Below are positions 1 to 64,000 of a stretch of 64,000 bases of DNA, piece by piece. The stretch comes from Caulobacter sp. (GTDB taxonomy: Bacteria > Pseudomonadota > Alphaproteobacteria > Caulobacterales > Caulobacteraceae). The first letter of the stretch is position 1. Every line of letters begins with the position of its first letter. The translations under genes were made by a program, and so were the position numbers. The notes under the pieces are model-generated. The model was not told the origin of the DNA. It did not search any database and worked only from the letters and a program-made list of their open reading frames with translations. The stretch is from the NCBI GenBank assembly GCA_030678995.1, contig JAUXTQ010000024.1:1-64000 (forward strand), given 5' to 3'.

Positions 1-383
1 ACCGACTCCGCCGTCGGGTGCGCGGGCATGGGCGACTGGTAGTCCATGCCCTCCTCGACCACCTGGAACGAGGCGGCCAGGTTGAAGATCTGTTTGCCGT
101 TCTGGCTGGCGATGACCCGGCGGGTGGTGAAGGTGCCGCCGTCCCGCGAGCGGTCGACCTCGTAGATCACCGGAATGGTCACGTCGCCCGGGCGGATGAA
201 ATAGGCGTGGATGCTGTGGCAGATCCGGTCCTCGACCGTCTCGTAGGCCGCCAGCAGGGCCTGGGCGATGACGAAGCCGCCGAAGATCCTCGGGAAGCCG
301 TCATTGGGCGACACCCCCCGGAACAGGTTCATCTCCAGCCGCTCGAGCGTCAGGGTTTCGATCAGGTTTTCGGTCTCTTGCAT
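1..383 (-). CDS. tesB: Acyl-CoA thioesterase II, partial (5' part only)
   Basis: About 127 N-terminal residues are visible; the gene runs off the left edge, so the ORF track misses it. The reading starts MQETENLIETLTLERLEMN and continues with GGFVIAQAL, HSIHAYFIRPGD and a RSRDGGTF-type segment, which match the first hot-dog domain of TesB thioesterases that hydrolyse acyl-CoA to free fatty acid and CoA. The catalytic Asp/Thr/Gln set of the family lies in the second hot-dog domain, outside the window, so activity cannot be judged. It is transcribed away from the secreted-protein genes at 480. Family call is firm; substrate range unknown. Confidence 0.88.
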   Translation of the reverse strand, partial: MQETENLIETLTLERLEMNLFRGVSPNDGFPRIFGGFVIAQALLAAYETVEDRICHSIHAYFIRPGDVTIPVIYEVDRSRDGGTFTTRRVIASQNGKQIFNLAASFQVVEEGMDYQSPMPAHPTAES

Positions 384-479
384 GAGGACGAAATAGGCCC
401 GGGACGGAAGGCGGGCAAGCCGCCTTGCCGCCGCCACATCCGGCAAGGCAGTCTGGGGTTCCTGTTGGAGACCTGAGCC

Positions 480-884
480 GTGTTCCTGATCCTGGCCGCC
501 GCCGCCTCGTCGGTGCTGCTGGCGCCACCCCCGCCGGCGGCGGGCCTCGCCTACGCCGAAGCCTTCGCCCGGGCCCAGCGTTATGAGGAGACCGACAACG
601 GGGCCATGCTGTACCGGGCCAGGGTGCTCTACCCCTGGCTGGGGCCCAACATTCCGCGGATTCTCGACGCCTGCCTGCCCACGCCCAGGCCCGCCGACCT
701 GCCAGCGCGGTTCACCTTGGTGCTCAGCTTCAAGAAGGGCAGGTTCGAAGCCCTGCTGTCGGACAGCGACCACCCGGTGGCTCAATGCCTCGTCAAACAG
801 ATGACCCCGATGCTCTGGCCAGCCCCGCCGTTCGACGACTTCGCCGAGGAGATGCGTTTCGACCTGAAGGGCGAGGGGGAGTGA
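480..884 (+). CDS. Small secreted protein, unknown function
   Basis: 134 residues from a GTG start. The N-terminus (FLILAAAASSVLLAPPPPAAG) is hydrophobic and Ala-rich and looks like a signal peptide, so export to the periplasm is inferred. The mature part has two Cys (in DACLP and VAQCLV) that could form a disulphide. I recognise no domain. It lies only 1 base from the next gene, also predicted secreted, and the two probably form an operon leading into trmD. The GTG start is the longest reading; an internal start would remove the signal peptide. Confidence 0.6.
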   Translation: MFLILAAAASSVLLAPPPPAAGLAYAEAFARAQRYEETDNGAMLYRARVLYPWLGPNIPRILDACLPTPRPADLPARFTLVLSFKKGRFEALLSDSDHPVAQCLVKQMTPMLWPAPPFDDFAEEMRFDLKGEGE

Positions 885-885
885 G

Positions 886-1416
886 ATGGCGCGCGCCCAG
901 CGCCCCTTAGTGGCCGCCATGACCGCCAAGCCCGTCGCCGCCACACTTGCCCATGCAATCGCCGCCGCGACATTGACGGTCGGTGCGCCCGCGCTGGCCG
1001 TCGAGCCACCGTCCGCCGATGCCTGCGCGATCGTCAGCGAAGCCCTGGACTACGTCCGCAGCGGTCGCGGTCTGCACTTCAATTTCGGCGTCGTCAGTGA
1101 ACGGACCCGCCCTCACGGGCGTTCGGTTCCGGCGGAGTTTCGCATGCGTGGGCGAGGCGAACGCCTCGACCTGCGCGCCTGTCCCGGGGTCGTGGCCTCG
1201 TTCGGGCGTGAGGGGCTGACGCTCGGTGGCGGCAAGGCGGGAGGCCGACGGTACTGGCTGTCGGACCCTGTGATCGACCCGAAGGCGGGCAAGGCCCATG
1301 TGGTCTTCTGGGATGCGGAACCCGATGGCGCGGGCATAGCGATGACGTTTGTCCGCGCGCCCTCCGGCGCCTGGAAGATCGAAGGGGGAGTAGGCGTATG
1401 GGTCTCGACCGGGTAG
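886..1416 (+). CDS. Secreted protein, unknown function
   Basis: 176 residues if translated from ATG 886, which has a purine-rich GAGGGGGA just upstream; an alternative ATG at 919 gives [10 protein letters not shown] and a more usual signal peptide ending near ALAVEP. The mature region holds paired Cys (DACAIV, LRACPG), Gly-rich turns and a predicted beta-rich C-terminus ([13 protein letters not shown]). No family recognised. Its 3' end overlaps the longest reading of trmD, so coupling to trmD is likely. In many Proteobacteria rimM precedes trmD; this protein does not resemble RimM. Confidence 0.6.
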
Positions 1417-1427
1417 AGACGCCGCCC

Positions 1428-2147
1428 ATGCCGTTCACCGCCACCGTGCTGACCATGTTTCCGGAGGCCTTTCCCGGGCCGCTCGGCGTGTCGCTGATCG
1501 GCACGGCCTGGCGCGAGCAGGACCTGTGGCGCCTTGAAACGGTGGACATTCGCGGCTTTTCCAAGGATAAGCGCGGCTTCCTCGACGACACCCCCGCGGG
1601 TGGCGGTCCTGGACAGGTGATGAAGGCGGACGTGATCGCGGCGGCTATCGACAGTGTCGACGCCCGGGGACGGCCGCTTTTGTACATGAGCGCCCGGGGT
1701 CGGCCCCTGACCCAGGCGCGGGTGAAACAGTGGGCCGGAGCGCCGGGGATCATCGTCCTCTGCGGCCGGTTCGAGGGGGTGGACCAGCGGGTGCTCGACG
1801 CCCGGGGGTTCGAGGAGGTCTCCGTCGGAGACGCGGTGCTCGCCGGTGGCGAGGCGGCGGCGATGGTGGTGATCGAGGCGTGCGTCCGACTGGTTCCGGG
1901 AGTGCTCGGCCAGGCGGAGTCACTGAGTGAAGAGAGCTTCGAGGACGGTCTCCTTGAGCATCCGCAGTACACACGGCCGCGGACGTTCGAAGGGCTCGAT
2001 ATTCCCGAGGTGCTGCTTGGCGGCGACCACAAGAAGGTCGCGGCGTGGCGGCGGGAGATGCGTGAGACGACGACCCGCGAGCAACGGCCCGACCTGTGGG
2101 ACCGCTACTTCGCCAACCGACAACCAAAGGGCACCCCAAGCAAATAA
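1428..2147 (+). CDS. trmD: tRNA (guanine37-N1)-methyltransferase
   Basis: TrmD methylates G37 of tRNAs with SAM and limits frameshifting. The 239-residue reading [17 protein letters not shown] matches the family N-terminus and length. The knot motifs are visible: [37 protein letters not shown] and [11 protein letters not shown] chose ATG 1428 over the track's ATG 1398 because family proteins begin right at the first beta strand ([10 protein letters not shown]). It is followed by rplS, the conserved trmD-rplS order. The C-terminus is short but normal for alphaproteobacteria. Confidence 0.96.
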
Positions 2148-2179
2148 GGGGCAAGCCCGACGACAGAAGGACTGAACCG

Positions 2180-2578
2180 ATGGCCGCGAACATCATCAAG
2201 GAACTGGAGAAGGCCGAGACCGAGCGTCTCGCCGGCCTCCGCAAGACCCCCGAATTCCAGCCCGGCGACACCGTCCGGGTCAACGTCAAGATCAAGGAAG
2301 GCGAGCGCGAGCGCGTTCAGGCCTATGAGGGCGTGTGCATCGCCCGCCAGGGCGCCGGCCTCCACGAGAGCTTCACGGTCCGCAAGATCAGCTTCGGCGA
2401 AGGCGTCGAGCGGGTGTTCCCGATCATGTCGCCGATGATCGAAAGCATCGAGGTGAAGCGTCGCGGCGTGGTGCGTCGCGCCAAGCTCTATTACCTGCGC
2501 GATCGCCGCGGCAAGTCGGCCCGCATCGCCGAACGCCAGACCGCCCGCAAGGAAGACGTGGCGCCCGTCGAGGAATAG
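2180..2578 (+). CDS. rplS: 50S ribosomal protein L19
   Basis: 132 residues beginning [14 protein letters not shown]19 sits at the 30S-50S interface of the ribosome. Hallmarks seen are [38 protein letters not shown] and [11 protein letters not shown], followed by [24 protein letters not shown]. The C-terminal extension ([14 protein letters not shown]) is acidic and variable, as in relatives. The track start at 2096 adds 28 residues with no family match; ATG 2180 follows AGAAGG. Co-transcribed with trmD, 32 bases apart, and closed by a strong terminator. Confidence 0.97.
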
Positions 2579-2605
2579 CCCCTCCGGCAGCCGCCGCATT
2601 GAACG

Positions 2606-2640
2606 AGCCCCGGACCGCCACGGTCCGGGGCTTTTTCGTT
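2606..2640 (+). terminator. Rho-independent terminator of trmD-rplS
   Basis: Perfect 12-bp stem AGCCCCGGACCG / CGGTCCGGGGCT with a 3-base loop, followed by TTTTTCGTT. Placed 27 bases after the rplS stop codon. Confidence 0.93.
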
Positions 2641-2791
2641 GGCGTGCCCCACCGACCGTGATGGCCTCCCGAGCTCTGCCGGAAGCCTGATCCCGCCGCC
2701 GTGCGCCGTCCAGCGACACATGACAGGACCGTAAGGTTTCGCTTTGCCGGGCGGGTGATAGGGTCCCGCGCGAAGTTCATCGGAGTTGCGC

Positions 2792-5635
2792 ATGTTCCGT
2801 CCGGCCAAGGCCCTGTTGCTCGCCCTCGCTATCACCGCCTCGGCCTTCGCGCCGGGGGCATGGGCCCAGTCCGCGCCGGCCGCCGCCGCGATCGAGGCGC
2901 CGCCGATTGCCTTCAAGGCCCGGGTCCTGCCCAACGGCATGAAGGTGTTCTGGTCAGTCGACCGCGCCACCCCGAACGTCACCGTCCAGGTCTGGTACGG
3001 CGTGGGCGCCAAGGACGATCCCGAGGGCCGCTCTGGCTTCGCCCATCTGTTCGAACACCTGATGTTCAAGGCCACCCGCGACCTGCCGTCCGAGTCCTTC
3101 GACCGGATGACCGAGGACGTTGGCGGCTTCAACAACGCCTCCACCTGGTCGGACTTCACCAACTACTACGAGGTGGTGCCGGCCAATCACCTGGAGCGCC
3201 TGCTGTGGGCCGAGGCCAGCCGCATGAGCACCCTGGTGGTCGACAAGGGGACCTTCGAGTCCGAGCGCGACGTGGTGAAGGAGGAGCTGCGCCTGCGGGT
3301 CCTCAGCGATCCCTACGGCCGCTTCTTCCGCATCGTGATCCCGGGCGGCACCTACACCACCCACCCCTACAAGCGCCCGGGCATCGGCTCGATCGAGGAC
3401 CTGGACGCGGCGACCATCGACGACGTGCTGGCCTTCCACGCCACATATTACCGGCCGGACAACGCCGCCCTGATCGTGGTCGGCAACTTCGACGAGGCCG
3501 AGTTCAACGCCTGGGTCGATCGCTACTTCGGGGCCCTGAAGACGCCGAACAAGGCGCTGCCGATGGTCACCGTCCGCGAGCCGGCGCGCACCGCGGCGCG
3601 CACGGTCACCGCCTATGCCCCCAACGTGCCGCTGCCCGCCGTGGCCATCAGCTGGCAGGGCCCGGCGGCCTCCGATCCCGACGCCGCGGCCCTGACCGTG
3701 CTCGACGCCATCCTCTCCGGCGGCAAGTCCTCGCGGCTGTACAACCGGCTGGTCTATGAGCAGCAGATCGCCCAGGCGGCCTTCTCCAGCGCCAGCCTGA
3801 ACGCCCAGCCGGGCAGTTTCTACGTCGGCGCCATCATGGCCGGCGGCAAGACGGTCGAGGAGGGCGAAGCGGCCCTGATGGCCGAGATCCGCCGCCTGCG
3901 CGAGGCGCCGCCCACGGCGGCCGAACTGGCCGAGGCCAGGACCGAGATGATCGCCGGCGCCGTGCGCGAGCGCGAGACCATCGACGGCCGGGCTTTCGCC
4001 CTGGGCTACGCCCTGATCATGGAAGGCGACGCGGCCAAGGCCAACTCCGGCATCGCCGAACTGCAGGCGGTCACCGCCGAGGATGTGCAGCGGGTCGCCC
4101 GCAAATACCTCGCCGACGACCGTCTGGTGCTGATCCGCTACCTCGACGAAGGCCAGCGTCCGGCCGGCGAGACAGCCCCCGCGACCCGGCGGGTGAAGCC
4201 GGTCAAGTCGCCGAAGTTCAAGGGCGGGGTCTGGAGCCTGGCCGCCGAAGGCCAGCGCGCGATCGCCCCGCCGCTGGGAACGCCGGTGTCGCCGGTGCTG
4301 CCGACCCCGTCGGAAAAGACCCTGGCCAACGGCCTGCGGGTGATCGTCGCCCGCAGCAGCGACCTGCCGCTGGTCACCGCCGAGCTGTCGGTGATGTCCG
4401 GCGGCGCGGTCGATCCCGACGGCCGGGCCGGCGCATCCTCGATGATGGCCGATCTGCTGACCGAAGGCACGACGACCCGCAGCTCAGTTGAAATCTCCAG
4501 CCAGACCGAAGCCCTCGGCGCCGACCTGTCGGCCGGGTCGGGCTGGGAGGCCTCGTCGGTGACGCTCAACGTCATGCCGCAGAACCTCAAGGCCTCCCTG
4601 GCCATCATGGCCGACGTGACGATCAATCCGGCGTTTTCCCAGGAAGAGCTGGACCGGGTGCGCGAACAGGCGCTGGACGGCTTTCAGGTCGCGCTCAAGC
4701 GGCCGGGCAGCGTGGCCGGTTTTATCACCTCGCCGATCATCTACGGCGGCACCCCCTATGGCCATGTCGCCGGCGGCACCCCGACCTCCCTGCCGAAGCT
4801 GACGCGCGACGATCTGGTGGCGATCCACAACAGCTGGTGGCGTCCGGACAACGCGGTGCTGGTCATCGTCGGCGACCTGACGCCGGAACAGGGCTTCGCC
4901 CTGGCCGAGGAAGCCTTCGGCGGCTGGAAGAAGCCCGACGCGGCCCTGCCGGCGAGGCCCACCGCCGACGGCGTCGCCGCCCCGCGCAACGTGATCGTCG
5001 ATATGCCGGCCACCGGCCAGGCGGCGGTCATCCTCGCCCGCCGCGGCATCGCCCGCAGCGATCCGCGCTACTACGTCGGCGTGGTGGCCAACACCGTGCT
5101 CGGCGGCGGCTACTCGGCGCGGCTGAGCCAGGAAATCCGGGTCAAGCGCGGCCTGGCCTACGGGGCCGGCTCCAGCCTGTCCCCCCGGCGCGTGGTCGGC
5201 GGCTTCACCGCCTCGACCCAGACCAAAAACGAGTCGGCGGCCGAGGTGGTCACCCTGATCCGCGGCGAGCTGGGCCGCATGGCCACGGTTCCAGCCACCC
5301 CGGCAGAGCTGGCGGCGCGCAAGTCGGTGCTGGTTGGCGACTTCGGCCGGGATATCGGCACCACCGACGGCCTCGCCGGCATCCTCGGCGGGCTGGCGGT
5401 CTACAACATCGACCTGGCGGAAATGAACCGGTTCACCGCCAAGGTCGAGGCCATCACGGCCGACCAGGTCAGCGCCTTCTCGGCCGACATCTTCGATCCG
5501 GCGAAGGCCAGCGTGATCGTGGTCGGCGACGCCAAGCTGTTCGGCGAGGCGATCAAGACCGCCGTCCCGAACGCCGAGGTGATCCCGATCGGCGAACTGG
5601 ACATCGACAGCCCGACCCTGAGGAAGCCGCAGTAG
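2792..5635 (+). CDS. Secreted M16 (pitrilysin-type) zinc peptidase, two-module
   Basis: 947 residues. Signal peptide (ALLLALAITASAFAPGAWAQ) points to the periplasm. The N-terminal M16 module carries the inverted zinc motif HLFEH at about residues 85-89 and the downstream Glu in KEEL near 165, so it should be catalytic. The second half (from about residue 500) is another M16 repeat pair without an HxxEH, as in many processing-type proteases, and contains the conserved R/Y region SARLSQEIRVKRGLAYGAG. ATG 2792 is preferred to the track's TTG 2786 because CGGAG sits 6 bases before it. Typical substrates are peptides or unfolded proteins; the real one is unknown. Confidence 0.93.
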   Translation: MFRPAKALLLALAITASAFAPGAWAQSAPAAAAIEAPPIAFKARVLPNGMKVFWSVDRATPNVTVQVWYGVGAKDDPEGRSGFAHLFEHLMFKATRDLPSESFDRMTEDVGGFNNASTWSDFTNYYEVVPANHLERLLWAEASRMSTLVVDKGTFESERDVVKEELRLRVLSDPYGRFFRIVIPGGTYTTHPYKRPGIGSIEDLDAATIDDVLAFHATYYRPDNAALIVVGNFDEAEFNAWVDRYFGALKTPNKALPMVTVREPARTAARTVTAYAPNVPLPAVAISWQGPAASDPDAAALTVLDAILSGGKSSRLYNRLVYEQQIAQAAFSSASLNAQPGSFYVGAIMAGGKTVEEGEAALMAEIRRLREAPPTAAELAEARTEMIAGAVRERETIDGRAFALGYALIMEGDAAKANSGIAELQAVTAEDVQRVARKYLADDRLVLIRYLDEGQRPAGETAPATRRVKPVKSPKFKGGVWSLAAEGQRAIAPPLGTPVSPVLPTPSEKTLANGLRVIVARSSDLPLVTAELSVMSGGAVDPDGRAGASSMMADLLTEGTTTRSSVEISSQTEALGADLSAGSGWEASSVTLNVMPQNLKASLAIMADVTINPAFSQEELDRVREQALDGFQVALKRPGSVAGFITSPIIYGGTPYGHVAGGTPTSLPKLTRDDLVAIHNSWWRPDNAVLVIVGDLTPEQGFALAEEAFGGWKKPDAALPARPTADGVAAPRNVIVDMPATGQAAVILARRGIARSDPRYYVGVVANTVLGGGYSARLSQEIRVKRGLAYGAGSSLSPRRVVGGFTASTQTKNESAAEVVTLIRGELGRMATVPATPAELAARKSVLVGDFGRDIGTTDGLAGILGGLAVYNIDLAEMNRFTAKVEAITADQVSAFSADIFDPAKASVIVVGDAKLFGEAIKTAVPNAEVIPIGELDIDSPTLRKPQ

Positions 5636-5651
5636 TCCAACCCAACCTCCG

Positions 5652-5755
5652 CTCATCCCGGCGAAGGCCGGGACCCAGATCAAAGGGTGGCATTTCGGGT
5701 CAGGACCCGGGCGCCGTAGCTGAATCTGGGCCCCGGCCTTCGCCGGGGTGAGCGG
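5652..5755. repeat. Dispersed inverted-repeat element, copy 1
   Basis: About 104 bp bounded by inverted arms CCCGGCGAAGGCCGGG and CCCCGGCCTTCGCCGGGG, each continued inward by CCCAGAT / ATCTGGG. A second copy with the same arms and the shared interior CGCCGTAGCTGAATCTGG lies at 58929-59035. It fills the gap between the M16 protease gene and the aminotransferase gene. Confidence 0.9.
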
Positions 5756-5798
5756 GATTGAGGTTGCACCGACGCCCGTTTCACGCTGTGACCGCTCC

Positions 5799-6929
5799 AT
5801 GACCGCGCAGATCGAACCGTTTCATGCCATCGCCATCAGCCGGCTGGCCCACCAGCTCAAGGCCGAGGGGCGGTCGATCATCCATATGGAGTTCGGCCAG
5901 CCCTCGACGGGCGCGCCGAAGGCGGCCATCGCCAGGGCCCACGCGGTGCTCGACAGCGACGGCATGGGCTACTGGGAAAGCCCGGCCCTGCGCGCGCGGC
6001 TGGCCCGCCACTACGCGCAGACCTATGGCGTCGAGGTCGAGGAGGGCCGCATCGTCCTGACCTGCGGCGCCTCGCCGGCGCTGGTGCTGGCGCTGCTGGC
6101 GGCGTTCTCGCCGGGCGACCGGGTGGCGCTGGCCCGGCCGGGCTACGTCGCCTACCGCAACACGCTCAAGGCCCTGCGGATGGAGCCGGTGGAAATCGCC
6201 TGCGGGGCGGAGAGCCGCTTCCAGCTGACCGCGGCGCATCTGGCGGCGCTCGATCCGGCGCCGGCGGGCGTGATCATCGCCAGCCCGGCCAATCCCACCG
6301 GCACGATCATCGACGCCGACGAACTGAAGGCCATCGCCGACGTCTGCCGCGAGCGGGGCATCCGCATCGTCTCCGACGAAATCTACCACGGCCTCAGCTA
6401 CGTCGGGCCGTGCCGCTCGATCCTCGAGTTCGCCCCCGACGCCCTGGTGATCAGCAGCTTCTCGAAATACTACAGCATGGTCGCCTGGCGGCTCGGCTGG
6501 CTGCTGGCGCCGAGAGACCTGATCGCCAGCGCCCGGGCCTATGTCGGCAACCTGTTCCTCACCGCCCCGTCGCTCAGCCAGCACGCCGGCCTGATCGCCA
6601 TGGACGAGACAGAGGAGCTGGAAGGCCACGTCCAGGTCTACGCCCGCAACCGCGCCCTGTTGCTGGAGGCCCTGCCGTCGCTGGGCCTCAAAGACATCGC
6701 CCCGCCGGACGGCGCCTTCTACATCTACGCCAGCGTGGCCCACCTGACCGACGACAGCCTGGCGTTCTGCATGGACCTGCTGCGGGACACCGGCGTGGCG
6801 GTGGCGTCCGGCGTCGACTTCGACCCCGTCGAGGGCCGCAAGTTCATCCGCATCAGCTTCGCCGTCTCGACGCCGGAGGTAGAGGAGGCGCTGGAGCGGC
6901 TTCGGCCATGGTTCGAGGCGCGGACGTAG
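5799..6929 (+). CDS. PLP-dependent class I/II aminotransferase
   Basis: 376 residues from MTAQIEPFHAIAISRLAHQL; the track start at 5748 lies inside the upstream repeat and is rejected. Fold type I aminotransferase signs: MEFGQPSTGAP near the N-terminus, SPANPTGTIID, the DEIYHGLSY segment and the PLP lysine in SSFSKYYSMVAWRLGW. The C-terminal RISFAVS carries the arginine that binds the substrate carboxylate. The family transfers amino groups between amino acids and 2-oxo acids; specificity cannot be read here. A GGGGAC hairpin pair begins on its stop codon. Confidence 0.9.
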   Translation: MTAQIEPFHAIAISRLAHQLKAEGRSIIHMEFGQPSTGAPKAAIARAHAVLDSDGMGYWESPALRARLARHYAQTYGVEVEEGRIVLTCGASPALVLALLAAFSPGDRVALARPGYVAYRNTLKALRMEPVEIACGAESRFQLTAAHLAALDPAPAGVIIASPANPTGTIIDADELKAIADVCRERGIRIVSDEIYHGLSYVGPCRSILEFAPDALVISSFSKYYSMVAWRLGWLLAPRDLIASARAYVGNLFLTAPSLSQHAGLIAMDETEELEGHVQVYARNRALLLEALPSLGLKDIAPPDGAFYIYASVAHLTDDSLAFCMDLLRDTGVAVASGVDFDPVEGRKFIRISFAVSTPEVEEALERLRPWFEART

Positions 6930-7008
6930 GGGACATGTACCGCCTTCGGTACGTGTCCCCTAAACCAGTCGCTCGATTGGGGGACACGTACCTTCGGTAC
7001 ATGTCCCC
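6926..7008. repeat. Inverted pair of GGGGAC-ended hairpins (REP-like)
   Basis: Two hairpins in opposite orientation, separated by about 19 bases. The first is GGGGACATGTACCG / CGGTACGTGTCCCC with a 4-base loop. The second begins GGGGACACGTACC and is nearly the reverse complement of the first. The TAG stop of the aminotransferase gene overlaps the first base of the first stem, and GTAG directly precedes it. It lies between converging genes. Confidence 0.88.
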
Positions 7009-7014
7009 GCGCCC

Positions 7015-7539
7015 TCACCCCTTCAGTTTCAGCTGCCCCAGGAAGTACCGCTTGCCCAGCGGCACGCCGTTGGCGCGCAGGACGTCGTAGGCGGTGGAGG
7101 CGTGGAAGTAGAAGTTGGGCAGGGAGAAGGACAGCAGGAAGCCCTCCGCCGTGAACGGCATCTTCGTGGGGCCGAACTCGAAGGTCACGTCCTTGCCGGC
7201 CAGGGCGTTGACCGCGTCCGGGGTCAGGGCCCGCAGTGCGGCCTGCGCGTCGGCGACGATCTTGATCAGGCCGGCATAGGTTTCCGGCATGGCCGGGCCG
7301 CCGGTGGCCTGGAACACGCCCGCCTGCACCGCCTCGATGGCGCCGATGGAGTGGTGGGCGATCGACGAGACCTGGAACGACAGCGGCAGCATGTCGCCGG
7401 CCAGCCGCTTGCCGACCAGATCATCGGGATTGGCGCCCTCGTCGGTGCAGTGCTTCAGCCCGCGCTCGAGGAAGCCGGCGGCGGCATCGACCGTCTGCAG
7501 GTACTGGCCGACGGTGATGTCGTAGAGCGAAATGGTCAT
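7015..7539 (-). CDS. DUF1993 family protein
   Basis: 174 residues from MTISLYDITVGQYLQTVD, which is the usual N-terminus of DUF1993 proteins; the track start 90 bases upstream has no family match. The chain is helical with conserved-looking LVGKRLAGDMLPLSFQV and AHHSIGAI. It ends with a region that reads FYFHASTAYDVLRANGVPLGKRYFLG. The fold resembles small four-helix proteins of the DinB type; biochemical role unknown. It lies downstream of, and in the same direction as, the LysR gene, 86 bases away. Confidence 0.85.
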   Translation of the reverse strand: MTISLYDITVGQYLQTVDAAAGFLERGLKHCTDEGANPDDLVGKRLAGDMLPLSFQVSSIAHHSIGAIEAVQAGVFQATGGPAMPETYAGLIKIVADAQAALRALTPDAVNALAGKDVTFEFGPTKMPFTAEGFLLSFSLPNFYFHASTAYDVLRANGVPLGKRYFLGQLKLKG

Positions 7540-7625
7540 GGCGGTCGCGCCTCCCGGGTGCGTTGTTTTCGGAAACGGTCGAGACATTGCCGGGCGAAAG
7601 CGCCATCGGCAACCCCCGTCCTCCG

Positions 7626-8546
7626 TCACATGGCGAACACCTCGGCCGCAACCTCGGCGATCACACCGCGCAGCCAGGCCAGCAGGGGATCGGCGGCGCG
7701 GTGGCTGGCCCAGACGAGGGTCATCTCGTAGTCGACCTCCGCGAACGGCGGCGGTCGCTGGGTCAGATCGAAGGCGTCCACGAACCGGCCGGCCAGCACC
7801 CGCGAGACGGTGGTCACGCCGTCCCCGGCCGCTACCGCCGCCAGGGCCGCGACGAAGCTGGGGGTGGTCAGGACGATGCGGCGCTGCAGGCCCTCCGCCG
7901 CCAGCAGGGAGTCGATGGCCGACTGGCCGTCGCCGAACAGGCTGACGCTGATGTGGTCGAGCCGGGCATAGTCGGCCAGGCCCAGGTCGCCCCGCGCCGC
8001 CGGATGATCGCGCCGCGTCACCAGCGACAGCCGATCCCGCCCGATCGGCATGCTGAGCGCGCCTGGCGGCAGCGGGGTTCCGGTCACGGCGAAGGTCAGG
8101 TCCAGTTCGCCCCGGATCATGCGATCCGGCAGGTCGGGGGTGTAGACCTCGGTGCGCAACACGACGCCCGGCGCCTCGACCGCCAGCCGCGCCATCACCG
8201 CCGGAATCAGCAAGATAGCGTGGATGTCGCTGACCACCAGCCGCAGCGCGCGCGTCTCGCCGCGCGGATCGAAGGCCGGCCGACGAAACAGACCCTGCAC
8301 ATCGCCCAGCGCCACCGACAGCTGCGGGGCCAGGGCCTCGGCGTAGGCCGTCAGCACGAACCCGCCGCCCTGCCGCACCAGCAGAGGGTCCTCGAGCAGA
8401 TCGCGGAGTCGACCGAGCGCCCGGCTCATCGCCGGCTGGCTGAGCCCCGCGTCGGCCGCCGCCTTCGTGACATTGCGCCGCCGCAGCAGCGCCTCCAGCG
8501 GCGGCAGAAGGTTCAGGTCGATGGCCGACAAATTCACTTCACGCAT
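7626..8546 (-). CDS. LysR-family transcriptional regulator
   Basis: 306 residues from MREVNLSAIDLNLLPPLEALL. N-terminal winged helix-turn-helix (about residues 5-64) reads RRRNVTKAAADAGLSQPAMSRALGRLR, followed by an effector domain of NodD/PcpR type with RLVVSDIHAILL. ATG 8546 is chosen over the track start because LysR proteins begin just before the first helix. It is divergent from the DUF2306 gene with an 80-base gap that holds a LysR-like palindrome, so control of that gene and of itself is the simplest inference. Ligand unknown. Confidence 0.92.
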   Translation of the reverse strand: MREVNLSAIDLNLLPPLEALLRRRNVTKAAADAGLSQPAMSRALGRLRDLLEDPLLVRQGGGFVLTAYAEALAPQLSVALGDVQGLFRRPAFDPRGETRALRLVVSDIHAILLIPAVMARLAVEAPGVVLRTEVYTPDLPDRMIRGELDLTFAVTGTPLPPGALSMPIGRDRLSLVTRRDHPAARGDLGLADYARLDHISVSLFGDGQSAIDSLLAAEGLQRRIVLTTPSFVAALAAVAAGDGVTTVSRVLAGRFVDAFDLTQRPPPFAEVDYEMTLVWASHRAADPLLAWLRGVIAEVAAEVFAM

Positions 8547-8562
8547 GACGTGGATACAAACA

Positions 8563-8577
8563 ATGCATTTTTTGCAT
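8563..8577. promoter_or_regulatory. Candidate LysR operator
   Basis: Perfect inverted repeat ATGCA-N5-TGCAT, which contains the T-N11-A pattern of LysR boxes. It sits in the divergent gap between the lysR gene and the DUF2306 gene. No experimental support is visible. Confidence 0.5.
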
Positions 8578-8626
8578 GCGCAAGGCCGCGTTAGACCTGA
8601 GCTCACAAAAGCCGGGGAGACCGCGA

Positions 8627-9250
8627 ATGTCCATCAACACCGCTTCACCCGCCAGCCCGAGGATGGGTTGGCCGTTCGGATTCGTGCTGGTCACATCCCT
8701 GATCATCGCCATCGGTTCGGTGCGCTATCTGATCCCCGGCGCGCCCGGCGGGGCGCCGCCGATCATGGCCAACGCCTTCACGTCGCTGGGGGTGCTGACG
8801 GTCCATGCCGGGTTCGCGCTGGTGGCCCTGACGATCGGGCCATTCCAGTTCCTGAAGGGCCTGCGCGCGCGCCGGCCGGGCCTGCACCGCTGGATGGGGC
8901 GCACCTATGTGCTCTCGTGCCTGGTCGCCGGCATCGCGGGGCTGGTGCTGGCATTCGGGGCGAAGACCGGCCCGGTCTCGACGGCGGGATTCGGCCTGCT
9001 GGCCGCAGCCTGGCTCTACAGCACGACGAAGGCCTGGACCTCCGCCACCGCCCGCCGCTTCGACGACCACCGCCGCTGGATGATCCGCAGCTTCGCCCTG
9101 ACCTTCGCGGCCGTCACCCTTCGCCTCTACCTGCCCTTCGCGTTTTTCTCGCCCTGGGGTTACGACGACACGTACCGGGCCATCAGCTTTCTCTGCTGGG
9201 TCCCGAACCTGACGTTCGCGGAAGTGTTTGTCCGGGTGCGGCCAAAATAA
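8627..9250 (+). CDS. DUF2306 integral membrane protein
   Basis: 207 residues, starting MSINTASPASP after a GGGGAGA ribosome binding site; the earlier track start would overlap the LysR box. Six or so hydrophobic segments are visible, for example FGFVLVTSLIIAIGSVRYLI and GVLTVHAGFALVALTIGPFQF. The family signature HRWMGRTYVLSCL and the later RRFDDHRRWMIRSFALTFA contain His residues in or near membranes. Function of DUF2306 proteins is not settled. Divergent from, and probably controlled by, the adjacent LysR regulator; converges with the yegD-like gene with a 1-base gap. Confidence 0.86.
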   Translation: MSINTASPASPRMGWPFGFVLVTSLIIAIGSVRYLIPGAPGGAPPIMANAFTSLGVLTVHAGFALVALTIGPFQFLKGLRARRPGLHRWMGRTYVLSCLVAGIAGLVLAFGAKTGPVSTAGFGLLAAAWLYSTTKAWTSATARRFDDHRRWMIRSFALTFAAVTLRLYLPFAFFSPWGYDDTYRAISFLCWVPNLTFAEVFVRVRPK

Positions 9251-9251
9251 C

Positions 9252-10562
9252 CTACCCCGCCCGCTCGCTCCAGTCGTCCAGGTCCTCTTCCGCCCCCAGC
9301 AGCGCCAGGCCCGTGGCGATCGACACCAGCTCCGCGCCGCTCTCCAGCTTCGCCGCCCCGAAGCGGCGCTCGAAGATCGCCCGGACCGCCGGGACGAACG
9401 AAGACCCGCCGGTGAGGAACACCCGGTCCACGCCGGCTTCCGTCAGCCCCGCCCGCGTCAAAGCCTGATCCACCGCCCCCTCGATGGCCGTCAGTTCCGG
9501 CTGGATCCAGCGGTCGAAGCTCGCCCGCTTCACCGGCCCCTCGATCTCCACTGACCCGCCCCTGAACGAAAACACCGCCTCTTCGGCCCCAGACAGCGCC
9601 TCCTTCAGCCGCGAGACCGACTGGTAGAGCCGGTAGCCGTGGTTGTCGTCGAGCACCTCGACCAGCCGCTGCAACTTCTCCGGCTCGACCGCGTCGCGGA
9701 CCAGGCGGCGGATGTCGCGCATGTCCCGCGACGCCCGCAGCAGGGCCAGCTGCTCCCATCGGGCGAAGGCGGTGAAGTAGCGGTTGGGCAGGGGGATGAC
9801 GTTGTCGAAGGCGCGGTACAGGCTGCCCTTGCCCAGCCTGGGCGACACCAGATGGTCGATGATCCGGTAGTCGAAGGCGTCCCCCGCCACGCCCACCCCG
9901 GCGTTGGACAGGGCCTGCGACCGCACATGGCCGTCCCGGTGGGTGAACCGCACCAGCGAGAAGTCGCTGGTGCCGCCGCCGAAGTCGCCGACCAGCACCG
10001 TGGCGTCGCCCTCCAGCCGTTTGGCGAAGAAGAAGGCCGCCGCGACCGGCTCGTAGACGTAGCGGATGTCGGTAAAGCCCAGCCGCCGGAACGCCGTCTC
10101 GTAGCGGGTCAGGGCCAGGGCCGGGTCCGGCCGCAGCCCGGCGAAGGCCACCGGCCGGCCGACGATCACCCGCCTCGGCAGCTCGGCCATGTCCGCCCCG
10201 CCATGCTCGCGCAGCTTGAGCAGGAAGGCGCTCAGCAGGTCCTCGAAGGTGAACCGGCGGCGGAGGATCTCGGTGTCGGTGAACAGCGGGCTGGCGGCGT
10301 AGCTCTTGAACGACTGGATGAACCGCGTCTCCAGCGGCTCCTCCACATAGGCGTCGATGGCCCAGGGCCCGGCCTCGACGACCCGCCCGGCGGGGTCGTC
10401 CATCGGCGCATGGAAGCTGAGGGCCGAGCGGAAGGCGTTGAACGCCTCGCCGTCGTGGCTGAAGCCGGCGAGAGCCGCCTGGCCCCCGCCCTGGTCGAAG
10501 GCCACGACCGTGTTGGTCGTGCCGAAGTCGACGCCGATCGCGGCGTCGGAGAGGCGCGTCAT
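9252..10562 (-). CDS. yegD: YegD-type Hsp70-like ATPase
   Basis: 436 residues from MTRLSDAAIGVDFGTTNT. The actin-like ATPase parts are clear: phosphate-1 loop GVDFGTTNTVVAF, connect and phosphate-2 region VLVGDFGGGTSDFSLV, YVYEPVAAAFFFAK, and adenosine motif FLTGGSSFVPAVR. There is no C-terminal substrate-binding domain of the DnaK type, as is normal for YegD, so it is not a classic chaperone. Physiological role unknown. The start at 10562 leaves a family-like N-terminus; the track start reads into the upstream repeat. Confidence 0.9.
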   Translation of the reverse strand: MTRLSDAAIGVDFGTTNTVVAFDQGGGQAALAGFSHDGEAFNAFRSALSFHAPMDDPAGRVVEAGPWAIDAYVEEPLETRFIQSFKSYAASPLFTDTEILRRRFTFEDLLSAFLLKLREHGGADMAELPRRVIVGRPVAFAGLRPDPALALTRYETAFRRLGFTDIRYVYEPVAAAFFFAKRLEGDATVLVGDFGGGTSDFSLVRFTHRDGHVRSQALSNAGVGVAGDAFDYRIIDHLVSPRLGKGSLYRAFDNVIPLPNRYFTAFARWEQLALLRASRDMRDIRRLVRDAVEPEKLQRLVEVLDDNHGYRLYQSVSRLKEALSGAEEAVFSFRGGSVEIEGPVKRASFDRWIQPELTAIEGAVDQALTRAGLTEAGVDRVFLTGGSSFVPAVRAIFERRFGAAKLESGAELVSIATGLALLGAEEDLDDWSERAG

Positions 10563-10593
10563 GGGGATGTCCCTTCGCGGATAGAAGCGGAGA

Positions 10594-10712
10594 ACAAGTT
10601 CCTCCCCCACGGGGGAGGTGGCTCGCCGAAGGCGAGACGGAGGGGGGCGTGTTGAACCGCCCCCTCAGTCAGCCCTGCGGGCTGCCAGCTCCCCCAGGGG
10701 GGAGCAACTTGT
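10594..10712. repeat. Palindromic CCTCCCC-type composite repeat
   Basis: Outer inverted arms ACAAGTT..CTCCCCC and GGGGGGAG..AACTTGT enclose nested hairpins: CCTCCCCC-A-CGGGGGAGG, CTCGCC-GAA-GGCGAG and AGCCC-TGC-GGGCT. Non-coding, in the gap between yegD and maeB. Its architecture resembles the elements at 13206 and 14770. Confidence 0.85.
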
Positions 10713-10790
10713 CGAACGACCCGCTCCGGGTCCGATCGAACGAACCGTCTAGCGCGGGGAAACAGGCACTCTGATCATGAAGCCATGGCC

Positions 10791-13082
10791 CTACTCCGCC
10801 GCCGGCTCGAGCGGCTGGTCGTAGGCCGCCATCAGAGCCATGTTGAGGATCCGCGAGACCGAGGCTGACAGCGGCGCGATCTGCACCGACTTCGACAGCC
10901 CCAGCAGGATCGGCCCGATCACCGTGGCCGCGCCCAGCGACTGCACCAGCTTGGTCGAGATCGAGGCCGAGTGGATCGCCGGCATGATCAGCACATTGGC
11001 CGGGCCGGTCAGGCGCATGAAGGGGAAGTTGCTCCGCGAGTCCGGCTCCAGGGCCAGTTCCGGCGGCATCTCGCCCTCGTACTCGAAGTCGACGCCCTCC
11101 ATCTCGTCGAGCATGGCCACCGCCTCGCGCACCTTCTCCGACCGCAGCCCCATGGGGTTGCCGAAGGTCGAGTAGCTCATGAAGGCGACGCGCGGGGTGA
11201 AGCCCAGCTTGGCCACCGCCCGGGCGGCCTCGCAGGCGATTTCCACCAGCTCCTCGGCCTCGGGCATCTCGGTGACGTTGGTGTCGGCGATGAACAGGGT
11301 GTGGCCCTTGGCCATCACGATCGACATGCCGATGACCCGCCCGCCGGGGGCGGGATCGATCACATGCAGCACCTCTTCGAGCACCTGGTCGAAGCTGCGG
11401 GTCACGCCGGTGACCATGCCGTCAGCGTCGCCCAGGGCGACCATCGAGGCGGCGAAGCTGTTGCGGTCCTGGTTGATCAGCCGCTGGACGTCGCGCTTGA
11501 GGTAGCCCTCGCGCTGCAGCCGCTGGTACAGGTGGTCGACGTAGTCCGGATTGCGGTCCGAGACCCGGGCGTTGACGATCTGCAGGTTCAGCTCCGCCGG
11601 GTCCAGGCCCGCCGAGCGCATGTTCTCCTTCACCAGTTCCTCGCGGCCGACGAGGATGGCGTCGCCCAGGCCCTGGGTCTGGAAGGCGTGGGCGGCGCGG
11701 ATCACGCTCAGCTCCTCGCCCTCGGCGAACACGATGCGCTTGCGCGGCCCGCTCATCACCGCGCCCGACAGCTTCTGCAGGAAGGCCGCCGCCGGATCGA
11801 GGCGCTGGGCCAGCTGGGCGCGATAGGCGTCCATGTCGGCGATCGGCTTGCGCGCCACGCCGGTGTCCATCGCCGCCTGGGCGACGAACGGCGGGATGTA
11901 CCAGATCAGCCGCGGATCGAAGGCCGAGGGGATGATGTACTGCGGGCCGAACTTCAGCTGCCGGCCGTGATAGGCGGCGGCCACTTCATCCGGCACATCT
12001 TCCCGCGCGAGCATGGCCAGGGCGTTGGCGCAGGCGATCTTCATCTCGTGATTGACCCGCCGGGCCCGCACATCGAGCGCCCCGCGGAAGATGTAGGGGA
12101 AGCCCAGCACGTTGTTGACCTGGTTGGGATAGTCGCTGCGGCCGGTGCCCATGATGGCGTCGCTGCGCACCGAATGGACATCTTCTGGGGTGATCTCCGG
12201 GTCCGGGTTGGCCATGGCAAAGATCACCGGATTGGGCGCCATGCTGGCGATCATCTCCTTGGTGAACGCCCCCGCCGCCGACAGGCCCAGCAGCACGTCC
12301 GCGCCGGCCACGGCCTCGGCCAGGGTGCGCTTGTCGGTGTCCACCGCGTGGGCGCTTTTCCACTGGTTCATGCCCTCGGTGCGGCCCTGGTAGAGCACGC
12401 CCTTGGAGTCGCAGGCGATGACGTTCTCGGGCCGCACGCCCATCGCCTTGATCAGCTCAATCGAGGCGATGCCGGCGGCGCCGGGGCCGTTCAGCACCAC
12501 CTTCACGTCCGCCAGCTTCTTGCCGGTGATGAAACAGGCGTTGATCAGGCCGGCGGCGCAGATGATCGCCGTACCGTGCTGGTCGTCGTGGAACACCGGG
12601 ATGTCCAGCAGCTCCTGGCAGCGCTGCTCGATGATGAAACACTCGGGGCTCTTGATGTCCTCGAGGTTGATGCCGCCGAACGTCGCGCCGATGGTCTTGA
12701 CCACCGTGATGATCTCGTCGGGGTCCTCGGTGCTGAGCTCGATGTCGATGGCGTCGACGTCGGCGAAGCGCTTGAACAGCACCGCCTTGCCTTCCATCAC
12801 CGGCTTGGAGGCCATCGCGCCCAGGTTGCCCAGGCCCAGGATGGCCGTGCCGTTGGTGATCACCCCGACCAGATTGCCCTTGGACGTGTAGTCGTAGACC
12901 AGGTCCGGATTCTCGGCGATGGCCAGCACCGGCACGGCGACGCCCGGCGAATAGGCCAGGCTCAGGTCCCGCTGGGTGACCATCGGCTTGGTCGCCGCGA
13001 TGGCGATCTTGCCCGGCGTCGGGAACTGGTGGAAGGCCAGCGCCTCCTCGTCGGTGAAGGTCTTCTTTTCGGAATCACTCAT
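10791..13082 (-). CDS. maeB: NADP-dependent malic enzyme (MaeB type, PTA-like C-domain)
   Basis: 763 residues. It decarboxylates malate to pyruvate with NADP. The N-terminal 430 residues form the malic enzyme part: LAYSPGVAVPV, VFHDDQHGTAII, the nucleotide-binding GPGAAGIASIELI and IFAMANPDPEITP. From about residue 440 a phosphate acetyltransferase-like domain follows (RIVFAEGEELSVIRAAHAFQ, PAIHSASISTKLVQSLGA); in characterised MaeB proteins this part is regulatory, sensing acetyl-CoA, rather than catalytic. ATG 13082 gives the standard N-terminus, with only a weak ribosome binding site. Links the TCA cycle to pyruvate and NADPH supply. Confidence 0.95.
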   Translation of the reverse strand: MSDSEKKTFTDEEALAFHQFPTPGKIAIAATKPMVTQRDLSLAYSPGVAVPVLAIAENPDLVYDYTSKGNLVGVITNGTAILGLGNLGAMASKPVMEGKAVLFKRFADVDAIDIELSTEDPDEIITVVKTIGATFGGINLEDIKSPECFIIEQRCQELLDIPVFHDDQHGTAIICAAGLINACFITGKKLADVKVVLNGPGAAGIASIELIKAMGVRPENVIACDSKGVLYQGRTEGMNQWKSAHAVDTDKRTLAEAVAGADVLLGLSAAGAFTKEMIASMAPNPVIFAMANPDPEITPEDVHSVRSDAIMGTGRSDYPNQVNNVLGFPYIFRGALDVRARRVNHEMKIACANALAMLAREDVPDEVAAAYHGRQLKFGPQYIIPSAFDPRLIWYIPPFVAQAAMDTGVARKPIADMDAYRAQLAQRLDPAAAFLQKLSGAVMSGPRKRIVFAEGEELSVIRAAHAFQTQGLGDAILVGREELVKENMRSAGLDPAELNLQIVNARVSDRNPDYVDHLYQRLQREGYLKRDVQRLINQDRNSFAASMVALGDADGMVTGVTRSFDQVLEEVLHVIDPAPGGRVIGMSIVMAKGHTLFIADTNVTEMPEAEELVEIACEAARAVAKLGFTPRVAFMSYSTFGNPMGLRSEKVREAVAMLDEMEGVDFEYEGEMPPELALEPDSRSNFPFMRLTGPANVLIMPAIHSASISTKLVQSLGAATVIGPILLGLSKSVQIAPLSASVSRILNMALMAAYDQPLEPAAE

Positions 13083-13205
13083 GGCGGAGGCGGACGTCCT
13101 TGAAACGCTGGAGCGGCGTCACCGGTCGTCAGGCCGGTCGCGTCGGGGGCAGGAAGGCGCGCAACCTAACGGGCGGGGGGCGGTGGGACAACCGTGCGCT
13201 TGTCC

Positions 13206-13365
13206 TTCCTCTCCCACTTGGGAGAGGGGGACCACGCGGAGCGTGGTGGAGAGGGAGGCGCGGTGGTGGATGGTTGGAGAGCCGGCGATCCGGACGTCCC
13301 GGCCAACAGCAACGCCTCCCTCCACCAGCCTCCGGCTGGTCCCCCTCTCCCTCGCGGGAGAGGAA
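13206..13365. repeat. Composite palindromic repeat, copy E1
   Basis: About 160 bp. CCTCTCCCACTTGGGAGAGG and CCACGCGGAGCGTGG hairpins stand at the left, CCAGCCTCCGGCTGG and CTCTCCCTCGCGGGAGAG at the right, around the core GCGATCCGGACGTCCCGGC. The core and both ends recur at 14770-14932. It accounts for most of the 329-base gap between maeB and dapB; no gene is seen there. Confidence 0.9.
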
Positions 13366-13411
13366 AGACGCGACCGCTGACAACCGCCCCCACCCGCGCT
13401 AATCCTTCCCC

Positions 13412-14197
13412 ATGACCCAGCCGCCCGCCGCCCCCGTGAAGATCGCCGTCGCCGGTGCGCTCGGCCGGATGGGCCGGGCGGTGATCGCGCTCTGCGAAGG
13501 CCGCGAGGACGTGACCGTGGTCGCCCGCTACGAGCGCCCCGGCGTCGAGGGCGAGGGGCTGGTCAGCATCGACGCCGCCATCGCCGCCGCCGACGTGGTC
13601 ATCGACTTCACCACGCCGGAGGCCTCGGTCGCCCTGGCCGAGAAGGCCGCCGGCCGCGGCGCGGTGGCCCTGGTCATCGGCACTACCGGCCTGTCACAGG
13701 ACCAGACCCGCCGCATCGACGAGGCCGCCGGCCGCATCGCCATCGTCCGGTCCGGCAGCTTCTCGCTGGGGATCAACATGCTGCTGGGGCTGGTCGAACA
13801 GGCGGCCCGGGCCTTCGACGCGAGCGACTTCGACATCGAGGTGTTCGAGGCCCACCACCGAAGGAAGGTCGACGCCCCCAGCGGCACGGCCCTGATGCTG
13901 GGCGAGGCGGCCGCGCGCGGTCGCGGCGTCGACCTGAAGGACGTCATCCAGCCCGCCCGCCACGGCCTGACCGGCGCCCGGCCGGAGGGCGAGATCGGCT
14001 TCTCCGTCCTGCGCGGCGGCGGCATCATCGGCGAGCACAGCGTGACGTTTGCGGGTGAGGAGGAGATCCTCACCATCAGCCATTCCTCGCGGGACCGGTC
14101 ACTCTTCGCGCGCGGGGCGGTGACGGCGGCGCGGTGGGTGGCGGGCCGGGGGGCGGGGGCGTTCGATATGCAGGATGTGTTGGGGTTGCGAGGGTAG
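13412..14197 (+). CDS. dapB: 4-hydroxy-tetrahydrodipicolinate reductase
   Basis: 261 residues. DapB reduces HTPA with NAD(P)H in the lysine and diaminopimelate pathway. The nucleotide-binding motif VAGALGRMGRAV is at residues 12-23, DFTTPEA and GTTGLS follow, and the catalytic region reads EAHHRRKVDAPSGTAL. The C-terminus with SRDRSLFARGAVTAARWV is standard. It is monocistronic or followed by the small unknown gene 6 bases downstream. Confident. Confidence 0.96.
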   Translation: MTQPPAAPVKIAVAGALGRMGRAVIALCEGREDVTVVARYERPGVEGEGLVSIDAAIAAADVVIDFTTPEASVALAEKAAGRGAVALVIGTTGLSQDQTRRIDEAAGRIAIVRSGSFSLGINMLLGLVEQAARAFDASDFDIEVFEAHHRRKVDAPSGTALMLGEAAARGRGVDLKDVIQPARHGLTGARPEGEIGFSVLRGGGIIGEHSVTFAGEEEILTISHSSRDRSLFARGAVTAARWVAGRGAGAFDMQDVLGLRG

Positions 14198-14203
14198 GGC
14201 GCA

Positions 14204-14587
14204 ATGGACGCGATGATGTCCCGGTTGAGCCCGCTCGAAAGCGCAGTTGCTGAAGCCATCAGCCACCAGTATCCAGTCGCGACGTCAGCGCTGCTGAGCC
14301 AACTCGCGACGGCAACAGTTACAGGTCGCGACTTCACCGGTTCAGGCTTCTTCACCGAGTTCGAGGTCAGCCGATCCGCCCCGTCAGCGCCTACGGCCAT
14401 TGGACCAGTGGGGTGGATCGGCGCCCTGGTAGGGCCAGACCGCTATCCAATGGAGTTCATGCTCTACGTTCGGGAAGGCTTTGCGCACATGATCGAGGCT
14501 TACAGCTACGGCGATGGCTATGGGGAACTGGACTTGATCAACGCCGAGTTTAGCCGGCCGACTGCCATCGATACCTACCAACTCTGA
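14204..14587 (+). CDS. Hypothetical protein, no recognised family
   Basis: 127 residues beginning MDAMMSRLSPLESAVAEAI, 6 bases after the dapB stop. No signal peptide or membrane segment. The middle (GFFTEFEVSRSAP, VGWIGALVGPDRYPMEFMLYVREGF) and the C-terminal EAYSYGDGYGELD suggest a small alpha/beta protein of a kind I have seen as uncharacterised singletons. The base composition is less GC-rich than in dapB (for example ACAGTTACAGG), which may mean later acquisition. A second in-frame ATG (MSRLSPLE) is a possible start. Function unknown. Confidence 0.6.
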   Translation: MDAMMSRLSPLESAVAEAISHQYPVATSALLSQLATATVTGRDFTGSGFFTEFEVSRSAPSAPTAIGPVGWIGALVGPDRYPMEFMLYVREGFAHMIEAYSYGDGYGELDLINAEFSRPTAIDTYQL

Positions 14588-14636
14588 AACAGCTTCAGGG
14601 GTTGTATGAGGTTCAGGAGCCCACACCCCGCCCTTC

Positions 14637-14762
14637 ATCTCATGGCGAGAGCTTCGCCGGTCGGGACAGGTCACTCAAGGGTGGCCCTCCGGGCCATCGC
14701 TTCGCGACGCGCAGCGCCCTTGACTGACCTGTCCCGACCGGCACGCCGGCCTGCATGAGATC
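14637..14762. repeat. Long inverted repeat with GGGACAG arms
   Basis: Arms of 26 bp (14656-14681 and 14717-14742) pair with one mismatch: GCCGGTCGGGACAGGTCA... against ...TGACCTGTCCCGACCGGC. Outer TCTCATG / CATGAGA extends the symmetry. The arm GGGACAGGTCACTCA resembles the hairpin at 16671 (GGGACAGCTTACTCA). With the repeat at 14770 it fills the 364-base gap between the unknown gene and cysQ; no gene is seen there. Confidence 0.85.
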
Positions 14763-14769
14763 AATGGCT

Positions 14770-14932
14770 TTCCTCCCCCACTTGGGGGAGGGGGACCAAG
14801 CGGAGCTTGGTGGTGGGGGATGCGCGGTGGCGGCCGATTGAGGCGCTGGCGATCCGGACGTCCCGGCTCACAGCGGCGCATCCCTCTCCACCAGCCTTCG
14901 GCTGGTCCCCCTCTCCCAAGTGGGAGAGGAGA
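14770..14932. repeat. Composite palindromic repeat, copy E2
   Basis: Homologue of the element at 13206. It shares the GCGATCCGGACGTCCCGGC core, the flanking GCGCGGTGG, the CCACTTGGG hairpin on the left and CCAGCCTTCGGCTGG plus CTCTCCCAAGTGGGAGAG on the right. Same orientation as copy E1, 1.5 kb away. Confidence 0.9.
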
Positions 14933-14951
14933 AGCGAAGCTGGGAGAGGCG

Positions 14952-15722
14952 CTACCCGCCCCTCGCCACGAACCACTCATTCAGGAACCGCTTGTCGGCC
15001 TTGCCGTACAGAAACTCGGCGCCCTGATACCCGCCAACACTCCCACCCGCCGCCTCGAGCACCGCCTGGGCGGCGCAAATGTCCCACTCGCTCGTCGGGC
15101 CGTGGCGCGGATAGATGTCGGCCACGCCCTCGGCGATGCGGCAGAGCTTGACCGAGCTGTCCATGGCCACCTTCAGGTCAAAGCCGTACTCGGCGGTCAG
15201 CTTGGCCAGCGTCTCTTCCTTCATGGTGTGGCTGATCAGGGCCACCGCCTCGCCCTTGGGCCAGGGGCGCACCTGCACCGGGCTCGCCGCCCCGCCTTCG
15301 GCGCGCTTCATCGCGCCTCGCGCGGTGGTGAACCAGGTCTCGCCCGAGGCCGGGGCGCAGACCGCGCCGGCCACCGGCCTGCGGCCGGCCACCAGGCCGA
15401 TGTTGACGGTGAAGCTGGGGTCGCCGCGCATGAAGGCCTTGGTGCCGTCCACCGGATCGACGAGGAAAAAGCGGTCGCCGATGGCGTCCGGGGTGCCGAA
15501 CTCGCTGGCGTGTTCCTCGGCGACGATGGCGATGTCCGGGAAGCGTTCCTTCAACCGCTTGACGATCAGCTTCTCGCCCTCCTGGTCGGCGATGGTCACC
15601 GGGCTCATGTCGGCCTTGGCTGTGTGGGCCACCGTGCCGCCGTGCGACCAGTAGGGCAGGACCAGCCGGCCGGCTTCCTCGACGATGTCGGCCAGGATCA
15701 GTCCAATGTCGGCGTCGCTCAT
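14952..15722 (-). CDS. cysQ: 3'(2'),5'-bisphosphate nucleotidase CysQ
   Basis: 256 residues. Member of the inositol monophosphatase superfamily that removes the 3'-phosphate from PAP made in sulfate assimilation. Metal-binding motifs are present: AEEHASEFG, the DPVDGTKAF signature at about residue 88 and EWDICAAQAVLEAAGG near 222. The start ATG overlaps the stop of the DUF3553 gene by 4 bases, indicating translational coupling. Other IMPase family phosphatases are possible, but the sequence pattern is CysQ-like. Confidence 0.92.
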   Translation of the reverse strand: MSDADIGLILADIVEEAGRLVLPYWSHGGTVAHTAKADMSPVTIADQEGEKLIVKRLKERFPDIAIVAEEHASEFGTPDAIGDRFFLVDPVDGTKAFMRGDPSFTVNIGLVAGRRPVAGAVCAPASGETWFTTARGAMKRAEGGAASPVQVRPWPKGEAVALISHTMKEETLAKLTAEYGFDLKVAMDSSVKLCRIAEGVADIYPRHGPTSEWDICAAQAVLEAAGGSVGGYQGAEFLYGKADKRFLNEWFVARGG

Positions 15723-15907
15723 CGGCGGGCTCCCGGGTCGTCGGCCACGAAAATCAGACGCACGACCGACGCATCGATGGCCTGCTTGCCGGCGTTCTCG
15801 AAATCGACGGTGACCCGCCGCCCGGCCACCGACTGCACCTGTCCCAGACCCCAGTCCTCGCGATCCGGATGGCGCACCAGGGCGCCGGGCTCGATAAAGG
15901 GGTCCAT
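15719..15907 (-). CDS. DUF3553 family small protein
   Basis: 62 residues. The beta-strand-rich sequence PGALVRHPDREDWGLGQVQSV...VTVDFENAGKQAID matches the DUF3553 pattern, a short barrel-like domain also found at the C-terminus of some UvrD/PcrA helicases, where it contacts nucleic acid or protein partners. Here it is free-standing. First gene of a two-gene unit with cysQ (4-base overlap). Role unknown. Confidence 0.8.
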   Translation of the reverse strand: MDPFIEPGALVRHPDREDWGLGQVQSVAGRRVTVDFENAGKQAIDASVVRLIFVADDPGARR

Positions 15908-15972
15908 GGCGGTCTGGTTAGGGGCCTACGGGCCATTTGCCAACGCTTCAAATCAGGTCAATTTCGACAGCC

Positions 15973-16665
15973 ATGACCGAACCCGACGCCTTCCAGCCCA
16001 TCCCCGAGCCCGAGGGCCCCGCCGCCGGGGACCTGCTGCCAGAGGCCGCCGAACTGGCGGCCCAGATTTCCGCGCGGCTGTGCCACGACTTCATCAGCCC
16101 GGCCAGCGCCATCGTTTCGGGCCTGGACCTGCTGGAGGACCCGACCGCCCAGGACATGCGCGAGGACGCCATGGACCTGATCGGCCAGAGCGCTCGCAAG
16201 CTGGCCGACCTGCTGCAGTTCAGCCGGGTGGCCTTCGGCGCCTCGGCCTCGGCCGAGACCTACGACGCCCGCGAGCTGGAGAGCCTGGCCAGGGGCGTCT
16301 TCGCCCATGTGCGGCCCGAGCTGGACTGGAAGGTCGAGGTCGCCGCGCTGAACAAGGCCAGCGGCCGCATCCTGATGAACCTCTGCCAGATCGCCGCCGG
16401 CGCCCTGCCGATCGGGGGTGTGGCCACGGCCCGGGTGGTGGAGGCCGACGGCCGGGCGGCCATCTCCCTGGAAGCGGTCGGCCCGCGGGCCAAGCTGAAG
16501 CCGGAGGTGCTGCGCGGCCTCAAGGGCGAGCCCCGCGGCGACGCGGTCGGCGGTGCCTGGGTCCAGGCCTACTACCTGCACCTGATCGTCAAGGCCGCCG
16601 GCGGCCAGCTGGCCGCCGAGGTCGGCGAGGAGCGCGTGACCCTGGCGGCCTGGACGCCGGTCTAG
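15973..16665 (+). CDS. chpT: Histidine phosphotransferase ChpT
   Basis: 230 residues from MTEPDAFQPIPEPEG. In Caulobacter, ChpT passes phosphate from the hybrid kinase CckA to CtrA and CpdR and so drives the cell cycle. The DHp helix reads SARLCHDFISPASAIVSGLDLL with the phospho-accepting His at about residue 38. The rest is a degenerate kinase-like ATP domain without N/G boxes (for example VGGAWVQAYYLHLIVKAAGG), as expected for ChpT. ATG 15973 is chosen; the track's earlier start adds 12 unlikely residues. A perfect inverted repeat follows the stop codon. Confidence 0.93.
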   Translation: MTEPDAFQPIPEPEGPAAGDLLPEAAELAAQISARLCHDFISPASAIVSGLDLLEDPTAQDMREDAMDLIGQSARKLADLLQFSRVAFGASASAETYDARELESLARGVFAHVRPELDWKVEVAALNKASGRILMNLCQIAAGALPIGGVATARVVEADGRAAISLEAVGPRAKLKPEVLRGLKGEPRGDAVGGAWVQAYYLHLIVKAAGGQLAAEVGEERVTLAAWTPV

Positions 16666-16670
16666 CGCCT

Positions 16671-16757
16671 GAAATCAGGGGACAGCTTACTCATTTCGTC
16701 GGTTCCTCGCTGCCGGACGCGGCTTCGAACGAAATGAGTAAGCTGTCCCCTGATTTC
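16671..16757. repeat. Perfect 29-bp inverted repeat (REP-like)
   Basis: Arms 16671-16699 and 16729-16757 are exact reverse complements, starting GAAATCAGGGGACAGCTTAC, around a 29-base spacer. It lies 5 bases after the chpT stop codon and 100 bases before the next gene. There is no T-tract, so it is not an ordinary terminator. Confidence 0.93.
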
Positions 16758-16857
16758 CACAGCTGCGGACAATCGGTCGCGCGCGTTTTCCACGTCCTCT
16801 CACGACCCGTTAACCGACACATCGGACAACAGCAGTCGGGGAAGGAGCGTTGGCGCC

Positions 16858-17244
16858 TTGAAAACCTGTCTGCTGGTTGATGATAGCCGGGTGATCCGCA
16901 AGGTCGCCCGCCGGATCCTGGAGGATCTCGGCTACGAGGTGGCCGAGGCGTCCGACGGGCTGGAGGCGCTCGCCTGGTGCCGGGCCGCCATGCCCGACGT
17001 CATCCTGCTGGACTGGAACATGCCGGTAATGAACGGCCTGGATTTCCTGCGCCAGCTGCGCACCGAGCCGGGCGGCGACGAGCCCCGCGTGGTCTTCTGC
17101 ACCGTCGAGAATGAGCCGGCCCGCATCCGCGAGGCCCTGGCCGCCGGCGCCTGCGAATACATCATGAAGCCGTTCGACGGCGACATCCTCCAGGCCAAGT
17201 TCGCCGAAGCGGGCCTCCTTGCTCATGAAGGCGCGGCCGCATGA
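16858..17244 (+). CDS. CheY-like single-domain response regulator
   Basis: 128 residues from a TTG start; GAAGGAG lies about 10 bases upstream and no ATG fits the family N-terminus. Receiver residues are all present: LLVDDS with the acidic pair at about 8-9, the phospho-Asp near 52 in ILLDWNMPVMNG, Thr in FCTVEN and Lys in YIMKPFDG. No output domain, so it signals by protein contact. Followed by cheR with a 4-base overlap, which suggests chemotaxis, while the position after chpT resembles the Caulobacter order. Confidence 0.92.
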   Translation: MKTCLLVDDSRVIRKVARRILEDLGYEVAEASDGLEALAWCRAAMPDVILLDWNMPVMNGLDFLRQLRTEPGGDEPRVVFCTVENEPARIREALAAGACEYIMKPFDGDILQAKFAEAGLLAHEGAAA

Positions 17245-18068
17245 CCCCCGAGGACGTCCAGCTGATCGTGGCGCTGTGCAAACAGCGGGCGGGTCTGAAG
17301 ATCGACCCGGCCAGGACCTATCTGATCGAAAGCCGGCTGGGCCCGTTGGCCCGGCGCGAGGCCTACGGCTCGGTGGCCGAGCTGATCACCGGCCTGCGCG
17401 CGCGCCGCGAGGAGCCGCTGATCTGGGCCCTGGTGGAGGCGATGACCTCCAGCGAAACGGCCTTCTTCCGCGACCGCACGCCGTTCCAGCAGTTCCGCGA
17501 CGAGATCCTGCCGACCCTGAGCCGGATGCGCGGGCCCGAGCCGATCCGCATCTGGAGCGCCGGCTGTTCCACCGGCCAGGAAGCCTACAGCCTGGCGATG
17601 ATCGCCGAGGCCGGCCAGGGCCTGGAGCCTGGGGTGCGCATCGAGATCTACGGCTCGGACATCTCCGAACGGGCCCTCGAGAAGGCCCAGGCCGGGGTCT
17701 ACAATCCGTTCGAGGTCCAGCGGGGCCTGCCGATCCAGTTGCTGGTCGACCACTTCGACAAGGTCGAAGACACCTGGCGGCTGTCGCCGCGCATCCGCCA
17801 GCGGGTGCGCTGGCGGCGGATCAACCTGGCCGCCGACCTGTCGGCGGTGGGCCGGTTCGACGTCATCTTCTGCCGCAACGTGCTCTGTGACCTGGACGAG
17901 GCGGTGCGCCCGCGGGTGCTGGAAGGCCTCGCCGCCGCCCTGCCCGCCGACGGCTTCCTGGTGCTGGGCGTGGAGGAGACGCCGCTGGGCCTGACCGACG
18001 CCTATCGCCCGATCACGGGCCGCGAGGGCCTGTTCGCCCGCAACCCGGCCTACCGGGTCGCCGCCTGA
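17241..18068 (+). CDS. cheR: Chemotaxis protein methyltransferase CheR
   Basis: 275 residues. CheR methylates receptor glutamates with SAM. N-terminal helical domain (1-70: VQLIVALCKQRAGLKIDPARTYLIESRL), then the Rossmann part with EAMTSSETAFFRD, the SAM loop IRIWSAGCSTGQEAYSLAM and FDVIFCRNVL. Length is typical. Overlaps the response regulator by 4 bases (ATGA) and the next gene by 1 base. No receptor, cheA or cheW gene lies nearby, so this is an isolated CheR, and its receptor partner is unknown. Confidence 0.93.
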   Translation: MTPEDVQLIVALCKQRAGLKIDPARTYLIESRLGPLARREAYGSVAELITGLRARREEPLIWALVEAMTSSETAFFRDRTPFQQFRDEILPTLSRMRGPEPIRIWSAGCSTGQEAYSLAMIAEAGQGLEPGVRIEIYGSDISERALEKAQAGVYNPFEVQRGLPIQLLVDHFDKVEDTWRLSPRIRQRVRWRRINLAADLSAVGRFDVIFCRNVLCDLDEAVRPRVLEGLAAALPADGFLVLGVEETPLGLTDAYRPITGREGLFARNPAYRVAA

Positions 18069-18850
18069 TGAACAGCCCGGCGGATCAGGCCGTTCTGGCC
18101 TGCATCCGGGTGCCCAAGAGCGGGTCCAAGAGCCTGTCGCGCATCGTCGCCGAGGCCCTTTCGGACCGGACGTCCTTCTACCTGCCGGACACCCTGCGCC
18201 GGGAAGCGCGGATCAGCCGCTGGCAGGCTTTCCGCCTGTGGCGCTCGCAGGCGCAGAACCTGTCGAAGCATTGGGGTGTAACCTCGCTGGCCGCGGCGTT
18301 GGCGAAGATCGACGCGGCCGCGCGGCCCGGTGACCTGCTGATCGGCGGCCATTTCGACCAGCCCACCGTGCAGGCGGGCCTGAGCCGGCCGGTGAGGAGC
18401 ATCGTCCTGCTGCGCGAGCCGGCCGACCGCGCCCGGTCGGACTATAACTATGCCCGCCAGGGGTTCCTGAAGAAGAAGCCGTGGCAGCGGTTCGACGCCC
18501 ACCTGACGGCCCAGGCCGCCGGCCGCTACGGCTTCGAGGGCTTCCTCGACTACCAGCTGGAGCACCCTGAGGTGTTCGGCGACCTGGCCTGCGCCTACAT
18601 TGGCTGGCGGCCGGGAACGCCGCTGGAGTCGGTTCTGCCGACGATCTTCTGCTGGGGCGTGCTGGAAGAGGCCGGCGCCTTCGCCGCGCGGATGTCGGAC
18701 CTGGCCGGACGGCCCCTGACCTTCGGCGTCTCCAACGCCACTCGCGAGGTCGAGCAGCTGGACATCTCGACCGCCGAGCGGGCCAGGATCGAGCGGCTCT
18801 ACGCCCGCGACCTGGAGCTCTACGCCCGCTGCCGGGCCGACTACAGCTGA
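18068..18850 (+). CDS. Sulfotransferase-like protein
   Basis: 260 residues. The N-terminal IRVPKSGSKSLSRIV (about residues 13-27) matches the 5'-phosphosulfate loop of sulfotransferases (PKxGSxSL), and SIVLLREPADRARSDYNYAR matches the 3'-phosphate binding segment with its Arg and Ser. It would transfer sulfate from PAPS to an unknown acceptor, perhaps a surface sugar or lipid. Start codon overlaps the cheR stop by one base, so it is likely in the response regulator-cheR operon, an odd pairing. Its end overlaps the convergent paiB gene by 10 bases. Confidence 0.75.
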   Translation: MNSPADQAVLACIRVPKSGSKSLSRIVAEALSDRTSFYLPDTLRREARISRWQAFRLWRSQAQNLSKHWGVTSLAAALAKIDAAARPGDLLIGGHFDQPTVQAGLSRPVRSIVLLREPADRARSDYNYARQGFLKKKPWQRFDAHLTAQAAGRYGFEGFLDYQLEHPEVFGDLACAYIGWRPGTPLESVLPTIFCWGVLEEAGAFAARMSDLAGRPLTFGVSNATREVEQLDISTAERARIERLYARDLELYARCRADYS

Positions 18851-19449
18851 CGCATCAGGGCCGCGATCGCTCGTGAGCCCTCGTCCGGCCGGGCGTCCAG
18901 CGCGTCGGCGACCCCGGCGATGACTTCGGCCGACTTGTTCTGGCCCAGCTTCCAGGTCCCCTCGAACCGCGCGACGGCCATCTCGAAGGCCGCGATCCCG
19001 CCCAGCAGGGCCTCGAAGCGGCCGGAGCTCATCTTGTGGCGGGTCCAGGCCGGCTTGGGCGCCAGCGGGGTCTCGAACCGGGCCGACAGGTCGTCCAGCA
19101 GGGCCGCCGCGCCGGCGTCGTCCAGCCGGGCGCAGGGCCCCTCCATCTCCACGGAGAGGTAGTTCCAGGTCGGCACCTGGTCGTCGAGCCCGTACCAGTC
19201 GGGGCTGATGTAGGCGTCCGGTCCGGTGACCACCGCCAGGGCGCTCGCCCCGCCCGTTGTCAGGGGGCCGGTCAGGGCGTTGTTCCTCGACAGGTGAAAC
19301 CGCAGCCGGCGTTCCTCAAGCAGTACGGGCGCGTGGGCGACGACGGGCCGGCCGTCGACCACGCCGATGATCAGGGCCAGGCCGCGCTCGGCGACCAGGC
19401 TGGCGAGGATCGCGTCATCGGTCTGATGGAAGGGGCGTGCGGGATGCAT
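18841..19449 (-). CDS. PaiB-type FMN-binding protein
   Basis: 202 residues. Opens with the PaiB pattern MHPARPFHQTD and contains HAPVLLE, LRFHLSRNNALT, the PDAYISPDWYG segment and VPTWNYLSVEMEG, all typical of PaiB, a split-barrel flavin-binding family. In Bacillus PaiB is described as a negative regulator of sporulation and protease genes; a DNA-binding role here is not shown, and a flavin-linked role is as likely. Divergent from the P450 gene with about 95 bases between. Confidence 0.9.
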   Translation of the reverse strand: MHPARPFHQTDDAILASLVAERGLALIIGVVDGRPVVAHAPVLLEERRLRFHLSRNNALTGPLTTGGASALAVVTGPDAYISPDWYGLDDQVPTWNYLSVEMEGPCARLDDAGAAALLDDLSARFETPLAPKPAWTRHKMSSGRFEALLGGIAAFEMAVARFEGTWKLGQNKSAEVIAGVADALDARPDEGSRAIAALMRQL

Positions 19450-19543
19450 GGGCTGCTCATAGCAAACGCGAACCGCGTTCGCTTCCCCTTTGCTTCCGTC
19501 ACGTCACGGTTGCATCCTCCCGCCGGGGCAGAAGGACACGATC

Positions 19544-20827
19544 ATGAGCGCCGCTGAACGCATTCCCGACGAGATCGCCTTCCAGGCCATCAACCCCGCG
19601 GCCTATGCCGACAACAGCGTCCATGACGCCTTCCGCTGGCTGCGCGCCAACAACCCGCTGGGCAAGGCGGAACTGGAGGGGGTCTATCCCTTCTGGCTGG
19701 TGACCAAACACGCCGACATTCTCGAGATCAGCCGCCAGAACGACCTGTTCCACTCCGGCGACATGCCCACGACCTTCACCACGATCGAGGGTGACAAGCT
19801 GGTGCGCAAGATGACCGGCGGCAGTCCCCACCTGGTGCGGACCCTGGTGCAGATGGACGCCCCGGACCATCCGAAATACCGGCTCATGACCCAGTCCTGG
19901 TTCCTGCCTCAGAACATCCGCAAGCTGGAGGACCGGATTCGCACGATCGCCCGCCAGCACGTGGACCACATGGCTTCGCTCGGCGGCGAATGCGATTTCG
20001 TCAATGAGGTCGCCCTCTACTATCCCCTGCGGGTGATCATGGAGATCCTGGGTGTGCCGGCCGAGGACGAGCCGCGCATGCTCAAGCTGACCCAGGAGCT
20101 GTTCGGAGCCCAGGATCCGGACCTCAACCGCAGCCGCGCCCAGACCATGGAGGGGCCCGAGGCCCTGGCCTCGATCCAGGGCGTGATCGCCGACTTCTTC
20201 ATGTATTTCAAGGGTATCACCGACGACCGCAAGGCCCGGCCGGCCGAGGACCTGGCCAGCGTGATCGCCAACGGCAAGCTCGACGGCGAGCCGATCAACG
20301 ACTTCGAGGCGATGAGCTACTACGTCATCGTCGCCACCGCGGGGCATGACACCACCTCGTCCTCGACGGCCGGGGCCATCTGGGGTCTGTGCGAGAATCC
20401 GGGGGAGCTGGCCAAGCTCAAGGCCGATCCGTCGCTGATCCCTGGCCTGGTGGACGAGGCGATCCGCTTCACCACCCCGGTGAAGCATTTCATGCGCTCG
20501 GCCACCGCCGACACCGAGGTCGGCGGTCGCAAGATCGCCAAGGGCGACTGGCTGTGGCTGGCCTATCCGTCCGGCAATCGCGACGAGGATGTGTTCGACG
20601 AACCCGACGCCTTCCGGGTGGACCGCACGCCGAACAAGCACCTGGCCTTCGGCTACGGCGCACACCTGTGCCTGGGCCAGCACCTGGCCAAGATGGAGAT
20701 GCGCATCCTGTTCGAGGAGATGCTGCCGCGTCTTCAGTCGCTGGCGTTCAACGGCGAGCCCCGCCTGAGCCAGGCCAACTTCGTCGGCGGACCCAAGGTC
20801 CTGCCGATCCGCTACAGCCTGACCTGA
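19544..20827 (+). CDS. Cytochrome P450
   Basis: 427 residues from MSAAERIPDEIAFQAINP; AGAAGGA precedes this ATG by 7 bases. A soluble bacterial monooxygenase. All key motifs are visible: I-helix ATAGHDTTSSS near residue 265, the ExxR in VDEAIRF, and the haem loop FGYGAHLCLGQHL with the Cys ligand near 378. It resembles the CYP family group with FHSGDMPTT and MDAPDHPKYR that hydroxylates terpenes, steroids or alkyl chains. No ferredoxin or reductase gene is adjacent, so electron partners must be elsewhere. Substrate unknown. Confidence 0.94.
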   Translation: MSAAERIPDEIAFQAINPAAYADNSVHDAFRWLRANNPLGKAELEGVYPFWLVTKHADILEISRQNDLFHSGDMPTTFTTIEGDKLVRKMTGGSPHLVRTLVQMDAPDHPKYRLMTQSWFLPQNIRKLEDRIRTIARQHVDHMASLGGECDFVNEVALYYPLRVIMEILGVPAEDEPRMLKLTQELFGAQDPDLNRSRAQTMEGPEALASIQGVIADFFMYFKGITDDRKARPAEDLASVIANGKLDGEPINDFEAMSYYVIVATAGHDTTSSSTAGAIWGLCENPGELAKLKADPSLIPGLVDEAIRFTTPVKHFMRSATADTEVGGRKIAKGDWLWLAYPSGNRDEDVFDEPDAFRVDRTPNKHLAFGYGAHLCLGQHLAKMEMRILFEEMLPRLQSLAFNGEPRLSQANFVGGPKVLPIRYSLT

Positions 20828-20832
20828 CACGC

Positions 20833-20862
20833 AAAACGGCCCCCGCCGGAAAGCGAGGGCCG
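20833..20862 (-). terminator. Terminator of the entericidin gene
   Basis: On the minus strand a stem CGGCCCTCGC / GCGGGGGCCG with one mismatch and a 6-base loop is followed by TTTTGC. It lies 28 bases past the entericidin stop and may also stop P450 transcripts from the other side. Confidence 0.7.
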
Positions 20863-20889
20863 CTGGATTTCCGCCAGACGCGTGAAGGC

Positions 20890-21024
20890 CTACTTGGCGT
20901 CGTTGGCCGTCTCCTCGACCGCTTCGCCGGCCGCGCTCACGTCCTTGCCCACGCCCTCGACGGTGTTACAGGCGGCGGCGAACAGGCTGGCGGCCGCGAC
21001 GGCCAGAATGATGATCTTACGCAT
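20890..21024 (-). CDS. Entericidin-family small lipoprotein
   Basis: 44 residues, too short for the ORF track. It reads MRKIIILAVAAASLFAAACN, a lipoprotein signal with the lipobox FAAAC, then TVEGVGKDVSAAGEAVEETANDAK, the standard entericidin A/B tail. An AGGAG lies 9 bases before the ATG. Entericidins are small membrane lipoproteins, described in E. coli as an antidote/toxin pair under stress sigma control; only one gene is seen here. An EcfG promoter motif (GGAAC-N16-CGTT) lies 51-75 bases upstream, so control by the general stress response is inferred. Confidence 0.9.
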   Translation of the reverse strand: MRKIIILAVAAASLFAAACNTVEGVGKDVSAAGEAVEETANDAK

Positions 21025-21074
21025 GGCGCAGTCTCCTGGGCCCCTGAATCGGAGCGGTTGTCTTGCGCGAGATC

Positions 21075-21099
21075 AACGCTTCGTGAGGCCTCAGGTTCC
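21075..21099 (-). promoter_or_regulatory. EcfG/SigT promoter motif of the entericidin gene
   Basis: Minus strand GGAAC, 16 bases, CGTT: an exact match to the EcfG consensus. The -35 element lies just inside the 3' end of phyK (stop codon at 21091-21093). Confidence 0.85.
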
Positions 21100-22794
21100 G
21101 TCGCCGGGCGCTTCCGGCATCGGAAAGACCAGCCGGGCCGTCAGCCCCCCGATGGCGTTCGGCTCCAGGCTCATATGCCCGCGCAACTGGCGGGCGAAGG
21201 CGGTCATCAGGGTCCGCCCCACGCCGCCCTTGGTCGCCGCGTCCGGCGGTGACGGATTGCCCCCGCCGTCGTCGGCGATGGCCAGTTCCGCCTCGCCGTC
21301 GCGCAGGGTGAAGTCGACCGTCAGGGCGCCGCCCTTGCCCTGGAGCGCGTGCTTCTGGGCATTGGTCACCGCCTCGACGGCGAACAGGGCCAGCGGGGCC
21401 AGCTTGTCCGGGTCGATCGACAGGGGGTCGGCCCGCACCTCGGTGCGGATGTGCTCTCCGCCGCTTTCGCCGGCGAGCAACTGGCCGGTGAGGTCTTCAA
21501 GGAAGGGCCGCAGGTCCACGTGCTTGATGTCCGGGCCCTGGTAGAGGGCGCGGTAGATCAGGGCCAGGGCGGTGATCCGCTGCCGCGTGTCGCTCATGGC
21601 CACCCGGGCGGCCGGGTCGCTCAGCGCCCGCTCCTGCATGCTCAGCAGGGAGCTGATGACCTGCAGGTTGTTCTTCACCCGGTGATGGATCTCGCGCATC
21701 AGCACGTCCTTCTGGTCCAGGTTTTCGTGCAGGGTGGCGTCGCGGGCGACAATGGTGGCGGCCATGTGATCGAGGGTCTCGGCCAGCTCGCGGATCTCCG
21801 GCGGCGCCCGGTCGGCCTGGACCGGACGGATGGTGAAACGTCCCCGAGCGTAGATGGCGGCGATCCGCTGCAGATAGAGGATCCAGCGCGTCACCCCGCG
21901 GTCGACGGCGAAGAAGATCGCCGCCAACGCCGCGGCGAAGGCGATCAGCGGAAAGACGATGCCGGACAGCGGGTCGAGCCAGGCCGTGGAGAACAGGCCC
22001 GCCGACGGCGCCGACAGCACCACGAACAGCTCGTCACTGACCAGCGGGGCGGCCGAGAAGACCCGCTTCACGCCATACTGGTCGCGGCTGTATCCGAGGA
22101 ACGACCCCCGCGACGCCGCCCGATTGACCCAGCTCTTCGCCGAGCGCGGAAAGGCGCGCGGATCAGTGATGGAGAGATACCGGCCTTGTCGGTCGACGAT
22201 GGCCACCTGGGAGCCCGGCGGCAGCGACCGGTCGGCCAGCTCGGGACGCAGGCTGGCGAGCGGAATGACCGCCGCCAGGACGCTGAAGCCGGTCTGTGGA
22301 TCGATGGACCGGGCCGCGGTGAACAGGGCCGGCTCGGCGGAATAGACCGCGCCCGGCGCGAGGGTCACGACCATCGTCTCGCCCGCCTTCAACCGCAGGA
22401 ACCAGTCCCGACCGCGACGGTCCGGATCAGCCGGAACGCTCTCGGCGGAGCAGGCCACCCGGCCGATGCGGTCGAAGCGGATCAGGTTGGCATAGCCGGG
22501 CAGACGTCGGCGCACGTCGGTCAGACGGCGCGAACAGTCCAGGCCGATGGAGCCGGGTCCCAGGGTTTCGAGCAGGACGGCGGCGGCTTCCATCCGCGCC
22601 TTGGCGGTGGCCGCGCTGCGCTGCGCCGCGGACTGCAAGACGGCCTGCCGGTCGGCGGTCTCTCGCTCATAGGCGCGCAGGGATTGCCCGGCGCCCAGCA
22701 GGAGCACCGGCAGCAACGCCGCGGCAAGGGCGACGCCCAGGCGGACCCTGATCGTGGTCGCGGACCCCCACCGCAACCGCTCGAGGAATCTCAA
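21091..22794 (-). CDS. phyK: Membrane sensor histidine kinase PhyK
   Basis: 567 residues. PhyK phosphorylates PhyR when stress is sensed. Two membrane helices (about 20-36 and 278-297) flank a periplasmic sensor of Cache/dCache look. A HAMP-like linker follows, then a HisKA_2 box REIHHRVKNNLQVISSLL (phospho-His near 371) and an ATP domain with FAVEAVTNAQKHAL and IADDGGG. Start is TTG overlapping the sigT stop (TTGA), so it is translationally coupled to sigT. Same gene order as the Caulobacter phyR / nepR-sigT-phyK locus. Confidence 0.93.
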   Translation of the reverse strand: MRFLERLRWGSATTIRVRLGVALAAALLPVLLLGAGQSLRAYERETADRQAVLQSAAQRSAATAKARMEAAAVLLETLGPGSIGLDCSRRLTDVRRRLPGYANLIRFDRIGRVACSAESVPADPDRRGRDWFLRLKAGETMVVTLAPGAVYSAEPALFTAARSIDPQTGFSVLAAVIPLASLRPELADRSLPPGSQVAIVDRQGRYLSITDPRAFPRSAKSWVNRAASRGSFLGYSRDQYGVKRVFSAAPLVSDELFVVLSAPSAGLFSTAWLDPLSGIVFPLIAFAAALAAIFFAVDRGVTRWILYLQRIAAIYARGRFTIRPVQADRAPPEIRELAETLDHMAATIVARDATLHENLDQKDVLMREIHHRVKNNLQVISSLLSMQERALSDPAARVAMSDTRQRITALALIYRALYQGPDIKHVDLRPFLEDLTGQLLAGESGGEHIRTEVRADPLSIDPDKLAPLALFAVEAVTNAQKHALQGKGGALTVDFTLRDGEAELAIADDGGGNPSPPDAATKGGVGRTLMTAFARQLRGHMSLEPNAIGGLTARLVFPMPEAPGDGT

Positions 22795-23402
22795 CGGACG
22801 GCGCTCAGCCGCTCCGCGTCGGCCAGGATCGATCCCATCGCATCGCCGGCGTCGCCGCCGTCGCGATCGTAGGCGCCGGTCTCCAGGATGCCCTGCAGCG
22901 CCCGCCGCGCACGGCTGACACGGCTCTTCACCGTGCCGACCGCGCAGCCGCAGATATCGGCGGCCTCTTCGTAGGCGAAGCCGCCGGCGCCGACCAGGAT
23001 CAGGGCTTCCCGCTGTTCATCGGGCAGCATGCACATGGCCAGGCGAAGCTCGTCCAGGGCGATGGGGGACATCGGATCGTCAACGGCCACGAGCGTGCGC
23101 TCGGCGGCCTCCTGGTCGAGCTGGATCGAGCGCCAGGAGCGGCGCTTGTCCGAGTAGAACTGGTTGCGCAGGATCATGAAGGTCCAGGCCTTCATATTGG
23201 TGCCCAGCTGGAAGCTGGCCCGGGCGTCCCAGGCCTTGATCATGGCGTCCTGCGCCAGGTCGTCGGCGGCGGTCGCGTTGCCGGTCAGGGTGCGGGCGAA
23301 GGCGCGCAGGTGGGGGATCAGAGTCACCAGCTCGCGCTGGAAGACCTTGTCACGAGCGGCCCCCTCCAGGGGCATGGCGACGGTTTCAGAGGCGGCCGTC
23401 AT
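22791..23402 (-). CDS. sigT: EcfG-type sigma factor SigT (general stress response)
   Basis: 203 residues from MTAASETVAMPLEGAARD; the longer track start runs through nepR and is rejected. ECF sigma factor of the EcfG group. Region 2 reads FARTLTGNATAADDLAQDAMIKAWDARASFQ and MKAWTFMILRNQFYSDKRR. Region 4 reads LPDEQREALILVGAGGFAYEEAADICGCAVGTVKSRVSRARRAL. It is held by NepR until PhyR-P sequesters NepR, then transcribes GGAAC-N16/17-CGTT promoters. The stop of nepR is one base before its ATG. Confidence 0.96.
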   Translation of the reverse strand: MTAASETVAMPLEGAARDKVFQRELVTLIPHLRAFARTLTGNATAADDLAQDAMIKAWDARASFQLGTNMKAWTFMILRNQFYSDKRRSWRSIQLDQEAAERTLVAVDDPMSPIALDELRLAMCMLPDEQREALILVGAGGFAYEEAADICGCAVGTVKSRVSRARRALQGILETGAYDRDGGDAGDAMGSILADAERLSAVR

Positions 23403-23403
23403 C

Positions 23404-23589
23404 TCAGCCTTCTCCGGATTTGCGATCCGCCTGACGAAGGATGTCCAGAAACTCGTCCGGGACAGGCTCGTTGACGACCTCGTCAAACATCTGTCGCAGC
23501 TTTACGCCAATCGCGCGTTGCCGAAGCCGCGCTTCATCAAGCGGGGCCGTTCCCTTGCGCCGTTCATCCATTGGCATCTGGTCGATCAT
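23404..23589 (-). CDS. nepR: Anti-sigma factor NepR
   Basis: 61 residues from MIDQMPMDERRKG; starts at the internal Met residues (MPMDERR or MDERR) are also possible. NepR binds SigT in unstressed cells. The family helices are clear: LRQRAIGVKLRQMFDEVVNEPVPDEFLDILRQ, with the conserved VPDEFLDIL. The track lists a 198-residue ORF whose N-terminal part is non-coding promoter DNA. First gene of nepR-sigT-phyK and preceded by an EcfG motif, giving positive autoregulation. Confidence 0.93.
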   Translation of the reverse strand: MIDQMPMDERRKGTAPLDEARLRQRAIGVKLRQMFDEVVNEPVPDEFLDILRQADRKSGEG

Positions 23590-23644
23590 GCTATCGGCGT
23601 GGCGATGCGCCCGCCCCCTCTTGGAACTATGACTTCGGCCGTTC

Positions 23645-23670
23645 AACGTCCGGACTCCGTCGCAGGTTCC
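23645..23670 (-). promoter_or_regulatory. EcfG promoter motif of nepR-sigT-phyK
   Basis: Minus strand GGAAC, 17 bases, CGTT; the -10 element is 56 bases before the nepR start. Matches the autoregulated promoter known for this operon in Alphaproteobacteria. Confidence 0.87.
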
Positions 23671-23711
23671 CAAAACCGTGTTCACCATGATGCCCCATGC
23701 GGCGTAAGCTG

Positions 23712-23736
23712 GGAACCGCGCCCGGTCTGACGCGTT
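23712..23736 (+). promoter_or_regulatory. EcfG promoter motif of phyR
   Basis: Plus strand GGAAC, 16 bases, CGTT, about 80 bases before the phyR start. Divergent from the nepR motif, with 41 bases between the two -35 elements. Confidence 0.85.
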
Positions 23737-23817
23737 GCATGTCCGAGGGAGGCGCGCCCCGTTCCTTGCGGGCGAAGGCGTATGCTCCCAACTGAAGATC
23801 TGAAAACGGGAGGGGTT

Positions 23818-24609
23818 ATGAGTCTTCTTGCACGTCTGGCGCCGCATCTGCCTTACATGCGCCGATACGCGCGGGCCCTGACAGGGAGCCAGACCACCGG
23901 GGACCAGTATGTGCGCGTGGCGCTCGAAGCCCTGGCGGCCGGTGAGAAGTCCCTCGACAACCGACTGTCGCCTCGGGTGGCGCTCTATCATGTGTTCCAC
24001 GCCATCTGGTGCACCTCCGGGGCCCAGCTGGAAGACCGCGCGCCCGGCGCCGGCTCGGACGCCAGCCAGCGGCTGATGCGGATCGCGCCGCGCTCACGCC
24101 AGGCCTTCCTGCTCACCGCGCTCGAGGGGTTTACCCCCAGCGAGGCGGCGCAGATTCTCGATACCGACTTCCCGGATGTGGAGCGGTTGATCGGCCAGGC
24201 CCAGACTGAAATCGACGCCGAACTGGCCACCGACGTCCTGATCATCGAGGATGAGCCGGTGATCGCCGCCGACATCGAGGCCCTGGTTCGTGAACTGGGT
24301 CACGCGGTGGTGGACATCGCCGCGACCCGCACCGAAGCCGTCGAGGCCGTGGCCCGCAAGGCGCCGGGCCTGGTCCTGGCCGACATCCAGCTGGCCGACG
24401 GCTCGTCGGGCATCGACGCGGTCAAGGACATCCTCGGCCACTATGATGTGCCGGTGATCTTCATCACCGCCTTCCCGGAGCGCCTGCTGACCGGCGAGCG
24501 GCCGGAGCCGACCTTCCTGATCACCAAGCCTTTCCAGCCGGAGACGGTGAAGGCGGCGATCGGCCAGGCCCTGTTCTTCCATCCCGGCCGGACCGCCAAG
24601 GCGGCCTAA
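23818..24609 (+). CDS. phyR: Anti-anti-sigma response regulator PhyR
   Basis: 263 residues from MSLLARLAPHLPYMRRYARAL after a GGGAGGGG site; the track start 36 bases upstream is rejected. Residues 1-130 mimic an ECF sigma factor (IAPRSRQAFLLTALEGFTPSEAAQIL). Residues 138-255 form a receiver with LIIEDEP (142), the phospho-Asp near 189 in LVLADIQLADG and Lys 237 in ITKPF. On phosphorylation the sigma-like part binds NepR and frees SigT. Divergent from nepR; ends by overlapping a convergent small gene by 4 bases. Confidence 0.96.
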   Translation: MSLLARLAPHLPYMRRYARALTGSQTTGDQYVRVALEALAAGEKSLDNRLSPRVALYHVFHAIWCTSGAQLEDRAPGAGSDASQRLMRIAPRSRQAFLLTALEGFTPSEAAQILDTDFPDVERLIGQAQTEIDAELATDVLIIEDEPVIAADIEALVRELGHAVVDIAATRTEAVEAVARKAPGLVLADIQLADGSSGIDAVKDILGHYDVPVIFITAFPERLLTGERPEPTFLITKPFQPETVKAAIGQALFFHPGRTAKAA

Positions 24610-24848
24610 CCGGCCGGGTCGCCGGCGGCCCGAACCTCGGCGGCCGTCGGCGTGCTCGTGGCGTCGGCCTGCGCCAGGTCCCCGGCGCGGAAGGCCCAGC
24701 TGCCGAACAGCGCGACCACGGCCAGAACGGTCGAGGCCACCAGCACCCAAAACATATGCCGGCCCCAGCGCCCCTGGCGGGCGTCAGTCGCCTCAATAAC
24801 CTGCGCGTCCGGGTGGGCGCGGACGAAACGACGGAAGTTGATGGCCAT
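24606..24848 (-). CDS. Small single-pass membrane protein
   Basis: 80 residues from MAINFRRFVRAHPDAQVIE, preceded by GAGGAGG. One membrane helix (about 33-52: MFWVLVASTVLAVVALFGSW) with a basic N-terminal side, followed by an Ala/Thr-rich tail. No recognised family. An EcfG promoter motif lies 40-65 bases upstream, so it is probably a member of the general stress regulon. The longer track ORF (24606-25061) reads through the promoter and is rejected. Convergent with phyR, 4-base overlap. Confidence 0.72.
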   Translation of the reverse strand: MAINFRRFVRAHPDAQVIEATDARQGRWGRHMFWVLVASTVLAVVALFGSWAFRAGDLAQADATSTPTAAEVRAAGDPAG

Positions 24849-24887
24849 GTAGCCGCCTCCTCTGTCTGGTGAATCCAGCGCCTTTTG

Positions 24888-24913
24888 AACGTCCCGCCAG
24901 GGGTCGTTGTTCC
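24888..24913 (-). promoter_or_regulatory. EcfG promoter motif of the small membrane protein
   Basis: Minus strand GGAAC, 17 bases, CGTT, exact consensus. Divergent from the gsrN promoter motif, whose -35 element begins 47 bases away. Confidence 0.83.
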
Positions 24914-24960
24914 GACTCCCGCGTCGGGCGAAAAAAGTTCGAACTTTTTCGCGTTTGTCC

Positions 24961-24986
24961 GGAACCGATTTTCGGGAAGCGACGTT
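24961..24986 (+). promoter_or_regulatory. EcfG promoter motif of the candidate sRNA gsrN
   Basis: Plus strand GGAAC, 17 bases, CGTT. No credible protein-coding gene follows on this strand, but a structured RNA with a terminator does. Confidence 0.85.
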
Positions 24987-24992
24987 TAAGGA

Positions 24993-25114
24993 TTGCGGAG
25001 GCGGCGACGCCCCCCCCGACTTGAGGCTGGTGAGAGCCAGCCAGTCGCCTCCGCACCCCAATCTCGATGATGCGAAACTCTCGGGGCGGATCTTCGGATC
25101 CGCCCCGAATTTCG
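24993..25114 (+). ncRNA. gsrN: Candidate general-stress small RNA GsrN
   Basis: Non-coding segment of about 120 bases that starts 6-9 bases after an EcfG -10 element. Seen directly: a closing stem TGCGGAGGCG / CGCCTCCGCA (24994-25003 with 25046-25055), an inner hairpin GGCTGG / CCAGCC, an exposed run of eight C (25010-25017) between them, and a terminator TCGGGGCGGATC-TTCG-GATCCGCCCCGA at 25081-25108 followed by ATTTCGTT. Caulobacter GsrN is a SigT-dependent sRNA with a C-rich 5' loop that pairs with target mRNAs such as katG; the promoter, C loop and place beside the GSR genes fit. Exact ends are estimated. The 97-codon ORF over it is not credible. Confidence 0.75.
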
Positions 25115-25116
25115 TT
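25081..25116 (+). terminator. Terminator of gsrN
   Basis: Perfect 12-bp stem with a UUCG tetraloop, followed by ATTTCGTT. The T-tract is weak, but the stem is very stable. Confidence 0.82.
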
Positions 25117-25129
25117 CAGGTCGGGAGCG

Positions 25130-25573
25130 TCAGCGCGGCGACAGGCGGAAGGTCACGTCGGCACGGCGGCGCAGGGGCCGGTCAGCCCCCGAGGCCGTGA
25201 CGGCGCCGGCTTCGCCCGCGGCGCCGATCTGGAAATTGATAGTGGCGAAGCCCAGTCGCTGGACCGCGCCGCGGACGGCCTCGGCCCGCTTGCGGGAGAG
25301 CGTCATGTTCACGCCGGGATCGCCGACTGAGTCGGCCAGACCCAGCACATCGACCGCGCCCAGGGTGCACCCCCGGGCCATGTCGCCCGCACCCTTGAGC
25401 ACGGCGCGCGCCTCGCGGGTGATGGCCACGGAATCCCGTTCGAAGTAGATCGAGACGGTCCTATCCTGACAGGGGTTGGCGACCGCCGCCTTGCGGAAGC
25501 CCGAAACCGTGCCACAACCGCTCAAAGCCAGCGCCGTAACACCCAGCAACACCAAGCCTGACAGACCGCGCAT
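25130..25573 (-). CDS. OmpA-domain lipoprotein
   Basis: 147 residues from MRGLSGLVLLGVTALALSGC, a lipoprotein signal with lipobox LALSGC. The C-terminal 110 residues resemble an OmpA/MotB peptidoglycan-binding domain: VSIYFERDSVAITREARAVL, VDVLGLADSVGDPGVNMTLSRKRAEAVRGAV and a RRADVTF end. It probably anchors the outer membrane to the wall. An EcfG motif begins 55 bases upstream, so stress induction is inferred. ATG 25573 is preferred to the track's TTG 25579. Confidence 0.85.
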   Translation of the reverse strand: MRGLSGLVLLGVTALALSGCGTVSGFRKAAVANPCQDRTVSIYFERDSVAITREARAVLKGAGDMARGCTLGAVDVLGLADSVGDPGVNMTLSRKRAEAVRGAVQRLGFATINFQIGAAGEAGAVTASGADRPLRRRADVTFRLSPR

Positions 25574-25627
25574 GACCAACCCTCACCCCGATGTTCGACG
25601 GCGGCCCGGTCGGCCAACCGCGGTGGC

Positions 25628-25652
25628 AACGCCCGGAAGCGGCGCGGGTTCC
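25628..25652 (-). promoter_or_regulatory. EcfG promoter motif of the OmpA-domain lipoprotein
   Basis: Minus strand GGAAC, 16 bases, CGTT, 55 bases before the start codon. Its -35 end is only 6 bases from the -35 end of the divergent motif at 25659. Confidence 0.83.
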
Positions 25653-25658
25653 ATCGGG

Positions 25659-25683
25659 GGAACTGGCGCGGGCCGGAACCGTT
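25659..25683 (+). promoter_or_regulatory. EcfG promoter motif of the lipid kinase operon
   Basis: Plus strand GGAAC, 16 bases, CGTT; the GTG start of the kinase gene lies 33 bases past the -10 element. Confidence 0.83.
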
Positions 25684-25715
25684 AGGCTGCCCATGGGCGC
25701 GGGAGACAACGCAGC

Positions 25716-26609
25716 GTGAAGTCGAAAGCCCGGAAACTCGCCTTCAAGCGCGTGGCGGCGGTGGTCAATCCCGCGGCGGGCAACGCCGGGCCGGAAGCCG
25801 CCGCCGAGGTCGAGCGCATCCTGGCCGAGCATGGGACGCCCGGCGTGGTCAGCACGCCTGGCGACGAGGGGTTGGTAGCCTGCCTGAGGGCCGCGCTGAA
25901 CACCCGCCCGGACCTGCTGGTCATCGTCGCCGGCGACGGCACCGCGCGGGCGGCCGCCGAGATGGTGGGACCGAAGGGGCCGCTGCTCGCGCCCCTGCCT
26001 GGCGGCACCATGAACATGCTGCCCCATGCCCTCTATGGCGCGCGCGACTGGAAGACCGCCCTGGCCGACAGCCTTTCCGACGGTGTCGAAAAGACCGTTT
26101 CCGGCGGCGAGGTCGAGGGTCATGCCTTTTATGTCGCCGCCATACTGGGCTCCCCAGCCCTGTGGGCCGAGGCCCGGGAGGCGGCCAGGATGGGCGACCT
26201 GGCGCGCGCCCTCGGTCGGGCCAGAGGGGCTCTGCGCCGCGCGTTTTCCGGCCGGTTGCGGTTCTCGCTGGGCGGCAGACCCCGGGGCAAGACCCAGGCC
26301 CTGGCGCTGATGTGCCCGTTGGTCTCCAGCACCATGGCCGACGACGATGGCTTCCTCGAAGTCGCGGCGATTGACCCCGCCGGGGCGCTGGACATCTTCC
26401 GGCTGGGTTTTCACGCGGCCCTTGGCGACTGGCGGGCCGACCCGACTGTGATGGTGACCCGGGTCAAGGCGGGCCGCGCCTGGGCCAGCGGGCCAATTCC
26501 CGCCGTGCTCGACGGCGAACCGACCCAGCTCGGCCCGGTGGTGGATTTCCGGTTCAGGCCGGTGGCCTTTCGCGCCCTGGTTCCCCGCCCGACGGAGGCG
26601 GACGCGTGA
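25716..26609 (+). CDS. Diacylglycerol kinase-family lipid kinase
   Basis: 297 residues from a GTG start with GGGAGA upstream. DAGK/LCB5 catalytic domain: AVVNPAAGNAGPEAAAEVE at the N-terminus, the nucleotide loop VIVAGDGTARAAAEMVG (family usually GGDGT, here AGDGT), and LPGGTMNMLPHAL. The C-terminal beta domain ends with AVLDGEP and VVDFRFRP. It phosphorylates a lipid such as diacylglycerol or a related alcohol at the inner membrane. It overlaps the phosphoesterase gene by 4 bases (GTGA), and the pair sits behind an EcfG motif. Confidence 0.9.
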   Translation: MKSKARKLAFKRVAAVVNPAAGNAGPEAAAEVERILAEHGTPGVVSTPGDEGLVACLRAALNTRPDLLVIVAGDGTARAAAEMVGPKGPLLAPLPGGTMNMLPHALYGARDWKTALADSLSDGVEKTVSGGEVEGHAFYVAAILGSPALWAEAREAARMGDLARALGRARGALRRAFSGRLRFSLGGRPRGKTQALALMCPLVSSTMADDDGFLEVAAIDPAGALDIFRLGFHAALGDWRADPTVMVTRVKAGRAWASGPIPAVLDGEPTQLGPVVDFRFRPVAFRALVPRPTEADA

Positions 26610-27400
26610 CCCTGCGGCTGGCCCATCTGTCGGACATTCACTTCGGCGGCGAAAACAAACCGGCGGTGGCCGGTGTCACCCGCTGGATCGCCGAACACAG
26701 GCCGGATCTGGCCATCATCACCGGCGATGTCACCCGCGAAGGCGCGCCCTCGGAGTTCGCCGACGCCCGCATCTGGATCAAGGGCCTGGCCGCCGAGTCG
26801 CTGGTCGTGCCGGGCAACCATGACACCCCCTACTTCAGCCTGATGAGGCGGCTGTTCGCGCCGTGGAAGCGCTATGAGCGGCACTTCGGCGAGCTTCCGC
26901 GCGAGGCGCTGCGGCGGCCCGGACTGGCCATCGCCTCGGTCAACACCGCCCGGGGGGTGCAGCTGCGCGCCAACTGGTCGAAGGGCGCCATCGCGGCCCA
27001 CCAGGCGGCGCGGGCGATCCAGGCCCTGGCGCCCGCGACGGGCGGAGCCCTGAAGATCGTCGCCTGCCATCATCCCCTGATCGAGATGATCGGCGGGCCC
27101 ATGAGCGGCGCGGTTCATGGCGGGCGGGAGGCGGCGGACGCCTTCGCCGAGGCGGAGATCGACCTGGTCCTGACCGGCCACGTCCACGCGCCCTTCGCGC
27201 TGCCCCTTCCGGGCGGCGACGGCAGGACCTGGGCGGTGGGGGCCAGCACCCTGTCGGTGCGCGAGCGGGGCGCGCCAATCGGCTTCAACTGCATCGAGGT
27301 CGAAGCCGGGTTCGTCCATGTCACGGCCCTGGCCTGGACTGGCTCGCATTTCGAGCCCTGGCGCACCTGGGCGATCGACCGTCGGGCGCCGGTCGCCTGA
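26606..27400 (+). CDS. Calcineurin-like metallophosphoesterase
   Basis: 264 residues, GTG start overlapping the previous stop. All metal-binding motifs are in order: LAHLSDIHFGG (9-15), IITGDVT, VVPGNHDTPYFS, ACHHPLIE and LTGHVHAPF. Related enzymes hydrolyse phosphodiesters such as cyclic nucleotides, UDP-diacylglucosamine or lipids. Coupling to a lipid kinase suggests a joint job in phospholipid turnover during stress; that is inference. No signal peptide, so cytoplasmic. A strong hairpin follows. Confidence 0.9.
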   Translation: MTLRLAHLSDIHFGGENKPAVAGVTRWIAEHRPDLAIITGDVTREGAPSEFADARIWIKGLAAESLVVPGNHDTPYFSLMRRLFAPWKRYERHFGELPREALRRPGLAIASVNTARGVQLRANWSKGAIAAHQAARAIQALAPATGGALKIVACHHPLIEMIGGPMSGAVHGGREAADAFAEAEIDLVLTGHVHAPFALPLPGGDGRTWAVGASTLSVRERGAPIGFNCIEVEAGFVHVTALAWTGSHFEPWRTWAIDRRAPVA

Positions 27401-27412
27401 TCCTCAAACGAA

Positions 27413-27440
27413 AGCGGCGGCGGGATGACCCGCCGCCGCT
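27413..27440. terminator. Bidirectional terminator hairpin
   Basis: Perfect 12-bp stem AGCGGCGGCGGG / CCCGCCGCCGCT with a 4-base loop between the convergent phosphoesterase and DUF1328 genes. On the minus strand TTCGTTTG follows; on the plus strand there is no T-run. Confidence 0.72.
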
Positions 27441-27465
27441 CCTGCCGTCCGTTCGGGCCGCCCTG

Positions 27466-27636
27466 TCAGGGCGCCCGGCCCCTCACCAGGTGCATCACGG
27501 CCGAAACCAGGAAAAGCACCAGGAAGATGAAGAACAGGATTTTGGCGATGTCGACAGCCGCTCCGGCCAGTCCGCCAAAACCAAGGAACGCGGCAATCAG
27601 CGCCACGACCAGAAATATCAGGGCCCACCTCAGCAT
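27466..27636 (-). CDS. DUF1328 small membrane protein
   Basis: 56 residues from [25 protein letters not shown]. Two hydrophobic helices with the DUF1328 pattern (Leu-Arg-Trp start, [32 protein letters not shown], short basic tail). Such proteins are widespread, often stress-induced, and of unknown mechanism. The ATG at 27636 is preferred because the extended track N-terminus has no family match. It lies 57 bases downstream of the sod gene on the same strand. No perfect EcfG motif is seen before it. Confidence 0.88.
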
Positions 27637-27693
27637 CTCGTCTTCCTCCCACTTGCATGGGCCGCGATTGTCCAGCCCTGTTCCTGACAACGC

Positions 27694-28356
27694 TCAGGAG
27701 GCGGCCGCGTTCCTCTCCGCCGGGACGGGCGCGGGATAAGCCCAGGCGGGGCCGCGCTTCTGGTGGGCGGCGAACTGGGCGGCCGCGAACGTCCAGTTGG
27801 GCAGGGCGTCGAACCAGGCCTCCAGGAAGCCCTTCCGGTCATTCTGGTAATCCAGGTAGTAGGCGTGTTCCCACAGGTCGCAGACCAGCAGGGCGGTGAC
27901 CCCGTCCATCGGCACGGGCCCCTTGGCGTCGTGGGTGGTGATCACCTTCAGCCCGCTCGCGCCGGCGATGAGCCAGACCCAGCCGGAGCCGAAATGCTCC
28001 GCGCCGGCGTTGACAAAGTTGGTCTTCAGGCCGGGCAGGCCGCCGAACGCCGCCGCGATGGCCTCGGCCAGGACTCCGTCGGGCCTGGCCGCCTCGGCCG
28101 ACATGGCTTGCCAGAAAAAGGCATGGTTCCAAGCCTGGGCGGCATTGTTGAACAGCTTGGCCTGACCGGGATCACCCGCCGTCTGGCGGATCACCGCCTC
28201 AAGGCTGTCGGGATGGTCGCCCGCCTCGTCCAGCAGGCGGTTCAGCGTATCGACGTAGGTCCTGTGGTGCTTGCCGTGATGAAACCGCAGGGTCTCGGCC
28301 GAGATCACCGGCCCCAGGGCGTCGCGCCGGTAGGGCAGGTCAGGAAGGATGAACAT
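27694..28356 (-). CDS. sodB: Superoxide dismutase, Fe type
   Basis: 220 residues. Converts superoxide to peroxide and oxygen. Metal ligands are visible: His in RFHHGKHH (near 26), His in NHAFFW, and Asp and His in VCDLWEHAYYLDY. The Gln in NNAAQAWNHAFFW and FGSGWVWL point to Fe rather than Mn. No signal peptide. Its N-terminus and extended C-terminus (AWAYPAPVPAERNAAAS) differ somewhat from housekeeping SodB, so it may be a second, stress-regulated enzyme. An EcfG-like motif with one mismatch lies upstream. Confidence 0.92.
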   Translation of the reverse strand: MFILPDLPYRRDALGPVISAETLRFHHGKHHRTYVDTLNRLLDEAGDHPDSLEAVIRQTAGDPGQAKLFNNAAQAWNHAFFWQAMSAEAARPDGVLAEAIAAAFGGLPGLKTNFVNAGAEHFGSGWVWLIAGASGLKVITTHDAKGPVPMDGVTALLVCDLWEHAYYLDYQNDRKGFLEAWFDALPNWTFAAAQFAAHQKRGPAWAYPAPVPAERNAAAS

Positions 28357-28385
28357 GGCTCGCTCCGGGGACTGACCTGGAAGGA

Positions 28386-28410
28386 AGCGTCCCGGCGCCC
28401 GGTCAGTTCC
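28386..28410 (-). promoter_or_regulatory. Near-consensus EcfG promoter motif before sod
   Basis: Minus strand GGAAC, 16 bases, CGCT (consensus CGTT), 30 bases before the sod start. Its -35 end overlaps the last codons of the membrane protein gene at 28403. Less certain than the eight exact matches. Confidence 0.5.
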
Positions 28411-28801
28411 GGTCTTGCGACGGCTTGTCCATGAAGGCGCGGATCACGGCGGCGGCCAGCTGCGGATTGCGCAGGGCATAGACGCCCGCGGCAACCGCCG
28501 CGCTCGCCGACAGCAGGGGGTGGTCGCGGACCAGACCCATGATGGTCTCGACCATCGAGGCGTCGGCGGCGACGGGGGCGGCCCTGGCCTTGCGGTCGCC
28601 CTCGGCCTTGCGCGCGGCGGCGAAGCCGGCGATCGCCACGGCCAGCGCCGATACGCCGGAGATGATCGCCGCCGCCCCCGCCGTCCCGACGTACGGCTGG
28701 ATGAAGGCGAACAGAGCGAAAAAGGCGGAAAAGACGCCGACGGCCGCGGCCGCCGCGATCGCGGCGCCGGCCGCCAGGGCCATCAGCGTCCGCTCCATCA
28801 T
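28403..28801 (-). CDS. Membrane protein, holin/DUF1469-like
   Basis: 132 residues from MMERTLMALAAGAAIAAAAAVG. Two strong hydrophobic segments (about 7-36 and 40-62) and a third near 95-108, with an Arg/Lys-rich loop between. It sits directly behind a DUF883-type gene (TAATGATG junction), an arrangement that often pairs YqjD/ElaB-like proteins with YqjE-like membrane proteins. The name rests on topology and context rather than a clear motif. Probably transcribed from the EcfG motif at 29213. Confidence 0.62.
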   Translation of the reverse strand: MMERTLMALAAGAAIAAAAAVGVFSAFFALFAFIQPYVGTAGAAAIISGVSALAVAIAGFAAARKAEGDRKARAAPVAADASMVETIMGLVRDHPLLSASAAVAAGVYALRNPQLAAAVIRAFMDKPSQDRN

Positions 28802-29148
28802 TAGCGGCGGTCGCCGCGGCTGGCGAGCAGAAGCCCGATCAGAACGCCCACGCCGACGCCGGCCAGGGTGGCGGCCACGGGTCGTTCCTTGACCCTCTCG
28901 ACGACGTAACGCTGGGCTTCGTCGAGCTGCTGCCCGGCCGTGTCGGCATAGGCGCGGCTCTGCGCCCGCAGGGTTTCCATGCCTTCGCGGACGGCCGTTT
29001 CGGTGCGGTGGGCCGCCCCGGTGAGGCGTTCACGGGCCTGGTCGGCGGCATCGACGAAGCTGCGCTCGGCGTGCTTGGCGGCGCTCTTGAGGGCCGTCTT
29101 GGCCTGATCGGCTTCGGTCGATGCGGGCGTGGTTGCGTTGGTGGACAT
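28801..29148 (-). CDS. DUF883 (YqjD/ElaB-like) membrane-anchored protein
   Basis: 115 residues from MSTNATTPASTEADQAKTAL. A long amphipathic, Ala-rich helical region with many Glu/Arg/Gln (residues 15-85) leads to a C-terminal membrane helix VAATLAGVGVGVLIGLLLASR, the DUF883 plan. E. coli relatives YqjD and ElaB attach ribosomes to the inner membrane in stationary phase and are stress-sigma controlled. An exact EcfG motif begins 65 bases upstream. The track start at 29214 overlaps that motif and is rejected. Confidence 0.84.
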   Translation of the reverse strand: MSTNATTPASTEADQAKTALKSAAKHAERSFVDAADQARERLTGAAHRTETAVREGMETLRAQSRAYADTAGQQLDEAQRYVVERVKERPVAATLAGVGVGVLIGLLLASRGDRR

Positions 29149-29212
29149 GACAGGCTCCAGGTTCGCGGGCGCGCCGGGTCCGGCGGCCCTCCGTTCAGGG
29201 GGACTACCGGTC

Positions 29213-29238
29213 AACGCGATGTCGCGAGATCGAGTTCC
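29213..29238 (-). promoter_or_regulatory. EcfG promoter motif of the DUF883 operon
   Basis: Minus strand GGAAC, 17 bases, CGTT, exact consensus, 65 bases before the start codon. Confidence 0.83.
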
Positions 29239-29315
29239 ACCCTAAACTGACAGGGCGTTGAACGCCACGGATTCTCGCTTCTCGCGCGACTGCCGGTTAC
29301 CCGGTATGGTGAGGC

Positions 29316-31268
29316 ATGGACGACGCCGCGTCACGGGCGCCAGAAACGGATGAAGCCGCGCGCCTGCGGGCGCTCGGGGCTCTGCATGCGCTCGACAGCG
29401 GCTCGGACGGCCGCTTCGACCGGCTGGCCCGCATGGCGGCGATGATCCTGCACGCGCCCCGCGCGGCGGTGGTGCTGATCGACGAGCATCGGCTTTGGCA
29501 CAAGGCCCGCATCGGCATTCCGGCCGGCGAGCACCCCCGGGCGGGCAGTGTCGCCGACCTGATGGTCCGGCACGGCGCCACGGTGTTCAGCAACGACATC
29601 AGCGTTGATCCAAGGTTCGCCTCGCTGACCAATCGCCGCAACCAGGCGGACGTGCGGTTCTATGCCGGCGCGCCCCTGATCGCGCCGGGCGGACAGGTGA
29701 TCGGGCTGCTGGCGGTGGAGGACCCCGAACCGCATGGCCCGCATACGGCGGCCGAGCAACAGGCCCTGGAGGACCTGGCGGCCCTGGCCATGGAGATGCT
29801 GGTCCACGACGCCGACATCATTGACGCCGAACGCCGCACACGCCTGGACCAGCGCCGGGTCGAACTGGCTCTGGACGCCGCCGGCCTCGGCGAATTCGAG
29901 TGGGACATCGCCGCGGACCAGATGTTCCTCAGCGAGCGGATGAAGGCCCTGACCGGCCTCACGGCCAGCTCGTTGAAGGGCGAGGGCGGCGACGTTTCCT
30001 TCCGTTTCGTCCATCCCGCGGACGCCCAACGCCTGCGCGAGGAAGTCGACCGCGGGCTGAGGACCGAGGGCCGCTATTCCGCCGAATACCGCATCATCCG
30101 GCCCGATGACGGCCGTGAGCGATGGATGCAGGGCGCCGGCGTGGTGGTCACTGACCGGAGCGGAGCGCCGCTGCGGGTCATCGGCGTGGTGCGCGACATC
30201 ACCGAACGCAAATCGGAGGAGGAGCATCGCGAGACGCTTCTGGCCGAACTCGACCACCGAGTGAAGAACGTGCTGGCGGCGGTCCAGTCGCTGGCTGCCC
30301 AGTCGGCGCGACGCACCACCTCGACCGAGGGATTCCTCGCCGCCTTCGCCGGGCGGCTCAAGGCGATGGCCTCGGCGCATGAACTGCTGACCGCCACGCG
30401 CTGGCGCGGCGCAAGCCTTGCCCATATTGCGGCGGCCGAACTGGGCGGTCTGGCCCCCGGCCAGGCGCGCTGGGAAGGCCCGGACCTGACCCTGACGCCC
30501 CGGGCGGCCAACGCCGTGTCCCTGGCCCTGCACGAACTGGCCACCAACGCGGTGAAGTACGGCGCCCTTTCGGTGGAGACCGGCCGGGTGGAAGTCGACT
30601 GGACGGTCAACCCCCAGGGCGGTTTCACCCTGCGATGGGTCGAAAGCGGCGGACCCAGGGTCACGCCGCCCGAGCGGCGCGGCTTCGGCTCAACCCTGCT
30701 GGACAAAGTTACGGGACGGGAACTGGGTGGCGAGAGCCGGATCGACTATCGCGCCGACGGCGTCTGCGCCGTGCTGGAGGCCGACGCGCGGGCCGTGGCC
30801 CGGGCCGACCAGGAGGCGGCCGTCGTCGAGACTGGCGCCCCCACCGGCGCCGGCGCTTCCCACGGCCTTGCCGAGGCGGCGTGCGGCGGCGTTGAGGGGT
30901 TGCGCCTGCTGGTCGTCGAGGACGCCGTCCTGCTGGCCATGGAGCTCGAGGCGGGCCTGGTCGAAGCCGGCGCGGTGATTGCCGGCAGCGCCGCGGAACT
31001 GGCCGAGGCCATGGCTATGCTCCATCTGGACATCGACGCCGCGGTGCTGGACGCCAACCTCAACGGGGAGTCCGTCGCCCCACTGGCGGCCGCGCTGCGG
31101 GCCCGCGGGACGCCGTTCGTGTTCGCCACGGGCTACGGCGATCGCGGCGCGCCGGAAGGGTTCGACGCCCCGGTGGTGCGCAAGCCGTACAATGTTCACC
31201 AGATTGTCAGGGCGCTGGTGGAGGCGGTGGACCGAGTGTCCACGAATGGAGCCCCGGAGGGCCCGTAG
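29316..31268 (+). CDS. Hybrid HWE histidine kinase (GAF-PAS-HWE-REC)
   Basis: 650 residues with no membrane helix. GAF domain about 25-165 (AAVVLIDEHRLWHKARIG, FYAGAPLIAPGGQVIGLLAVEDP). PAS about 180-300, ending in GVVRDITERK. HWE kinase core: ELDHRVKNVLAAVQSLA (phospho-His near 314) and HELATNAVKYGALSVETG, with the WVES motif. C-terminal receiver from about 530: LLVVEDAVLLAMELE, phospho-Asp near 579 in AAVLDANLNGE, Lys in VRKPYN. HWE kinases commonly feed PhyR, and this one lies 5 kb from it, so a soluble input to the stress response is plausible. Signal unknown. Confidence 0.93.
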   Translation: MDDAASRAPETDEAARLRALGALHALDSGSDGRFDRLARMAAMILHAPRAAVVLIDEHRLWHKARIGIPAGEHPRAGSVADLMVRHGATVFSNDISVDPRFASLTNRRNQADVRFYAGAPLIAPGGQVIGLLAVEDPEPHGPHTAAEQQALEDLAALAMEMLVHDADIIDAERRTRLDQRRVELALDAAGLGEFEWDIAADQMFLSERMKALTGLTASSLKGEGGDVSFRFVHPADAQRLREEVDRGLRTEGRYSAEYRIIRPDDGRERWMQGAGVVVTDRSGAPLRVIGVVRDITERKSEEEHRETLLAELDHRVKNVLAAVQSLAAQSARRTTSTEGFLAAFAGRLKAMASAHELLTATRWRGASLAHIAAAELGGLAPGQARWEGPDLTLTPRAANAVSLALHELATNAVKYGALSVETGRVEVDWTVNPQGGFTLRWVESGGPRVTPPERRGFGSTLLDKVTGRELGGESRIDYRADGVCAVLEADARAVARADQEAAVVETGAPTGAGASHGLAEAACGGVEGLRLLVVEDAVLLAMELEAGLVEAGAVIAGSAAELAEAMAMLHLDIDAAVLDANLNGESVAPLAAALRARGTPFVFATGYGDRGAPEGFDAPVVRKPYNVHQIVRALVEAVDRVSTNGAPEGP

Positions 31269-31319
31269 GGACAATCCTCTCCCCGGTCAGGCCCCTCCGC
31301 GGTCAGGATGATCTTGGGG

Positions 31320-32528
31320 TCAGACGATGCCCCGGCTTCTCAAGGCCGCGACTTCCCCCGCCGAGAGTCCCGCCCGCCCGGTCAGCACCGCGTCGGTGTG
31401 TTCGCCCAGCGCCGGGCCGGGCCAGCGGACCGAGCCGGGGGTAACCGTCAGTTTCGGGAAGGCGTTCTGCATCTTCACGCTGCCGAACACCGGATGCGGC
31501 GTTTCGATGATGGCTTCGCGGGCCGCGAACTGCGGGTCGGCGAGCATGTCCGGCGCGCGGTAGACCCGGCCGGCGGCGACGCCCTTGTCTTCCATCAGGG
31601 CCAGCAGGGCGTCGGCGTCGAGCGTCGCGGTCCAGACGCCGATCAGGGCGTCCAGCTCCGCCTGGTTCTCGCCCCGGGCGGCATGGCCGGCATAGCGCGG
31701 ATCCTCGGCCAGCTCCGGCCGGCCCATGGCCTCGCAGAGCCGTTTGAACAGGGTGTCCTGGTTGGCCCCGATGACCACCAGCGCGCCGTCCCGGGTGGGA
31801 TAGGCGTTCGACGGCGCGATGCCTGGCAGCACCGAGCCCGACCGTTCGCGGACATAGCCCGTCAGGCCGTACTCGGTGATCAGATTCTCCATCACCGACA
31901 GCACGCTCTCGTAGATCGCCGCGTCGACGACCTGACCCTTGCCGCTGCGGTGGCGGGCGTGGAGGGCCATCATGGTTCCCAGCGCCGCGTGCAGCCCGGC
32001 CAGGCTGTCGCCCACTGAGATGCCGGCCCGCGCCGGGGCGCGATCAGGTTCGCCGGTGATGTAGCGCAGGCCTCCCATGGCCTCGCCGATCAGGGCGTAG
32101 CCGGCGCGCGAGGCGTAGGGGCCGGTCTGGCCGAAGCCCGATACCCGGGCCATGACCAGGCCGGGGTTGTCGGCCGACAGGCTGTCGTAGCCGAGACCCC
32201 ATTTCTCCAGGGCCCCCGGCCGGAAGTTCTCCACCAGCACATCGGCCCCGCCGATCAGCTTGCGGGCGATGGCCTGGCCCTCGGGAGTGCGCAGGTTGAG
32301 GGTCACCGACTTCTTGTTGCGGCCGATCACCGGCCACCAGGGCGAATGGCCGTTGGGCAGGCTGCGGCCCCACTGGCGCATCGGATCGCCGGCCTTGGGA
32401 TCCTCGATCTTGATCACCTCCGCGCCGAAGTCGCCGAGGATCTGGCCACAGAAGGGACCCGCGATCAGCGTGCCCATCTCGATGACGGTCAGGCCCTCCA
32501 GCGGGCCGGCGGCAGGGTGTTGGCTCAT
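31320..32528 (-). CDS. CaiB/BaiF CoA-transferase (family III)
   Basis: 402 residues. Transfers CoA between carboxylic acids. Typical N-terminus LEGLTVIEMGTLIAGPFCGQILGDFGAEVIKIEDP, then WPVIGRNKKSVTLNLRTPEGQ, GGADVLVENFRPGALEKWGL and SGFGQTGPYASRAGY. The catalytic Asp is expected in the GISVGDSLAGLHAALG region, where an Asp is present. Substrate cannot be told; formyl-CoA, carnitine, bile acid and methylsuccinyl types share these motifs. Same direction as the M1/ABC gene, which ends upstream of it. Confidence 0.92.
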   Translation of the reverse strand: MSQHPAAGPLEGLTVIEMGTLIAGPFCGQILGDFGAEVIKIEDPKAGDPMRQWGRSLPNGHSPWWPVIGRNKKSVTLNLRTPEGQAIARKLIGGADVLVENFRPGALEKWGLGYDSLSADNPGLVMARVSGFGQTGPYASRAGYALIGEAMGGLRYITGEPDRAPARAGISVGDSLAGLHAALGTMMALHARHRSGKGQVVDAAIYESVLSVMENLITEYGLTGYVRERSGSVLPGIAPSNAYPTRDGALVVIGANQDTLFKRLCEAMGRPELAEDPRYAGHAARGENQAELDALIGVWTATLDADALLALMEDKGVAAGRVYRAPDMLADPQFAAREAIIETPHPVFGSVKMQNAFPKLTVTPGSVRWPGPALGEHTDAVLTGRAGLSAGEVAALRSRGIV

Positions 32529-32538
32529 GGCCCGCCGA

Positions 32539-35500
32539 TTAGCCGACCTGGCTCACGTTGTCGTCCGAGTTCCGGTCGATCAGGAAGTTGTAGGGATCGA
32601 CCCCCCCATACCGCGGCGCCTTGTCCACGACGAAGGTCAGGGTCTGGGTCCCGCTCCGGATCGGCCGCCGCTCGAACAGCAGGATGTTGCCCCGGTCGAA
32701 GCCCTTCTTGCCGGGCATGGCGGTAAACAGGCCCACGTCCAGGGTCTCGGCCAGCGGCGCCTCGGTCTCCACGCCCTTGCCGTCGGCGTACATCTTGCGG
32801 GCCGTCACCTTCAGCGTGACGTCGAAGCGTCCATCGGCCCGCTTCTTCACCGTCATCCCGGTGGTGCGGATGTCGTAGAGGGTGATCTTCTCGAACAGGT
32901 CGGAGATCAGCGCCTTCCGGTCCGGCGCCTCCTCGTTGAGAATGTCGACGAAATCCCGGGTGCTGGCGTAGGGCGCGGTCTTGAAGGCGAAGCGGGCCAG
33001 CAGCCGGCGCAGGGCGCGGTTGACCGTCGCCTCGCCGATCTCGTGCTGCAGCCGGTACATCACCAGCCCGCCCTTGTTGTAGTAGATGTAGGGCTGGTCC
33101 TCGACGCGCATCAGCGGCTGTTCGTCGACCACGTCCGACCCGCGTTCCCGCAGGTAGCGGTCCAGCTCGAACTTGAGGAACCGGCGGATCTGGTCCTCGC
33201 CATGAATCCGCTTCATCACCATCAGGGCGGAGTACTGGGCGAAGGTCTCGCTGAGCATCGCCGCGCCCTGCTGGTTGGCGCCGATCAGCTGGTGCGCCCA
33301 CCACTGGTGGCCGATTTCGTGCGCCCCGACATAGGTGACCATGTCGACCTTTTCGGGGTCGGCGTAGTTGGCGATGAAGAACAGGTTCTCCGACCAGGGC
33401 ACCGTGTTGGCGAACGATTGGGCGAAGTTGGCGTAGGCGGGGAATTCCAGGAAGCGCAGCTGGGTGAACTGATAGGGGCTGAACTCGGCCTGCATGTAGT
33501 CCAGCGACACCTTCGCCGCCGTCTCCATCCGTTCCACGTTCCAGGGGTGTTCGGGGTGGTAGTAGACCGCCAGGTCGACGCCCTTGTAGCGCTGGCTCGA
33601 GACCGCATAGCGGCCCGACTGGACCGAATAGAAGGGCAGGCCCGGCGACTCGGCCACGAACCGCACCTTGCGCCGCCCGCCGGAGACCAGCTCGCCGACC
33701 ATGCGGCCCGGCGCGATGGCCAGCTGGTCGTCGTCGGTTTCAACGCTGATGTTGGCGGTGGTGTAGTCGGCGTCCCGGCGGAAGGCGTTGAACCGGCGCG
33801 CGCCGACGTCATCCAGCGAGGGCGGCCGGATATCGATTGGGGTGAGCTTCAGCTTGCGGCGGACGGCGCGGTCCTGCAGGAACCCGCCGGCCTCCACGCC
33901 CAGGAAAGGCGCGATCTCGGTGTTGTTGAGGAATGCGCCGTTGGCCACGACCCGCCGCTCGTCGCCGCGATTGCGGAACCCCAGCTGGCGGCGCTCGGTC
34001 TCGAAGGTGAACACCCGCCGCGCGCCGTTCAGCAGCGGCGTGTCCAAAGCGTAGACCCGGTAGTTGAACCTCTCTTCGTTGCGCACCAGCCGCCCCTCGA
34101 CCGACACGCTGACGATGCGCACGTCGCGGTCGAAGGCGAGGTGAAGCTCCCTCAGCGTCTCGCCGGTCCGATTCTCGATCAGATAGCGGCCCTTGGTCAC
34201 CGCCCGCGGCTCGCGCGGCCAGAACCGCACGTCCAGGTCCATGCTGACGATGCTTGGGCGCGGCAGGTCCTTCAGTGACCCGAGGGTCTTCTCGTAGTCG
34301 GCCAACCACCGCTCGTCCGACTTCTCGGTGCGATACTCGTTGAGCACGTTGGTGTTGTAGTAGATCCACCCCCCGGACCCGACAAACAGGGCCAGGCCGA
34401 CGGCGGCGGTCATTCCGGCCTTGCCGGTCAGCCGCGAGGGCAGGCGGGCGAGCCGCGGTGTCAGCCGGCTCTCCGTGCCGCGGCGCCACAGGGCGTAGGC
34501 GAGGACGGCCAGGATCAGGCAGAAGGCGGACCAGTAGAGCCGGATCCACCAGGCGCCGATCCAGAATCTGCCCAGGCCGTTCATGTCCGACAGCGGAACG
34601 ATCGGTCCCAGGAAACCGCCGCCGAAGATGTAGAGGGCATGGTCGAAGCCGGCGTCGGGCAGGGTCATGCCGGCGACCACCACCAGCATCATCAGGCCCC
34701 AGCCGATGAACTTGTGCGGGGCGACCGCCTGCAGGAACACCGCCAGCACCGCCGTGAGGGTCAGGTTCACGCTGATCGGCAGGACGTACCAGAGCAGGTA
34801 GCGGTCGAAGCGGAAGTCGAAATAGCCCTTCAGGGTCTGGACCAGCACCGCGGCGATGACGCTGACGATGACGGTGGAGATCAGCACCAGGGCAATGGCC
34901 AGGATCTTCGGGGCGACGAAGGCCCAGTCCGGCACGGGCGTGCAATCGACGATCTCGTGGGTCTTGCGCTCGCGCTCCCGCCAGACCAGCTCGCCCGCGT
35001 AGTAGATGGCGATGATCACCGGGATGATCGAGAACGAGCCCAGCAGCGGCATGATCAGCGCCCGGGTCACCGGGTAGATGACGCCGCCGAAGCGCGATGC
35101 ATCGGTGGCGAACCACAGCGCGCCCATGGAGTTGAACAGGCCGATGGCCAGCAGGACGACATAGGCCGGGCTGCCGAACACCTGGGCCATGTCCAGCCGC
35201 GTGCGGACCATCAGCTGCGCCCAGGCGGTGGCCCGGCCAAACGTCGGGCGCGGCAGGGCGGCGAGGGGCGGGGGCGGCGCCTCGGGCGCGGCGGCGGCGG
35301 CCAGCTTCTGGGTGCGGGCCCGCTTGCCCGACTGCGCCGCGGACTGGAAACCGAACAGCGGATAGGCCAGGGCGAGGACGGCAAATCCGAGGCTGGTGAA
35401 GATCACCCGGTTCCACAGCAGCGCGCCCTCCAGGGCGGGGACCAGGCTGTTGCGCTCGGAGACGGTCCAGAACTTGGTCGCCACGCCGAAGGCGGCGGCG

Positions 35501-36135
35501 CCGAATGGCTCCCACAGCGCCGCGGCCTTCTCGTACTCCGGCCGGTCGAGGGCGATGGTGGCGACCACCCAGACAACCAGCAACCCGACGACGCCGACAT
35601 AGGTCCACATCATCGAGCGGGTGATGGTGGCCAGGGCGAAGAACAGCGCCGAGGTCAGGAACACCACGGGCAGGGCCATCACCAGATAGCCGAACAGGTA
35701 GGCCTGCGGGATCAGCGGGCCGAGCGTCTCCCTGTCCAGCCAGGGCATGGCCGCCCCCAGCGCCAGCGCGCCCGGCACCGTCAGGAAGGCCAGCATGGCC
35801 GCTCCGAAAGCGCCGGTGAACCGGCCGTAGAGGTAGGCGAACTTGGTGATCCGCGTGGATCGCAAGAGGGGGCCGAACCCCGTCTCGTCGTCCCGCACGA
35901 TGACGTTGGCGACAAAGGCCGTGGTCACGAACATGAAGAAGATGGCGAAGATCAGCTGGGTCTGGACGACCTGGTAGGGCGCGTTACGGTGCATGCCGCC
36001 GCCGTCCCCGCCGACGGTGATGGCGTCCACCGCGACCGACAGAAAGGTCAGCAGGAAGAAGATGCCGGTGGAGATCCAGAACACCGGCTGGCGGATCTGG
36101 TAGCGGAATTCGAAGCCTGCGACCTTGCCGAACAT
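32539..36135 (-). CDS. ABC-2 permease fused to M1 aminopeptidase
   Basis: 1198 residues. The N-terminal half (to about 590) has roughly a dozen hydrophobic helices of the ABC-2 type, e.g. PVFWISTGIFFLLTFLSV and IPVIIAIYYAGELVWRERERKTHEIVD. The C-terminal half is an M1-type metallopeptidase with HEIGHQWWAH at 939 and the third ligand Glu in LSETFAQYSALM. A GxMEN-type exopeptidase motif is not evident, so substrate mode is unclear. It pairs with the ATPase gene 10 bases upstream. A transporter joined to a peptidase suggests export and trimming of a peptide, or membrane quality control; this is inference. Confidence 0.9.
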   Translation of the reverse strand: MFGKVAGFEFRYQIRQPVFWISTGIFFLLTFLSVAVDAITVGGDGGGMHRNAPYQVVQTQLIFAIFFMFVTTAFVANVIVRDDETGFGPLLRSTRITKFAYLYGRFTGAFGAAMLAFLTVPGALALGAAMPWLDRETLGPLIPQAYLFGYLVMALPVVFLTSALFFALATITRSMMWTYVGVVGLLVVWVVATIALDRPEYEKAAALWEPFGAAAFGVATKFWTVSERNSLVPALEGALLWNRVIFTSLGFAVLALAYPLFGFQSAAQSGKRARTQKLAAAAAPEAPPPPLAALPRPTFGRATAWAQLMVRTRLDMAQVFGSPAYVVLLAIGLFNSMGALWFATDASRFGGVIYPVTRALIMPLLGSFSIIPVIIAIYYAGELVWRERERKTHEIVDCTPVPDWAFVAPKILAIALVLISTVIVSVIAAVLVQTLKGYFDFRFDRYLLWYVLPISVNLTLTAVLAVFLQAVAPHKFIGWGLMMLVVVAGMTLPDAGFDHALYIFGGGFLGPIVPLSDMNGLGRFWIGAWWIRLYWSAFCLILAVLAYALWRRGTESRLTPRLARLPSRLTGKAGMTAAVGLALFVGSGGWIYYNTNVLNEYRTEKSDERWLADYEKTLGSLKDLPRPSIVSMDLDVRFWPREPRAVTKGRYLIENRTGETLRELHLAFDRDVRIVSVSVEGRLVRNEERFNYRVYALDTPLLNGARRVFTFETERRQLGFRNRGDERRVVANGAFLNNTEIAPFLGVEAGGFLQDRAVRRKLKLTPIDIRPPSLDDVGARRFNAFRRDADYTTANISVETDDDQLAIAPGRMVGELVSGGRRKVRFVAESPGLPFYSVQSGRYAVSSQRYKGVDLAVYYHPEHPWNVERMETAAKVSLDYMQAEFSPYQFTQLRFLEFPAYANFAQSFANTVPWSENLFFIANYADPEKVDMVTYVGAHEIGHQWWAHQLIGANQQGAAMLSETFAQYSALMVMKRIHGEDQIRRFLKFELDRYLRERGSDVVDEQPLMRVEDQPYIYYNKGGLVMYRLQHEIGEATVNRALRRLLARFAFKTAPYASTRDFVDILNEEAPDRKALISDLFEKITLYDIRTTGMTVKKRADGRFDVTLKVTARKMYADGKGVETEAPLAETLDVGLFTAMPGKKGFDRGNILLFERRPIRSGTQTLTFVVDKAPRYGGVDPYNFLIDRNSDDNVSQVG

Positions 36136-36145
36136 CGGGCGGGCC

Positions 36146-37024
36146 TCAGGCGGCTTTGCGGTGGGTCGACAGGGTGGAGAAGTAGAGGTCCTCCAGACCG
36201 CCCTCCACCGGCGTGAAGCCGTCGCCCGGGTCGCTGTCGGCCAGCACGTGGATCAGGGTCCGGCCGGCGAACAGGCGGGTGGAAATGACCTGGTGGCGCT
36301 CGCGATGGGCGGGCAGGTCGGCCTTCTCGATGGTCTTCTTCCAGATGCGGCCCTTGAGGGCGGCGACCAGGGCGGTCGGGGCGCCCTGGCTGACGATCCG
36401 GCCGTCGCAGATGATCGCCATGGCCGGGCAGAGGTCGGACACGTCCTCGACGATGTGGGTCGAGAGGATCACCACCACGTTCTCGCCGATCTCGGCCAGC
36501 AGGTTGAGGAAGCGGTTGCGCTCCTCGGGGTCGAGGCCCGCGGTGGGCTCGTCGACAATGATCAGGGAGGGGTCGCCGATCAGGGCCTGGGCGATGCCAA
36601 ACCGCTGCCGCATGCCGCCGGAGAACCCGGCCAACGCCTTCTTGCGCACGGCCCAGAGATTGGTTTGCTGGAGCAGGGCCTCGACGGTTTCCTTGCGGTC
36701 CCCGCCGTCGGAGATGCCCTTGAGCACCGCCATGTGGTCGAGCATGTCCCAGGCCGAGACGCGGGGGTAGACGCCGAAATCCTGGGGCAGGTAGCCGAGC
36801 GTGCGGCGCAGCTGTTCGGGGCTTTTCAGCACGTCGATGGCGCCAAAGCGCACATGGCCCGACGTCGGCGCCTGCAGGGTGGCGATGGTCCGCATCAGGG
36901 TGGACTTGCCGGCCCCGTTGGGACCGAGCAGGCCGTACATCCCCTTGTCGACGGTCAGGTTGACCTCATCCAGCGCCACCGTTCCATTCGGATAGACGTG
37001 CGTCAGATTCTCGATAATCAGCAT
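36146..37024 (-). CDS. ABC transporter ATP-binding protein
   Basis: 292 residues from MLIIENLTHVYPNGTVALDEV; the 11 extra residues of the track start are not family-like. Walker A GPNGAGKST (38-46), Q-loop LGYLPQDFGVYP, signature FSGGMRQRFGIAQAL, Walker B LIIVDEPTAGLDP and His switch STHIVED are all present. The C-terminal 70 residues are a family-specific extension. It is the motor for the permease-peptidase encoded directly downstream and completes the pump. Divergent from the tyrosine phosphatase gene. Confidence 0.94.
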   Translation of the reverse strand: MLIIENLTHVYPNGTVALDEVNLTVDKGMYGLLGPNGAGKSTLMRTIATLQAPTSGHVRFGAIDVLKSPEQLRRTLGYLPQDFGVYPRVSAWDMLDHMAVLKGISDGGDRKETVEALLQQTNLWAVRKKALAGFSGGMRQRFGIAQALIGDPSLIIVDEPTAGLDPEERNRFLNLLAEIGENVVVILSTHIVEDVSDLCPAMAIICDGRIVSQGAPTALVAALKGRIWKKTIEKADLPAHRERHQVISTRLFAGRTLIHVLADSDPGDGFTPVEGGLEDLYFSTLSTHRKAA

Positions 37025-37168
37025 CTTTGGATCCACCCCCCGGTGAAGAACGACCAATTCAGCACGCCCCGCCTGATGTCATGGCCGGGCGTGGCGAGGG
37101 GGGCAAGTGAAAGAACCGTAAGGCGTTGTGGTCTCGCCATTGTCGCGTCGCTTGGGTAGGAACCTGCC

Positions 37169-37942
37169 ATGACCCGCAGAATCGCCTTTGAAGCCATCGA
37201 GAATTTCCGGGATTTCGGCGACTACGCCGCCGGCTCCCGCCGCCTCAAGCGCGGCCTCCTCTACCGATCGGCCAACCAGGCGGAGGCGACCCAGGCGGAC
37301 CTGGAGGCCATGAAGGCCCTGGGTCTTTCGGTCATCGTCGACCTGCGGCGCCCCAACGAACGAGAGCGCAGCCCCAGCCGCCGCTGGGAGGGCTTCGCCG
37401 CCACGGTGATCGAGAACGACATGGGCCAGGAGGAAGAGGATCCCTGGCACACCTTCATCAAGGGCTCGGATCTCAGTTCGGAAGCCTTCATCGGCTACAT
37501 GGTCGACTATTACCGCGACGCGCCCTTCGTGGACCGCCACGTCGACCTCTACAGCCGCTACTTCCACGCCCTGTCCGAGACCGAGGGGCCGGTGCTGATC
37601 CACTGCGCCGCCGGCAAGGACCGCACCGGCATCCTCGCCGCCCTGACCCATCACCTGGCCGGGGTCAGCGAGGCGGACATCATCGCCGACTTCCTGCTGA
37701 CCAACGACCTGCACCGCTTCGAACGCCGCGCGCCGCAGTTCGCCGCCCACATCGAGGAGATGACCGGCAGGCTGCCCAGCCGCGAGGCCATGATCACCGC
37801 CATGGGCGTGGAGGCCCACTATCTGGAGACGGCCTTCGCCGCCATCCACGACCGCCACCGGACCCTGGACGCCTATCTCGAAGAGGTCCTCGGCGTCGAC
37901 GCCGCCCGTCGCGAGGCCATCACCCACCGCATTCTGGACTGA
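37169..37942 (+). CDS. Tyrosine/phosphoinositide phosphatase (DSP-like)
   Basis: 257 residues. The PTP loop HCAAGKDRTGILAAL (about 148-162) gives the C-X5-R active site with Cys 149. Upstream, ENFRDFGDYAAGSRRLKRGLLYRSAN and VIVDLRRPNERE match the bacterial Y_phosphatase3/MptpB-LipA-type group that accept phosphotyrosine and phosphoinositides. No signal peptide. Separate transcription unit, divergent from the ABC operon by 144 bases. In this group the physiological substrate is rarely known. Confidence 0.9.
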   Translation: MTRRIAFEAIENFRDFGDYAAGSRRLKRGLLYRSANQAEATQADLEAMKALGLSVIVDLRRPNERERSPSRRWEGFAATVIENDMGQEEEDPWHTFIKGSDLSSEAFIGYMVDYYRDAPFVDRHVDLYSRYFHALSETEGPVLIHCAAGKDRTGILAALTHHLAGVSEADIIADFLLTNDLHRFERRAPQFAAHIEEMTGRLPSREAMITAMGVEAHYLETAFAAIHDRHRTLDAYLEEVLGVDAARREAITHRILD

Positions 37943-38058
37943 CGGCGGAATCGCCGGCGGGGCGACGATGCGCCCCGTGACAAACGAGCGTTTGACGTCC
38001 ACCGTGAGGGGAGGGGCCGCGGCAAGCCGGCCTGCCTTTGGGGAAGGACGACCGCCGC

Positions 38059-39609
38059 ATGAACGACTCCGCGCCTGTCACCGCCGAACACGACCTGACG
38101 GTCATGGGCGAAGTGTTGCCCGACGGCGTGGAGCCCGCGGGCGGCCCGGCGGCGGCGCCCCCCGCGGCTGGGCGGCTACCTCTCGGCGGCTGGAGCTGGT
38201 CGATCTTCCAGGGCGGGCGGGATCCCTATGTGATCCTGATCACCATCTACATCTTCGCCCCCTATTTCACGACCGCGGTGGTCGGCGACCCGGTCAAGGG
38301 CCAGGCGATGATCGCCACGGTCAGCACGCTCAACAGCATCCTGATCGCCTTCACCGCCCCGATCCTCGGCGCGGCCATTGACCGCTATGGCGCGCGCAAG
38401 CCGCTGATGCTGGCGATCGTCGCCTGCATGGCCCCGCTGATCTTCGCCCTGTGGTTTTCCAAGCCCGGCGGCGCGGGCCTGCCGGTGATCGGCGGCCTGT
38501 GGCTGTTCGGGATCATCGGGGTGCTGTTCGCCTACTGCGAGGTGATCCACAACGCCATGCTGATCAACGCGGCCGGGCCGCGCCACGCGCCGCAGGCTTC
38601 GGGCCTGGCGCTGTCGGCGGGTAACTTCTTTTCGGTCATCACCCTGACCTTCTGCCTGCTGGCCTTCGCCCTGCCGGGCAACCCGGCCGTCGCCGGCTGG
38701 CCGCTGGTGCCCGACCATCCGCTGTTCGGGCTGGACCCGAGCCAGGCCGAGACCTCGCGCATCGTGGCCCCTATCGCCGCGGTCCTGCTGGTGTTGTTCT
38801 CGATCCCGCTGTTCCTGTTCACCCCTGACGCCGCCAAGACCGGGACCAGCTTCATCGATGCCTGCAAGCAGGCCGCGACGCACATGGGGACGGTGGCCCT
38901 GTCGCTGATCAAGGCCGCGACCAAGGGCCCGGGTGAACGCCGCGCGGCGCTAGGCGAAATCATCACCGAGCGGGACGCGGTGATCTATCTGGGCGCCCGG
39001 ATGCTGTTCAACGACGGCATGACCGCCCTGCTGATCTTTTCCGGCATCTACACCGCCGGGGTGATGCGGTGGGAAATTCTGGAGATGCTGGCCTACGGCA
39101 TCCTGCTGAGCATCTTCGCCGTGGCCGGCGGGCTGTGCGGCGCGCTGTTCGACAACCTGTTCGGGCCGCGCAACGCGGTGCGGATCGAGATCGCCGGCTC
39201 GCTGATCTGCCTCGTCGCCTGGCTGGGCATGCGGCACGACCGGATCCTCTATCTCTGGCCCTACGACGACACCGCCCACGCGCCGCTCTGGGACGGACCT
39301 ATGTTCAGGACCCTGCCCGAGTGGATCTACCTCGGCATCGGCTTCGGCGTGGCCATCTTCGTCACCGCCCAGTACGCGTCCAGCCGCACCCTGCTGACCC
39401 GGCTGGTGCCGGCCGAGAAGCTGCCGGCCTTCTTCGGCATGTACGCCCTGTCCGGCAGCCTGACAGTGTGGATCGGCTCCCTGCTGGTGGGCGTGTTCAC
39501 CGCCCTGACCCAGAGCCAGACGGGCGGCTTCATCCCCATCGCCGGCCTGCTGGCGCTGGGTCTGGCGGGCATGATGTTCGTCAAGGGCGGCGGCAAACAG
39601 AGCGTCTGA
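38059..39609 (+). CDS. MFS transporter, UMF1/Atg22-like
   Basis: 516 residues from MNDSAPVTAEHDLT, preceded by GGGAAGGAC; the track's TTG 38038 is less likely. Eleven to twelve hydrophobic helices. YVILITIYIFAPYFTTAVVGDPVKGQAMI and an APILGAAIDRYGARKP loop (the MFS A-motif after helix 2) resemble the UMF1 group. LGARMLFNDGMTALLIFSGIYTAGV in the second half is typical of the same group. A proline/alanine-rich cytoplasmic N-terminus of about 40 residues precedes helix 1. Substrate unknown; related Atg22 proteins export amino acids. Confidence 0.87.
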   Translation: MNDSAPVTAEHDLTVMGEVLPDGVEPAGGPAAAPPAAGRLPLGGWSWSIFQGGRDPYVILITIYIFAPYFTTAVVGDPVKGQAMIATVSTLNSILIAFTAPILGAAIDRYGARKPLMLAIVACMAPLIFALWFSKPGGAGLPVIGGLWLFGIIGVLFAYCEVIHNAMLINAAGPRHAPQASGLALSAGNFFSVITLTFCLLAFALPGNPAVAGWPLVPDHPLFGLDPSQAETSRIVAPIAAVLLVLFSIPLFLFTPDAAKTGTSFIDACKQAATHMGTVALSLIKAATKGPGERRAALGEIITERDAVIYLGARMLFNDGMTALLIFSGIYTAGVMRWEILEMLAYGILLSIFAVAGGLCGALFDNLFGPRNAVRIEIAGSLICLVAWLGMRHDRILYLWPYDDTAHAPLWDGPMFRTLPEWIYLGIGFGVAIFVTAQYASSRTLLTRLVPAEKLPAFFGMYALSGSLTVWIGSLLVGVFTALTQSQTGGFIPIAGLLALGLAGMMFVKGGGKQSV

Positions 39610-39646
39610 CCTTCCCGCGGACCCGGCCAGGGTCTATCTGCCGCCC

Positions 39647-40981
39647 ATGCGCGCGGCGACGATCCTGGACCGGCCCTGGAGGGCCCCGGAAGCGGTGCTG
39701 TCGGCTTTCGCCGACGACCCGTGGGCCTGCGCCTTCCTGTCGGGCGGCACCGGGGAGCGGGCGCGCTGGTCCTATGTGCTGCGCAATCCCGACGAGACCC
39801 TGACCGTCCGTCCGGACGCCGTCGGCGATCCCTTCGCGGCGATGAAGGCGATGCTGGGCGAGACCCGGCCGAGCCATCCCGACGGACCGCCGTTCCAGGG
39901 CGGGCTGGCGGGCCTGGCCGCCTATGAGCTCGGCGACCGGATCGAGCCGCTGGACCTGGCCCGCCATCCGGACTGGCCCGACCTGTCGGTGGGCCGCTAT
40001 CCGAACCTGCTGGCCTTCGACCACCGGGAGCACCGGGTTCTGGCCATCGGCGCCGACCATGACGGGGCAGAAGAGGCGGCCGGCTGGCTGAGCGCCCCCG
40101 AGCGGCCGGCGAACCGCGCGCCGCTGGCGGCCCTGGCCGACCCGCCCACGGCGGCCGAGCTCTATGAAGCCGCTGTCGCCGACGTCATCGCCCGCATCCA
40201 TGACGGCGAGTATTTCCAGGCCAACATCGCCCGGCTGTGGACCGGACGCCTGGCGGAGGGCGCGACGCCCTTCGACCTGCTGGCGCGGCTGGCGGGCCAG
40301 AGCGCGGCGCCGTTCGCGGGCTACCTGCGCCTGCCCGGGCGGGCGGTGGTCTCCAACTCGCCGGAGCGCTTCGTCAGCGTCGGGGCGGGCCGCGCGCTGA
40401 CCGTCGAGACCCGGCCGATCAAGGGCACCCGGCCGCGCGGTCACACCCCGACCGAGGACGCGCGCCTGGCGGCCGAGTTGCTGGCCAGCGACAAGGATCG
40501 GGCGGAGAACCTGATGATCGTCGACCTGATGCGCAACGATCTGTCGCGGGTCTGCACGCCGGGGGCGGTGACCACGCCGGAGCTGTTCCGGGTCGAGAGC
40601 TTCGCCAATGTCCATCACCTGGTCTCCACCGTGTGCGGCCAGCTGGCGCCGGGCCTGACCGCCATCGATCTGCTGGAGGCGGCCTTCCCGCCCGGCTCGG
40701 TGACGGGCGCGCCCAAGGTCCAGGCGATGAAGTCGATCGCCCGGCTGGAGCCGCCGCGCGGACCCTATTGCGGGGCGCTGCTGTGGGCCGGGTTCGACGG
40801 CGCCTTCGATTCCAGCGTCCTGATCCGCACCGTCGGGCTGGTGGAAGGCGGCGGCGGCTGGCGCTACGAAGCCCGCGCCGGGGCCGGCATCGTCGCCGAC
40901 AGCGATCCCCGGGCCGAGCGCCTGGAAACCGAAGCCAAGATCGCGGCCCTGCTGCGCGCCCTCACGGAACCCCTCGCATGA
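39647..40981 (+). CDS. pabB: Aminodeoxychorismate synthase component I
   Basis: 444 residues. Converts chorismate plus ammonia to aminodeoxychorismate for folate. The chorismate-binding core is intact: IHDGEYFQANIARL, SNSPERFVSV, ETRPIKGTRPRG, DRAENLMIVDLMRNDLSRVC and PPGSVTGAPKVQAMKSIARLE. The IKGTRPRG motif with PIKG (rather than PIAG) fits PabB more than anthranilate synthase. Glutaminase PabA is not encoded nearby. Its stop overlaps the start of the pabC-like gene (ATGA), so the two are coupled. Confidence 0.94.
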   Translation: MRAATILDRPWRAPEAVLSAFADDPWACAFLSGGTGERARWSYVLRNPDETLTVRPDAVGDPFAAMKAMLGETRPSHPDGPPFQGGLAGLAAYELGDRIEPLDLARHPDWPDLSVGRYPNLLAFDHREHRVLAIGADHDGAEEAAGWLSAPERPANRAPLAALADPPTAAELYEAAVADVIARIHDGEYFQANIARLWTGRLAEGATPFDLLARLAGQSAAPFAGYLRLPGRAVVSNSPERFVSVGAGRALTVETRPIKGTRPRGHTPTEDARLAAELLASDKDRAENLMIVDLMRNDLSRVCTPGAVTTPELFRVESFANVHHLVSTVCGQLAPGLTAIDLLEAAFPPGSVTGAPKVQAMKSIARLEPPRGPYCGALLWAGFDGAFDSSVLIRTVGLVEGGGGWRYEARAGAGIVADSDPRAERLETEAKIAALLRALTEPLA

Positions 40982-41724
40982 TCCCTTTCGATGATCGCGG
41001 CCTGCTGCTGGGCGACGGCCTGTTCGAGACCATCCTGGTCAAGGACGGCGAGGCGGTGCTGTTCGACGATCACGTCGCCCGGCTGCAGGCCGGCTGCGTG
41101 GCACTGGGACTGCCGGCGCCCCACGGCGAGGACGTGCGCGCGCTCTGCCAGGACCTGGACGCCGACATGGCCAGCGGCCGCTGGGCCCTGCGCCTGACCC
41201 TGACGGCGGGGTCCGGGGGACGTGGCCTTGATCGGACGGCGGCGCCCGAGCCGCACATGTTCGCCACCGCCGCGCCCTCGCCAAAGCCGGAGGGCGCGGT
41301 CGCCCTGCTGACCAGCGACGTGCGCCGCAACGAAGGCTCGCCGACCTCGCGGCTGAAGAGCCTCGCCTATCTCGACAACATCCTGGCGCGGAAGATCGCC
41401 TCGCCGGCCGAAGCCCTGATGCTCAACAATCGCGGAGAGATCGCCTGCGCCGCGGCGGCCAACATCTTCTGGGTGCGGGGCGGGCGACTGTTCACCCCCG
41501 GCCTCGACTGCGGCGTGCTGGACGGCGTCATGCGCCGGCAGGTGATGAGCCTGGCGGAGGTTGAGGAGGTGAGGGCGCCGCGGGCGATGCTGGAAATGGC
41601 CGAAGCCGTGTTCCTGACCAGCAGCCTGATCGGCGTCCGCAAGGTGGTCAGCCTCGACGGCGTCAACCTGCGCGGCCACCCGTTGGTGGAAGAGATCGCG
41701 CGCAGTCTCGCGGCGGTCAGTTAG
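40978..41724 (+). CDS. pabC: Aminodeoxychorismate lyase-like class IV aminotransferase
   Basis: 248 residues from MIPFDDRGLLLGDGLFETILV. The PLP fold IV features are the N-terminal RGLLLGDGLFET, PLP Lys in SRLKSLAYLDNILARKIA, and LMLNNRGEIACAAAANIFWV followed by TPGLDCGVLDGVMRR. With pabB upstream (4-base overlap), release of pyruvate from aminodeoxychorismate to give p-aminobenzoate is the expected role. D-amino acid transaminase activity cannot be excluded from sequence alone. The track lists it only as the C-terminal part of a longer shadow ORF. Converges with tadG with an 8-base overlap. Confidence 0.9.
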   Translation: MIPFDDRGLLLGDGLFETILVKDGEAVLFDDHVARLQAGCVALGLPAPHGEDVRALCQDLDADMASGRWALRLTLTAGSGGRGLDRTAAPEPHMFATAAPSPKPEGAVALLTSDVRRNEGSPTSRLKSLAYLDNILARKIASPAEALMLNNRGEIACAAAANIFWVRGGRLFTPGLDCGVLDGVMRRQVMSLAEVEEVRAPRAMLEMAEAVFLTSSLIGVRKVVSLDGVNLRGHPLVEEIARSLAAVS

Positions 41725-42250
41725 CCTTGACGACCTTGTCCGACTTGCGGGGTCGCAGATAGAATTTGCGGGTGAAGGTGACCGCGTTGGGGACCATGAA
41801 ATCCACCGGCGAGTCGTAGCTGTAGCTGATCTCCGACATCACCACGCTCTGGCCGGCCGAAACGACGCCGGTGGGAACCCCGGCGACCGTGGCGCCGGCG
41901 GTCAGGGCGGTCATGCCAGACGCGCTGCTCCAGTCGACCTTCGGGACGCCGGCGGCGTCCCCCGTGACGCTGGTGACGCGCATCTTCAGCGAGGTGGTTT
42001 CGTAGGGCTGCATGATCGTCATGGCGATGGCGAAGATGTCGGTCAGGTCCGAGTCGCTGACGCTGGATGACTGGGCCACCAGGTCGCCGACCGCCGAGGC
42101 GGCGTGACCGGCCCGACGTTCGGCCAGCAGGGCCTGGGTGATCTCGGCCATGCCGAAATAGAAGGCGATCATCACCGGGGCGATGAGGGCGAACTCGACG
42201 GCGGAAACGCCGCGCCGGTCCCGGCCGAGGCTTTTCAGGAAGCGGATCAT
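41717..42250 (-). CDS. Pilus assembly protein TadG/TadE-like
   Basis: 177 residues from MIRFLKSLGRDRRGVSAVEFALIAPVMIAFYFGMAEI. The N-terminus is a TadE-type prepilin signal (RRGVSAVEFALIAP) followed by one membrane helix. The body is a beta-rich exported domain (QSVVMSEISYSYDSPVDFMVPNAVTFTRKFYLRPRK). Minor pseudopilin for the Flp pilus. Overlaps the upstream TadE gene by 4 bases (ATGA). The track's longer reading is a shadow extension. Confidence 0.9.
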   Translation of the reverse strand: MIRFLKSLGRDRRGVSAVEFALIAPVMIAFYFGMAEITQALLAERRAGHAASAVGDLVAQSSSVSDSDLTDIFAIAMTIMQPYETTSLKMRVTSVTGDAAGVPKVDWSSASGMTALTAGATVAGVPTGVVSAGQSVVMSEISYSYDSPVDFMVPNAVTFTRKFYLRPRKSDKVVKAN

Positions 42251-42792
42251 GATCCGTAGGGCTCGTTGCGGAAGGTGGCCGTGGCGGCGATCAGACGCTT
42301 GCCGTTCGAGAGGCTCTCGAGCCCCTGGTTGAGCATCGGCGTGATCAGCGTCCACTCGTAGTAGACCCTGACCAGGACGATCGATTCCGACGTGCCCGGC
42401 GCGAAGGTGGTCTTGGCCTCGTCGAATGCGCCGTCGGTGGTCGGATCAGTGATCGCCACGTCGGCGAACTTGGGGAAGGTCCGCACGTCGACATGCACAT
42501 TCGCGCTGCAGCTCGGCCCCAGATAGGCCATCTCGGCGCAGACGGCGGACTTGAAGGTCTCGGCGGTGCCGCCGGCGGTCTGCAGCTCGCCGGTGCGGAT
42601 CTTGCGCGAGGCGGTGTCGACGGCGTTGTCCAGGGTGGTCGAGACCATGAACACCAGGCCCAGTTCCAGGACCCCGAACATCAGCGCCAGGAAGGGCGTC
42701 GCGACCAGCGCGAACTCGACCGCCGCGGCGCCTTTGCGGGCCTCGGCGAACCGCCTGAGCAGCGATGTCTTCCTGCGGGCCATTCCGGCCAT
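42247..42792 (-). CDS. Pilus assembly protein TadE
   Basis: 181 residues from MAGMARRKTSLLRRFAEARKGAAAVEFALVATPFLALMFGVLELG. The Gly-Ala-x3-Glu-Phe site (KGAAAVEFAL) is the prepilin cleavage signature. Two Cys (AVCAEMAYLGPSCSANV) in the mature part are typical of TadE. Translationally coupled to the TadG-like gene. Convergent with the other pili genes' strand, but belongs to the same system. ATG 42783 is an alternative start. Confidence 0.9.
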   Translation of the reverse strand: MAGMARRKTSLLRRFAEARKGAAAVEFALVATPFLALMFGVLELGLVFMVSTTLDNAVDTASRKIRTGELQTAGGTAETFKSAVCAEMAYLGPSCSANVHVDVRTFPKFADVAITDPTTDGAFDEAKTTFAPGTSESIVLVRVYYEWTLITPMLNQGLESLSNGKRLIAATATFRNEPYGS

Positions 42793-42850
42793 GGCTGGTC
42801 GCCTTCCCCTCGAACCGTGGGAGTTTAGGCGAGCGTCCCTAACCGCCAGT

Positions 42851-43330
42851 TTACTCCGGGGAATCTTCCTTGGCCGCCGCGGCGGCGCCCCGGGCGCGTT
42901 CTGGGTAGTCGGTGTAGGGGCCCGCCCACTGGCCATAGACGCCCTGGCCGGTGTCGCGTTCGCCCGGCATCGGCGTGCGCTCGCAGCGCGGCGAGCAGGC
43001 ATAGTTGTAGACGTCCGGCCCGCGATAGAACGACACCCGCCCGTCGTCCGACGCCGAGACGATGATCTGGCGGTCGAGGATGGTGCGGCCGCGGGCGTCC
43101 AGCACCACCAGGTTGGTCACGCCATAGGCCTTGCCCATGACCAGCAGGTTGCGGCCGTCGATGATGGTCACGTCCGCCACCGAGGGATTTCCGATCACCA
43201 CGTCCCGCGCCGGGGCCGAAAGGGTGACGCGGGTGGCCTGGTCGATCCGGACCGGCAGGCCCTGGGCCGCCGCCGAGCCGCTGATGGCGAGGGCCGAAAG
43301 GGCGGCGAGAAGACCGAAAAGACGGCGCAT
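42851..43330 (-). CDS. CpaC N-terminal-like secreted protein
   Basis: 159 residues. Signal peptide RLFGLLAALSALAISGSAAAQG. The rest, VRIDQATRVTLSAPARDVVIGNPSVADVTIIDGRNLLVMGKAYGVTNLVVLDARGRTILDRQIIV, matches the N-terminal pilus/secretin domain of CpaC, which also occurs as a stand-alone protein in Caulobacterales pilus loci. It may help secretin assembly. Two Cys (NYACSPRCERTP) precede a low-complexity tail. Divergent from pilA; the 296-base gap holds TTAA half-sites. Confidence 0.82.
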   Translation of the reverse strand: MRRLFGLLAALSALAISGSAAAQGLPVRIDQATRVTLSAPARDVVIGNPSVADVTIIDGRNLLVMGKAYGVTNLVVLDARGRTILDRQIIVSASDDGRVSFYRGPDVYNYACSPRCERTPMPGERDTGQGVYGQWAGPYTDYPERARGAAAAAKEDSPE

Positions 43331-43457
43331 GGCGGTGTCGAACCTCGTCTGAAGACGACGAAGACTCGGCCGTAATGGTCAACAAAGACTGAAACCCTGC
43401 CTCGCGCGAGCGCACGTGACTCTTATAAAGGGACGGAGGGCTCCCGGGGCGTCGTGG

Positions 43458-43534
43458 TTAAGCGATCTTAATAGTAAACTTAAGTAAACCATAGAAAAAA
43501 GTCGGACGATCTTCTGTTGTTTACTGGCCATTAA
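43458..43534. promoter_or_regulatory. AT-rich pilA upstream region with TTAA half-sites
   Basis: TTAA occurs at 43458, 43468, 43480 and 43531 in a notably AT-rich patch between the CpaC-N-like gene and pilA. CtrA sites are TTAA-N7-TTAA; here the spacings are 6 and 8, so none is perfect. CtrA control of pilA is known in Caulobacter, and imperfect sites are plausible. No clear sigma-54 element was found. Confidence 0.4.
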
Positions 43535-43626
43535 ACGCGTGGGCCTAGGGTGGCCTTGTTTTCGGGGGCGAGCAGGCCAAGCGGCTTGATCCCGCTACCG
43601 CCAGCTTGCTAATAGGAGATCAAGCA

Positions 43627-43794
43627 ATGACCAAGTTCATGACTCGCTTCGCCAAGGATGAATCCGGCGCCACGGCTATCGAATACGGCCTGATCGTCGC
43701 CCTCATCGCCGTGGTCATCATCACCGCCGTGACCACGCTCGGCACCAAGCTGAACGGCGCGTTCGGCAGCATCAACGCGGGCCTCCCGGGCTAA
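43627..43794 (+). CDS. pilA: Flp/Fap-type pilin PilA
   Basis: 55 residues from MTKFMTRFAKDESGATAIEYGLIVALIAVVIITAVTTLG. AGGAG sits 9 bases before the ATG. The prepilin peptidase CpaA should cut after Gly in DESG-ATAIEYG, leaving the Flp motif with Glu at position 5 and Tyr at 6 and a hydrophobic helix. Polymerises into the Flp (Tad) pilus used for surface contact and, in Caulobacter, as a phage receptor. A terminator follows, so pilA can be made in excess over the cpa genes. Confidence 0.95.
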   Translation: MTKFMTRFAKDESGATAIEYGLIVALIAVVIITAVTTLGTKLNGAFGSINAGLPG

Positions 43795-43824
43795 CCCCAG
43801 GATCAACGCTCGTTGAAAACAGGG

Positions 43825-43849
43825 GGCCGCGGAGAAATCCGCGGCCTTT
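43825..43849 (+). terminator. Terminator/attenuator after pilA
   Basis: Stem GGCCGCGGA / TCCGCGGCC with GAAA loop, followed by TTTC. Lies 31 bases past pilA and before cpaA, so it probably limits read-through. Confidence 0.85.
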
Positions 43850-43941
43850 CTGCTGTCCGGTCGCCGGTTTTCCATGATCGTCAACGATCGGTTCATCGCG
43901 CCGCGCGATGGTCGCAACCGTTCGAGCCCGCCGGGTCTTCC

Positions 43942-44463
43942 ATGCCGCACCTGATCCAGACCGCCCTGCTGATCATCTTCCCCGCCCTGGTCATCGTCGC
44001 GGCGATGCGGGACGCGGTCAGCTTCACCATTCCCAACTGGATCTCGATCGCCCTCGCCGCCGCCTTTCTGCCGGCCGCCCTCGCGCTGGGCGCGGGTCCG
44101 GCGCAGATCGGCCTGGCCCTGCTCATCGGCCTGGGGACCCTGATCGCCGGCATGGGCATGTTCGCCGTCGGCTGGATCGGCGGCGGCGACGCCAAACTGT
44201 TCGCGGCGGCCGGCCTGTGGATGGGCCTGACCGCCCTGCTGCCCTATGTCCTGGTGACGGCCCTGGCCGGTGGCGGCCTGGCGGTCACCCTTCTGGTCCT
44301 GCGGTCTGGGTGGCTGCAGCCGCTGACGGTGCGCGCGCCCGGCTGGATGGGCCGACTGGCGACCCCCGGCGAGAACGTGCCCTACGGCATCGCCATCGCC
44401 GCCGGCGCGCTGGCTGCCTTTCCGGAAAGCTTGCTGGCGACCCTGTTCCGCGGCCTTTCCTAG
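43942..44463 (+). CDS. cpaA: Prepilin peptidase CpaA (TadV)
   Basis: 173 residues from MPHLIQTALLIIFPALVIVAAMRD; the longer track start overlaps the pilA terminator. Four to five hydrophobic helices. The two catalytic Asp are at AAMRDAVSFTIPNW and the GxGD motif GWIGGGDAKLFAAAGLW. It cleaves the leader of PilA and TadE-type pseudopilins at the inner membrane. Conserved ...NVPYGIAIAAGAL at the C-terminus. Confidence 0.93.
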   Translation: MPHLIQTALLIIFPALVIVAAMRDAVSFTIPNWISIALAAAFLPAALALGAGPAQIGLALLIGLGTLIAGMGMFAVGWIGGGDAKLFAAAGLWMGLTALLPYVLVTALAGGGLAVTLLVLRSGWLQPLTVRAPGWMGRLATPGENVPYGIAIAAGALAAFPESLLATLFRGLS

Positions 44464-44608
44464 GCGCGGCTTAGGCAGGCGTTAACCATGCCGACCGAAT
44501 GGTGGGGTCGCCGCCAGAAGGGCCGGTGACGAATCGCCCGCTCGCCCGGGCCGCGAGCGGCCGGGCCAGACACGAGTTTCACCCCGCTCCGGGGACAGTC
44601 CGAGTATC

Positions 44609-45496
44609 ATGAGCGCCGTCCGCCTGTTCATCCTGGTGATCGCCGCAATCGCCGCCATTGCGCTGGCGTTTGTCGTGCGCGGCGCGTTTGCGCCCAAGAA
44701 GGTCGCGGAGGCGCCGGTGGCCGCGGCGCCCGCCGTCATGGCCGGACCGCGTCTCGCCAAGGTTCTCGTCGCCCGGCGCGACCTGCCTATCGGAACCCGT
44801 CTGACCGCCGCCGACATGAGCTGGCAGGACTGGCCGGCCGACAACATCAACGCCGCCTACATCACCGACGGCGCCGCGCCCCAGGCCCGGCCTACGGGCG
44901 CCGCGGCCATCGCGGCCAAGAAGGCCACTGAAACGGCGGGCGCCCTGTTCGGCGGCGCGGCCATGCAGTCGCTGGTCGGGGCGGTGGTCCGCGAACCCAT
45001 TCTCGGCGGCGAACCGATCGTCGTCCGCAAGATTGTCCGCGCGGGCGAAGGCAACTTCCTCTCGGTGGTGCTGACGCCGGGCATGCGCGCCATCGCCTTC
45101 CCGGTCACCGTCGATACCGCCGCCGGCGGCTTCATCATGCCGGGCGACAGGGTCGACGTTCTGCTCAGCCGCGACGGCGGCGGCGAGAAGGGCCTGATCA
45201 CCTCCACCGTGCTGCGCAATGTACGGGTCCTGGCCATCGACCAGGCCGCCGAGCCCGCCAAGGACGCCAGGACCATGGTCGGCGCCGTGGCCACCCTCGA
45301 GGTCGCTGCCGGAGACACTGAATCGGTGGCCGCCGCCCAGGCCGAAGCCAAGAAGGGCGGGGCGCTGATCCTGGCCCTGCGCGCCTATACCGACGCCGGC
45401 GCGGCGTCCGGTCGAAGCCAGGGTTCCACAGGACCGGGACGCGTCGTGCGCGTCTATCGCGCCGGCCAGGCCAGCGAAGTGACGGTGTCCCGATGA
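44609..45496 (+). CDS. cpaB: Flp pilus assembly protein CpaB
   Basis: 295 residues. N-terminal membrane helix (FILVIAAIAAIALAFVVRGAF), then an SAF-like domain KVLVARRDLPIGTRLTAADMSWQDWP and VREPILGGEPIVVRKIV. LSVVLTPGMRAIAFPVTVDTAAGGFIMPGDRVDVLL is the CpaB hallmark. Periplasmic, works with the secretin CpaC. A 145-base gap with a TTAACC sequence separates it from cpaA, so it may have its own promoter. Overlaps cpaC by 4 bases. Confidence 0.94.
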   Translation: MSAVRLFILVIAAIAAIALAFVVRGAFAPKKVAEAPVAAAPAVMAGPRLAKVLVARRDLPIGTRLTAADMSWQDWPADNINAAYITDGAAPQARPTGAAAIAAKKATETAGALFGGAAMQSLVGAVVREPILGGEPIVVRKIVRAGEGNFLSVVLTPGMRAIAFPVTVDTAAGGFIMPGDRVDVLLSRDGGGEKGLITSTVLRNVRVLAIDQAAEPAKDARTMVGAVATLEVAAGDTESVAAAQAEAKKGGALILALRAYTDAGAASGRSQGSTGPGRVVRVYRAGQASEVTVSR

Positions 45497-46977
45497 TCAA
45501 GTCCCGCTTCCTGCGCAAGGCCGCGCCCGCCCTGATCGCCGCCGTCCTGGCCCAGGCCGCGGCGCCGCTCGTTTCGGCCCAGGGCATGCCGGTCCAGGCC
45601 CAGACCCTGTCGGGCGGCCCCGGCGCGGGCGGTCCCACTACGGTGCGGGTCGACCTGGCCGCCGGCGGCGCCTCTCAGAACCTGTCCCTGCCGCGCGGCA
45701 AGTCGGCGGTGATCGAACTGCCGGTCGATGTCCGAGACATCCTGATCACCAATCCGGCGGTCGCCGACGCCGTGCTTCGCTCGCCGCGTCAGATCTATGT
45801 GCTGGGCATGACCTCGGGCGTGACCGACGCCATCCTGTTCGACGCCGCCGGCCGCCGCATCCTGTCGCTGAACATCCGGGTAGACGCGGATTTCGGCGCC
45901 CTGGCCGAGACCATCAACCGGGTCCTGCCCGGCGCGCGGGTCAAGGTCGAGCCGATCGGCGACGCGGTGATCCTCACCGGCGTGGTGGCCAATGCCGGCG
46001 ATGCCGACAAGGCCGCCCAGATCGCCCTGCGTTACGTCTCCAAGCCGGAGCAGGTGCTGAACATGGTCAGCATCGCCGGCAAGGACCAGGTGATGCTCCG
46101 GGTGCGGGTCGTCGAGGTCCAGCGCAGCGTGATCAAGCAGCTGGGGGTCAACCTCAACGCCATCATCCAGCAGGGCACCGGTTCGATCACCCTGAGCCAG
46201 ACGGCCAACTTCAGCATCAACGGGACCCTGCCCGGCGGCGGCTCGATCGGGGGGACCTACACCGGCCCGACCACGCCGGCGGACATCCTGACAGGCTCGA
46301 TCCGCGCCTTCGAGCGGGTCGGCCTGGTGCGGACCCTGGCCGAGCCCAACCTGACGGCGGTGTCCGGCGAGGCGGCCAAGTTCCTGGCCGGCGGCGAGTA
46401 TCCCGTGCCGGTCAACCAGGACGCCACCAACGGCTCGGTGACCGTGGAGTACAAGCCCTTCGGCGTCGGCCTGGCCTTCACCCCGGTGGTGCTGTCCAGC
46501 GGCCGCATCTCGCTGAAGATCTCCACCGAGATTTCCGAACTGACCACCCAGGGCGCCTTTACCCTGGGCAGCGCCACCAGCGGCACCAGCCTGACCATTC
46601 CCGCCCTGACCGTGCGCCGGGCCGAGACCTCGATCGAACTGCCCTCCGGCGGCTCGATGATGATCGCCGGCCTGATCCAGCAGACCACCCGCGAGAACCT
46701 CGACGCCCTGCCGGCGCTGGGGTCGGTTCCGGTGATCGGATCTCTGTTCCGCTCGCGCGACTTCCTGTCGGGCGACACCGAGATGGTGGTCATCGTCACC
46801 GCCTACATCGTCGACCCCAACAACCCCGGAGCCTTCCAGACCCCGGCCGACGGCCTGGAGTTCGCGAGCGACGCCAGCACCCTGCTGTTCGGCCGCCTGA
46901 ACCGGACGGTGGGCGCGCCGCCGGGCGCCAACGCCGGCCGCGCCTACCAGGGTCCCATCGGTTACGTGATCGAGTAA
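45493..46977 (+). CDS. cpaC: Outer-membrane secretin CpaC (RcpA)
   Basis: 494 residues. Signal peptide (ALIAAVLAQAAAPLVSAQ), then the N-terminal pilus domain (SQNLSLPRGKSAVIELPVDVRDILITNPAVADAVL), a BON-like segment (VILTGVVANAGDADKAAQIAL) and a secretin core with MLRVRVVEVQRSVIKQLGVNL and a typical end (AFTLGSATSGTSLTIPALTVRRAETSIELPSGGSMMIAGLIQ, LPALGSVPVIGSLFRSR). Forms the multimeric channel for the pilus. Coupled to cpaB by a 4-base overlap. Confidence 0.95.
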   Translation: MIKSRFLRKAAPALIAAVLAQAAAPLVSAQGMPVQAQTLSGGPGAGGPTTVRVDLAAGGASQNLSLPRGKSAVIELPVDVRDILITNPAVADAVLRSPRQIYVLGMTSGVTDAILFDAAGRRILSLNIRVDADFGALAETINRVLPGARVKVEPIGDAVILTGVVANAGDADKAAQIALRYVSKPEQVLNMVSIAGKDQVMLRVRVVEVQRSVIKQLGVNLNAIIQQGTGSITLSQTANFSINGTLPGGGSIGGTYTGPTTPADILTGSIRAFERVGLVRTLAEPNLTAVSGEAAKFLAGGEYPVPVNQDATNGSVTVEYKPFGVGLAFTPVVLSSGRISLKISTEISELTTQGAFTLGSATSGTSLTIPALTVRRAETSIELPSGGSMMIAGLIQQTTRENLDALPALGSVPVIGSLFRSRDFLSGDTEMVVIVTAYIVDPNNPGAFQTPADGLEFASDASTLLFGRLNRTVGAPPGANAGRAYQGPIGYVIE

Positions 46978-46981
46978 CGCC

Positions 46982-47668
46982 ATGCCGCCAGTTCTCACCC
47001 GTCTGTCGATCCTCGCCGCCGTTCTGGCCCTGGGCGCCTGCGCCTCGTCCGGCGCCGCCCGGGTCGCCGGACCGACGACGCCCACCGTGCTCGACAGCTG
47101 GTCGTCCCGCGTCGAGGTCGTGGCCCAGCCCGACCAGATCCGCCTGGCGCCGCACCCCACGGGCCTCTCGGGCAACCAGGCCCGGGCCCTGGCCGAACTT
47201 CACGCCCGCTGGTCCCTCGCCGAGGGCGGCATGATCACCGTCGCCGCGCCCACCGGGACCCAGGGAGCGGGCGCCTATCGCGTCAGCGCCGACGCCCGCG
47301 CCTTCCTGATCGCCCAGGGAACGCCGGCTGACCGGGTCCGGCTGGTCGGCTATGACGCCGCCGGCGCCGCCGACGCGCCCATCCTCGTCGGCTTCGATCA
47401 GTACGTGGCCCTGACGCCGCGCTGCGGGGAGTGGACGGCCCTGAACCGATCGGCGTCCAATCAGCCCTATTCGAATTTCGGCTGCGCGGTCAGCGCCAAC
47501 ATGGCCGCCCAGGCAGCCAATCCCGAGGATTTGCTGCGGGCCCGGCCGATGGATCCGGCCGACACCGGCCGGCGCACCACGGTGATCGGCAAGTATCGCA
47601 ATGGCGAGGTGACCTCGACGGCCAAGGACGACCAGGCCTCGGGCGCGGTTTCGACGGCGGTGCAGTAG
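46982..47668 (+). CDS. cpaD: Pilus lipoprotein CpaD
   Basis: 228 residues. Lipoprotein signal LSILAAVLALGACASSG with a lipobox Cys near 20. The CpaD-family core has GLSGNQARALAELHARW, and C-terminal Cys residues at LTPRCGEW and SNFGCAVSANMAAQAANPEDLLRAR, the last segment being the family signature. Outer-membrane pilotin-like helper of CpaC. Starts 5 bases after cpaC. Confidence 0.94.
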   Translation: MPPVLTRLSILAAVLALGACASSGAARVAGPTTPTVLDSWSSRVEVVAQPDQIRLAPHPTGLSGNQARALAELHARWSLAEGGMITVAAPTGTQGAGAYRVSADARAFLIAQGTPADRVRLVGYDAAGAADAPILVGFDQYVALTPRCGEWTALNRSASNQPYSNFGCAVSANMAAQAANPEDLLRARPMDPADTGRRTTVIGKYRNGEVTSTAKDDQASGAVSTAVQ

Positions 47669-47672
47669 ACTG

Positions 47673-49160
47673 ATGGCCCCCAGACCCACAGATCAGGATC
47701 CTTTCGATCTGGGCTTCGATGCCGACGACGAGTTCGCCAGCGCGTCGGCCGCCCCGTGGCGCGAGGCTTCGCCGGCTGCGTCGCCGTCGGCCGGCGACTC
47801 CGATCCGTTCGCCGATTTCCCGCTGGCCCGTTCCAGCCACGAGGACGAATCCTTCGCCGAGCTGGCGGCTCCGCGCCTGGCCCAGGCCACGCCGCCCAGC
47901 AGCCGTCCGACCCCCGGCCCTGGTTCCTCGCCGGAGATGATGGCGGGCGGCGGCGACACCCTGGGCGACGTCAGCGTTCCGCGGATCTCGATCCACGTCT
48001 TTTGCGCCCGTCCCGACACCGCCGAGTTGATCGAGCAGGCGGCCGCCGACCGGCGCATGGCGCGGGCGGTCACCACCGTCCTGCCGGGCGGCATCCAGGC
48101 GGCCGTCGAGCAGTACCAGAACCAGCCCACCCCCTCGCTGGTGATCGTCGAGAGCCTCGATCCCGCGCCGGAACTGCTGGCCCAGCTCGACCGGCTGGCC
48201 GAGGTCTGCGACCCCGGCACCAAGGTCATGACCATCGGTTCGGCCAACGACATCGCCCTCTACCGCGAACTGATGCGTCGCGGCGTGAGCGAGTACCTGG
48301 TGCCGCCGCTCAGCCCGCTGCAGATCATCCGCTCGATCACCAGCCTGTACGCCGACCCGGCCGCGCCCTTCGTCGGCCGGCAGATCGCCGTGGTCGGCGC
48401 CCGCGGGGGCGTGGGCGCCTCGACCATCGCCCACAATCTGGCGTGGTGCCTGGCCGAGCGCATGCAGGCCGGAACGGTGCTGGCCGACCTCGACCTGCCG
48501 TTCGGCACCGCCGGGCTCAACTTCAACCAGGATCCGCTGCAGGGCATCGCCGACGCCCTCGGCCAGCCGGACCGCCTGGATCCGGTGCTGATGGACCGGA
48601 TGATGGCGCGGGTCACCGACAGGCTGTCGCTGTTCGCCGCGCCCGCCACCCTGGACGAGGACTTCGACATCAATCCGGATGCCTTCGAGGAAGTGACCCA
48701 GAAGATTCGCGCCGCCGCCCCCTTTGTGGTGCTGGATCTGCCCCACGCCTGGAGTGGCTGGCAGCGCAAGATACTGATCGGCTCGGACGACCTGATCATC
48801 GTCGCCTCGCCCGACCTGGCCTCGCTGCGCAACGCCAAGAACATGATCGACCTGGTCCGCCAGGCCCGGCCCAACGACGCGCCGCCCCGGCTGGTGCTCA
48901 ACCAGGTCGGCGTGCCCGGCCGGCCGGAAATCCCGGTGAAGGACTTCGGCGAGGCCCTTGGTCTGGTCCCTTCGCTGGTCCTGCCGTTCGAGCCCAAGTC
49001 CTTCGGCCAGGCGGCCAACCACGGCCAGATGATCGGCGAGGTCGCCCCCAGGTCGAAGGCGGCCGAGGGCATCGAACACCTGGCCCGGCTGATCGCCCGC
49101 CGCGAGCCTCCGCCCCAGCAGAAGTCGTCGCTCCTCAGCGGCCTGTTCAGAAAGAAGTAG
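47673..49160 (+). CDS. cpaE: Pilus localisation ATPase CpaE (TadZ)
   Basis: 495 residues. N-terminal acidic disordered part (1-100), an atypical receiver-like domain (about 105-225: VLPGGIQAAVEQYQNQPTPSLVIVES), then a MinD/ParA-type ATPase with deviant Walker A VGARGGVGASTIAHNLAW and FVVLDLPHAWSGWQRKIL. CpaE places the pilus machinery at a cell pole. The reading starts MAPRPTDQDPFDL 5 bases after cpaD. A 1000-residue minus-strand ORF covering it is a GC shadow. Confidence 0.94.
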   Translation: MAPRPTDQDPFDLGFDADDEFASASAAPWREASPAASPSAGDSDPFADFPLARSSHEDESFAELAAPRLAQATPPSSRPTPGPGSSPEMMAGGGDTLGDVSVPRISIHVFCARPDTAELIEQAAADRRMARAVTTVLPGGIQAAVEQYQNQPTPSLVIVESLDPAPELLAQLDRLAEVCDPGTKVMTIGSANDIALYRELMRRGVSEYLVPPLSPLQIIRSITSLYADPAAPFVGRQIAVVGARGGVGASTIAHNLAWCLAERMQAGTVLADLDLPFGTAGLNFNQDPLQGIADALGQPDRLDPVLMDRMMARVTDRLSLFAAPATLDEDFDINPDAFEEVTQKIRAAAPFVVLDLPHAWSGWQRKILIGSDDLIIVASPDLASLRNAKNMIDLVRQARPNDAPPRLVLNQVGVPGRPEIPVKDFGEALGLVPSLVLPFEPKSFGQAANHGQMIGEVAPRSKAAEGIEHLARLIARREPPPQQKSSLLSGLFRKK

Positions 49161-49166
49161 TCCAGC

Positions 49167-50693
49167 GTGTTCGGCAAACGGTCCGACGGAGATGCGGCCC
49201 AGGCGCGGCGGGCTCCCCCGCCCGCGCCTCCCGGCGCGCCCATCGCTACGCGGCCCCAGCCGGCCGGCGGCGCCCCGGCGGCCGGGTCGGAAGACCGCCT
49301 GCACGAGCCGACCAACCACAAGACGGCGCCGGGACCCCAACGCACCGCGCCCAAGGCGATGAAGGGGCTGGACCAGCTGCGCTCGGCCCAGAACCCGACC
49401 GCGCAGATCGTCCGTGAACAGAGCGACTACTACCACGCGACCAAGACGACGATCTTCAACGCCCTCTTGAACACCATCGACCTCAGCCAGCTGGCCCAGC
49501 TGGACCAGAAGTCGGCGGCCGAGGAGATCAAGGACATCGTCGCCGAGCTGGTGGCGATCAAGAACGTGCAGATGTCGGTCGCCGAGACTGAACATCTGGT
49601 CCAGGACATCATCAACGACGTGCTGGGCTATGGCCCGCTCGAACCCCTGCTGTCGCGGGACGACATCGCCGACGTGATGGTCAACGGGGCCAACCGGGTG
49701 TTCATCGAAGTCGGCGGCAAGGTCCAGCTGACCAACGTCCGCTTCCGTGACAACGCCCAGCTGATGAACATCTGCCAGCGGATCGTCAGCCAGGTCGGCC
49801 GGCGGGTCGATGAGAGCAGCCCCATCTGCGACGCCCGCCTGCCGGACGGATCGCGGGTCAACGTCATCGCGCCGCCCCTGGCGCTGGACGGCCCGACCCT
49901 GACCATCCGCAAGTTCAAAAAAGACAAACTCACGATGAAGGACCTGGTGGACTACAACTCCATCAGTCCGGAAGGCGCGCGGGTGCTGGGCGTCATCGGC
50001 GCCTGCCGCTGTAACATCGTCATCTCCGGCGGCACGGGCTCGGGCAAGACCACCCTGCTCAACACCATGACCGCCTTCATCGACCCCACCGAGCGGGTGA
50101 TCACCTGCGAGGACGCGGCCGAGCTTCAACTGCAGCAGCCGCATGTGGTGCGGCTGGAGACCCGCCCGCCCAACCTCGAGGGCCAGGGCATGATCACCAT
50201 GCGCGACCTGGTGAAGAACTGCCTGCGGATGCGTCCCGAGCGGATCATCGTCGGCGAGGTGCGCGGCCCCGAGGCCTTCGACCTGCTGCAGGCGATGAAC
50301 ACCGGCCACGACGGCTCGATGGGCACCCTGCACGCCAACTCGCCGCGCGAGGCCATCAGTCGGATGGAGTCGATGATCACCATGGGCGGCTACGGCCTGC
50401 CCTCCAAGACCATCCGCGAGATGATCACCGGCTCGGTCGATGTGATCATCCAGGCCGCGCGCCTGCGCGACGGCAGCCGGCGCATCACCCACATCACCGA
50501 GGTGGTTGGTCTGGAGGGCGACGTGATCGTCACCCAGGACCTGTTCGTCTACGAAATGACCGGCGAGGACGACAATGGCCGGGTGTTGGGCAAGTTCCGC
50601 TCCACCGGCATCGCCCGCCCCCGCTTCTGGGACCGCGCCCGCTACTACGGGCTTGAGCGCGAGCTGGCCGAAGCCCTCGACGCGGCGGAGTAG
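49167..50693 (+). CDS. cpaF: Pilus assembly ATPase CpaF (TadA)
   Basis: 508 residues from a GTG start ([15 protein letters not shown]). Type II/IV secretion ATPase that powers pilus extension and retraction. After an 80-residue low-complexity N-terminus come the N-domain ([30 protein letters not shown]), Walker [14 protein letters not shown], Asp box, Walker B-like [36 protein letters not shown] with the His box. Starts 7 bases after cpaE. Confidence 0.95.
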
Positions 50694-50698
50694 CGGCC

Positions 50699-51679
50699 AT
50701 GATGGTGGTCCTCGTCGCCATTCTGGCCTTCGTCACGATCGCCGGGCTCGGCTTCGTCTTCGCCGGCGGCGATTCCGGCAACGCCCGGGCGGCCAAGCGC
50801 GCCCAGGCTCTCGTCAGCGGCGGAACCGGCGAGACCCGGGTCCGCGCCGCCCGGGCCGCCGCCAACTCGCCGGAAGCCCGCCGCAAGGCGATCCTCAAGA
50901 CCCTCAAGGACCAGGACCGCGAGCAGAAGAAGGCCATCCTCTCGATCGCCGCCCGCCTGCAGCAGGCCGGGCTGAGCGTCAGCGAAAAGCAGTTCTGGAT
51001 CGCCAGCGCGGTGTTCGGCCTGGTGGTGGGAGCGATCGCCCTGCCCTTCGGCAGGTCGCCGCTGATCGCGCTGGGCCTGGCCTTCGCCGCCGGCATGGGC
51101 CTGCCCCGCTGGATCGTCGGCTTCCTGGCCAAGCGGCGGATCAAGAAGTTCACCGAGGCCTTCTCCGACGCCATCGACATCATCGTGCGCGGCATCAAGT
51201 CGGGCCTGCCGGTCCACGACTGCCTGAAGATCATCGGCAAGGAAAGTCCCGAGCCCCTGGCCGGCGAGTTCCGCCGGCTGGTCGAGAACGTCGGCATGGG
51301 CATGGCCATGGATCAGTCCCTGGAGAAGATGTACGAGCACATGCCCACCAGCGAGCTGCGCTTCTTCGCCATCGTGCTGGCCATCCAGCAGAAGACCGGC
51401 GGCAACCTCGCCGAGGCGTTGAACAACCTTTCGGTCGTGCTGCGCGCCCGCAAACTGATGCGGGAGAAGATCAAGGCCCTGTCTTCGGAAGCCGTCGCCT
51501 CGTCCTTCATCATCGGCAGTTTGCCGCCCGGGGTGGTGATCCTGATCACCGTGACCACGCCCAGCTACATGGCCCCGATGTTCACCGATCCCCGTGGACA
51601 CGTGATGCTGATGGGGGCGGCGTTCTGGATGGCCTTGGGCATTTTCGTGATGCGCAAGATGATCAACTTCAAGTTCTGA
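50699..51679 (+). CDS. tadB: Pilus inner-membrane platform protein TadB
   Basis: 326 residues. Membrane helix at the N-terminus (VVLVAILAFVTIAGLGFVFAGG), two near 100-140, and a last pair near 275-320 flanking a T2SSF domain (SDAIDIIVRGIKSGLPVHDCLKIIGKESPEPLAGEFRRLV). Short helical stretch between. Works with TadC in the inner-membrane platform that feeds pilin to CpaF. The start is an ATG-ATG pair 6 bases after cpaF. Confidence 0.94.
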   Translation: MMVVLVAILAFVTIAGLGFVFAGGDSGNARAAKRAQALVSGGTGETRVRAARAAANSPEARRKAILKTLKDQDREQKKAILSIAARLQQAGLSVSEKQFWIASAVFGLVVGAIALPFGRSPLIALGLAFAAGMGLPRWIVGFLAKRRIKKFTEAFSDAIDIIVRGIKSGLPVHDCLKIIGKESPEPLAGEFRRLVENVGMGMAMDQSLEKMYEHMPTSELRFFAIVLAIQQKTGGNLAEALNNLSVVLRARKLMREKIKALSSEAVASSFIIGSLPPGVVILITVTTPSYMAPMFTDPRGHVMLMGAAFWMALGIFVMRKMINFKF

Positions 51680-51686
51680 GGGCGCG

Positions 51687-52667
51687 ATGGAACTCGTCCA
51701 GACCCTCACCGACCCGGACAACCTGCTCACCGCCTTCGTGGCGATCGTGGCCTTCGCCACCATCGTGACGCTGGTGCTGCCGATGATGAACAAGTCAAGC
51801 CTCGAAGCCCGGCTGAAATCGGTGGCCAACCGCCGCGAGGAACTGCGCCGCCGGTCCCGCGAGGAGATGGCCAAGCGCACCACCGGCGGCAGCCTGCGCC
51901 AGACCGACGAGGGGCTGTACCGCAACGTGGTCGACCGGCTGCAGCTGTCCAGGCTGCTGGAGGATCCCAAGGTCGCCGAGAAGATGGCTCAGGCCGGCTT
52001 CCGCGGCCCCCGGCCGATCAGCGCCTTCTACTTCTTCCGCTTCGTCATGCCGTTCGCGTTCGGCGCGGTGACGGCCTTCTACCTCTATCTGATCAACGGC
52101 TTCGGCCTGCCGTCGATGACCAAGCTGTCGTTCTGCGTCGGCGCTCTGCTGCTCGGCTACTACGCGCCCAACGTCTACATCAGCAACATCGCCCAGAAGC
52201 GCCGCGAGTCGATCGTCGCGGCCTTCCCCGACGCCCTCGACCTGCTGCTGATCTGCGTCGAAAGCGGCATGTCCATCGAGGCGGCGATCCAGAAGGTCAG
52301 CCAGGAAGTCGGCAGCTCGTCCATCGAACTGGCCGAGGAACTGACCCTGGTCAGCGCCGAACTGAGCTACCTGCCCGAGCGCCGCCAGGCCTACGAGGGC
52401 CTGGCCAAGCGGACCAACCATCCTGGGATCAAGGCGGTGGCCACGGCGATGATCCAGGCCGAGCGCTACGGCACGCCGCTGGGCTCGGCCCTGCGGGTGA
52501 TGTCCAAGGAGAATCGCGACCTGCGCCTCTCCGCCGCCGAGAAGAAGGCCGCCGCCCTGCCGGCCAAGCTGACCGTGCCGATGATCCTGTTCTTCCTGCC
52601 CGTGCTGTTCGTGGTGATCCTGGGTCCCGCGATCATCAAGGTGCAGGACACCATCGCCAAGCAGTAG
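51687..52667 (+). CDS. tadC: Pilus inner-membrane platform protein TadC
   Basis: 326 residues. Same overall plan as TadB: N-terminal helix (LLTAFVAIVAFATIVTLVLPMM), middle pair, and T2SSF domain AFPDALDLLLICVESGMSIEAAIQKVSQEVG, with a final helix FFLPVLFVVILGPAIIKVQD. Last gene of the cpa/tad run on this strand, 8 bases after tadB. No tad gene follows; TadD-like proteins are not seen. Confidence 0.94.
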   Translation: MELVQTLTDPDNLLTAFVAIVAFATIVTLVLPMMNKSSLEARLKSVANRREELRRRSREEMAKRTTGGSLRQTDEGLYRNVVDRLQLSRLLEDPKVAEKMAQAGFRGPRPISAFYFFRFVMPFAFGAVTAFYLYLINGFGLPSMTKLSFCVGALLLGYYAPNVYISNIAQKRRESIVAAFPDALDLLLICVESGMSIEAAIQKVSQEVGSSSIELAEELTLVSAELSYLPERRQAYEGLAKRTNHPGIKAVATAMIQAERYGTPLGSALRVMSKENRDLRLSAAEKKAAALPAKLTVPMILFFLPVLFVVILGPAIIKVQDTIAKQ

Positions 52668-52719
52668 GGGGACATACCCCACCGGCCTTTCTCGCGCTTT
52701 CAGCGCGCTCGAAAGCACA

Positions 52720-52815
52720 CCTCCCCATTGCATGGGGAGGAGTGAGCCGTTCTTCCCCCCGCTCGCGGGGGGAAGTGTCGGTTTCGAGCGAAGCGAGAAA
52801 CGACGATGGGGGGAG
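52720..52815. repeat. CCTCCCC-type palindromic repeat
   Basis: Nested hairpins CCTCCCC-ATTGCA-TGGGGAGG, CTTCCCCCC-GCTCG-CGGGGGGAAG and GTTTC-GAGCGAAGC-GAAAC, with a final CGATGGGGGGAG. Non-coding, between tadC and the convergent M20 gene. Related in style to the repeats at 10594, 13206 and 14770, but without their core. Confidence 0.75.
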
Positions 52816-54036
52816 TTACTCCGCCAGCGCTCCCGACAGCACCGCCTCGGCATAGGCGCAATGCATGGCGATGCCGCGGGCCATGACCTGCTCGTCCAGG
52901 GTCATCTTGTTGGAGTGCAGGGCGCAGCAGCTGCGGTAGTCGCCGCCGACGCCGGTCGGGGCGGCGCCCAGGAAGGCCATCAGGCCGGGAACCTTCTGCA
53001 GGACGTAGGAGAAGTCCTCTGCCCCCATCATCGGCGTCTTCATCGTCATCCAGGCGCCGTCGCCATAAAGGTCCTTGGCGACCTGTTCGGCCAGATCGAC
53101 CTCGCGGCCCGTGCAGACGGTGACCGGGAAGCCCCGCTCCAGCTCCACCTCGGCGGTGCAGCCGTGGGCGGTGGCGATGCTCTCGGCGACCTGGCGGATG
53201 CCGGCGAAGCAGGCTTCGCGCGTGTGCTCCGACAGGGTCCGCAGGGTGCCGCGCATGCGGGCGAACTCGGGGATGATGTTGTAGGTCGTGCCGCCCTCGA
53301 TGTGGGCGATGGTGATCACCGCCGGGTCGAACACCGAGATGCGGCGGGTGATGAAGGTCTGCAGGGCGGTGACGATCTCGCAGGCCACCGGGATCGGGTC
53401 GATCGCGTCATGCGGCATCGAGGCATGGCCGCCGGCGCCGACGACCTTGATGCGGATGCTGTCGGACGAGGCCAGCAAAGGTCCGGTCCGGCTCGCGAAC
53501 ACGCCGGTGGGCATGTTGGGCGAGATGTGCAGGGCGAAGGCGGCGTCCGGCAGCGGATCGATCAGCCCGTCGTCGAGCATGAAGCGCGCGCCATGCCATC
53601 CCTCCTCGCCCGGCTGGAACATGAACATCACCGTCCCGGCCAGCTGATCCTTCTTGGCGCACAGCGCCCGCGCCGCGCCGGCCAGCATGGCCACGTGGGT
53701 GTCGTGGCCGCAGGCGTGCATCGCCCCGGCGGTGCGGGAGGAGAAATCCAGGCCCGTGTCCTCGGTCAGCGGCAGGGCGTCCATGTCCCCGCGCAACAGC
53801 ACCGTGCGCCCGTTGGCCGAGCCGCGCAGGATGGCCAGCACCCCGGTGGTCGATGGCCCCTGGCGGATCTCCAGCGGCAGCCCCTCCAGCGCCTTGAGCA
53901 ACTTCTCGGTGGTCTTCGGCAGGTGCAGCCCAAGCTCCGGCTCCCTGTGGATCGCGCGGCGTAGTTCGATGGCGTCATGCAGCAGTTCGTCGCCGGCGGT
54001 GGTCCAGCCTTCGCGATCGATGGTCAGGGCATTCAT
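52816..54036 (-). CDS. M20D amidohydrolase (hippurate hydrolase type)
   Basis: 406 residues. Zinc peptidase of the M20D subgroup, which removes acyl groups from N-acyl amino acids. Motifs: ELRRAIHREPELGLHLPKT near the start, LRGDMDALPL, MHACGHDTHVAMLAGAA, MFQPGEEGWHGARFML, and VVGAGGHASMPHDAIDP in the lid domain. C-terminal MMGAEDFSYVLQKVPGLMAFLGA supplies the last ligand region. No signal peptide. Faces the threonine dehydratase-like gene, 172 bases apart. Substrate not predictable. Confidence 0.92.
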   Translation of the reverse strand: MNALTIDREGWTTAGDELLHDAIELRRAIHREPELGLHLPKTTEKLLKALEGLPLEIRQGPSTTGVLAILRGSANGRTVLLRGDMDALPLTEDTGLDFSSRTAGAMHACGHDTHVAMLAGAARALCAKKDQLAGTVMFMFQPGEEGWHGARFMLDDGLIDPLPDAAFALHISPNMPTGVFASRTGPLLASSDSIRIKVVGAGGHASMPHDAIDPIPVACEIVTALQTFITRRISVFDPAVITIAHIEGGTTYNIIPEFARMRGTLRTLSEHTREACFAGIRQVAESIATAHGCTAEVELERGFPVTVCTGREVDLAEQVAKDLYGDGAWMTMKTPMMGAEDFSYVLQKVPGLMAFLGAAPTGVGGDYRSCCALHSNKMTLDEQVMARGIAMHCAYAEAVLSGALAE

Positions 54037-54154
54037 AAAGGGACTCCGGATGTGATCGCCGCACCGTCGCGCTTTTCGCCGCGCCGGTCCATAGCGCCCC
54101 CAGACAAAGTGGAAGCCGGTTTGTCGTCCGGGGGCGCTATAACGTGTTGAATTG

Positions 54155-54199
54155 CTAGAGCCTTTTTTCCAGATCGAATTCGATCTGGAAAGGCTCTAG
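54155..54199. repeat. Palindrome adjoining a ribosome binding site
   Basis: CTAGAGCCTT..CCAGATCGAATTC pairs with GAATTCGATCTGG..GGCTCTAG, centred on GAATTC; the left arm has extra T residues. The 3' end runs straight into AGGAG, the Shine-Dalgarno of the gene at 54209. A transcript would fold with the ribosome binding site at the foot of the stem. Confidence 0.8.
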
Positions 54200-54208
54200 G
54201 AGAGGCGC

Positions 54209-55189
54209 ATGAGCACCGTCACCTTCGCCGATATCGAAGCCGCCGCCGCCCGGATCGAGGGCGTGGCCGTAAAGACTCCGCTGCTGGAAAACCCGGCCCT
54301 GAACGAGCGCCTCGGCGGCCGGGTCCTGATCAAACCCGAGACCCTGCAACGGGTCGGGGCCTTCAAGTTCCGCGGCGCCTACAACCGGCTGGTCCAGCTG
54401 TCGGCCGAGGAGCGGGCGCGCGGCGTGGTGGCCTTTTCCTCGGGCAACCATGCCCAGGGCGTGGCCCTGGCGGCGAAGTTGCTGGGCATTCCGGCGGTGA
54501 TCGTCATGCCGCACGACGCCCCGGCCAAGAAGGTCGAGGCGACCAAGGGCCATGGCGCGCAGGTGCGCATCTACAACCGCTACACCGACGACCGGGCGGC
54601 CATCGCCTTCGAGATCGCCTCCACGAAGGGCTCGACCATCGTGCCGCCCTACGACGACGTCCATGTCGTCGCCGGTCAGGGGACGGTCGGGCTGGAACTG
54701 ATGCAACAGGCGCTGGCGCTCGGCGCGCGGCCCGATTGCGTGATCACCCCGCTGGGCGGCGGCGGGTTGCTGTCGGGCGTCAGCCTGGCGGTGAAACACC
54801 TGTCGCCGGACACGGCCGTCGTCGGCGTCGAGCCGGAGGGCTACGACGACGTCCTGCGCTCGTTGCAGACGGGGACCTTCCAGACCAACAGCCCCGACGC
54901 CCGCACTCTCTGCGACGCCCTGCAGACGCCGACGCCGGGCCAGATCACCTTCCCGATTATTCAGAAGACCGTCGCCGACGTGGCCGTGGTCACCGATGCG
55001 GAGGTCGCCGAGGCCATGCGCGTGGCGTTCGAGACCCTGGCCCTGGTCGTCGAGCCCGGCGGCTGCGTCGGGCTGGCGGCCCTGCTGGCCGGCAAGGTTC
55101 GCCACAAGGGCGAGGTCACCGGCCTGGTGCTGTCAGGCAGCAATGTCGATCCGGGCCTCTTCGCCCGGGTGCTGGCGGGAGAGTTCTGA
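54209..55189 (+). CDS. Threonine/serine dehydratase (or hydroxyaspartate ammonia-lyase)
   Basis: 326 residues. PLP fold type II. PLP Lys in RVGAFKFRGAYNRL (about 55), SSGNHAQGVALAAKLLG, and the phosphate loop PLGGGGLLSGV. There is no C-terminal ACT domain, as in catabolic threonine dehydratase, serine racemase and threo-3-hydroxyaspartate ammonia-lyase. Overlaps the next gene, a DSD1-type aldolase, by one base. That pairing is seen with hydroxyaspartate enzymes, so 3-hydroxyaspartate is a possible substrate; L-threonine is the default. Family certain, substrate not. Confidence 0.9.
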   Translation: MSTVTFADIEAAAARIEGVAVKTPLLENPALNERLGGRVLIKPETLQRVGAFKFRGAYNRLVQLSAEERARGVVAFSSGNHAQGVALAAKLLGIPAVIVMPHDAPAKKVEATKGHGAQVRIYNRYTDDRAAIAFEIASTKGSTIVPPYDDVHVVAGQGTVGLELMQQALALGARPDCVITPLGGGGLLSGVSLAVKHLSPDTAVVGVEPEGYDDVLRSLQTGTFQTNSPDARTLCDALQTPTPGQITFPIIQKTVADVAVVTDAEVAEAMRVAFETLALVVEPGGCVGLAALLAGKVRHKGEVTGLVLSGSNVDPGLFARVLAGEF

Positions 55190-56355
55190 TGATCCCCGGC
55201 TTCATTCCTTCCCAGACGCCCCTGCTGGTGGTCCGCCGCGCGGCGCTGGACCACAACCTGGCCACCATGCAGAGCCGCTGCGACAAGGCCGGCGTCCGGC
55301 TGCGGGCGCACGGCAAGACGCACAAATGCTCGACCCTTGGCCGCCTTCAGGTCGCCGGGGGCGCTGTCGGTCTCTGCGCCCAGACGGTCGGCGAGGCCGA
55401 GGCCTTCGTAAAGGGCGGCATCCGCGACGTGCTGGTCACCGCCCCCCATCCGCCCTGGGGCTCGGACCGGCTGGCGGCGCTGGCGAAGACCGGCGCCCGC
55501 ATCGGCGCCACCGTCGACCATGAGAGCCAGATCGAGCGCCTCGGCGCGGCGGCGCGGGCGGCGGGGGTGGTCCTGGACTGCGTCATCGACATTGATCCGG
55601 GCACCCACCGCACCGGCGCCCATCCCTCCAGGGTGGTGGCCCTGGCGGGCCTCGCCGCCGCGACCGAGGGGCTGAACTACGCCGGGGTCCAGGCCTATGC
55701 CGGCCACCTGCAGCATCTGGATATCGCCCCCCGCCGGGCCGGTGACGATGCGGTGACCGCCAGCCTGGCCGGCGTGGTCGAGGCCCTGCGGCAGGCCAAC
55801 CTGGCGCCCGGCGTGGTCACCGGCGGCGGCACCGGCACCCATGCCTGGGACCTGGTCTCCGGCGTCTTCACCGAGATCCAGGCCGGCTCCTACGCGGTCA
55901 TGGACGTGGAATACGAGGCCTGCGGCGGCCCGGAAGGAAGCTGGCCGTTCGAACAGGCGTTGTTCGTCGTCGCCAGCGTGGCCTCGGCCAACCACAAGAG
56001 CCACGTCACCGTCGACGCCGGTTTCAAGGCCCTGTCGGTCGACGGTCCGCCGGCGAAGGTCGCGGCCGGGGCGGCGGCGGGGTCCCTCTGGCGGGCGATG
56101 GGCGACGAGCACGGCATGGTCATCCATCCTTCGGGCCTTGCCGCGCTCAAGGGTGGCGACTTCATCGCCGCCGTGGACGCCCTGGACGCCGACCCGGCCG
56201 CCCCCTGGCCGGAGGATGCGCCGAAGGCCGGCGCCATCGTCTGGCTGCAACCCGGCCACTGCGACCCGACGATCAACCTCTATGACGCCATTCACGTGGT
56301 GTCGGAGGATGGGTCGGTGGAACGCTGGGCGGTGGATGCGCGGAGAGTCTCCTAG
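55189..56355 (+). CDS. DSD1-family D-threonine / 3-hydroxyaspartate aldolase
   Basis: 388 residues from MIPGFIPSQTPLLVVRRAALDHNLA. Alanine racemase-type barrel with PLP Lys in LRAHGKTHKCS (about 44), VIDIDPGTHRTGA and GVVTGGGTGTHAWD, and a C-terminal domain with the metal-binding HCDPTINLYD. Such enzymes cleave D-threonine or beta-hydroxyaspartate to glycine or glyoxylate, or dehydrate D-serine. Frame-matched part of a longer shadow ORF in the track. Starts on the last base of the preceding stop; a GGGACAG hairpin overlaps its own stop codon. Confidence 0.88.
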   Translation: MIPGFIPSQTPLLVVRRAALDHNLATMQSRCDKAGVRLRAHGKTHKCSTLGRLQVAGGAVGLCAQTVGEAEAFVKGGIRDVLVTAPHPPWGSDRLAALAKTGARIGATVDHESQIERLGAAARAAGVVLDCVIDIDPGTHRTGAHPSRVVALAGLAAATEGLNYAGVQAYAGHLQHLDIAPRRAGDDAVTASLAGVVEALRQANLAPGVVTGGGTGTHAWDLVSGVFTEIQAGSYAVMDVEYEACGGPEGSWPFEQALFVVASVASANHKSHVTVDAGFKALSVDGPPAKVAAGAAAGSLWRAMGDEHGMVIHPSGLAALKGGDFIAAVDALDADPAAPWPEDAPKAGAIVWLQPGHCDPTINLYDAIHVVSEDGSVERWAVDARRVS

Positions 56356-56382
56356 GGACAGACACCTGCGGTGTCTGTCCCT
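56354..56382. repeat. Perfect GGGACAG hairpin overlapping a stop codon
   Basis: Stem AGGGACAGACACC / GGTGTCTGTCCCT, 13 bp without mismatch, loop TGC. Its first bases are the last two of the TAG stop of the aldolase gene. No T-tract. Confidence 0.9.
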
Positions 56383-56442
56383 GCCTTGACGCCCCTAACG
56401 TCAATGGCGCGAGCTGGTCGGAAGTCAGCGGGAGGAAACGCG

Positions 56443-57174
56443 ATGAACGACATGGATTTCACCGGCAAGCGGGTGCTGGTCGTCGGCGGTTCCAGCGGCA
56501 TCGGCAACGGCATTGCCCATGCGTTCCGCGAGCGCGGCGCGAGGGTCGCCGTCTGGGGTACGCGGGAGGCCGCCGACTATCGCGCCGAGGAAGGATCCGA
56601 CCTGTCGGGCCTGGCCTACAACCGCGTCGATGTCTCCGACTCCGCCGCGGTGGCCGCCGCGCCGTCGCCCTTCGACGGGCTGGACGTGCTGGTGCTGGCA
56701 CAGGGCACGGTGCTCTATCGCAAGGGCGAGTTCGACATGGAGGGCTTCCGCAAGGTGGTCTCGGTCAACCTCGACAGCATGATGGCCTGCTCCATGCGCT
56801 TCCTGGAGGACCTCAAGGCCTCGGGCGGCAATATCGTCACGGTCAGCTCCACCTCGGCCTTCCACGCCACCCGGGGCAACCCGGCCTACAACGCCTCCAA
56901 GGCCGGGGTCGTGGCCCTGACCCGTACCCTGGGCCAGGCTTGGGCGACCGACGGCGTGCGGGTGAATTGCCTGGCGCCGGGCCTGGTCGACACCAAACTG
57001 ACCAAGGTCACCACCGAACACCCCGACCGCCTGGCCGCCAGCCTGAGGAGCATTCCCATGCATCGGCTGGGCACCCCCGCCGACATGGCCGGGGCGGTGC
57101 TGTTCCTCGCGTCGCCGCTGGCCTCCTACATCACCGGCCAGACCATTGTGGTCGACGGCGGACTGATCCTCTGA
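56443..57174 (+). CDS. Short-chain dehydrogenase/reductase
   Basis: 243 residues from [25 protein letters not shown] with GGAGG upstream; the track start is rejected. NAD(P)-binding [17 protein letters not shown] (in place of NNAG), catalytic Ser in [22 protein letters not shown] with Tyr and Lys. [15 protein letters not shown] and the end [14 protein letters not shown] are family standard. No acidic residue typical of NAD preference was confirmed. Follows the aldolase gene by 87 bases; may process a related hydroxy acid, but substrate unknown. Confidence 0.91.
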
Positions 57175-57250
57175 ATCAGCGCTTTGCGAACAGGTCTTAC
57201 GGGCGATAGGGTCCGGGCCGCAAAATCCTCTCCACGAAGAGCGTTGTTCG

Positions 57251-58912
57251 ATGAAAAAGCTTCTGATCGCCGCCGCCCTCTGCGCGGCTCCGCTGATCGC
57301 CTTCGCCGCCGCTCCGGCCATCGCGACAGCCGTCGACACCGCTCGCCTGGCGGTCGACATCAAGACGCTGTCGTCGGACGAGTTCGAGGGTCGCGCCCCG
57401 GCCTCGGCGGGCGAGGAAAAGACCGTCGCCTATCTGATCGCCCAGCTGCGGAAGATCGGCCTCGAGCCCGGCGGCGACCTGAAGGACGGCAAGCGCGCCT
57501 GGACCCAGGACGTGCCGCTGGCCCGCTTCCAGATCATCGGAACGCCAAGCCTGGGCGTGACCGTGGGCGGCAAGACCACCGCCCTGACCCAGGGCGAGGA
57601 AATCGCCATCCGCGCCGCCCAGACCAACGTCGACAGCGTGACCTTCGCCAATGCCCCGATCGTCTTCGCCGGCTACGGCATCAAGGCGCCCGAACGTGAC
57701 TGGGATGACTTCAAGGGCATGGACCTGAAGGGCAAGATCGTCCTGGTCCTGATCAATGACGCCGACTTCGAGACAGGTCAGGGCGACTTCGGCGGCAAGG
57801 CCATGACCTACTATGGCCGCTGGACCTACAAGTTCGAGGAAGCGGCCCGCCAGGGCGCCCTGGGCTTCATCGTGGTGCATGAGACCGGACCCGCCTCCTA
57901 CGGCTGGGCGACGGTCAAGAACTCCAACACCAACGAGATGTTCGACATCGTCCGCGACGATCCGACCCGGGTGCATGCGCCGGTCGAGGGCTGGGTCCAG
58001 CGCGACACCGCCGCCGCCTGGCTGGCCGCCTCGGGCTTCGACTACGAGACCCTCAAGCGCCAGGCCCAGACCCGCGCGTTCCAGCCGGTCGAGCTGAAGG
58101 GCGTGACCCTCTCGGGCGACTACAAGGTCAAGCACGAGGTGATCATCTCGAAGAACGTGGTCGGCCTGCTGCCCGGAACCACGAGGCCGGACGAGACCGT
58201 GTTCTACACCGCCCACTGGGATCACCTCGGCATCGGCAGGCCCGACGCGAAGGGCGACACCATCTACAACGGCGCCGTGGACAACGCGACGGGCACGGCG
58301 GCCCTGCTGGAGATGGCCCGCCTGTATAAGGCCGCGCCCCGCACCGACCGCTCGATCGTCTTCCTGTGGGTGACCGCCGAGGAGCGCGGCCTGCTGGGTT
58401 CGGAATACTATGCCGCCAACCCGCTCTATCCGCTCTCGACGACCGTCGGCGTGCTGAACACCGACGCCCTGGACCCCACGGGCCCGGCCCGCGATTTCAC
58501 CATCTCGGGCAACGCCAAGCTGGAGCTGCTGGACATGCTGGTGGCCGAAGGCGCCAAACGCAGCCGCACCTACACGCCCGACCCCTCGCCGGAAGCCGGC
58601 TACTTCTTCCGTTCGGACCACTTCCCGTTCGCCAAGCGCGGCGTGCCGGCCATCTCGTTCGGCTCGGGCCAGGACATGCTCAACGGCGGCCTCGCGGCCG
58701 GCCAGGCCTTCGACCAGACCTATCGCACCAGCATGTACCACCAGCCGGCCGACGAATGGTCCGACAGCTGGTCGATGGACGGCATGGCCGCCGACATCGC
58801 CCTGCTCTACGGCCTGGGCCGCGACCTGGCCACGTCGAAGCGCTGGCCGGAGTGGGGTGAAGGGTCCGAGTTCAAGGCGGCCCGTGACGCGACCCGGGGC
58901 GAGCGGCTGTAG
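57251..58912 (+). CDS. Secreted M28 metallopeptidase
   Basis: 553 residues. Signal peptide (KKLLIAAALCAAPLIAFAAAPAIA). A PA-like insertion domain at about 130-260 (VFAGYGIKAPERDWDDFKGMDLKGKIVLVLIN) precedes the M28 core. Zinc ligands are in TAHWDHLG, VDNATGTAALLEMARL, VTAEERGLLGSEYY, LNTDALDP and the last His in YHQPADEWSDSW. Probably an aminopeptidase or folate/glutamate carboxypeptidase relative acting in the periplasm. Own promoter region contains GATAGGGTCC, also found before the secreted M16 gene. Followed by a copy of the ~105-bp repeat. Confidence 0.93.
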   Translation: MKKLLIAAALCAAPLIAFAAAPAIATAVDTARLAVDIKTLSSDEFEGRAPASAGEEKTVAYLIAQLRKIGLEPGGDLKDGKRAWTQDVPLARFQIIGTPSLGVTVGGKTTALTQGEEIAIRAAQTNVDSVTFANAPIVFAGYGIKAPERDWDDFKGMDLKGKIVLVLINDADFETGQGDFGGKAMTYYGRWTYKFEEAARQGALGFIVVHETGPASYGWATVKNSNTNEMFDIVRDDPTRVHAPVEGWVQRDTAAAWLAASGFDYETLKRQAQTRAFQPVELKGVTLSGDYKVKHEVIISKNVVGLLPGTTRPDETVFYTAHWDHLGIGRPDAKGDTIYNGAVDNATGTAALLEMARLYKAAPRTDRSIVFLWVTAEERGLLGSEYYAANPLYPLSTTVGVLNTDALDPTGPARDFTISGNAKLELLDMLVAEGAKRSRTYTPDPSPEAGYFFRSDHFPFAKRGVPAISFGSGQDMLNGGLAAGQAFDQTYRTSMYHQPADEWSDSWSMDGMAADIALLYGLGRDLATSKRWPEWGEGSEFKAARDATRGERL

Positions 58913-58928
58913 TTCCACACGCGATTCC

Positions 58929-59035
58929 GTTTCCCCGGCGAAGGCCGGGGCCCAGATCAAAGGGCGCCGAGTCTCGGGAACTTGACCCAACGCCGTAGCT
59001 GAATCTGGATCCCGGCCTTCGCCGGGAAAACGGGA
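58929..59035. repeat. Dispersed inverted-repeat element, copy 2
   Basis: Second copy of the element at 5652-5755: same arms CCCGGCGAAGGCCGGGGCCCAG and CCGGCCTTCGCCGGG, interior CGCCGTAGCTGAATCTGG. The centre differs between copies. Occupies most of the gap between the M28 and sdaA genes. Confidence 0.9.
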
Positions 59036-59077
59036 GCGAGGGGACCGGGCCAGATCACCGGAACACCCGGAGTCAGA

Positions 59078-60466
59078 ATGACCGTCAGCGTCTTCGACCT
59101 GTTCAAGCCGGGTATCGGTCCGTCGAGTTCGCACACCATGGGCCCGATGACCGCCGCGGTGCGGTTTGTGGGGCTGCTGCGGGCGGCCAGCCTGCCGACG
59201 GCGATCACGCGGGTGCGGGTCAAGCTCTACGCGTCGCTGGCGCTGACCGGCAAAGGCCACGCGACGGACACCGCGGTCATGCTCGGGCTGATGGGCTTCG
59301 AGCCCGCCACCCTTGATCCCGACGCCGGCGAAGCGGCGCTGGCGGCCTTGCGGTCCGAACAGTGGATGACCCTGGGCGGCGACGGCCCCGGCATCGCCTT
59401 CGACGAGGCCGGGGATATCGTCTGGGCCGGCCGCGAGCGGCTGCCGCAACACCCCAACGCCTTGACCTTCACTGTCTTCGCCGGCGAGGAGGCTCTGCTG
59501 CAGCGGTCCTGGTTCTCCATCGGCGGCGGCTTTGTCCGCGACGAGGAGGAGATCTTCCGCAACACGGGCGATGAGACCGGGCCCGACGTCCCCTATCCCT
59601 TCGAGTCCGGCGCCGACCTCTTGCAGATGACCGCCGCGGCGGAGGTGACCATCGCCGAGGCGATGATGGCCAACGAGCGGATCCGGCGATCCGAGGCCGA
59701 GGTCATCGCCGGCCTGGATGGTGTCTTCGAGGCCATGGAGGCCTGTATCGACCGTGGCATGCGCATCGGCGGGACCCTGCCAGGGGGCCTGAAGGTCAAG
59801 CGGCGGGCGCAGCAGGTGCACCAGGCGATCATGGCCAAGGTCGAGAGGCAGATCAGCGACCCTTTGGCGGCCATGGATTTCGTCAACCTCTGGGCCCTGG
59901 CGGTCAACGAGGAGAACGCCGCCGGCGGCAGGGTGGTCACCGCCCCGACCAACGGCGCGGCGGGGCTGATCCCGGCGGTGTTGCGCTTCTATGACCGGTT
60001 CTACCAGGGCACGGCGGAGGGCCGCCGCACCTTCCTGCTGACCGCCGGCGCCGTCGGGGCCCTCTACAAGACGAACGCCTCGATCAGCGGCGCCGAGGTC
60101 GGCTGCCAGGGCGAGGTGGGCGTGGCCTGCTCGATGGCCGCCGCCGGCCTCTGCGCGGCGCTGGGCGGGACCAACACACAGATCGAGAACGCCGCCGAGA
60201 TCGGCATGGAGCACAACCTGGGCCTCACCTGCGACCCGATCGGCGGCCTGGTGCAGATCCCCTGCATCGAGCGCAACGCCATGGGCGCCATCAAGGCCAT
60301 CGACGCGGCAAGACTGGCCTTGCTGGGCGACGGCGAGCACAGCGTCAGCCTCGACAAGGTCATCGCCACCATGAAGCGCACCGGCGAGGACATGAACGAG
60401 ATCTACAAGGAAACCTCGCTGGGCGGGCTGGCGGTGGGCCTGGCGGTCAACAGGGTGGAGTGCTGA
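59078..60466 (+). CDS. sdaA: L-serine ammonia-lyase (iron-sulfur type)
   Basis: 462 residues. Deaminates L-serine to pyruvate using a 4Fe-4S cluster. Single-chain form with the beta domain first: [25 protein letters not shown]. Alpha domain from about 170; Cys ligands are expected in [25 protein letters not shown] and PCIERN, all present. ATG 59078 gives the standard N-terminus. Its product pyruvate connects with the upstream Ser/Thr enzymes, but it is a separate unit after a repeat. Confidence 0.95.
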
Positions 60467-60499
60467 CCCGGGCCCGGACCACCTGCGGAACGCGCGCGC

Positions 60500-61033
60500 C
60501 TACAGCCGATATTCCCGTTCCAGCACGTAGCGCGAGCCCTCGCTGGTCTGGTGGGTCGAATAGAGGCCGAACCGGTCCACGGCGAAGGGCGGCGATCTGA
60601 GCAGGGCGTTGGCCTGGATCCAGGCGGCGACGTCGGCCGGGTCGGGCCGGCGCAGATAGGCCATGGTCAGGTGCGGCCGGTAGGCCCGGCCGTCCGGCGT
60701 GATCCTGGCCCGGCGGGCGGCCGTCTCGCAGCGCCCGGCCAGCACCCGTAGCGGCTCGCTCTCGGCGACGCCCGCCCAGACGGCATGGATGTCCGGCCCT
60801 TCACCGAACGCCCCGACGCTGTCGAGGGTCAGGCCGAACGGCGCGCTGGTGATCCGCTCAAGCTCGAGATCGAGGTCCTCGGCGACCCGCTCCTGCACGT
60901 CGCCGAAGAACCTGAGCGTGATGTGCAGCGCCTCCAGCGGCCGCCACCGGGCACCCGGCAGCCCGTGCTGGCGGCGCAGCAGCGGCTCGCCGATGTCCTC
61001 CGGAACAGCAATGGCGGCGAACAGGCGGATCAT
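60500..61033 (-). CDS. thpR: RNA 2',3'-cyclic phosphodiesterase
   Basis: 177 residues. 2H phosphoesterase with the two HxTx motifs LHITLRFFGDV (near 37) and PHLTMAYLRR (near 120). ThpR/LigT proteins open 2',3'-cyclic phosphates on RNA and can join tRNA halves. Typical N-terminus MIRLFAAIAVPEDI. Lies 2 bases downstream of the aldo/keto reductase gene on the same strand, likely co-transcribed. Confidence 0.93.
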   Translation of the reverse strand: MIRLFAAIAVPEDIGEPLLRRQHGLPGARWRPLEALHITLRFFGDVQERVAEDLDLELERITSAPFGLTLDSVGAFGEGPDIHAVWAGVAESEPLRVLAGRCETAARRARITPDGRAYRPHLTMAYLRRPDPADVAAWIQANALLRSPPFAVDRFGLYSTHQTSEGSRYVLEREYRL

Positions 61034-61035
61034 GG

Positions 61036-62088
61036 TCAGGGACAGGGATTGGGCTGCTGGATGTGGATCGCCGTCACCGCCTTTTCCAGCTCGTCGGTCC
61101 AGTCCAGCTCAAACGCGTCGATGTCGGTCTTCAGTTGCGCCATCGAGGTCGCGCCGATGATGGTGGCGGTCACGAAGGGGCGGGAATCGACGAACTTCAG
61201 GGCCAGCTGGGCCGGGTCCAGGCCGTGGTCGCGGGCCAGGCCCACATAGGCGCGGACTGCCTCCTCGGCGCCCGGACCCTCGTACCGTTGCAGGCGGTTG
61301 TAGAGGGTCTTGCGGGTCCCGGCGGGCAGGGCCCCGTCGAGGTATTTGCCGGTCAGCACGCCCTGGCCCAGCGGTGAGTAGGCCAGCAGGCCGACGTCCT
61401 CGCGCATGGCGATCTCGGCCAGGCCGAACTCGAACACCCGGTTGGCCAGGTGGTAGGCGTTCTGGATCGAGGCGATGCGCGGCAGGCCGCGCTGCTCCGA
61501 CTCCGCCAGGAACCGCATCACGCCCCAGGGAAACTCGTTGGAGACGCCGATGGCCCGGATCCGCCCGGCCTTCACATGGCCGTCCAGCGCCTCGAGGATC
61601 GCCTGGAAGGACTCATAGTCCTGGTCGTAGTCCTTGAAGGTCATGCCGCCGAAGGTGCGGATCGGCCGGTCGGGCCAGTGCAGCTGGTAGAGATCGAGAT
61701 AGTCGGTCCGCAGCCGCTTGAGCGAACCCGCCACCGCCTCGTCGATCTGGGCCCTGGTCTGGCGCGGCGTGGCCTTGTCGGCCCGCAGCCAGTCCAGCCC
61801 GCCGAAGGCCGCGCCCCGGCCGGCGACCTTGGAGGCCAGCACGATCCGGTCGCGCTTGCCGCTCCTGGCCAGCCAGGTCCCGATGTAGCGTTCGGTGGAG
61901 CCCTGCGTCTCCCGCGTCGGCGGGGAGGCGTACATCTCGGCGGTGTCCCAGAAATTCACGCCGCGCTCGAAGGCGTAGTCCATCTGGGTGTGGGCCTCGG
62001 CCTCGCTGTTCTGCGACCCCCAGGTCATGGTGCCCAGGCACACACGGCTGACATCCAGGCCGGTGCGGCCGAGCTTCGAATACTGCAT
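61036..62088 (-). CDS. Aldo/keto reductase (Tas-like)
   Basis: 350 residues. NADPH-dependent reductase of aldehydes and ketones. MQYSKLGRTGLDVSRVCLGTMTWG at the N-terminus, catalytic Asp and Tyr in FWDTAEMYASP, Lys in IVLASKVAG and His in LYQLHWPDRPIRTFGG. The TQGSTERYIGTWL segment matches the Tas/YajO group. First gene of a pair with thpR. No signal peptide. Substrate unknown; preceded by a structured repeat. Confidence 0.93.
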   Translation of the reverse strand: MQYSKLGRTGLDVSRVCLGTMTWGSQNSEAEAHTQMDYAFERGVNFWDTAEMYASPPTRETQGSTERYIGTWLARSGKRDRIVLASKVAGRGAAFGGLDWLRADKATPRQTRAQIDEAVAGSLKRLRTDYLDLYQLHWPDRPIRTFGGMTFKDYDQDYESFQAILEALDGHVKAGRIRAIGVSNEFPWGVMRFLAESEQRGLPRIASIQNAYHLANRVFEFGLAEIAMREDVGLLAYSPLGQGVLTGKYLDGALPAGTRKTLYNRLQRYEGPGAEEAVRAYVGLARDHGLDPAQLALKFVDSRPFVTATIIGATSMAQLKTDIDAFELDWTDELEKAVTAIHIQQPNPCP

Positions 62089-62117
62089 TCAGGTTCCCTC
62101 AAGTTCGTGGTTCGTGG

Positions 62118-62205
62118 TTCGACACGCGCCTTCGGCGCTGCTCACCATGACGTCTACGGTGCACGTCATCCTGAGCAGGCCCGAAAGGGCCGTGTCGAAG
62201 GACGC
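62118..62205. repeat. Imperfect inverted repeat (TTCGACACG type)
   Basis: Left TTCGACACGCGCCTTCGGCG... and right ...GGCCGTGTCGAA pair imperfectly around TGCTCACCATGACG and CGTCATCCTGAGCA. GTCATCCTGAGC followed by TGTCGAAGGA resembles repeats I have met often between alphaproteobacterial genes. Non-coding gap between the reductase and the esterase genes. Confidence 0.7.
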
Positions 62206-62217
62206 AATGCGGTTCAG

Positions 62218-62865
62218 CTAACTTCTGGTCGCCAAAACCCGCGCCACGACGGGCGCCAGGCGGGCGGCGATGACGGTGACGCCGACGGCGTTGGGATGGA
62301 TGCCGTCCCGCTGATTGAGGCGCGGATTGCCCGCCACCCCGTCCAGCAGGTTCGGATAGAGGGTCAGGCCATGCTGCTTGGCCAGCGCCGGGAAGACGGC
62401 CCCGAAATCGCGGGCATAGGACCGGCCGATGGCGTTGGGCGCGGTCAGGCCGGCCAGCACCACGGTGATCCGCCGGGCCTTCAGCCGGCGGATGATGCGG
62501 TCGAGATTGGCCCTGGTCTGCCGGGGATCCAGGCCCTGCAGCAGGTCGTTGCCGCCCAGGGCCACGACGCATACGACGGTGTCGGCCTGGACGCTGAAGT
62601 CGACCCGCGCCGCGCCGCCGGCGCTGGTGTCGCCGCTGACCCCGGCCCCGCGCACCCGAACGCCGGGCGCCCGCGGCTTCAGCGCCGCCTCCAGCCGCGC
62701 CGGCAGGGCGTCGCGGGCGGGCAGGCCGTAGCCGGCGGTGATCGAGTCGCCCAGCAGGGTGACGACGCGCGGCTTTGGCGCGGCGAACGCCCGCGATGCG
62801 GCCGCCCCGAGGATCAGGGCGCCCAGAACGCGACGTGTGACGGGACCGTAAGGTGTGCTGGCCAT
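62218..62865 (-). CDS. tesA: Secreted GDSL esterase / lysophospholipase (TesA-like)
   Basis: 215 residues. Signal peptide with twin Arg (TRRVLGALILGAAASRAFA), so periplasmic. SGNH motifs in order: VTLLGDSITAGYGLP (Ser, block I), AGVSGDTSAGG (block II), VALGGNDLLQGL (block III) and DGIHPNAVG (block V, Asp and His). Multifunctional arylesterase/thioesterase/lysophospholipase L1 family. Divergent from a ybbA-like ABC gene, the classic tesA-ybbA-ybbP layout, with a 67-base gap containing a perfect palindrome. Confidence 0.92.
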   Translation of the reverse strand: MASTPYGPVTRRVLGALILGAAASRAFAAPKPRVVTLLGDSITAGYGLPARDALPARLEAALKPRAPGVRVRGAGVSGDTSAGGAARVDFSVQADTVVCVVALGGNDLLQGLDPRQTRANLDRIIRRLKARRITVVLAGLTAPNAIGRSYARDFGAVFPALAKQHGLTLYPNLLDGVAGNPRLNQRDGIHPNAVGVTVIAARLAPVVARVLATRS

Positions 62866-62868
62866 GGC

Positions 62869-62888
62869 TTCACCCTATGTAGGGTGAA
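62869..62888. promoter_or_regulatory. Palindrome in the tesA/ybbA divergent promoter
   Basis: TTCACCCTA-TG-TAGGGTGAA, two perfect 9-bp arms around a 2-base centre, 4 bases upstream of the tesA start codon and 45 before the ybbA start. Shape and place suit a dimeric repressor site; no regulator is known from the sequence. Confidence 0.6.
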
Positions 62889-62932
62889 CTTCGCCCGGCC
62901 ACAAAACCCCCACGCAAAGACAGCCTGAAAAA

Positions 62933-63625
62933 ATGTTCGACGCCACGCCCGCCGCCCAGCCGCTGTCCCTCGACACGGTGACCCTGACCCTGCCGTCCGT
63001 CGCCGGACCCGTCGAGATCCTGCGCGGGGTGAGCCTGGAGGTGGCCCCCGGCGAGCGGGTGGCGGTGGTCGGGCCGTCCGGCTCGGGCAAGTCGTCCCTG
63101 ATCGCGGTGGCCGCGGGCCTTGAGCGGCCGACCTCGGGCCGGGTGCGGCTGTTCGGCGAGGACCTGGCCGACCTGGGCGAGGACGGCCGGGCCCGCCTGC
63201 GGCGCGGGCGGGTGTCGCTGGTCTTTCAGTCCTTCCACCTGCTGCCCAACATGACCGCCGAGGAGAACGTCGCCGCGCCGCTGGAGCTGGCCGGGGTTCC
63301 GCACGCCGGCCGCATCGCCCGAGACTGGCTTGGCCGTGTGGGTCTGACCGAGCGCCTGCGCCACTATCCGACCCAGCTGTCGGGCGGGGAGCAGCAGCGG
63401 GTGGCCCTGGCCCGGGCCCTGGCCATTGAGCCGTCCCTGCTGTTCGCCGACGAGCCCACCGGCAACCTCGACGCGGCCAATGCCGCGGGGGTCGCCGACC
63501 TGATGTTCGACCTGGTCGCCGAGACCGGCGCGGCTCTGGTGCTGGTGACCCATGATACGGCCCTGGCCGCCCGGGCCGGCCGGCAGGTGACCATGGCCGC
63601 CGGCAAGATCGTCGGCGACGCCTGA
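62933..63625 (+). CDS. ybbA: ABC transporter ATP-binding protein (YbbA/LolD type)
   Basis: 230 residues. Walker A VVGPSGSGKSSLI (about 43-52), Q-loop VSLVFQSFHLLPNM, signature LSGGEQQRVALARAL, Walker B LLFADEPTGNLD and His switch VLVTHD. MacB/LolD-like group without membrane part. It pairs with the permease gene that overlaps its stop by one base and with the divergent tesA. In E. coli the ybbA-ybbP function is poorly known, perhaps export of a lipid-like product. Confidence 0.92.
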   Translation: MFDATPAAQPLSLDTVTLTLPSVAGPVEILRGVSLEVAPGERVAVVGPSGSGKSSLIAVAAGLERPTSGRVRLFGEDLADLGEDGRARLRRGRVSLVFQSFHLLPNMTAEENVAAPLELAGVPHAGRIARDWLGRVGLTERLRHYPTQLSGGEQQRVALARALAIEPSLLFADEPTGNLDAANAAGVADLMFDLVAETGAALVLVTHDTALAARAGRQVTMAAGKIVGDA

Positions 63626-64000
63626 TGCCCCCAATACAAATGCCATTGTCCCTCCGCTTCGCCCTGAGGGAGCTGCGGTCCGGCGTGGCCGGCTTCCGCA
63701 TCTTTCTCGCTTGCCTGGCCCTGGGGGTGGCGGCCATCGCCGCCGCCGGCTCGACCGCCGAGGCCTTCCGCAAGGGCCTGGCCGTCGAGGCCCGCGAAAT
63801 CCTTGGCGGCGACCTGCGGGTGACCGTCGACCGCCGCCGGTTCACCCCGGCCGAGCACGAGCGGTTCGACGCCATGGGCGCGACGGCCTGGTCGGCGGCC
63901 TCGTCCGCCATGGCCGAGGCGGCCTCCGGCGAGCGCCGCCTGGTCGAGCTGCGCGGGGTGTCGGACGGCTATCCGCTGGCCGGCAGGGTCGAACTGCGGG
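63625..64000 (+). CDS. ybbP: ABC transporter permease (YbbP-like), partial
   Basis: The first 125 codons are visible; the gene continues past the right edge, so the track misses it. Reading MPPIQMPLSLRFALRELRSGVAGFRIFLACLALGVAAIAAAGSTAEAF gives the FtsX-type first membrane helix and then a periplasmic MacB-like region (EILGGDLRVTVDRRRFTPAEHERF). Two in-frame starts exist, 63625 and 63640; the second is closer to relatives. The call rests on its place after ybbA and the LRFALRELRSG signature. Confidence 0.88.
   Translation, partial: MPPIQMPLSLRFALRELRSGVAGFRIFLACLALGVAAIAAAGSTAEAFRKGLAVEAREILGGDLRVTVDRRRFTPAEHERFDAMGATAWSAASSAMAEAASGERRLVELRGVSDGYPLAGRVELR

Follow-up and report, generated by a model that had tools for sequence, protein, structure and literature searches.

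The window analyzed here, a stretch of 64,000 nucleotides (64 kb) of Caulobacter sp. DNA, contains a GSR locus in which phyK, sigT, nepR, and phyR are followed by an ORF for a small membrane protein, the small RNA gene gsrN, and a gene for an OmpA-family lipoprotein (Table 1). When the full 64 kb were scanned against Rfam, RF01529 (CC3552) was the only match, at 24997–25105, with 91.1 bits and an E value of 2.1e-13. The gathering cut-off of this family is 50 bits, and the alignment spans model positions 1–106, i.e., the whole model. This is the covariance search that an earlier note on this DNA, made from the sequence alone, had suggested as a check on its reading of the locus as GsrN. The same note held that annotation based on ORFs alone misses the gene, which is true but a weak point, as a routine scan with Rfam picks it up immediately. 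A search of the source genome found just one copy. The Rfam match, the promoter of SigT type, the order of the genes, the loop, and the RNA end numbering of C. crescentus together identify the locus, on sequence grounds, as gsrN; it encodes the known small RNA GsrN and is here a further member of RF01529, as had been proposed.

Table 1. Features of the gsrN locus, in window coordinates
Feature	Position	Strand	Remarks
phyK, sensor kinase	21091–22794	−	NF051872, 760 bits
sigT/ecfG, sigma factor	22791–23402	−	Sigma70_r2 and r4_2; adjoins nepR
nepR, anti-SigT factor	23404–23592	−	NF051865, 120 bits
phyR, anti-anti-sigma response regulator	23818–24609	+	NF006623, 372.8 bits
Small membrane protein ORF, 80 aa	24606–24848	−	Between phyR and gsrN
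Second EcfG-like site	24888–24913	−	Points away from gsrN, toward the 80-aa membrane ORF
EcfG/SigT promoter GGAAC-N17-CGTT	24961–24986	+	GGAAC 24961–24965, 17-nt spacer, CGTT 24983–24986
gsrN (RF01529/CC3552) RNA	24995–25115	+	+1 placed at G24995 and end just past the terminator stem, both inferred
Stem 1, 5′ arm	24995–25005	+	Pairs with 25044–25054; 11-bp outer stem
C-rich loop CCCCCCCCGACTTGA	25010–25024	+	Core of C6 or more, then GAC: predicted mRNA-pairing site
Stem 2, 7-bp hairpin within stem 1	25025–25042	+	25025–25031 with 25036–25042
Stem 1, 3′ arm	25044–25054	+	Equivalent of the C. crescentus cleavage site (C53/T54) at 25049/25050
Terminator stem, 12 bp, UUCG loop	25081–25108	+	From folding; stem covaries among homologs
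OmpA-family lipoprotein gene	25130–25579	−	Convergent with gsrN

The earlier note correctly placed the RNA between phyR and the lipoprotein gene but omitted the minus-strand membrane ORF. This ORF matched no Pfam or NCBIfam family. It neighbors gsrN in 99 of 134 loci, and a minus-strand EcfG-like site accompanies it in 27 of those 99, versus 5% of control windows. Because the ORF has an EcfG-like site of its own, it probably forms a divergent stress-regulated pair with gsrN and belongs to the stress regulon. Among homologous loci long enough to show their neighbors, most share the order phyK-sigT-nepR-phyR-membrane ORF-gsrN-OmpA lipoprotein-diacylglycerol kinase (dagK)-phosphoesterase. In two loci (L002 and L035), gsrN lies away from phyR yet still adjoins the diacylglycerol kinase gene, which suggests that it is the phyR side of the locus that has relocated.

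Promoter, fold and conservation of the RNA

The EcfG promoter described in the earlier note is present and ends 8 nt before the inferred +1 of gsrN. A GGAAC-N-GTT motif occupies the equivalent place in 137 of 143 distinct gsrN homologs. Its spacer is 16 nt long in most of these and 17 nt in 12, including the Caulobacter sp. window, and in every motif-bearing homolog (137/137) GTT lies 8 or 9 nt from the inferred +1. In the window, GGAAC-N17-CGTT occurs 4 times, against an expectation of 0.40. Another copy, at 29213–29238 on the minus strand, lies at the upstream end of an ORF of 137 aa (28801–29214, minus strand).

The RNA folds into two nested stems, separated by a short linker from the terminator stem, with a z score of −5.3 relative to dinucleotide shuffles. 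These stems, including the 12-bp terminator stem with its UUCG loop, had been read directly from the letters, and both folding and covariation among 58 homologs recover them. The U tract of the terminator is weak (AUUUCGUU). The C8 run at 25010–25017 is one of two runs of at least seven C within the window. It had been described as unpaired; this holds for the centroid structure, in which all eight C are free, but the minimum-energy fold places two of the eight within a weak 3-bp hairpin.

In the 58-sequence alignment, standard pairs fill 96.3% of cells, and both partners have changed in 17 of 28 pairs. None of 500 shuffles reached any of the five covariation measures (0/500), and sliding the partners by 1 to 3 columns leaves a pairing of only 33%–53%. 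Stem 1 is paired in 100% of cells, with one pair changed on both sides and four more varying between G-C and G-U, and stem 2 is paired in 99.5%, with 6 of its 7 pairs changed on both sides. The invariance of the loop in this alignment is partly forced, as many of the loci were fetched with the exact loop pattern. An independent set is provided by 29 weaker-scoring homologs that were fetched by the covariance model alone; these keep a run of at least six C, followed by GAC in nearly all, while the TTGAG part drifts. One outcome named at the outset as speaking against the RNA was that relatives would have lost the C tract and the stems; this was looked for, and both are conserved instead. Taking the homologs together, nearly all have at least six C, and GAC is missing from only a few. 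The length of the C run among homologs ranges from 6 to 14, the run of 14 occurring in the loop of a single genome (L281, from G154). In one locus (L305, from G214) the run is interrupted, CCCCACCCCCC, and a similar interrupted loop, CCCTCCCC, is found in L264 (from G017), where an EcfG-like promoter is present.

Open frames do run across the feature, a 97-aa ORF with a TTG start at 24907–25200 and a 151-aa minus-strand ORF at 24606–25061, and a short protein gene with the RNA features as by-products might be read from them. However, the C-run lengths of the homologs fall in every residue class modulo 3, so these ORFs are not credible, in agreement with the earlier note. In addition, the stems carry compensatory base changes, and the minus-strand frame most likely begins at ATG 24848, clear of gsrN. 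The overlapping ORFs were rejected as genes on the strength of the frame-breaking changes in the C run and the compensatory changes in the stems, and a protein gene in place of the RNA is extremely improbable. The stem-loops could also be a mere bidirectional terminator for the lipoprotein gene, with the EcfG-like site there by chance, and the 12-bp stem does sit between two convergent genes. Against this stand the family match over all 106 positions, the conservation of the loop, and a promoter whose distance is fixed in 137 of 143 homologs. Because the upstream half is conserved too, a terminator alone is already ruled out, and we give this explanation next to no weight.

Correspondence with the published GsrN

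GsrN is the product of ccna_R0081 in C. crescentus (Tien, Fiebig and Crosson, 2018, PMC5869019) and is known from Caulobacter, Brevundimonas, and Phenylobacterium (Tien 2018, PMC5869019). The identity of RF01529 with this RNA was tested by published position numbers rather than by direct sequence comparison. Locus L002, from a genome of the same genus (G001), has a loop of six C and no phyR alongside. Numbered from a +1 at GCGAAGG, it has its six C at 16–21 and carries C53, T54, and T64, which coincide exactly with the mapped RNA ends (Tien 2018, PMC5869019). The katG leader of G001 contains GTCGGGG, the complement of seven loop nucleotides including four of the six C; a pairing of the katG leader with seven loop nucleotides, using four of six C, has been described for C. 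crescentus (PMC5869019). In C. crescentus, exceptionally, gsrN is located outside the GSR locus (PMC5869019), and the placement of L002 away from phyR fits this exception. The C. crescentus numbering (C53/T54/T64, PMC5869019), transferred via L002, gives the window RNA a +1 at G24995, rather than near 24993 as first supposed, and a cleavage-site equivalent at 25049/25050.

Of 249 Caulobacteraceae genomes sampled, 176 yielded the gsrN family, and it was found in none of the other sampled families of the order. Named records carrying the loop belong to Caulobacter, Phenylobacterium, and Brevundimonas. Apparent second copies in one genus, g13 (G186, G189, G191, and G226), are false positives that have neither promoter nor C run and score 35–37 bits. 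Our own covariance model (R1, built from 58 homologs), applied with stricter filters to 385 class-wide alphaproteobacterial genomes, found no member outside Caulobacteraceae. The GsrN-like RNAs proposed for Rhizobiaceae (Tien 2018, PMC5869019) have an EcfG promoter, a position near the GSR locus, and an exposed C-rich 5′ loop, but this same search does not support their homology with GsrN.

katG and the targets of GsrN

In C. crescentus, katG, encoding a catalase-peroxidase, is the one proven GsrN target; osmotic survival does not require katG, the osmotic-protection target of GsrN is undefined, and many mRNAs co-purify with the RNA (PMC5869019). The source genome, which is 89.5% complete so that absence is not certain, yielded neither katG (Pfam PF00141) nor a haem catalase (PF00199), and neither was found by the same families in G027, G028, and G036, which are 98%–100% complete. 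Across the Caulobacteraceae sample, katG went undetected in 41 of the 176 gsrN-bearing genomes, the source genome among them. Both genes were found in 135 genomes, gsrN only in these 41, katG only in 30, and neither in 43, an association between the two genes (Fisher p = 1e-7, uncorrected for relatedness). The loop is intact in the inspected loci of katG-less genomes (L005, L008, L010, and L027). Given that katG is undetected in this many genomes, GsrN is presumably retained there for other targets, possibly an osmotic-stress target. In G003 and G193, katG was not found and a catalase is present. Neither PF00141 nor PF00199 was found in G000, G027, G028, G036, and G267.

The earlier note had proposed purine-rich leaders, including those of the surrounding island, as possible targets. 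This is unsupported: GTCGGGG is not enriched in the 64-kb window, with 22 occurrences observed against 30.6 expected. In six genomes, the perfect 10-nt complement of the loop, AAGTCGGGGG, is not in excess of its reversed control, and no common leader site was seen. For the katG leaders of 27 relatives, loop pairing (duplex energy and longest complement) does not rise above shuffles, in a test of low power in which the C. crescentus-type leader itself reaches a p of about 0.05. For katG genes of the MDAK/MDG type, which come from related species, the best loop complement mostly lies at −37 to −47, a placement that, judged from the sequences, would be consistent with pairing at the 5′ end of the mRNA.

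By analogy with C. crescentus, PhyR would release SigT from NepR under stress, and SigT would then transcribe a GsrN of ∼120 nt. This RNA would probably be cut near 25049/25050, leaving the C-rich loop on a stable 5′ fragment; C. crescentus GsrN is cleaved to a stable 5′ isoform of 51–54 nt (PMC5869019). The loop (C8 then GAC) may, again as in C. crescentus, pair with G-rich mRNA stretches of the GUCGGGG type, and such pairing would alter the translation or stability of the target mRNAs. Because katG appears to be absent from the source genome, the functional targets would have to be others. Which mRNAs these are in the source organism is a matter of speculation, with an osmotic-stress target as the leading candidate. 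What this analysis itself shows is the sequence and its structure with covarying pairs, the placement of the promoter, the order of the genes, the distribution of the family, and the lack of a detectable katG. We assign a probability of roughly 0.95 to the reading as a whole, a SigT-driven GsrN that is cut to a 5′ fragment and uses its C-rich loop to pair with G-rich mRNAs other than katG.

A katG-less lineage could instead keep the RNA mainly for a role that does not involve pairing, e.g., titration of Hfq or of a ribonuclease. The failure to find katG and haem catalase in the source genome, G027, G028, and G036, and the lack of enriched target sites in the window and in six genomes, would agree with such a role. 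However, the unpaired loop is the best-conserved part of the RNA and stays intact in katG-less genomes, as expected for a pairing site, and the many mRNAs recovered together with C. crescentus GsrN (PMC5869019) likewise argue for pairing. We consider a non-pairing role unlikely.

GsrN may work free of katG in a sizeable part of Caulobacteraceae, the source organism among them, with its loop intact and a different main set of targets, probably the osmotic arm; we offer this tentatively, at somewhat less than even odds. In that case katG would be one GsrN target among several and not the core one, and the katG-less genomes that carry gsrN would allow the peroxide role to be told apart from the others, offering a handle on the osmotic-protection target. 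GsrN itself is already known, and its presence mainly confirms that the raw sequence was read correctly. Its apparent retention without katG, as judged by family searches, is the sole point that a specialist might not expect.

Comparison with other RNAs

The window RNA and C. crescentus GsrN (ccna_R0081; RF01529) have in common the SigT-type promoter, the nested stems, the inner hairpin, the terminator, a C-rich loop followed by GAC, and a length of about 100–120 nt. They differ in the C run (C6 in C. crescentus, C8 in the window) and in the promoter spacer (16 versus 17 nt). The C. crescentus gsrN is located apart from the GSR locus in a genome that has katG, whereas the window gsrN is at the GSR locus of a genome in which katG was not detected. 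RepG of Helicobacter works alike, with a C/U-rich loop that pairs with a homopolymeric G stretch in an mRNA leader (cited in PMC5869019), but on comparison by literature description only it is unrelated in sequence, host, and regulation. The homologs reported from Brevundimonas and Phenylobacterium (Tien 2018, Figure 9) belong to the same family by Rfam score and likewise lie beside phyR; the window RNA differs from them only in detail, namely the length of the C run, the loop of the inner hairpin, and the terminator.
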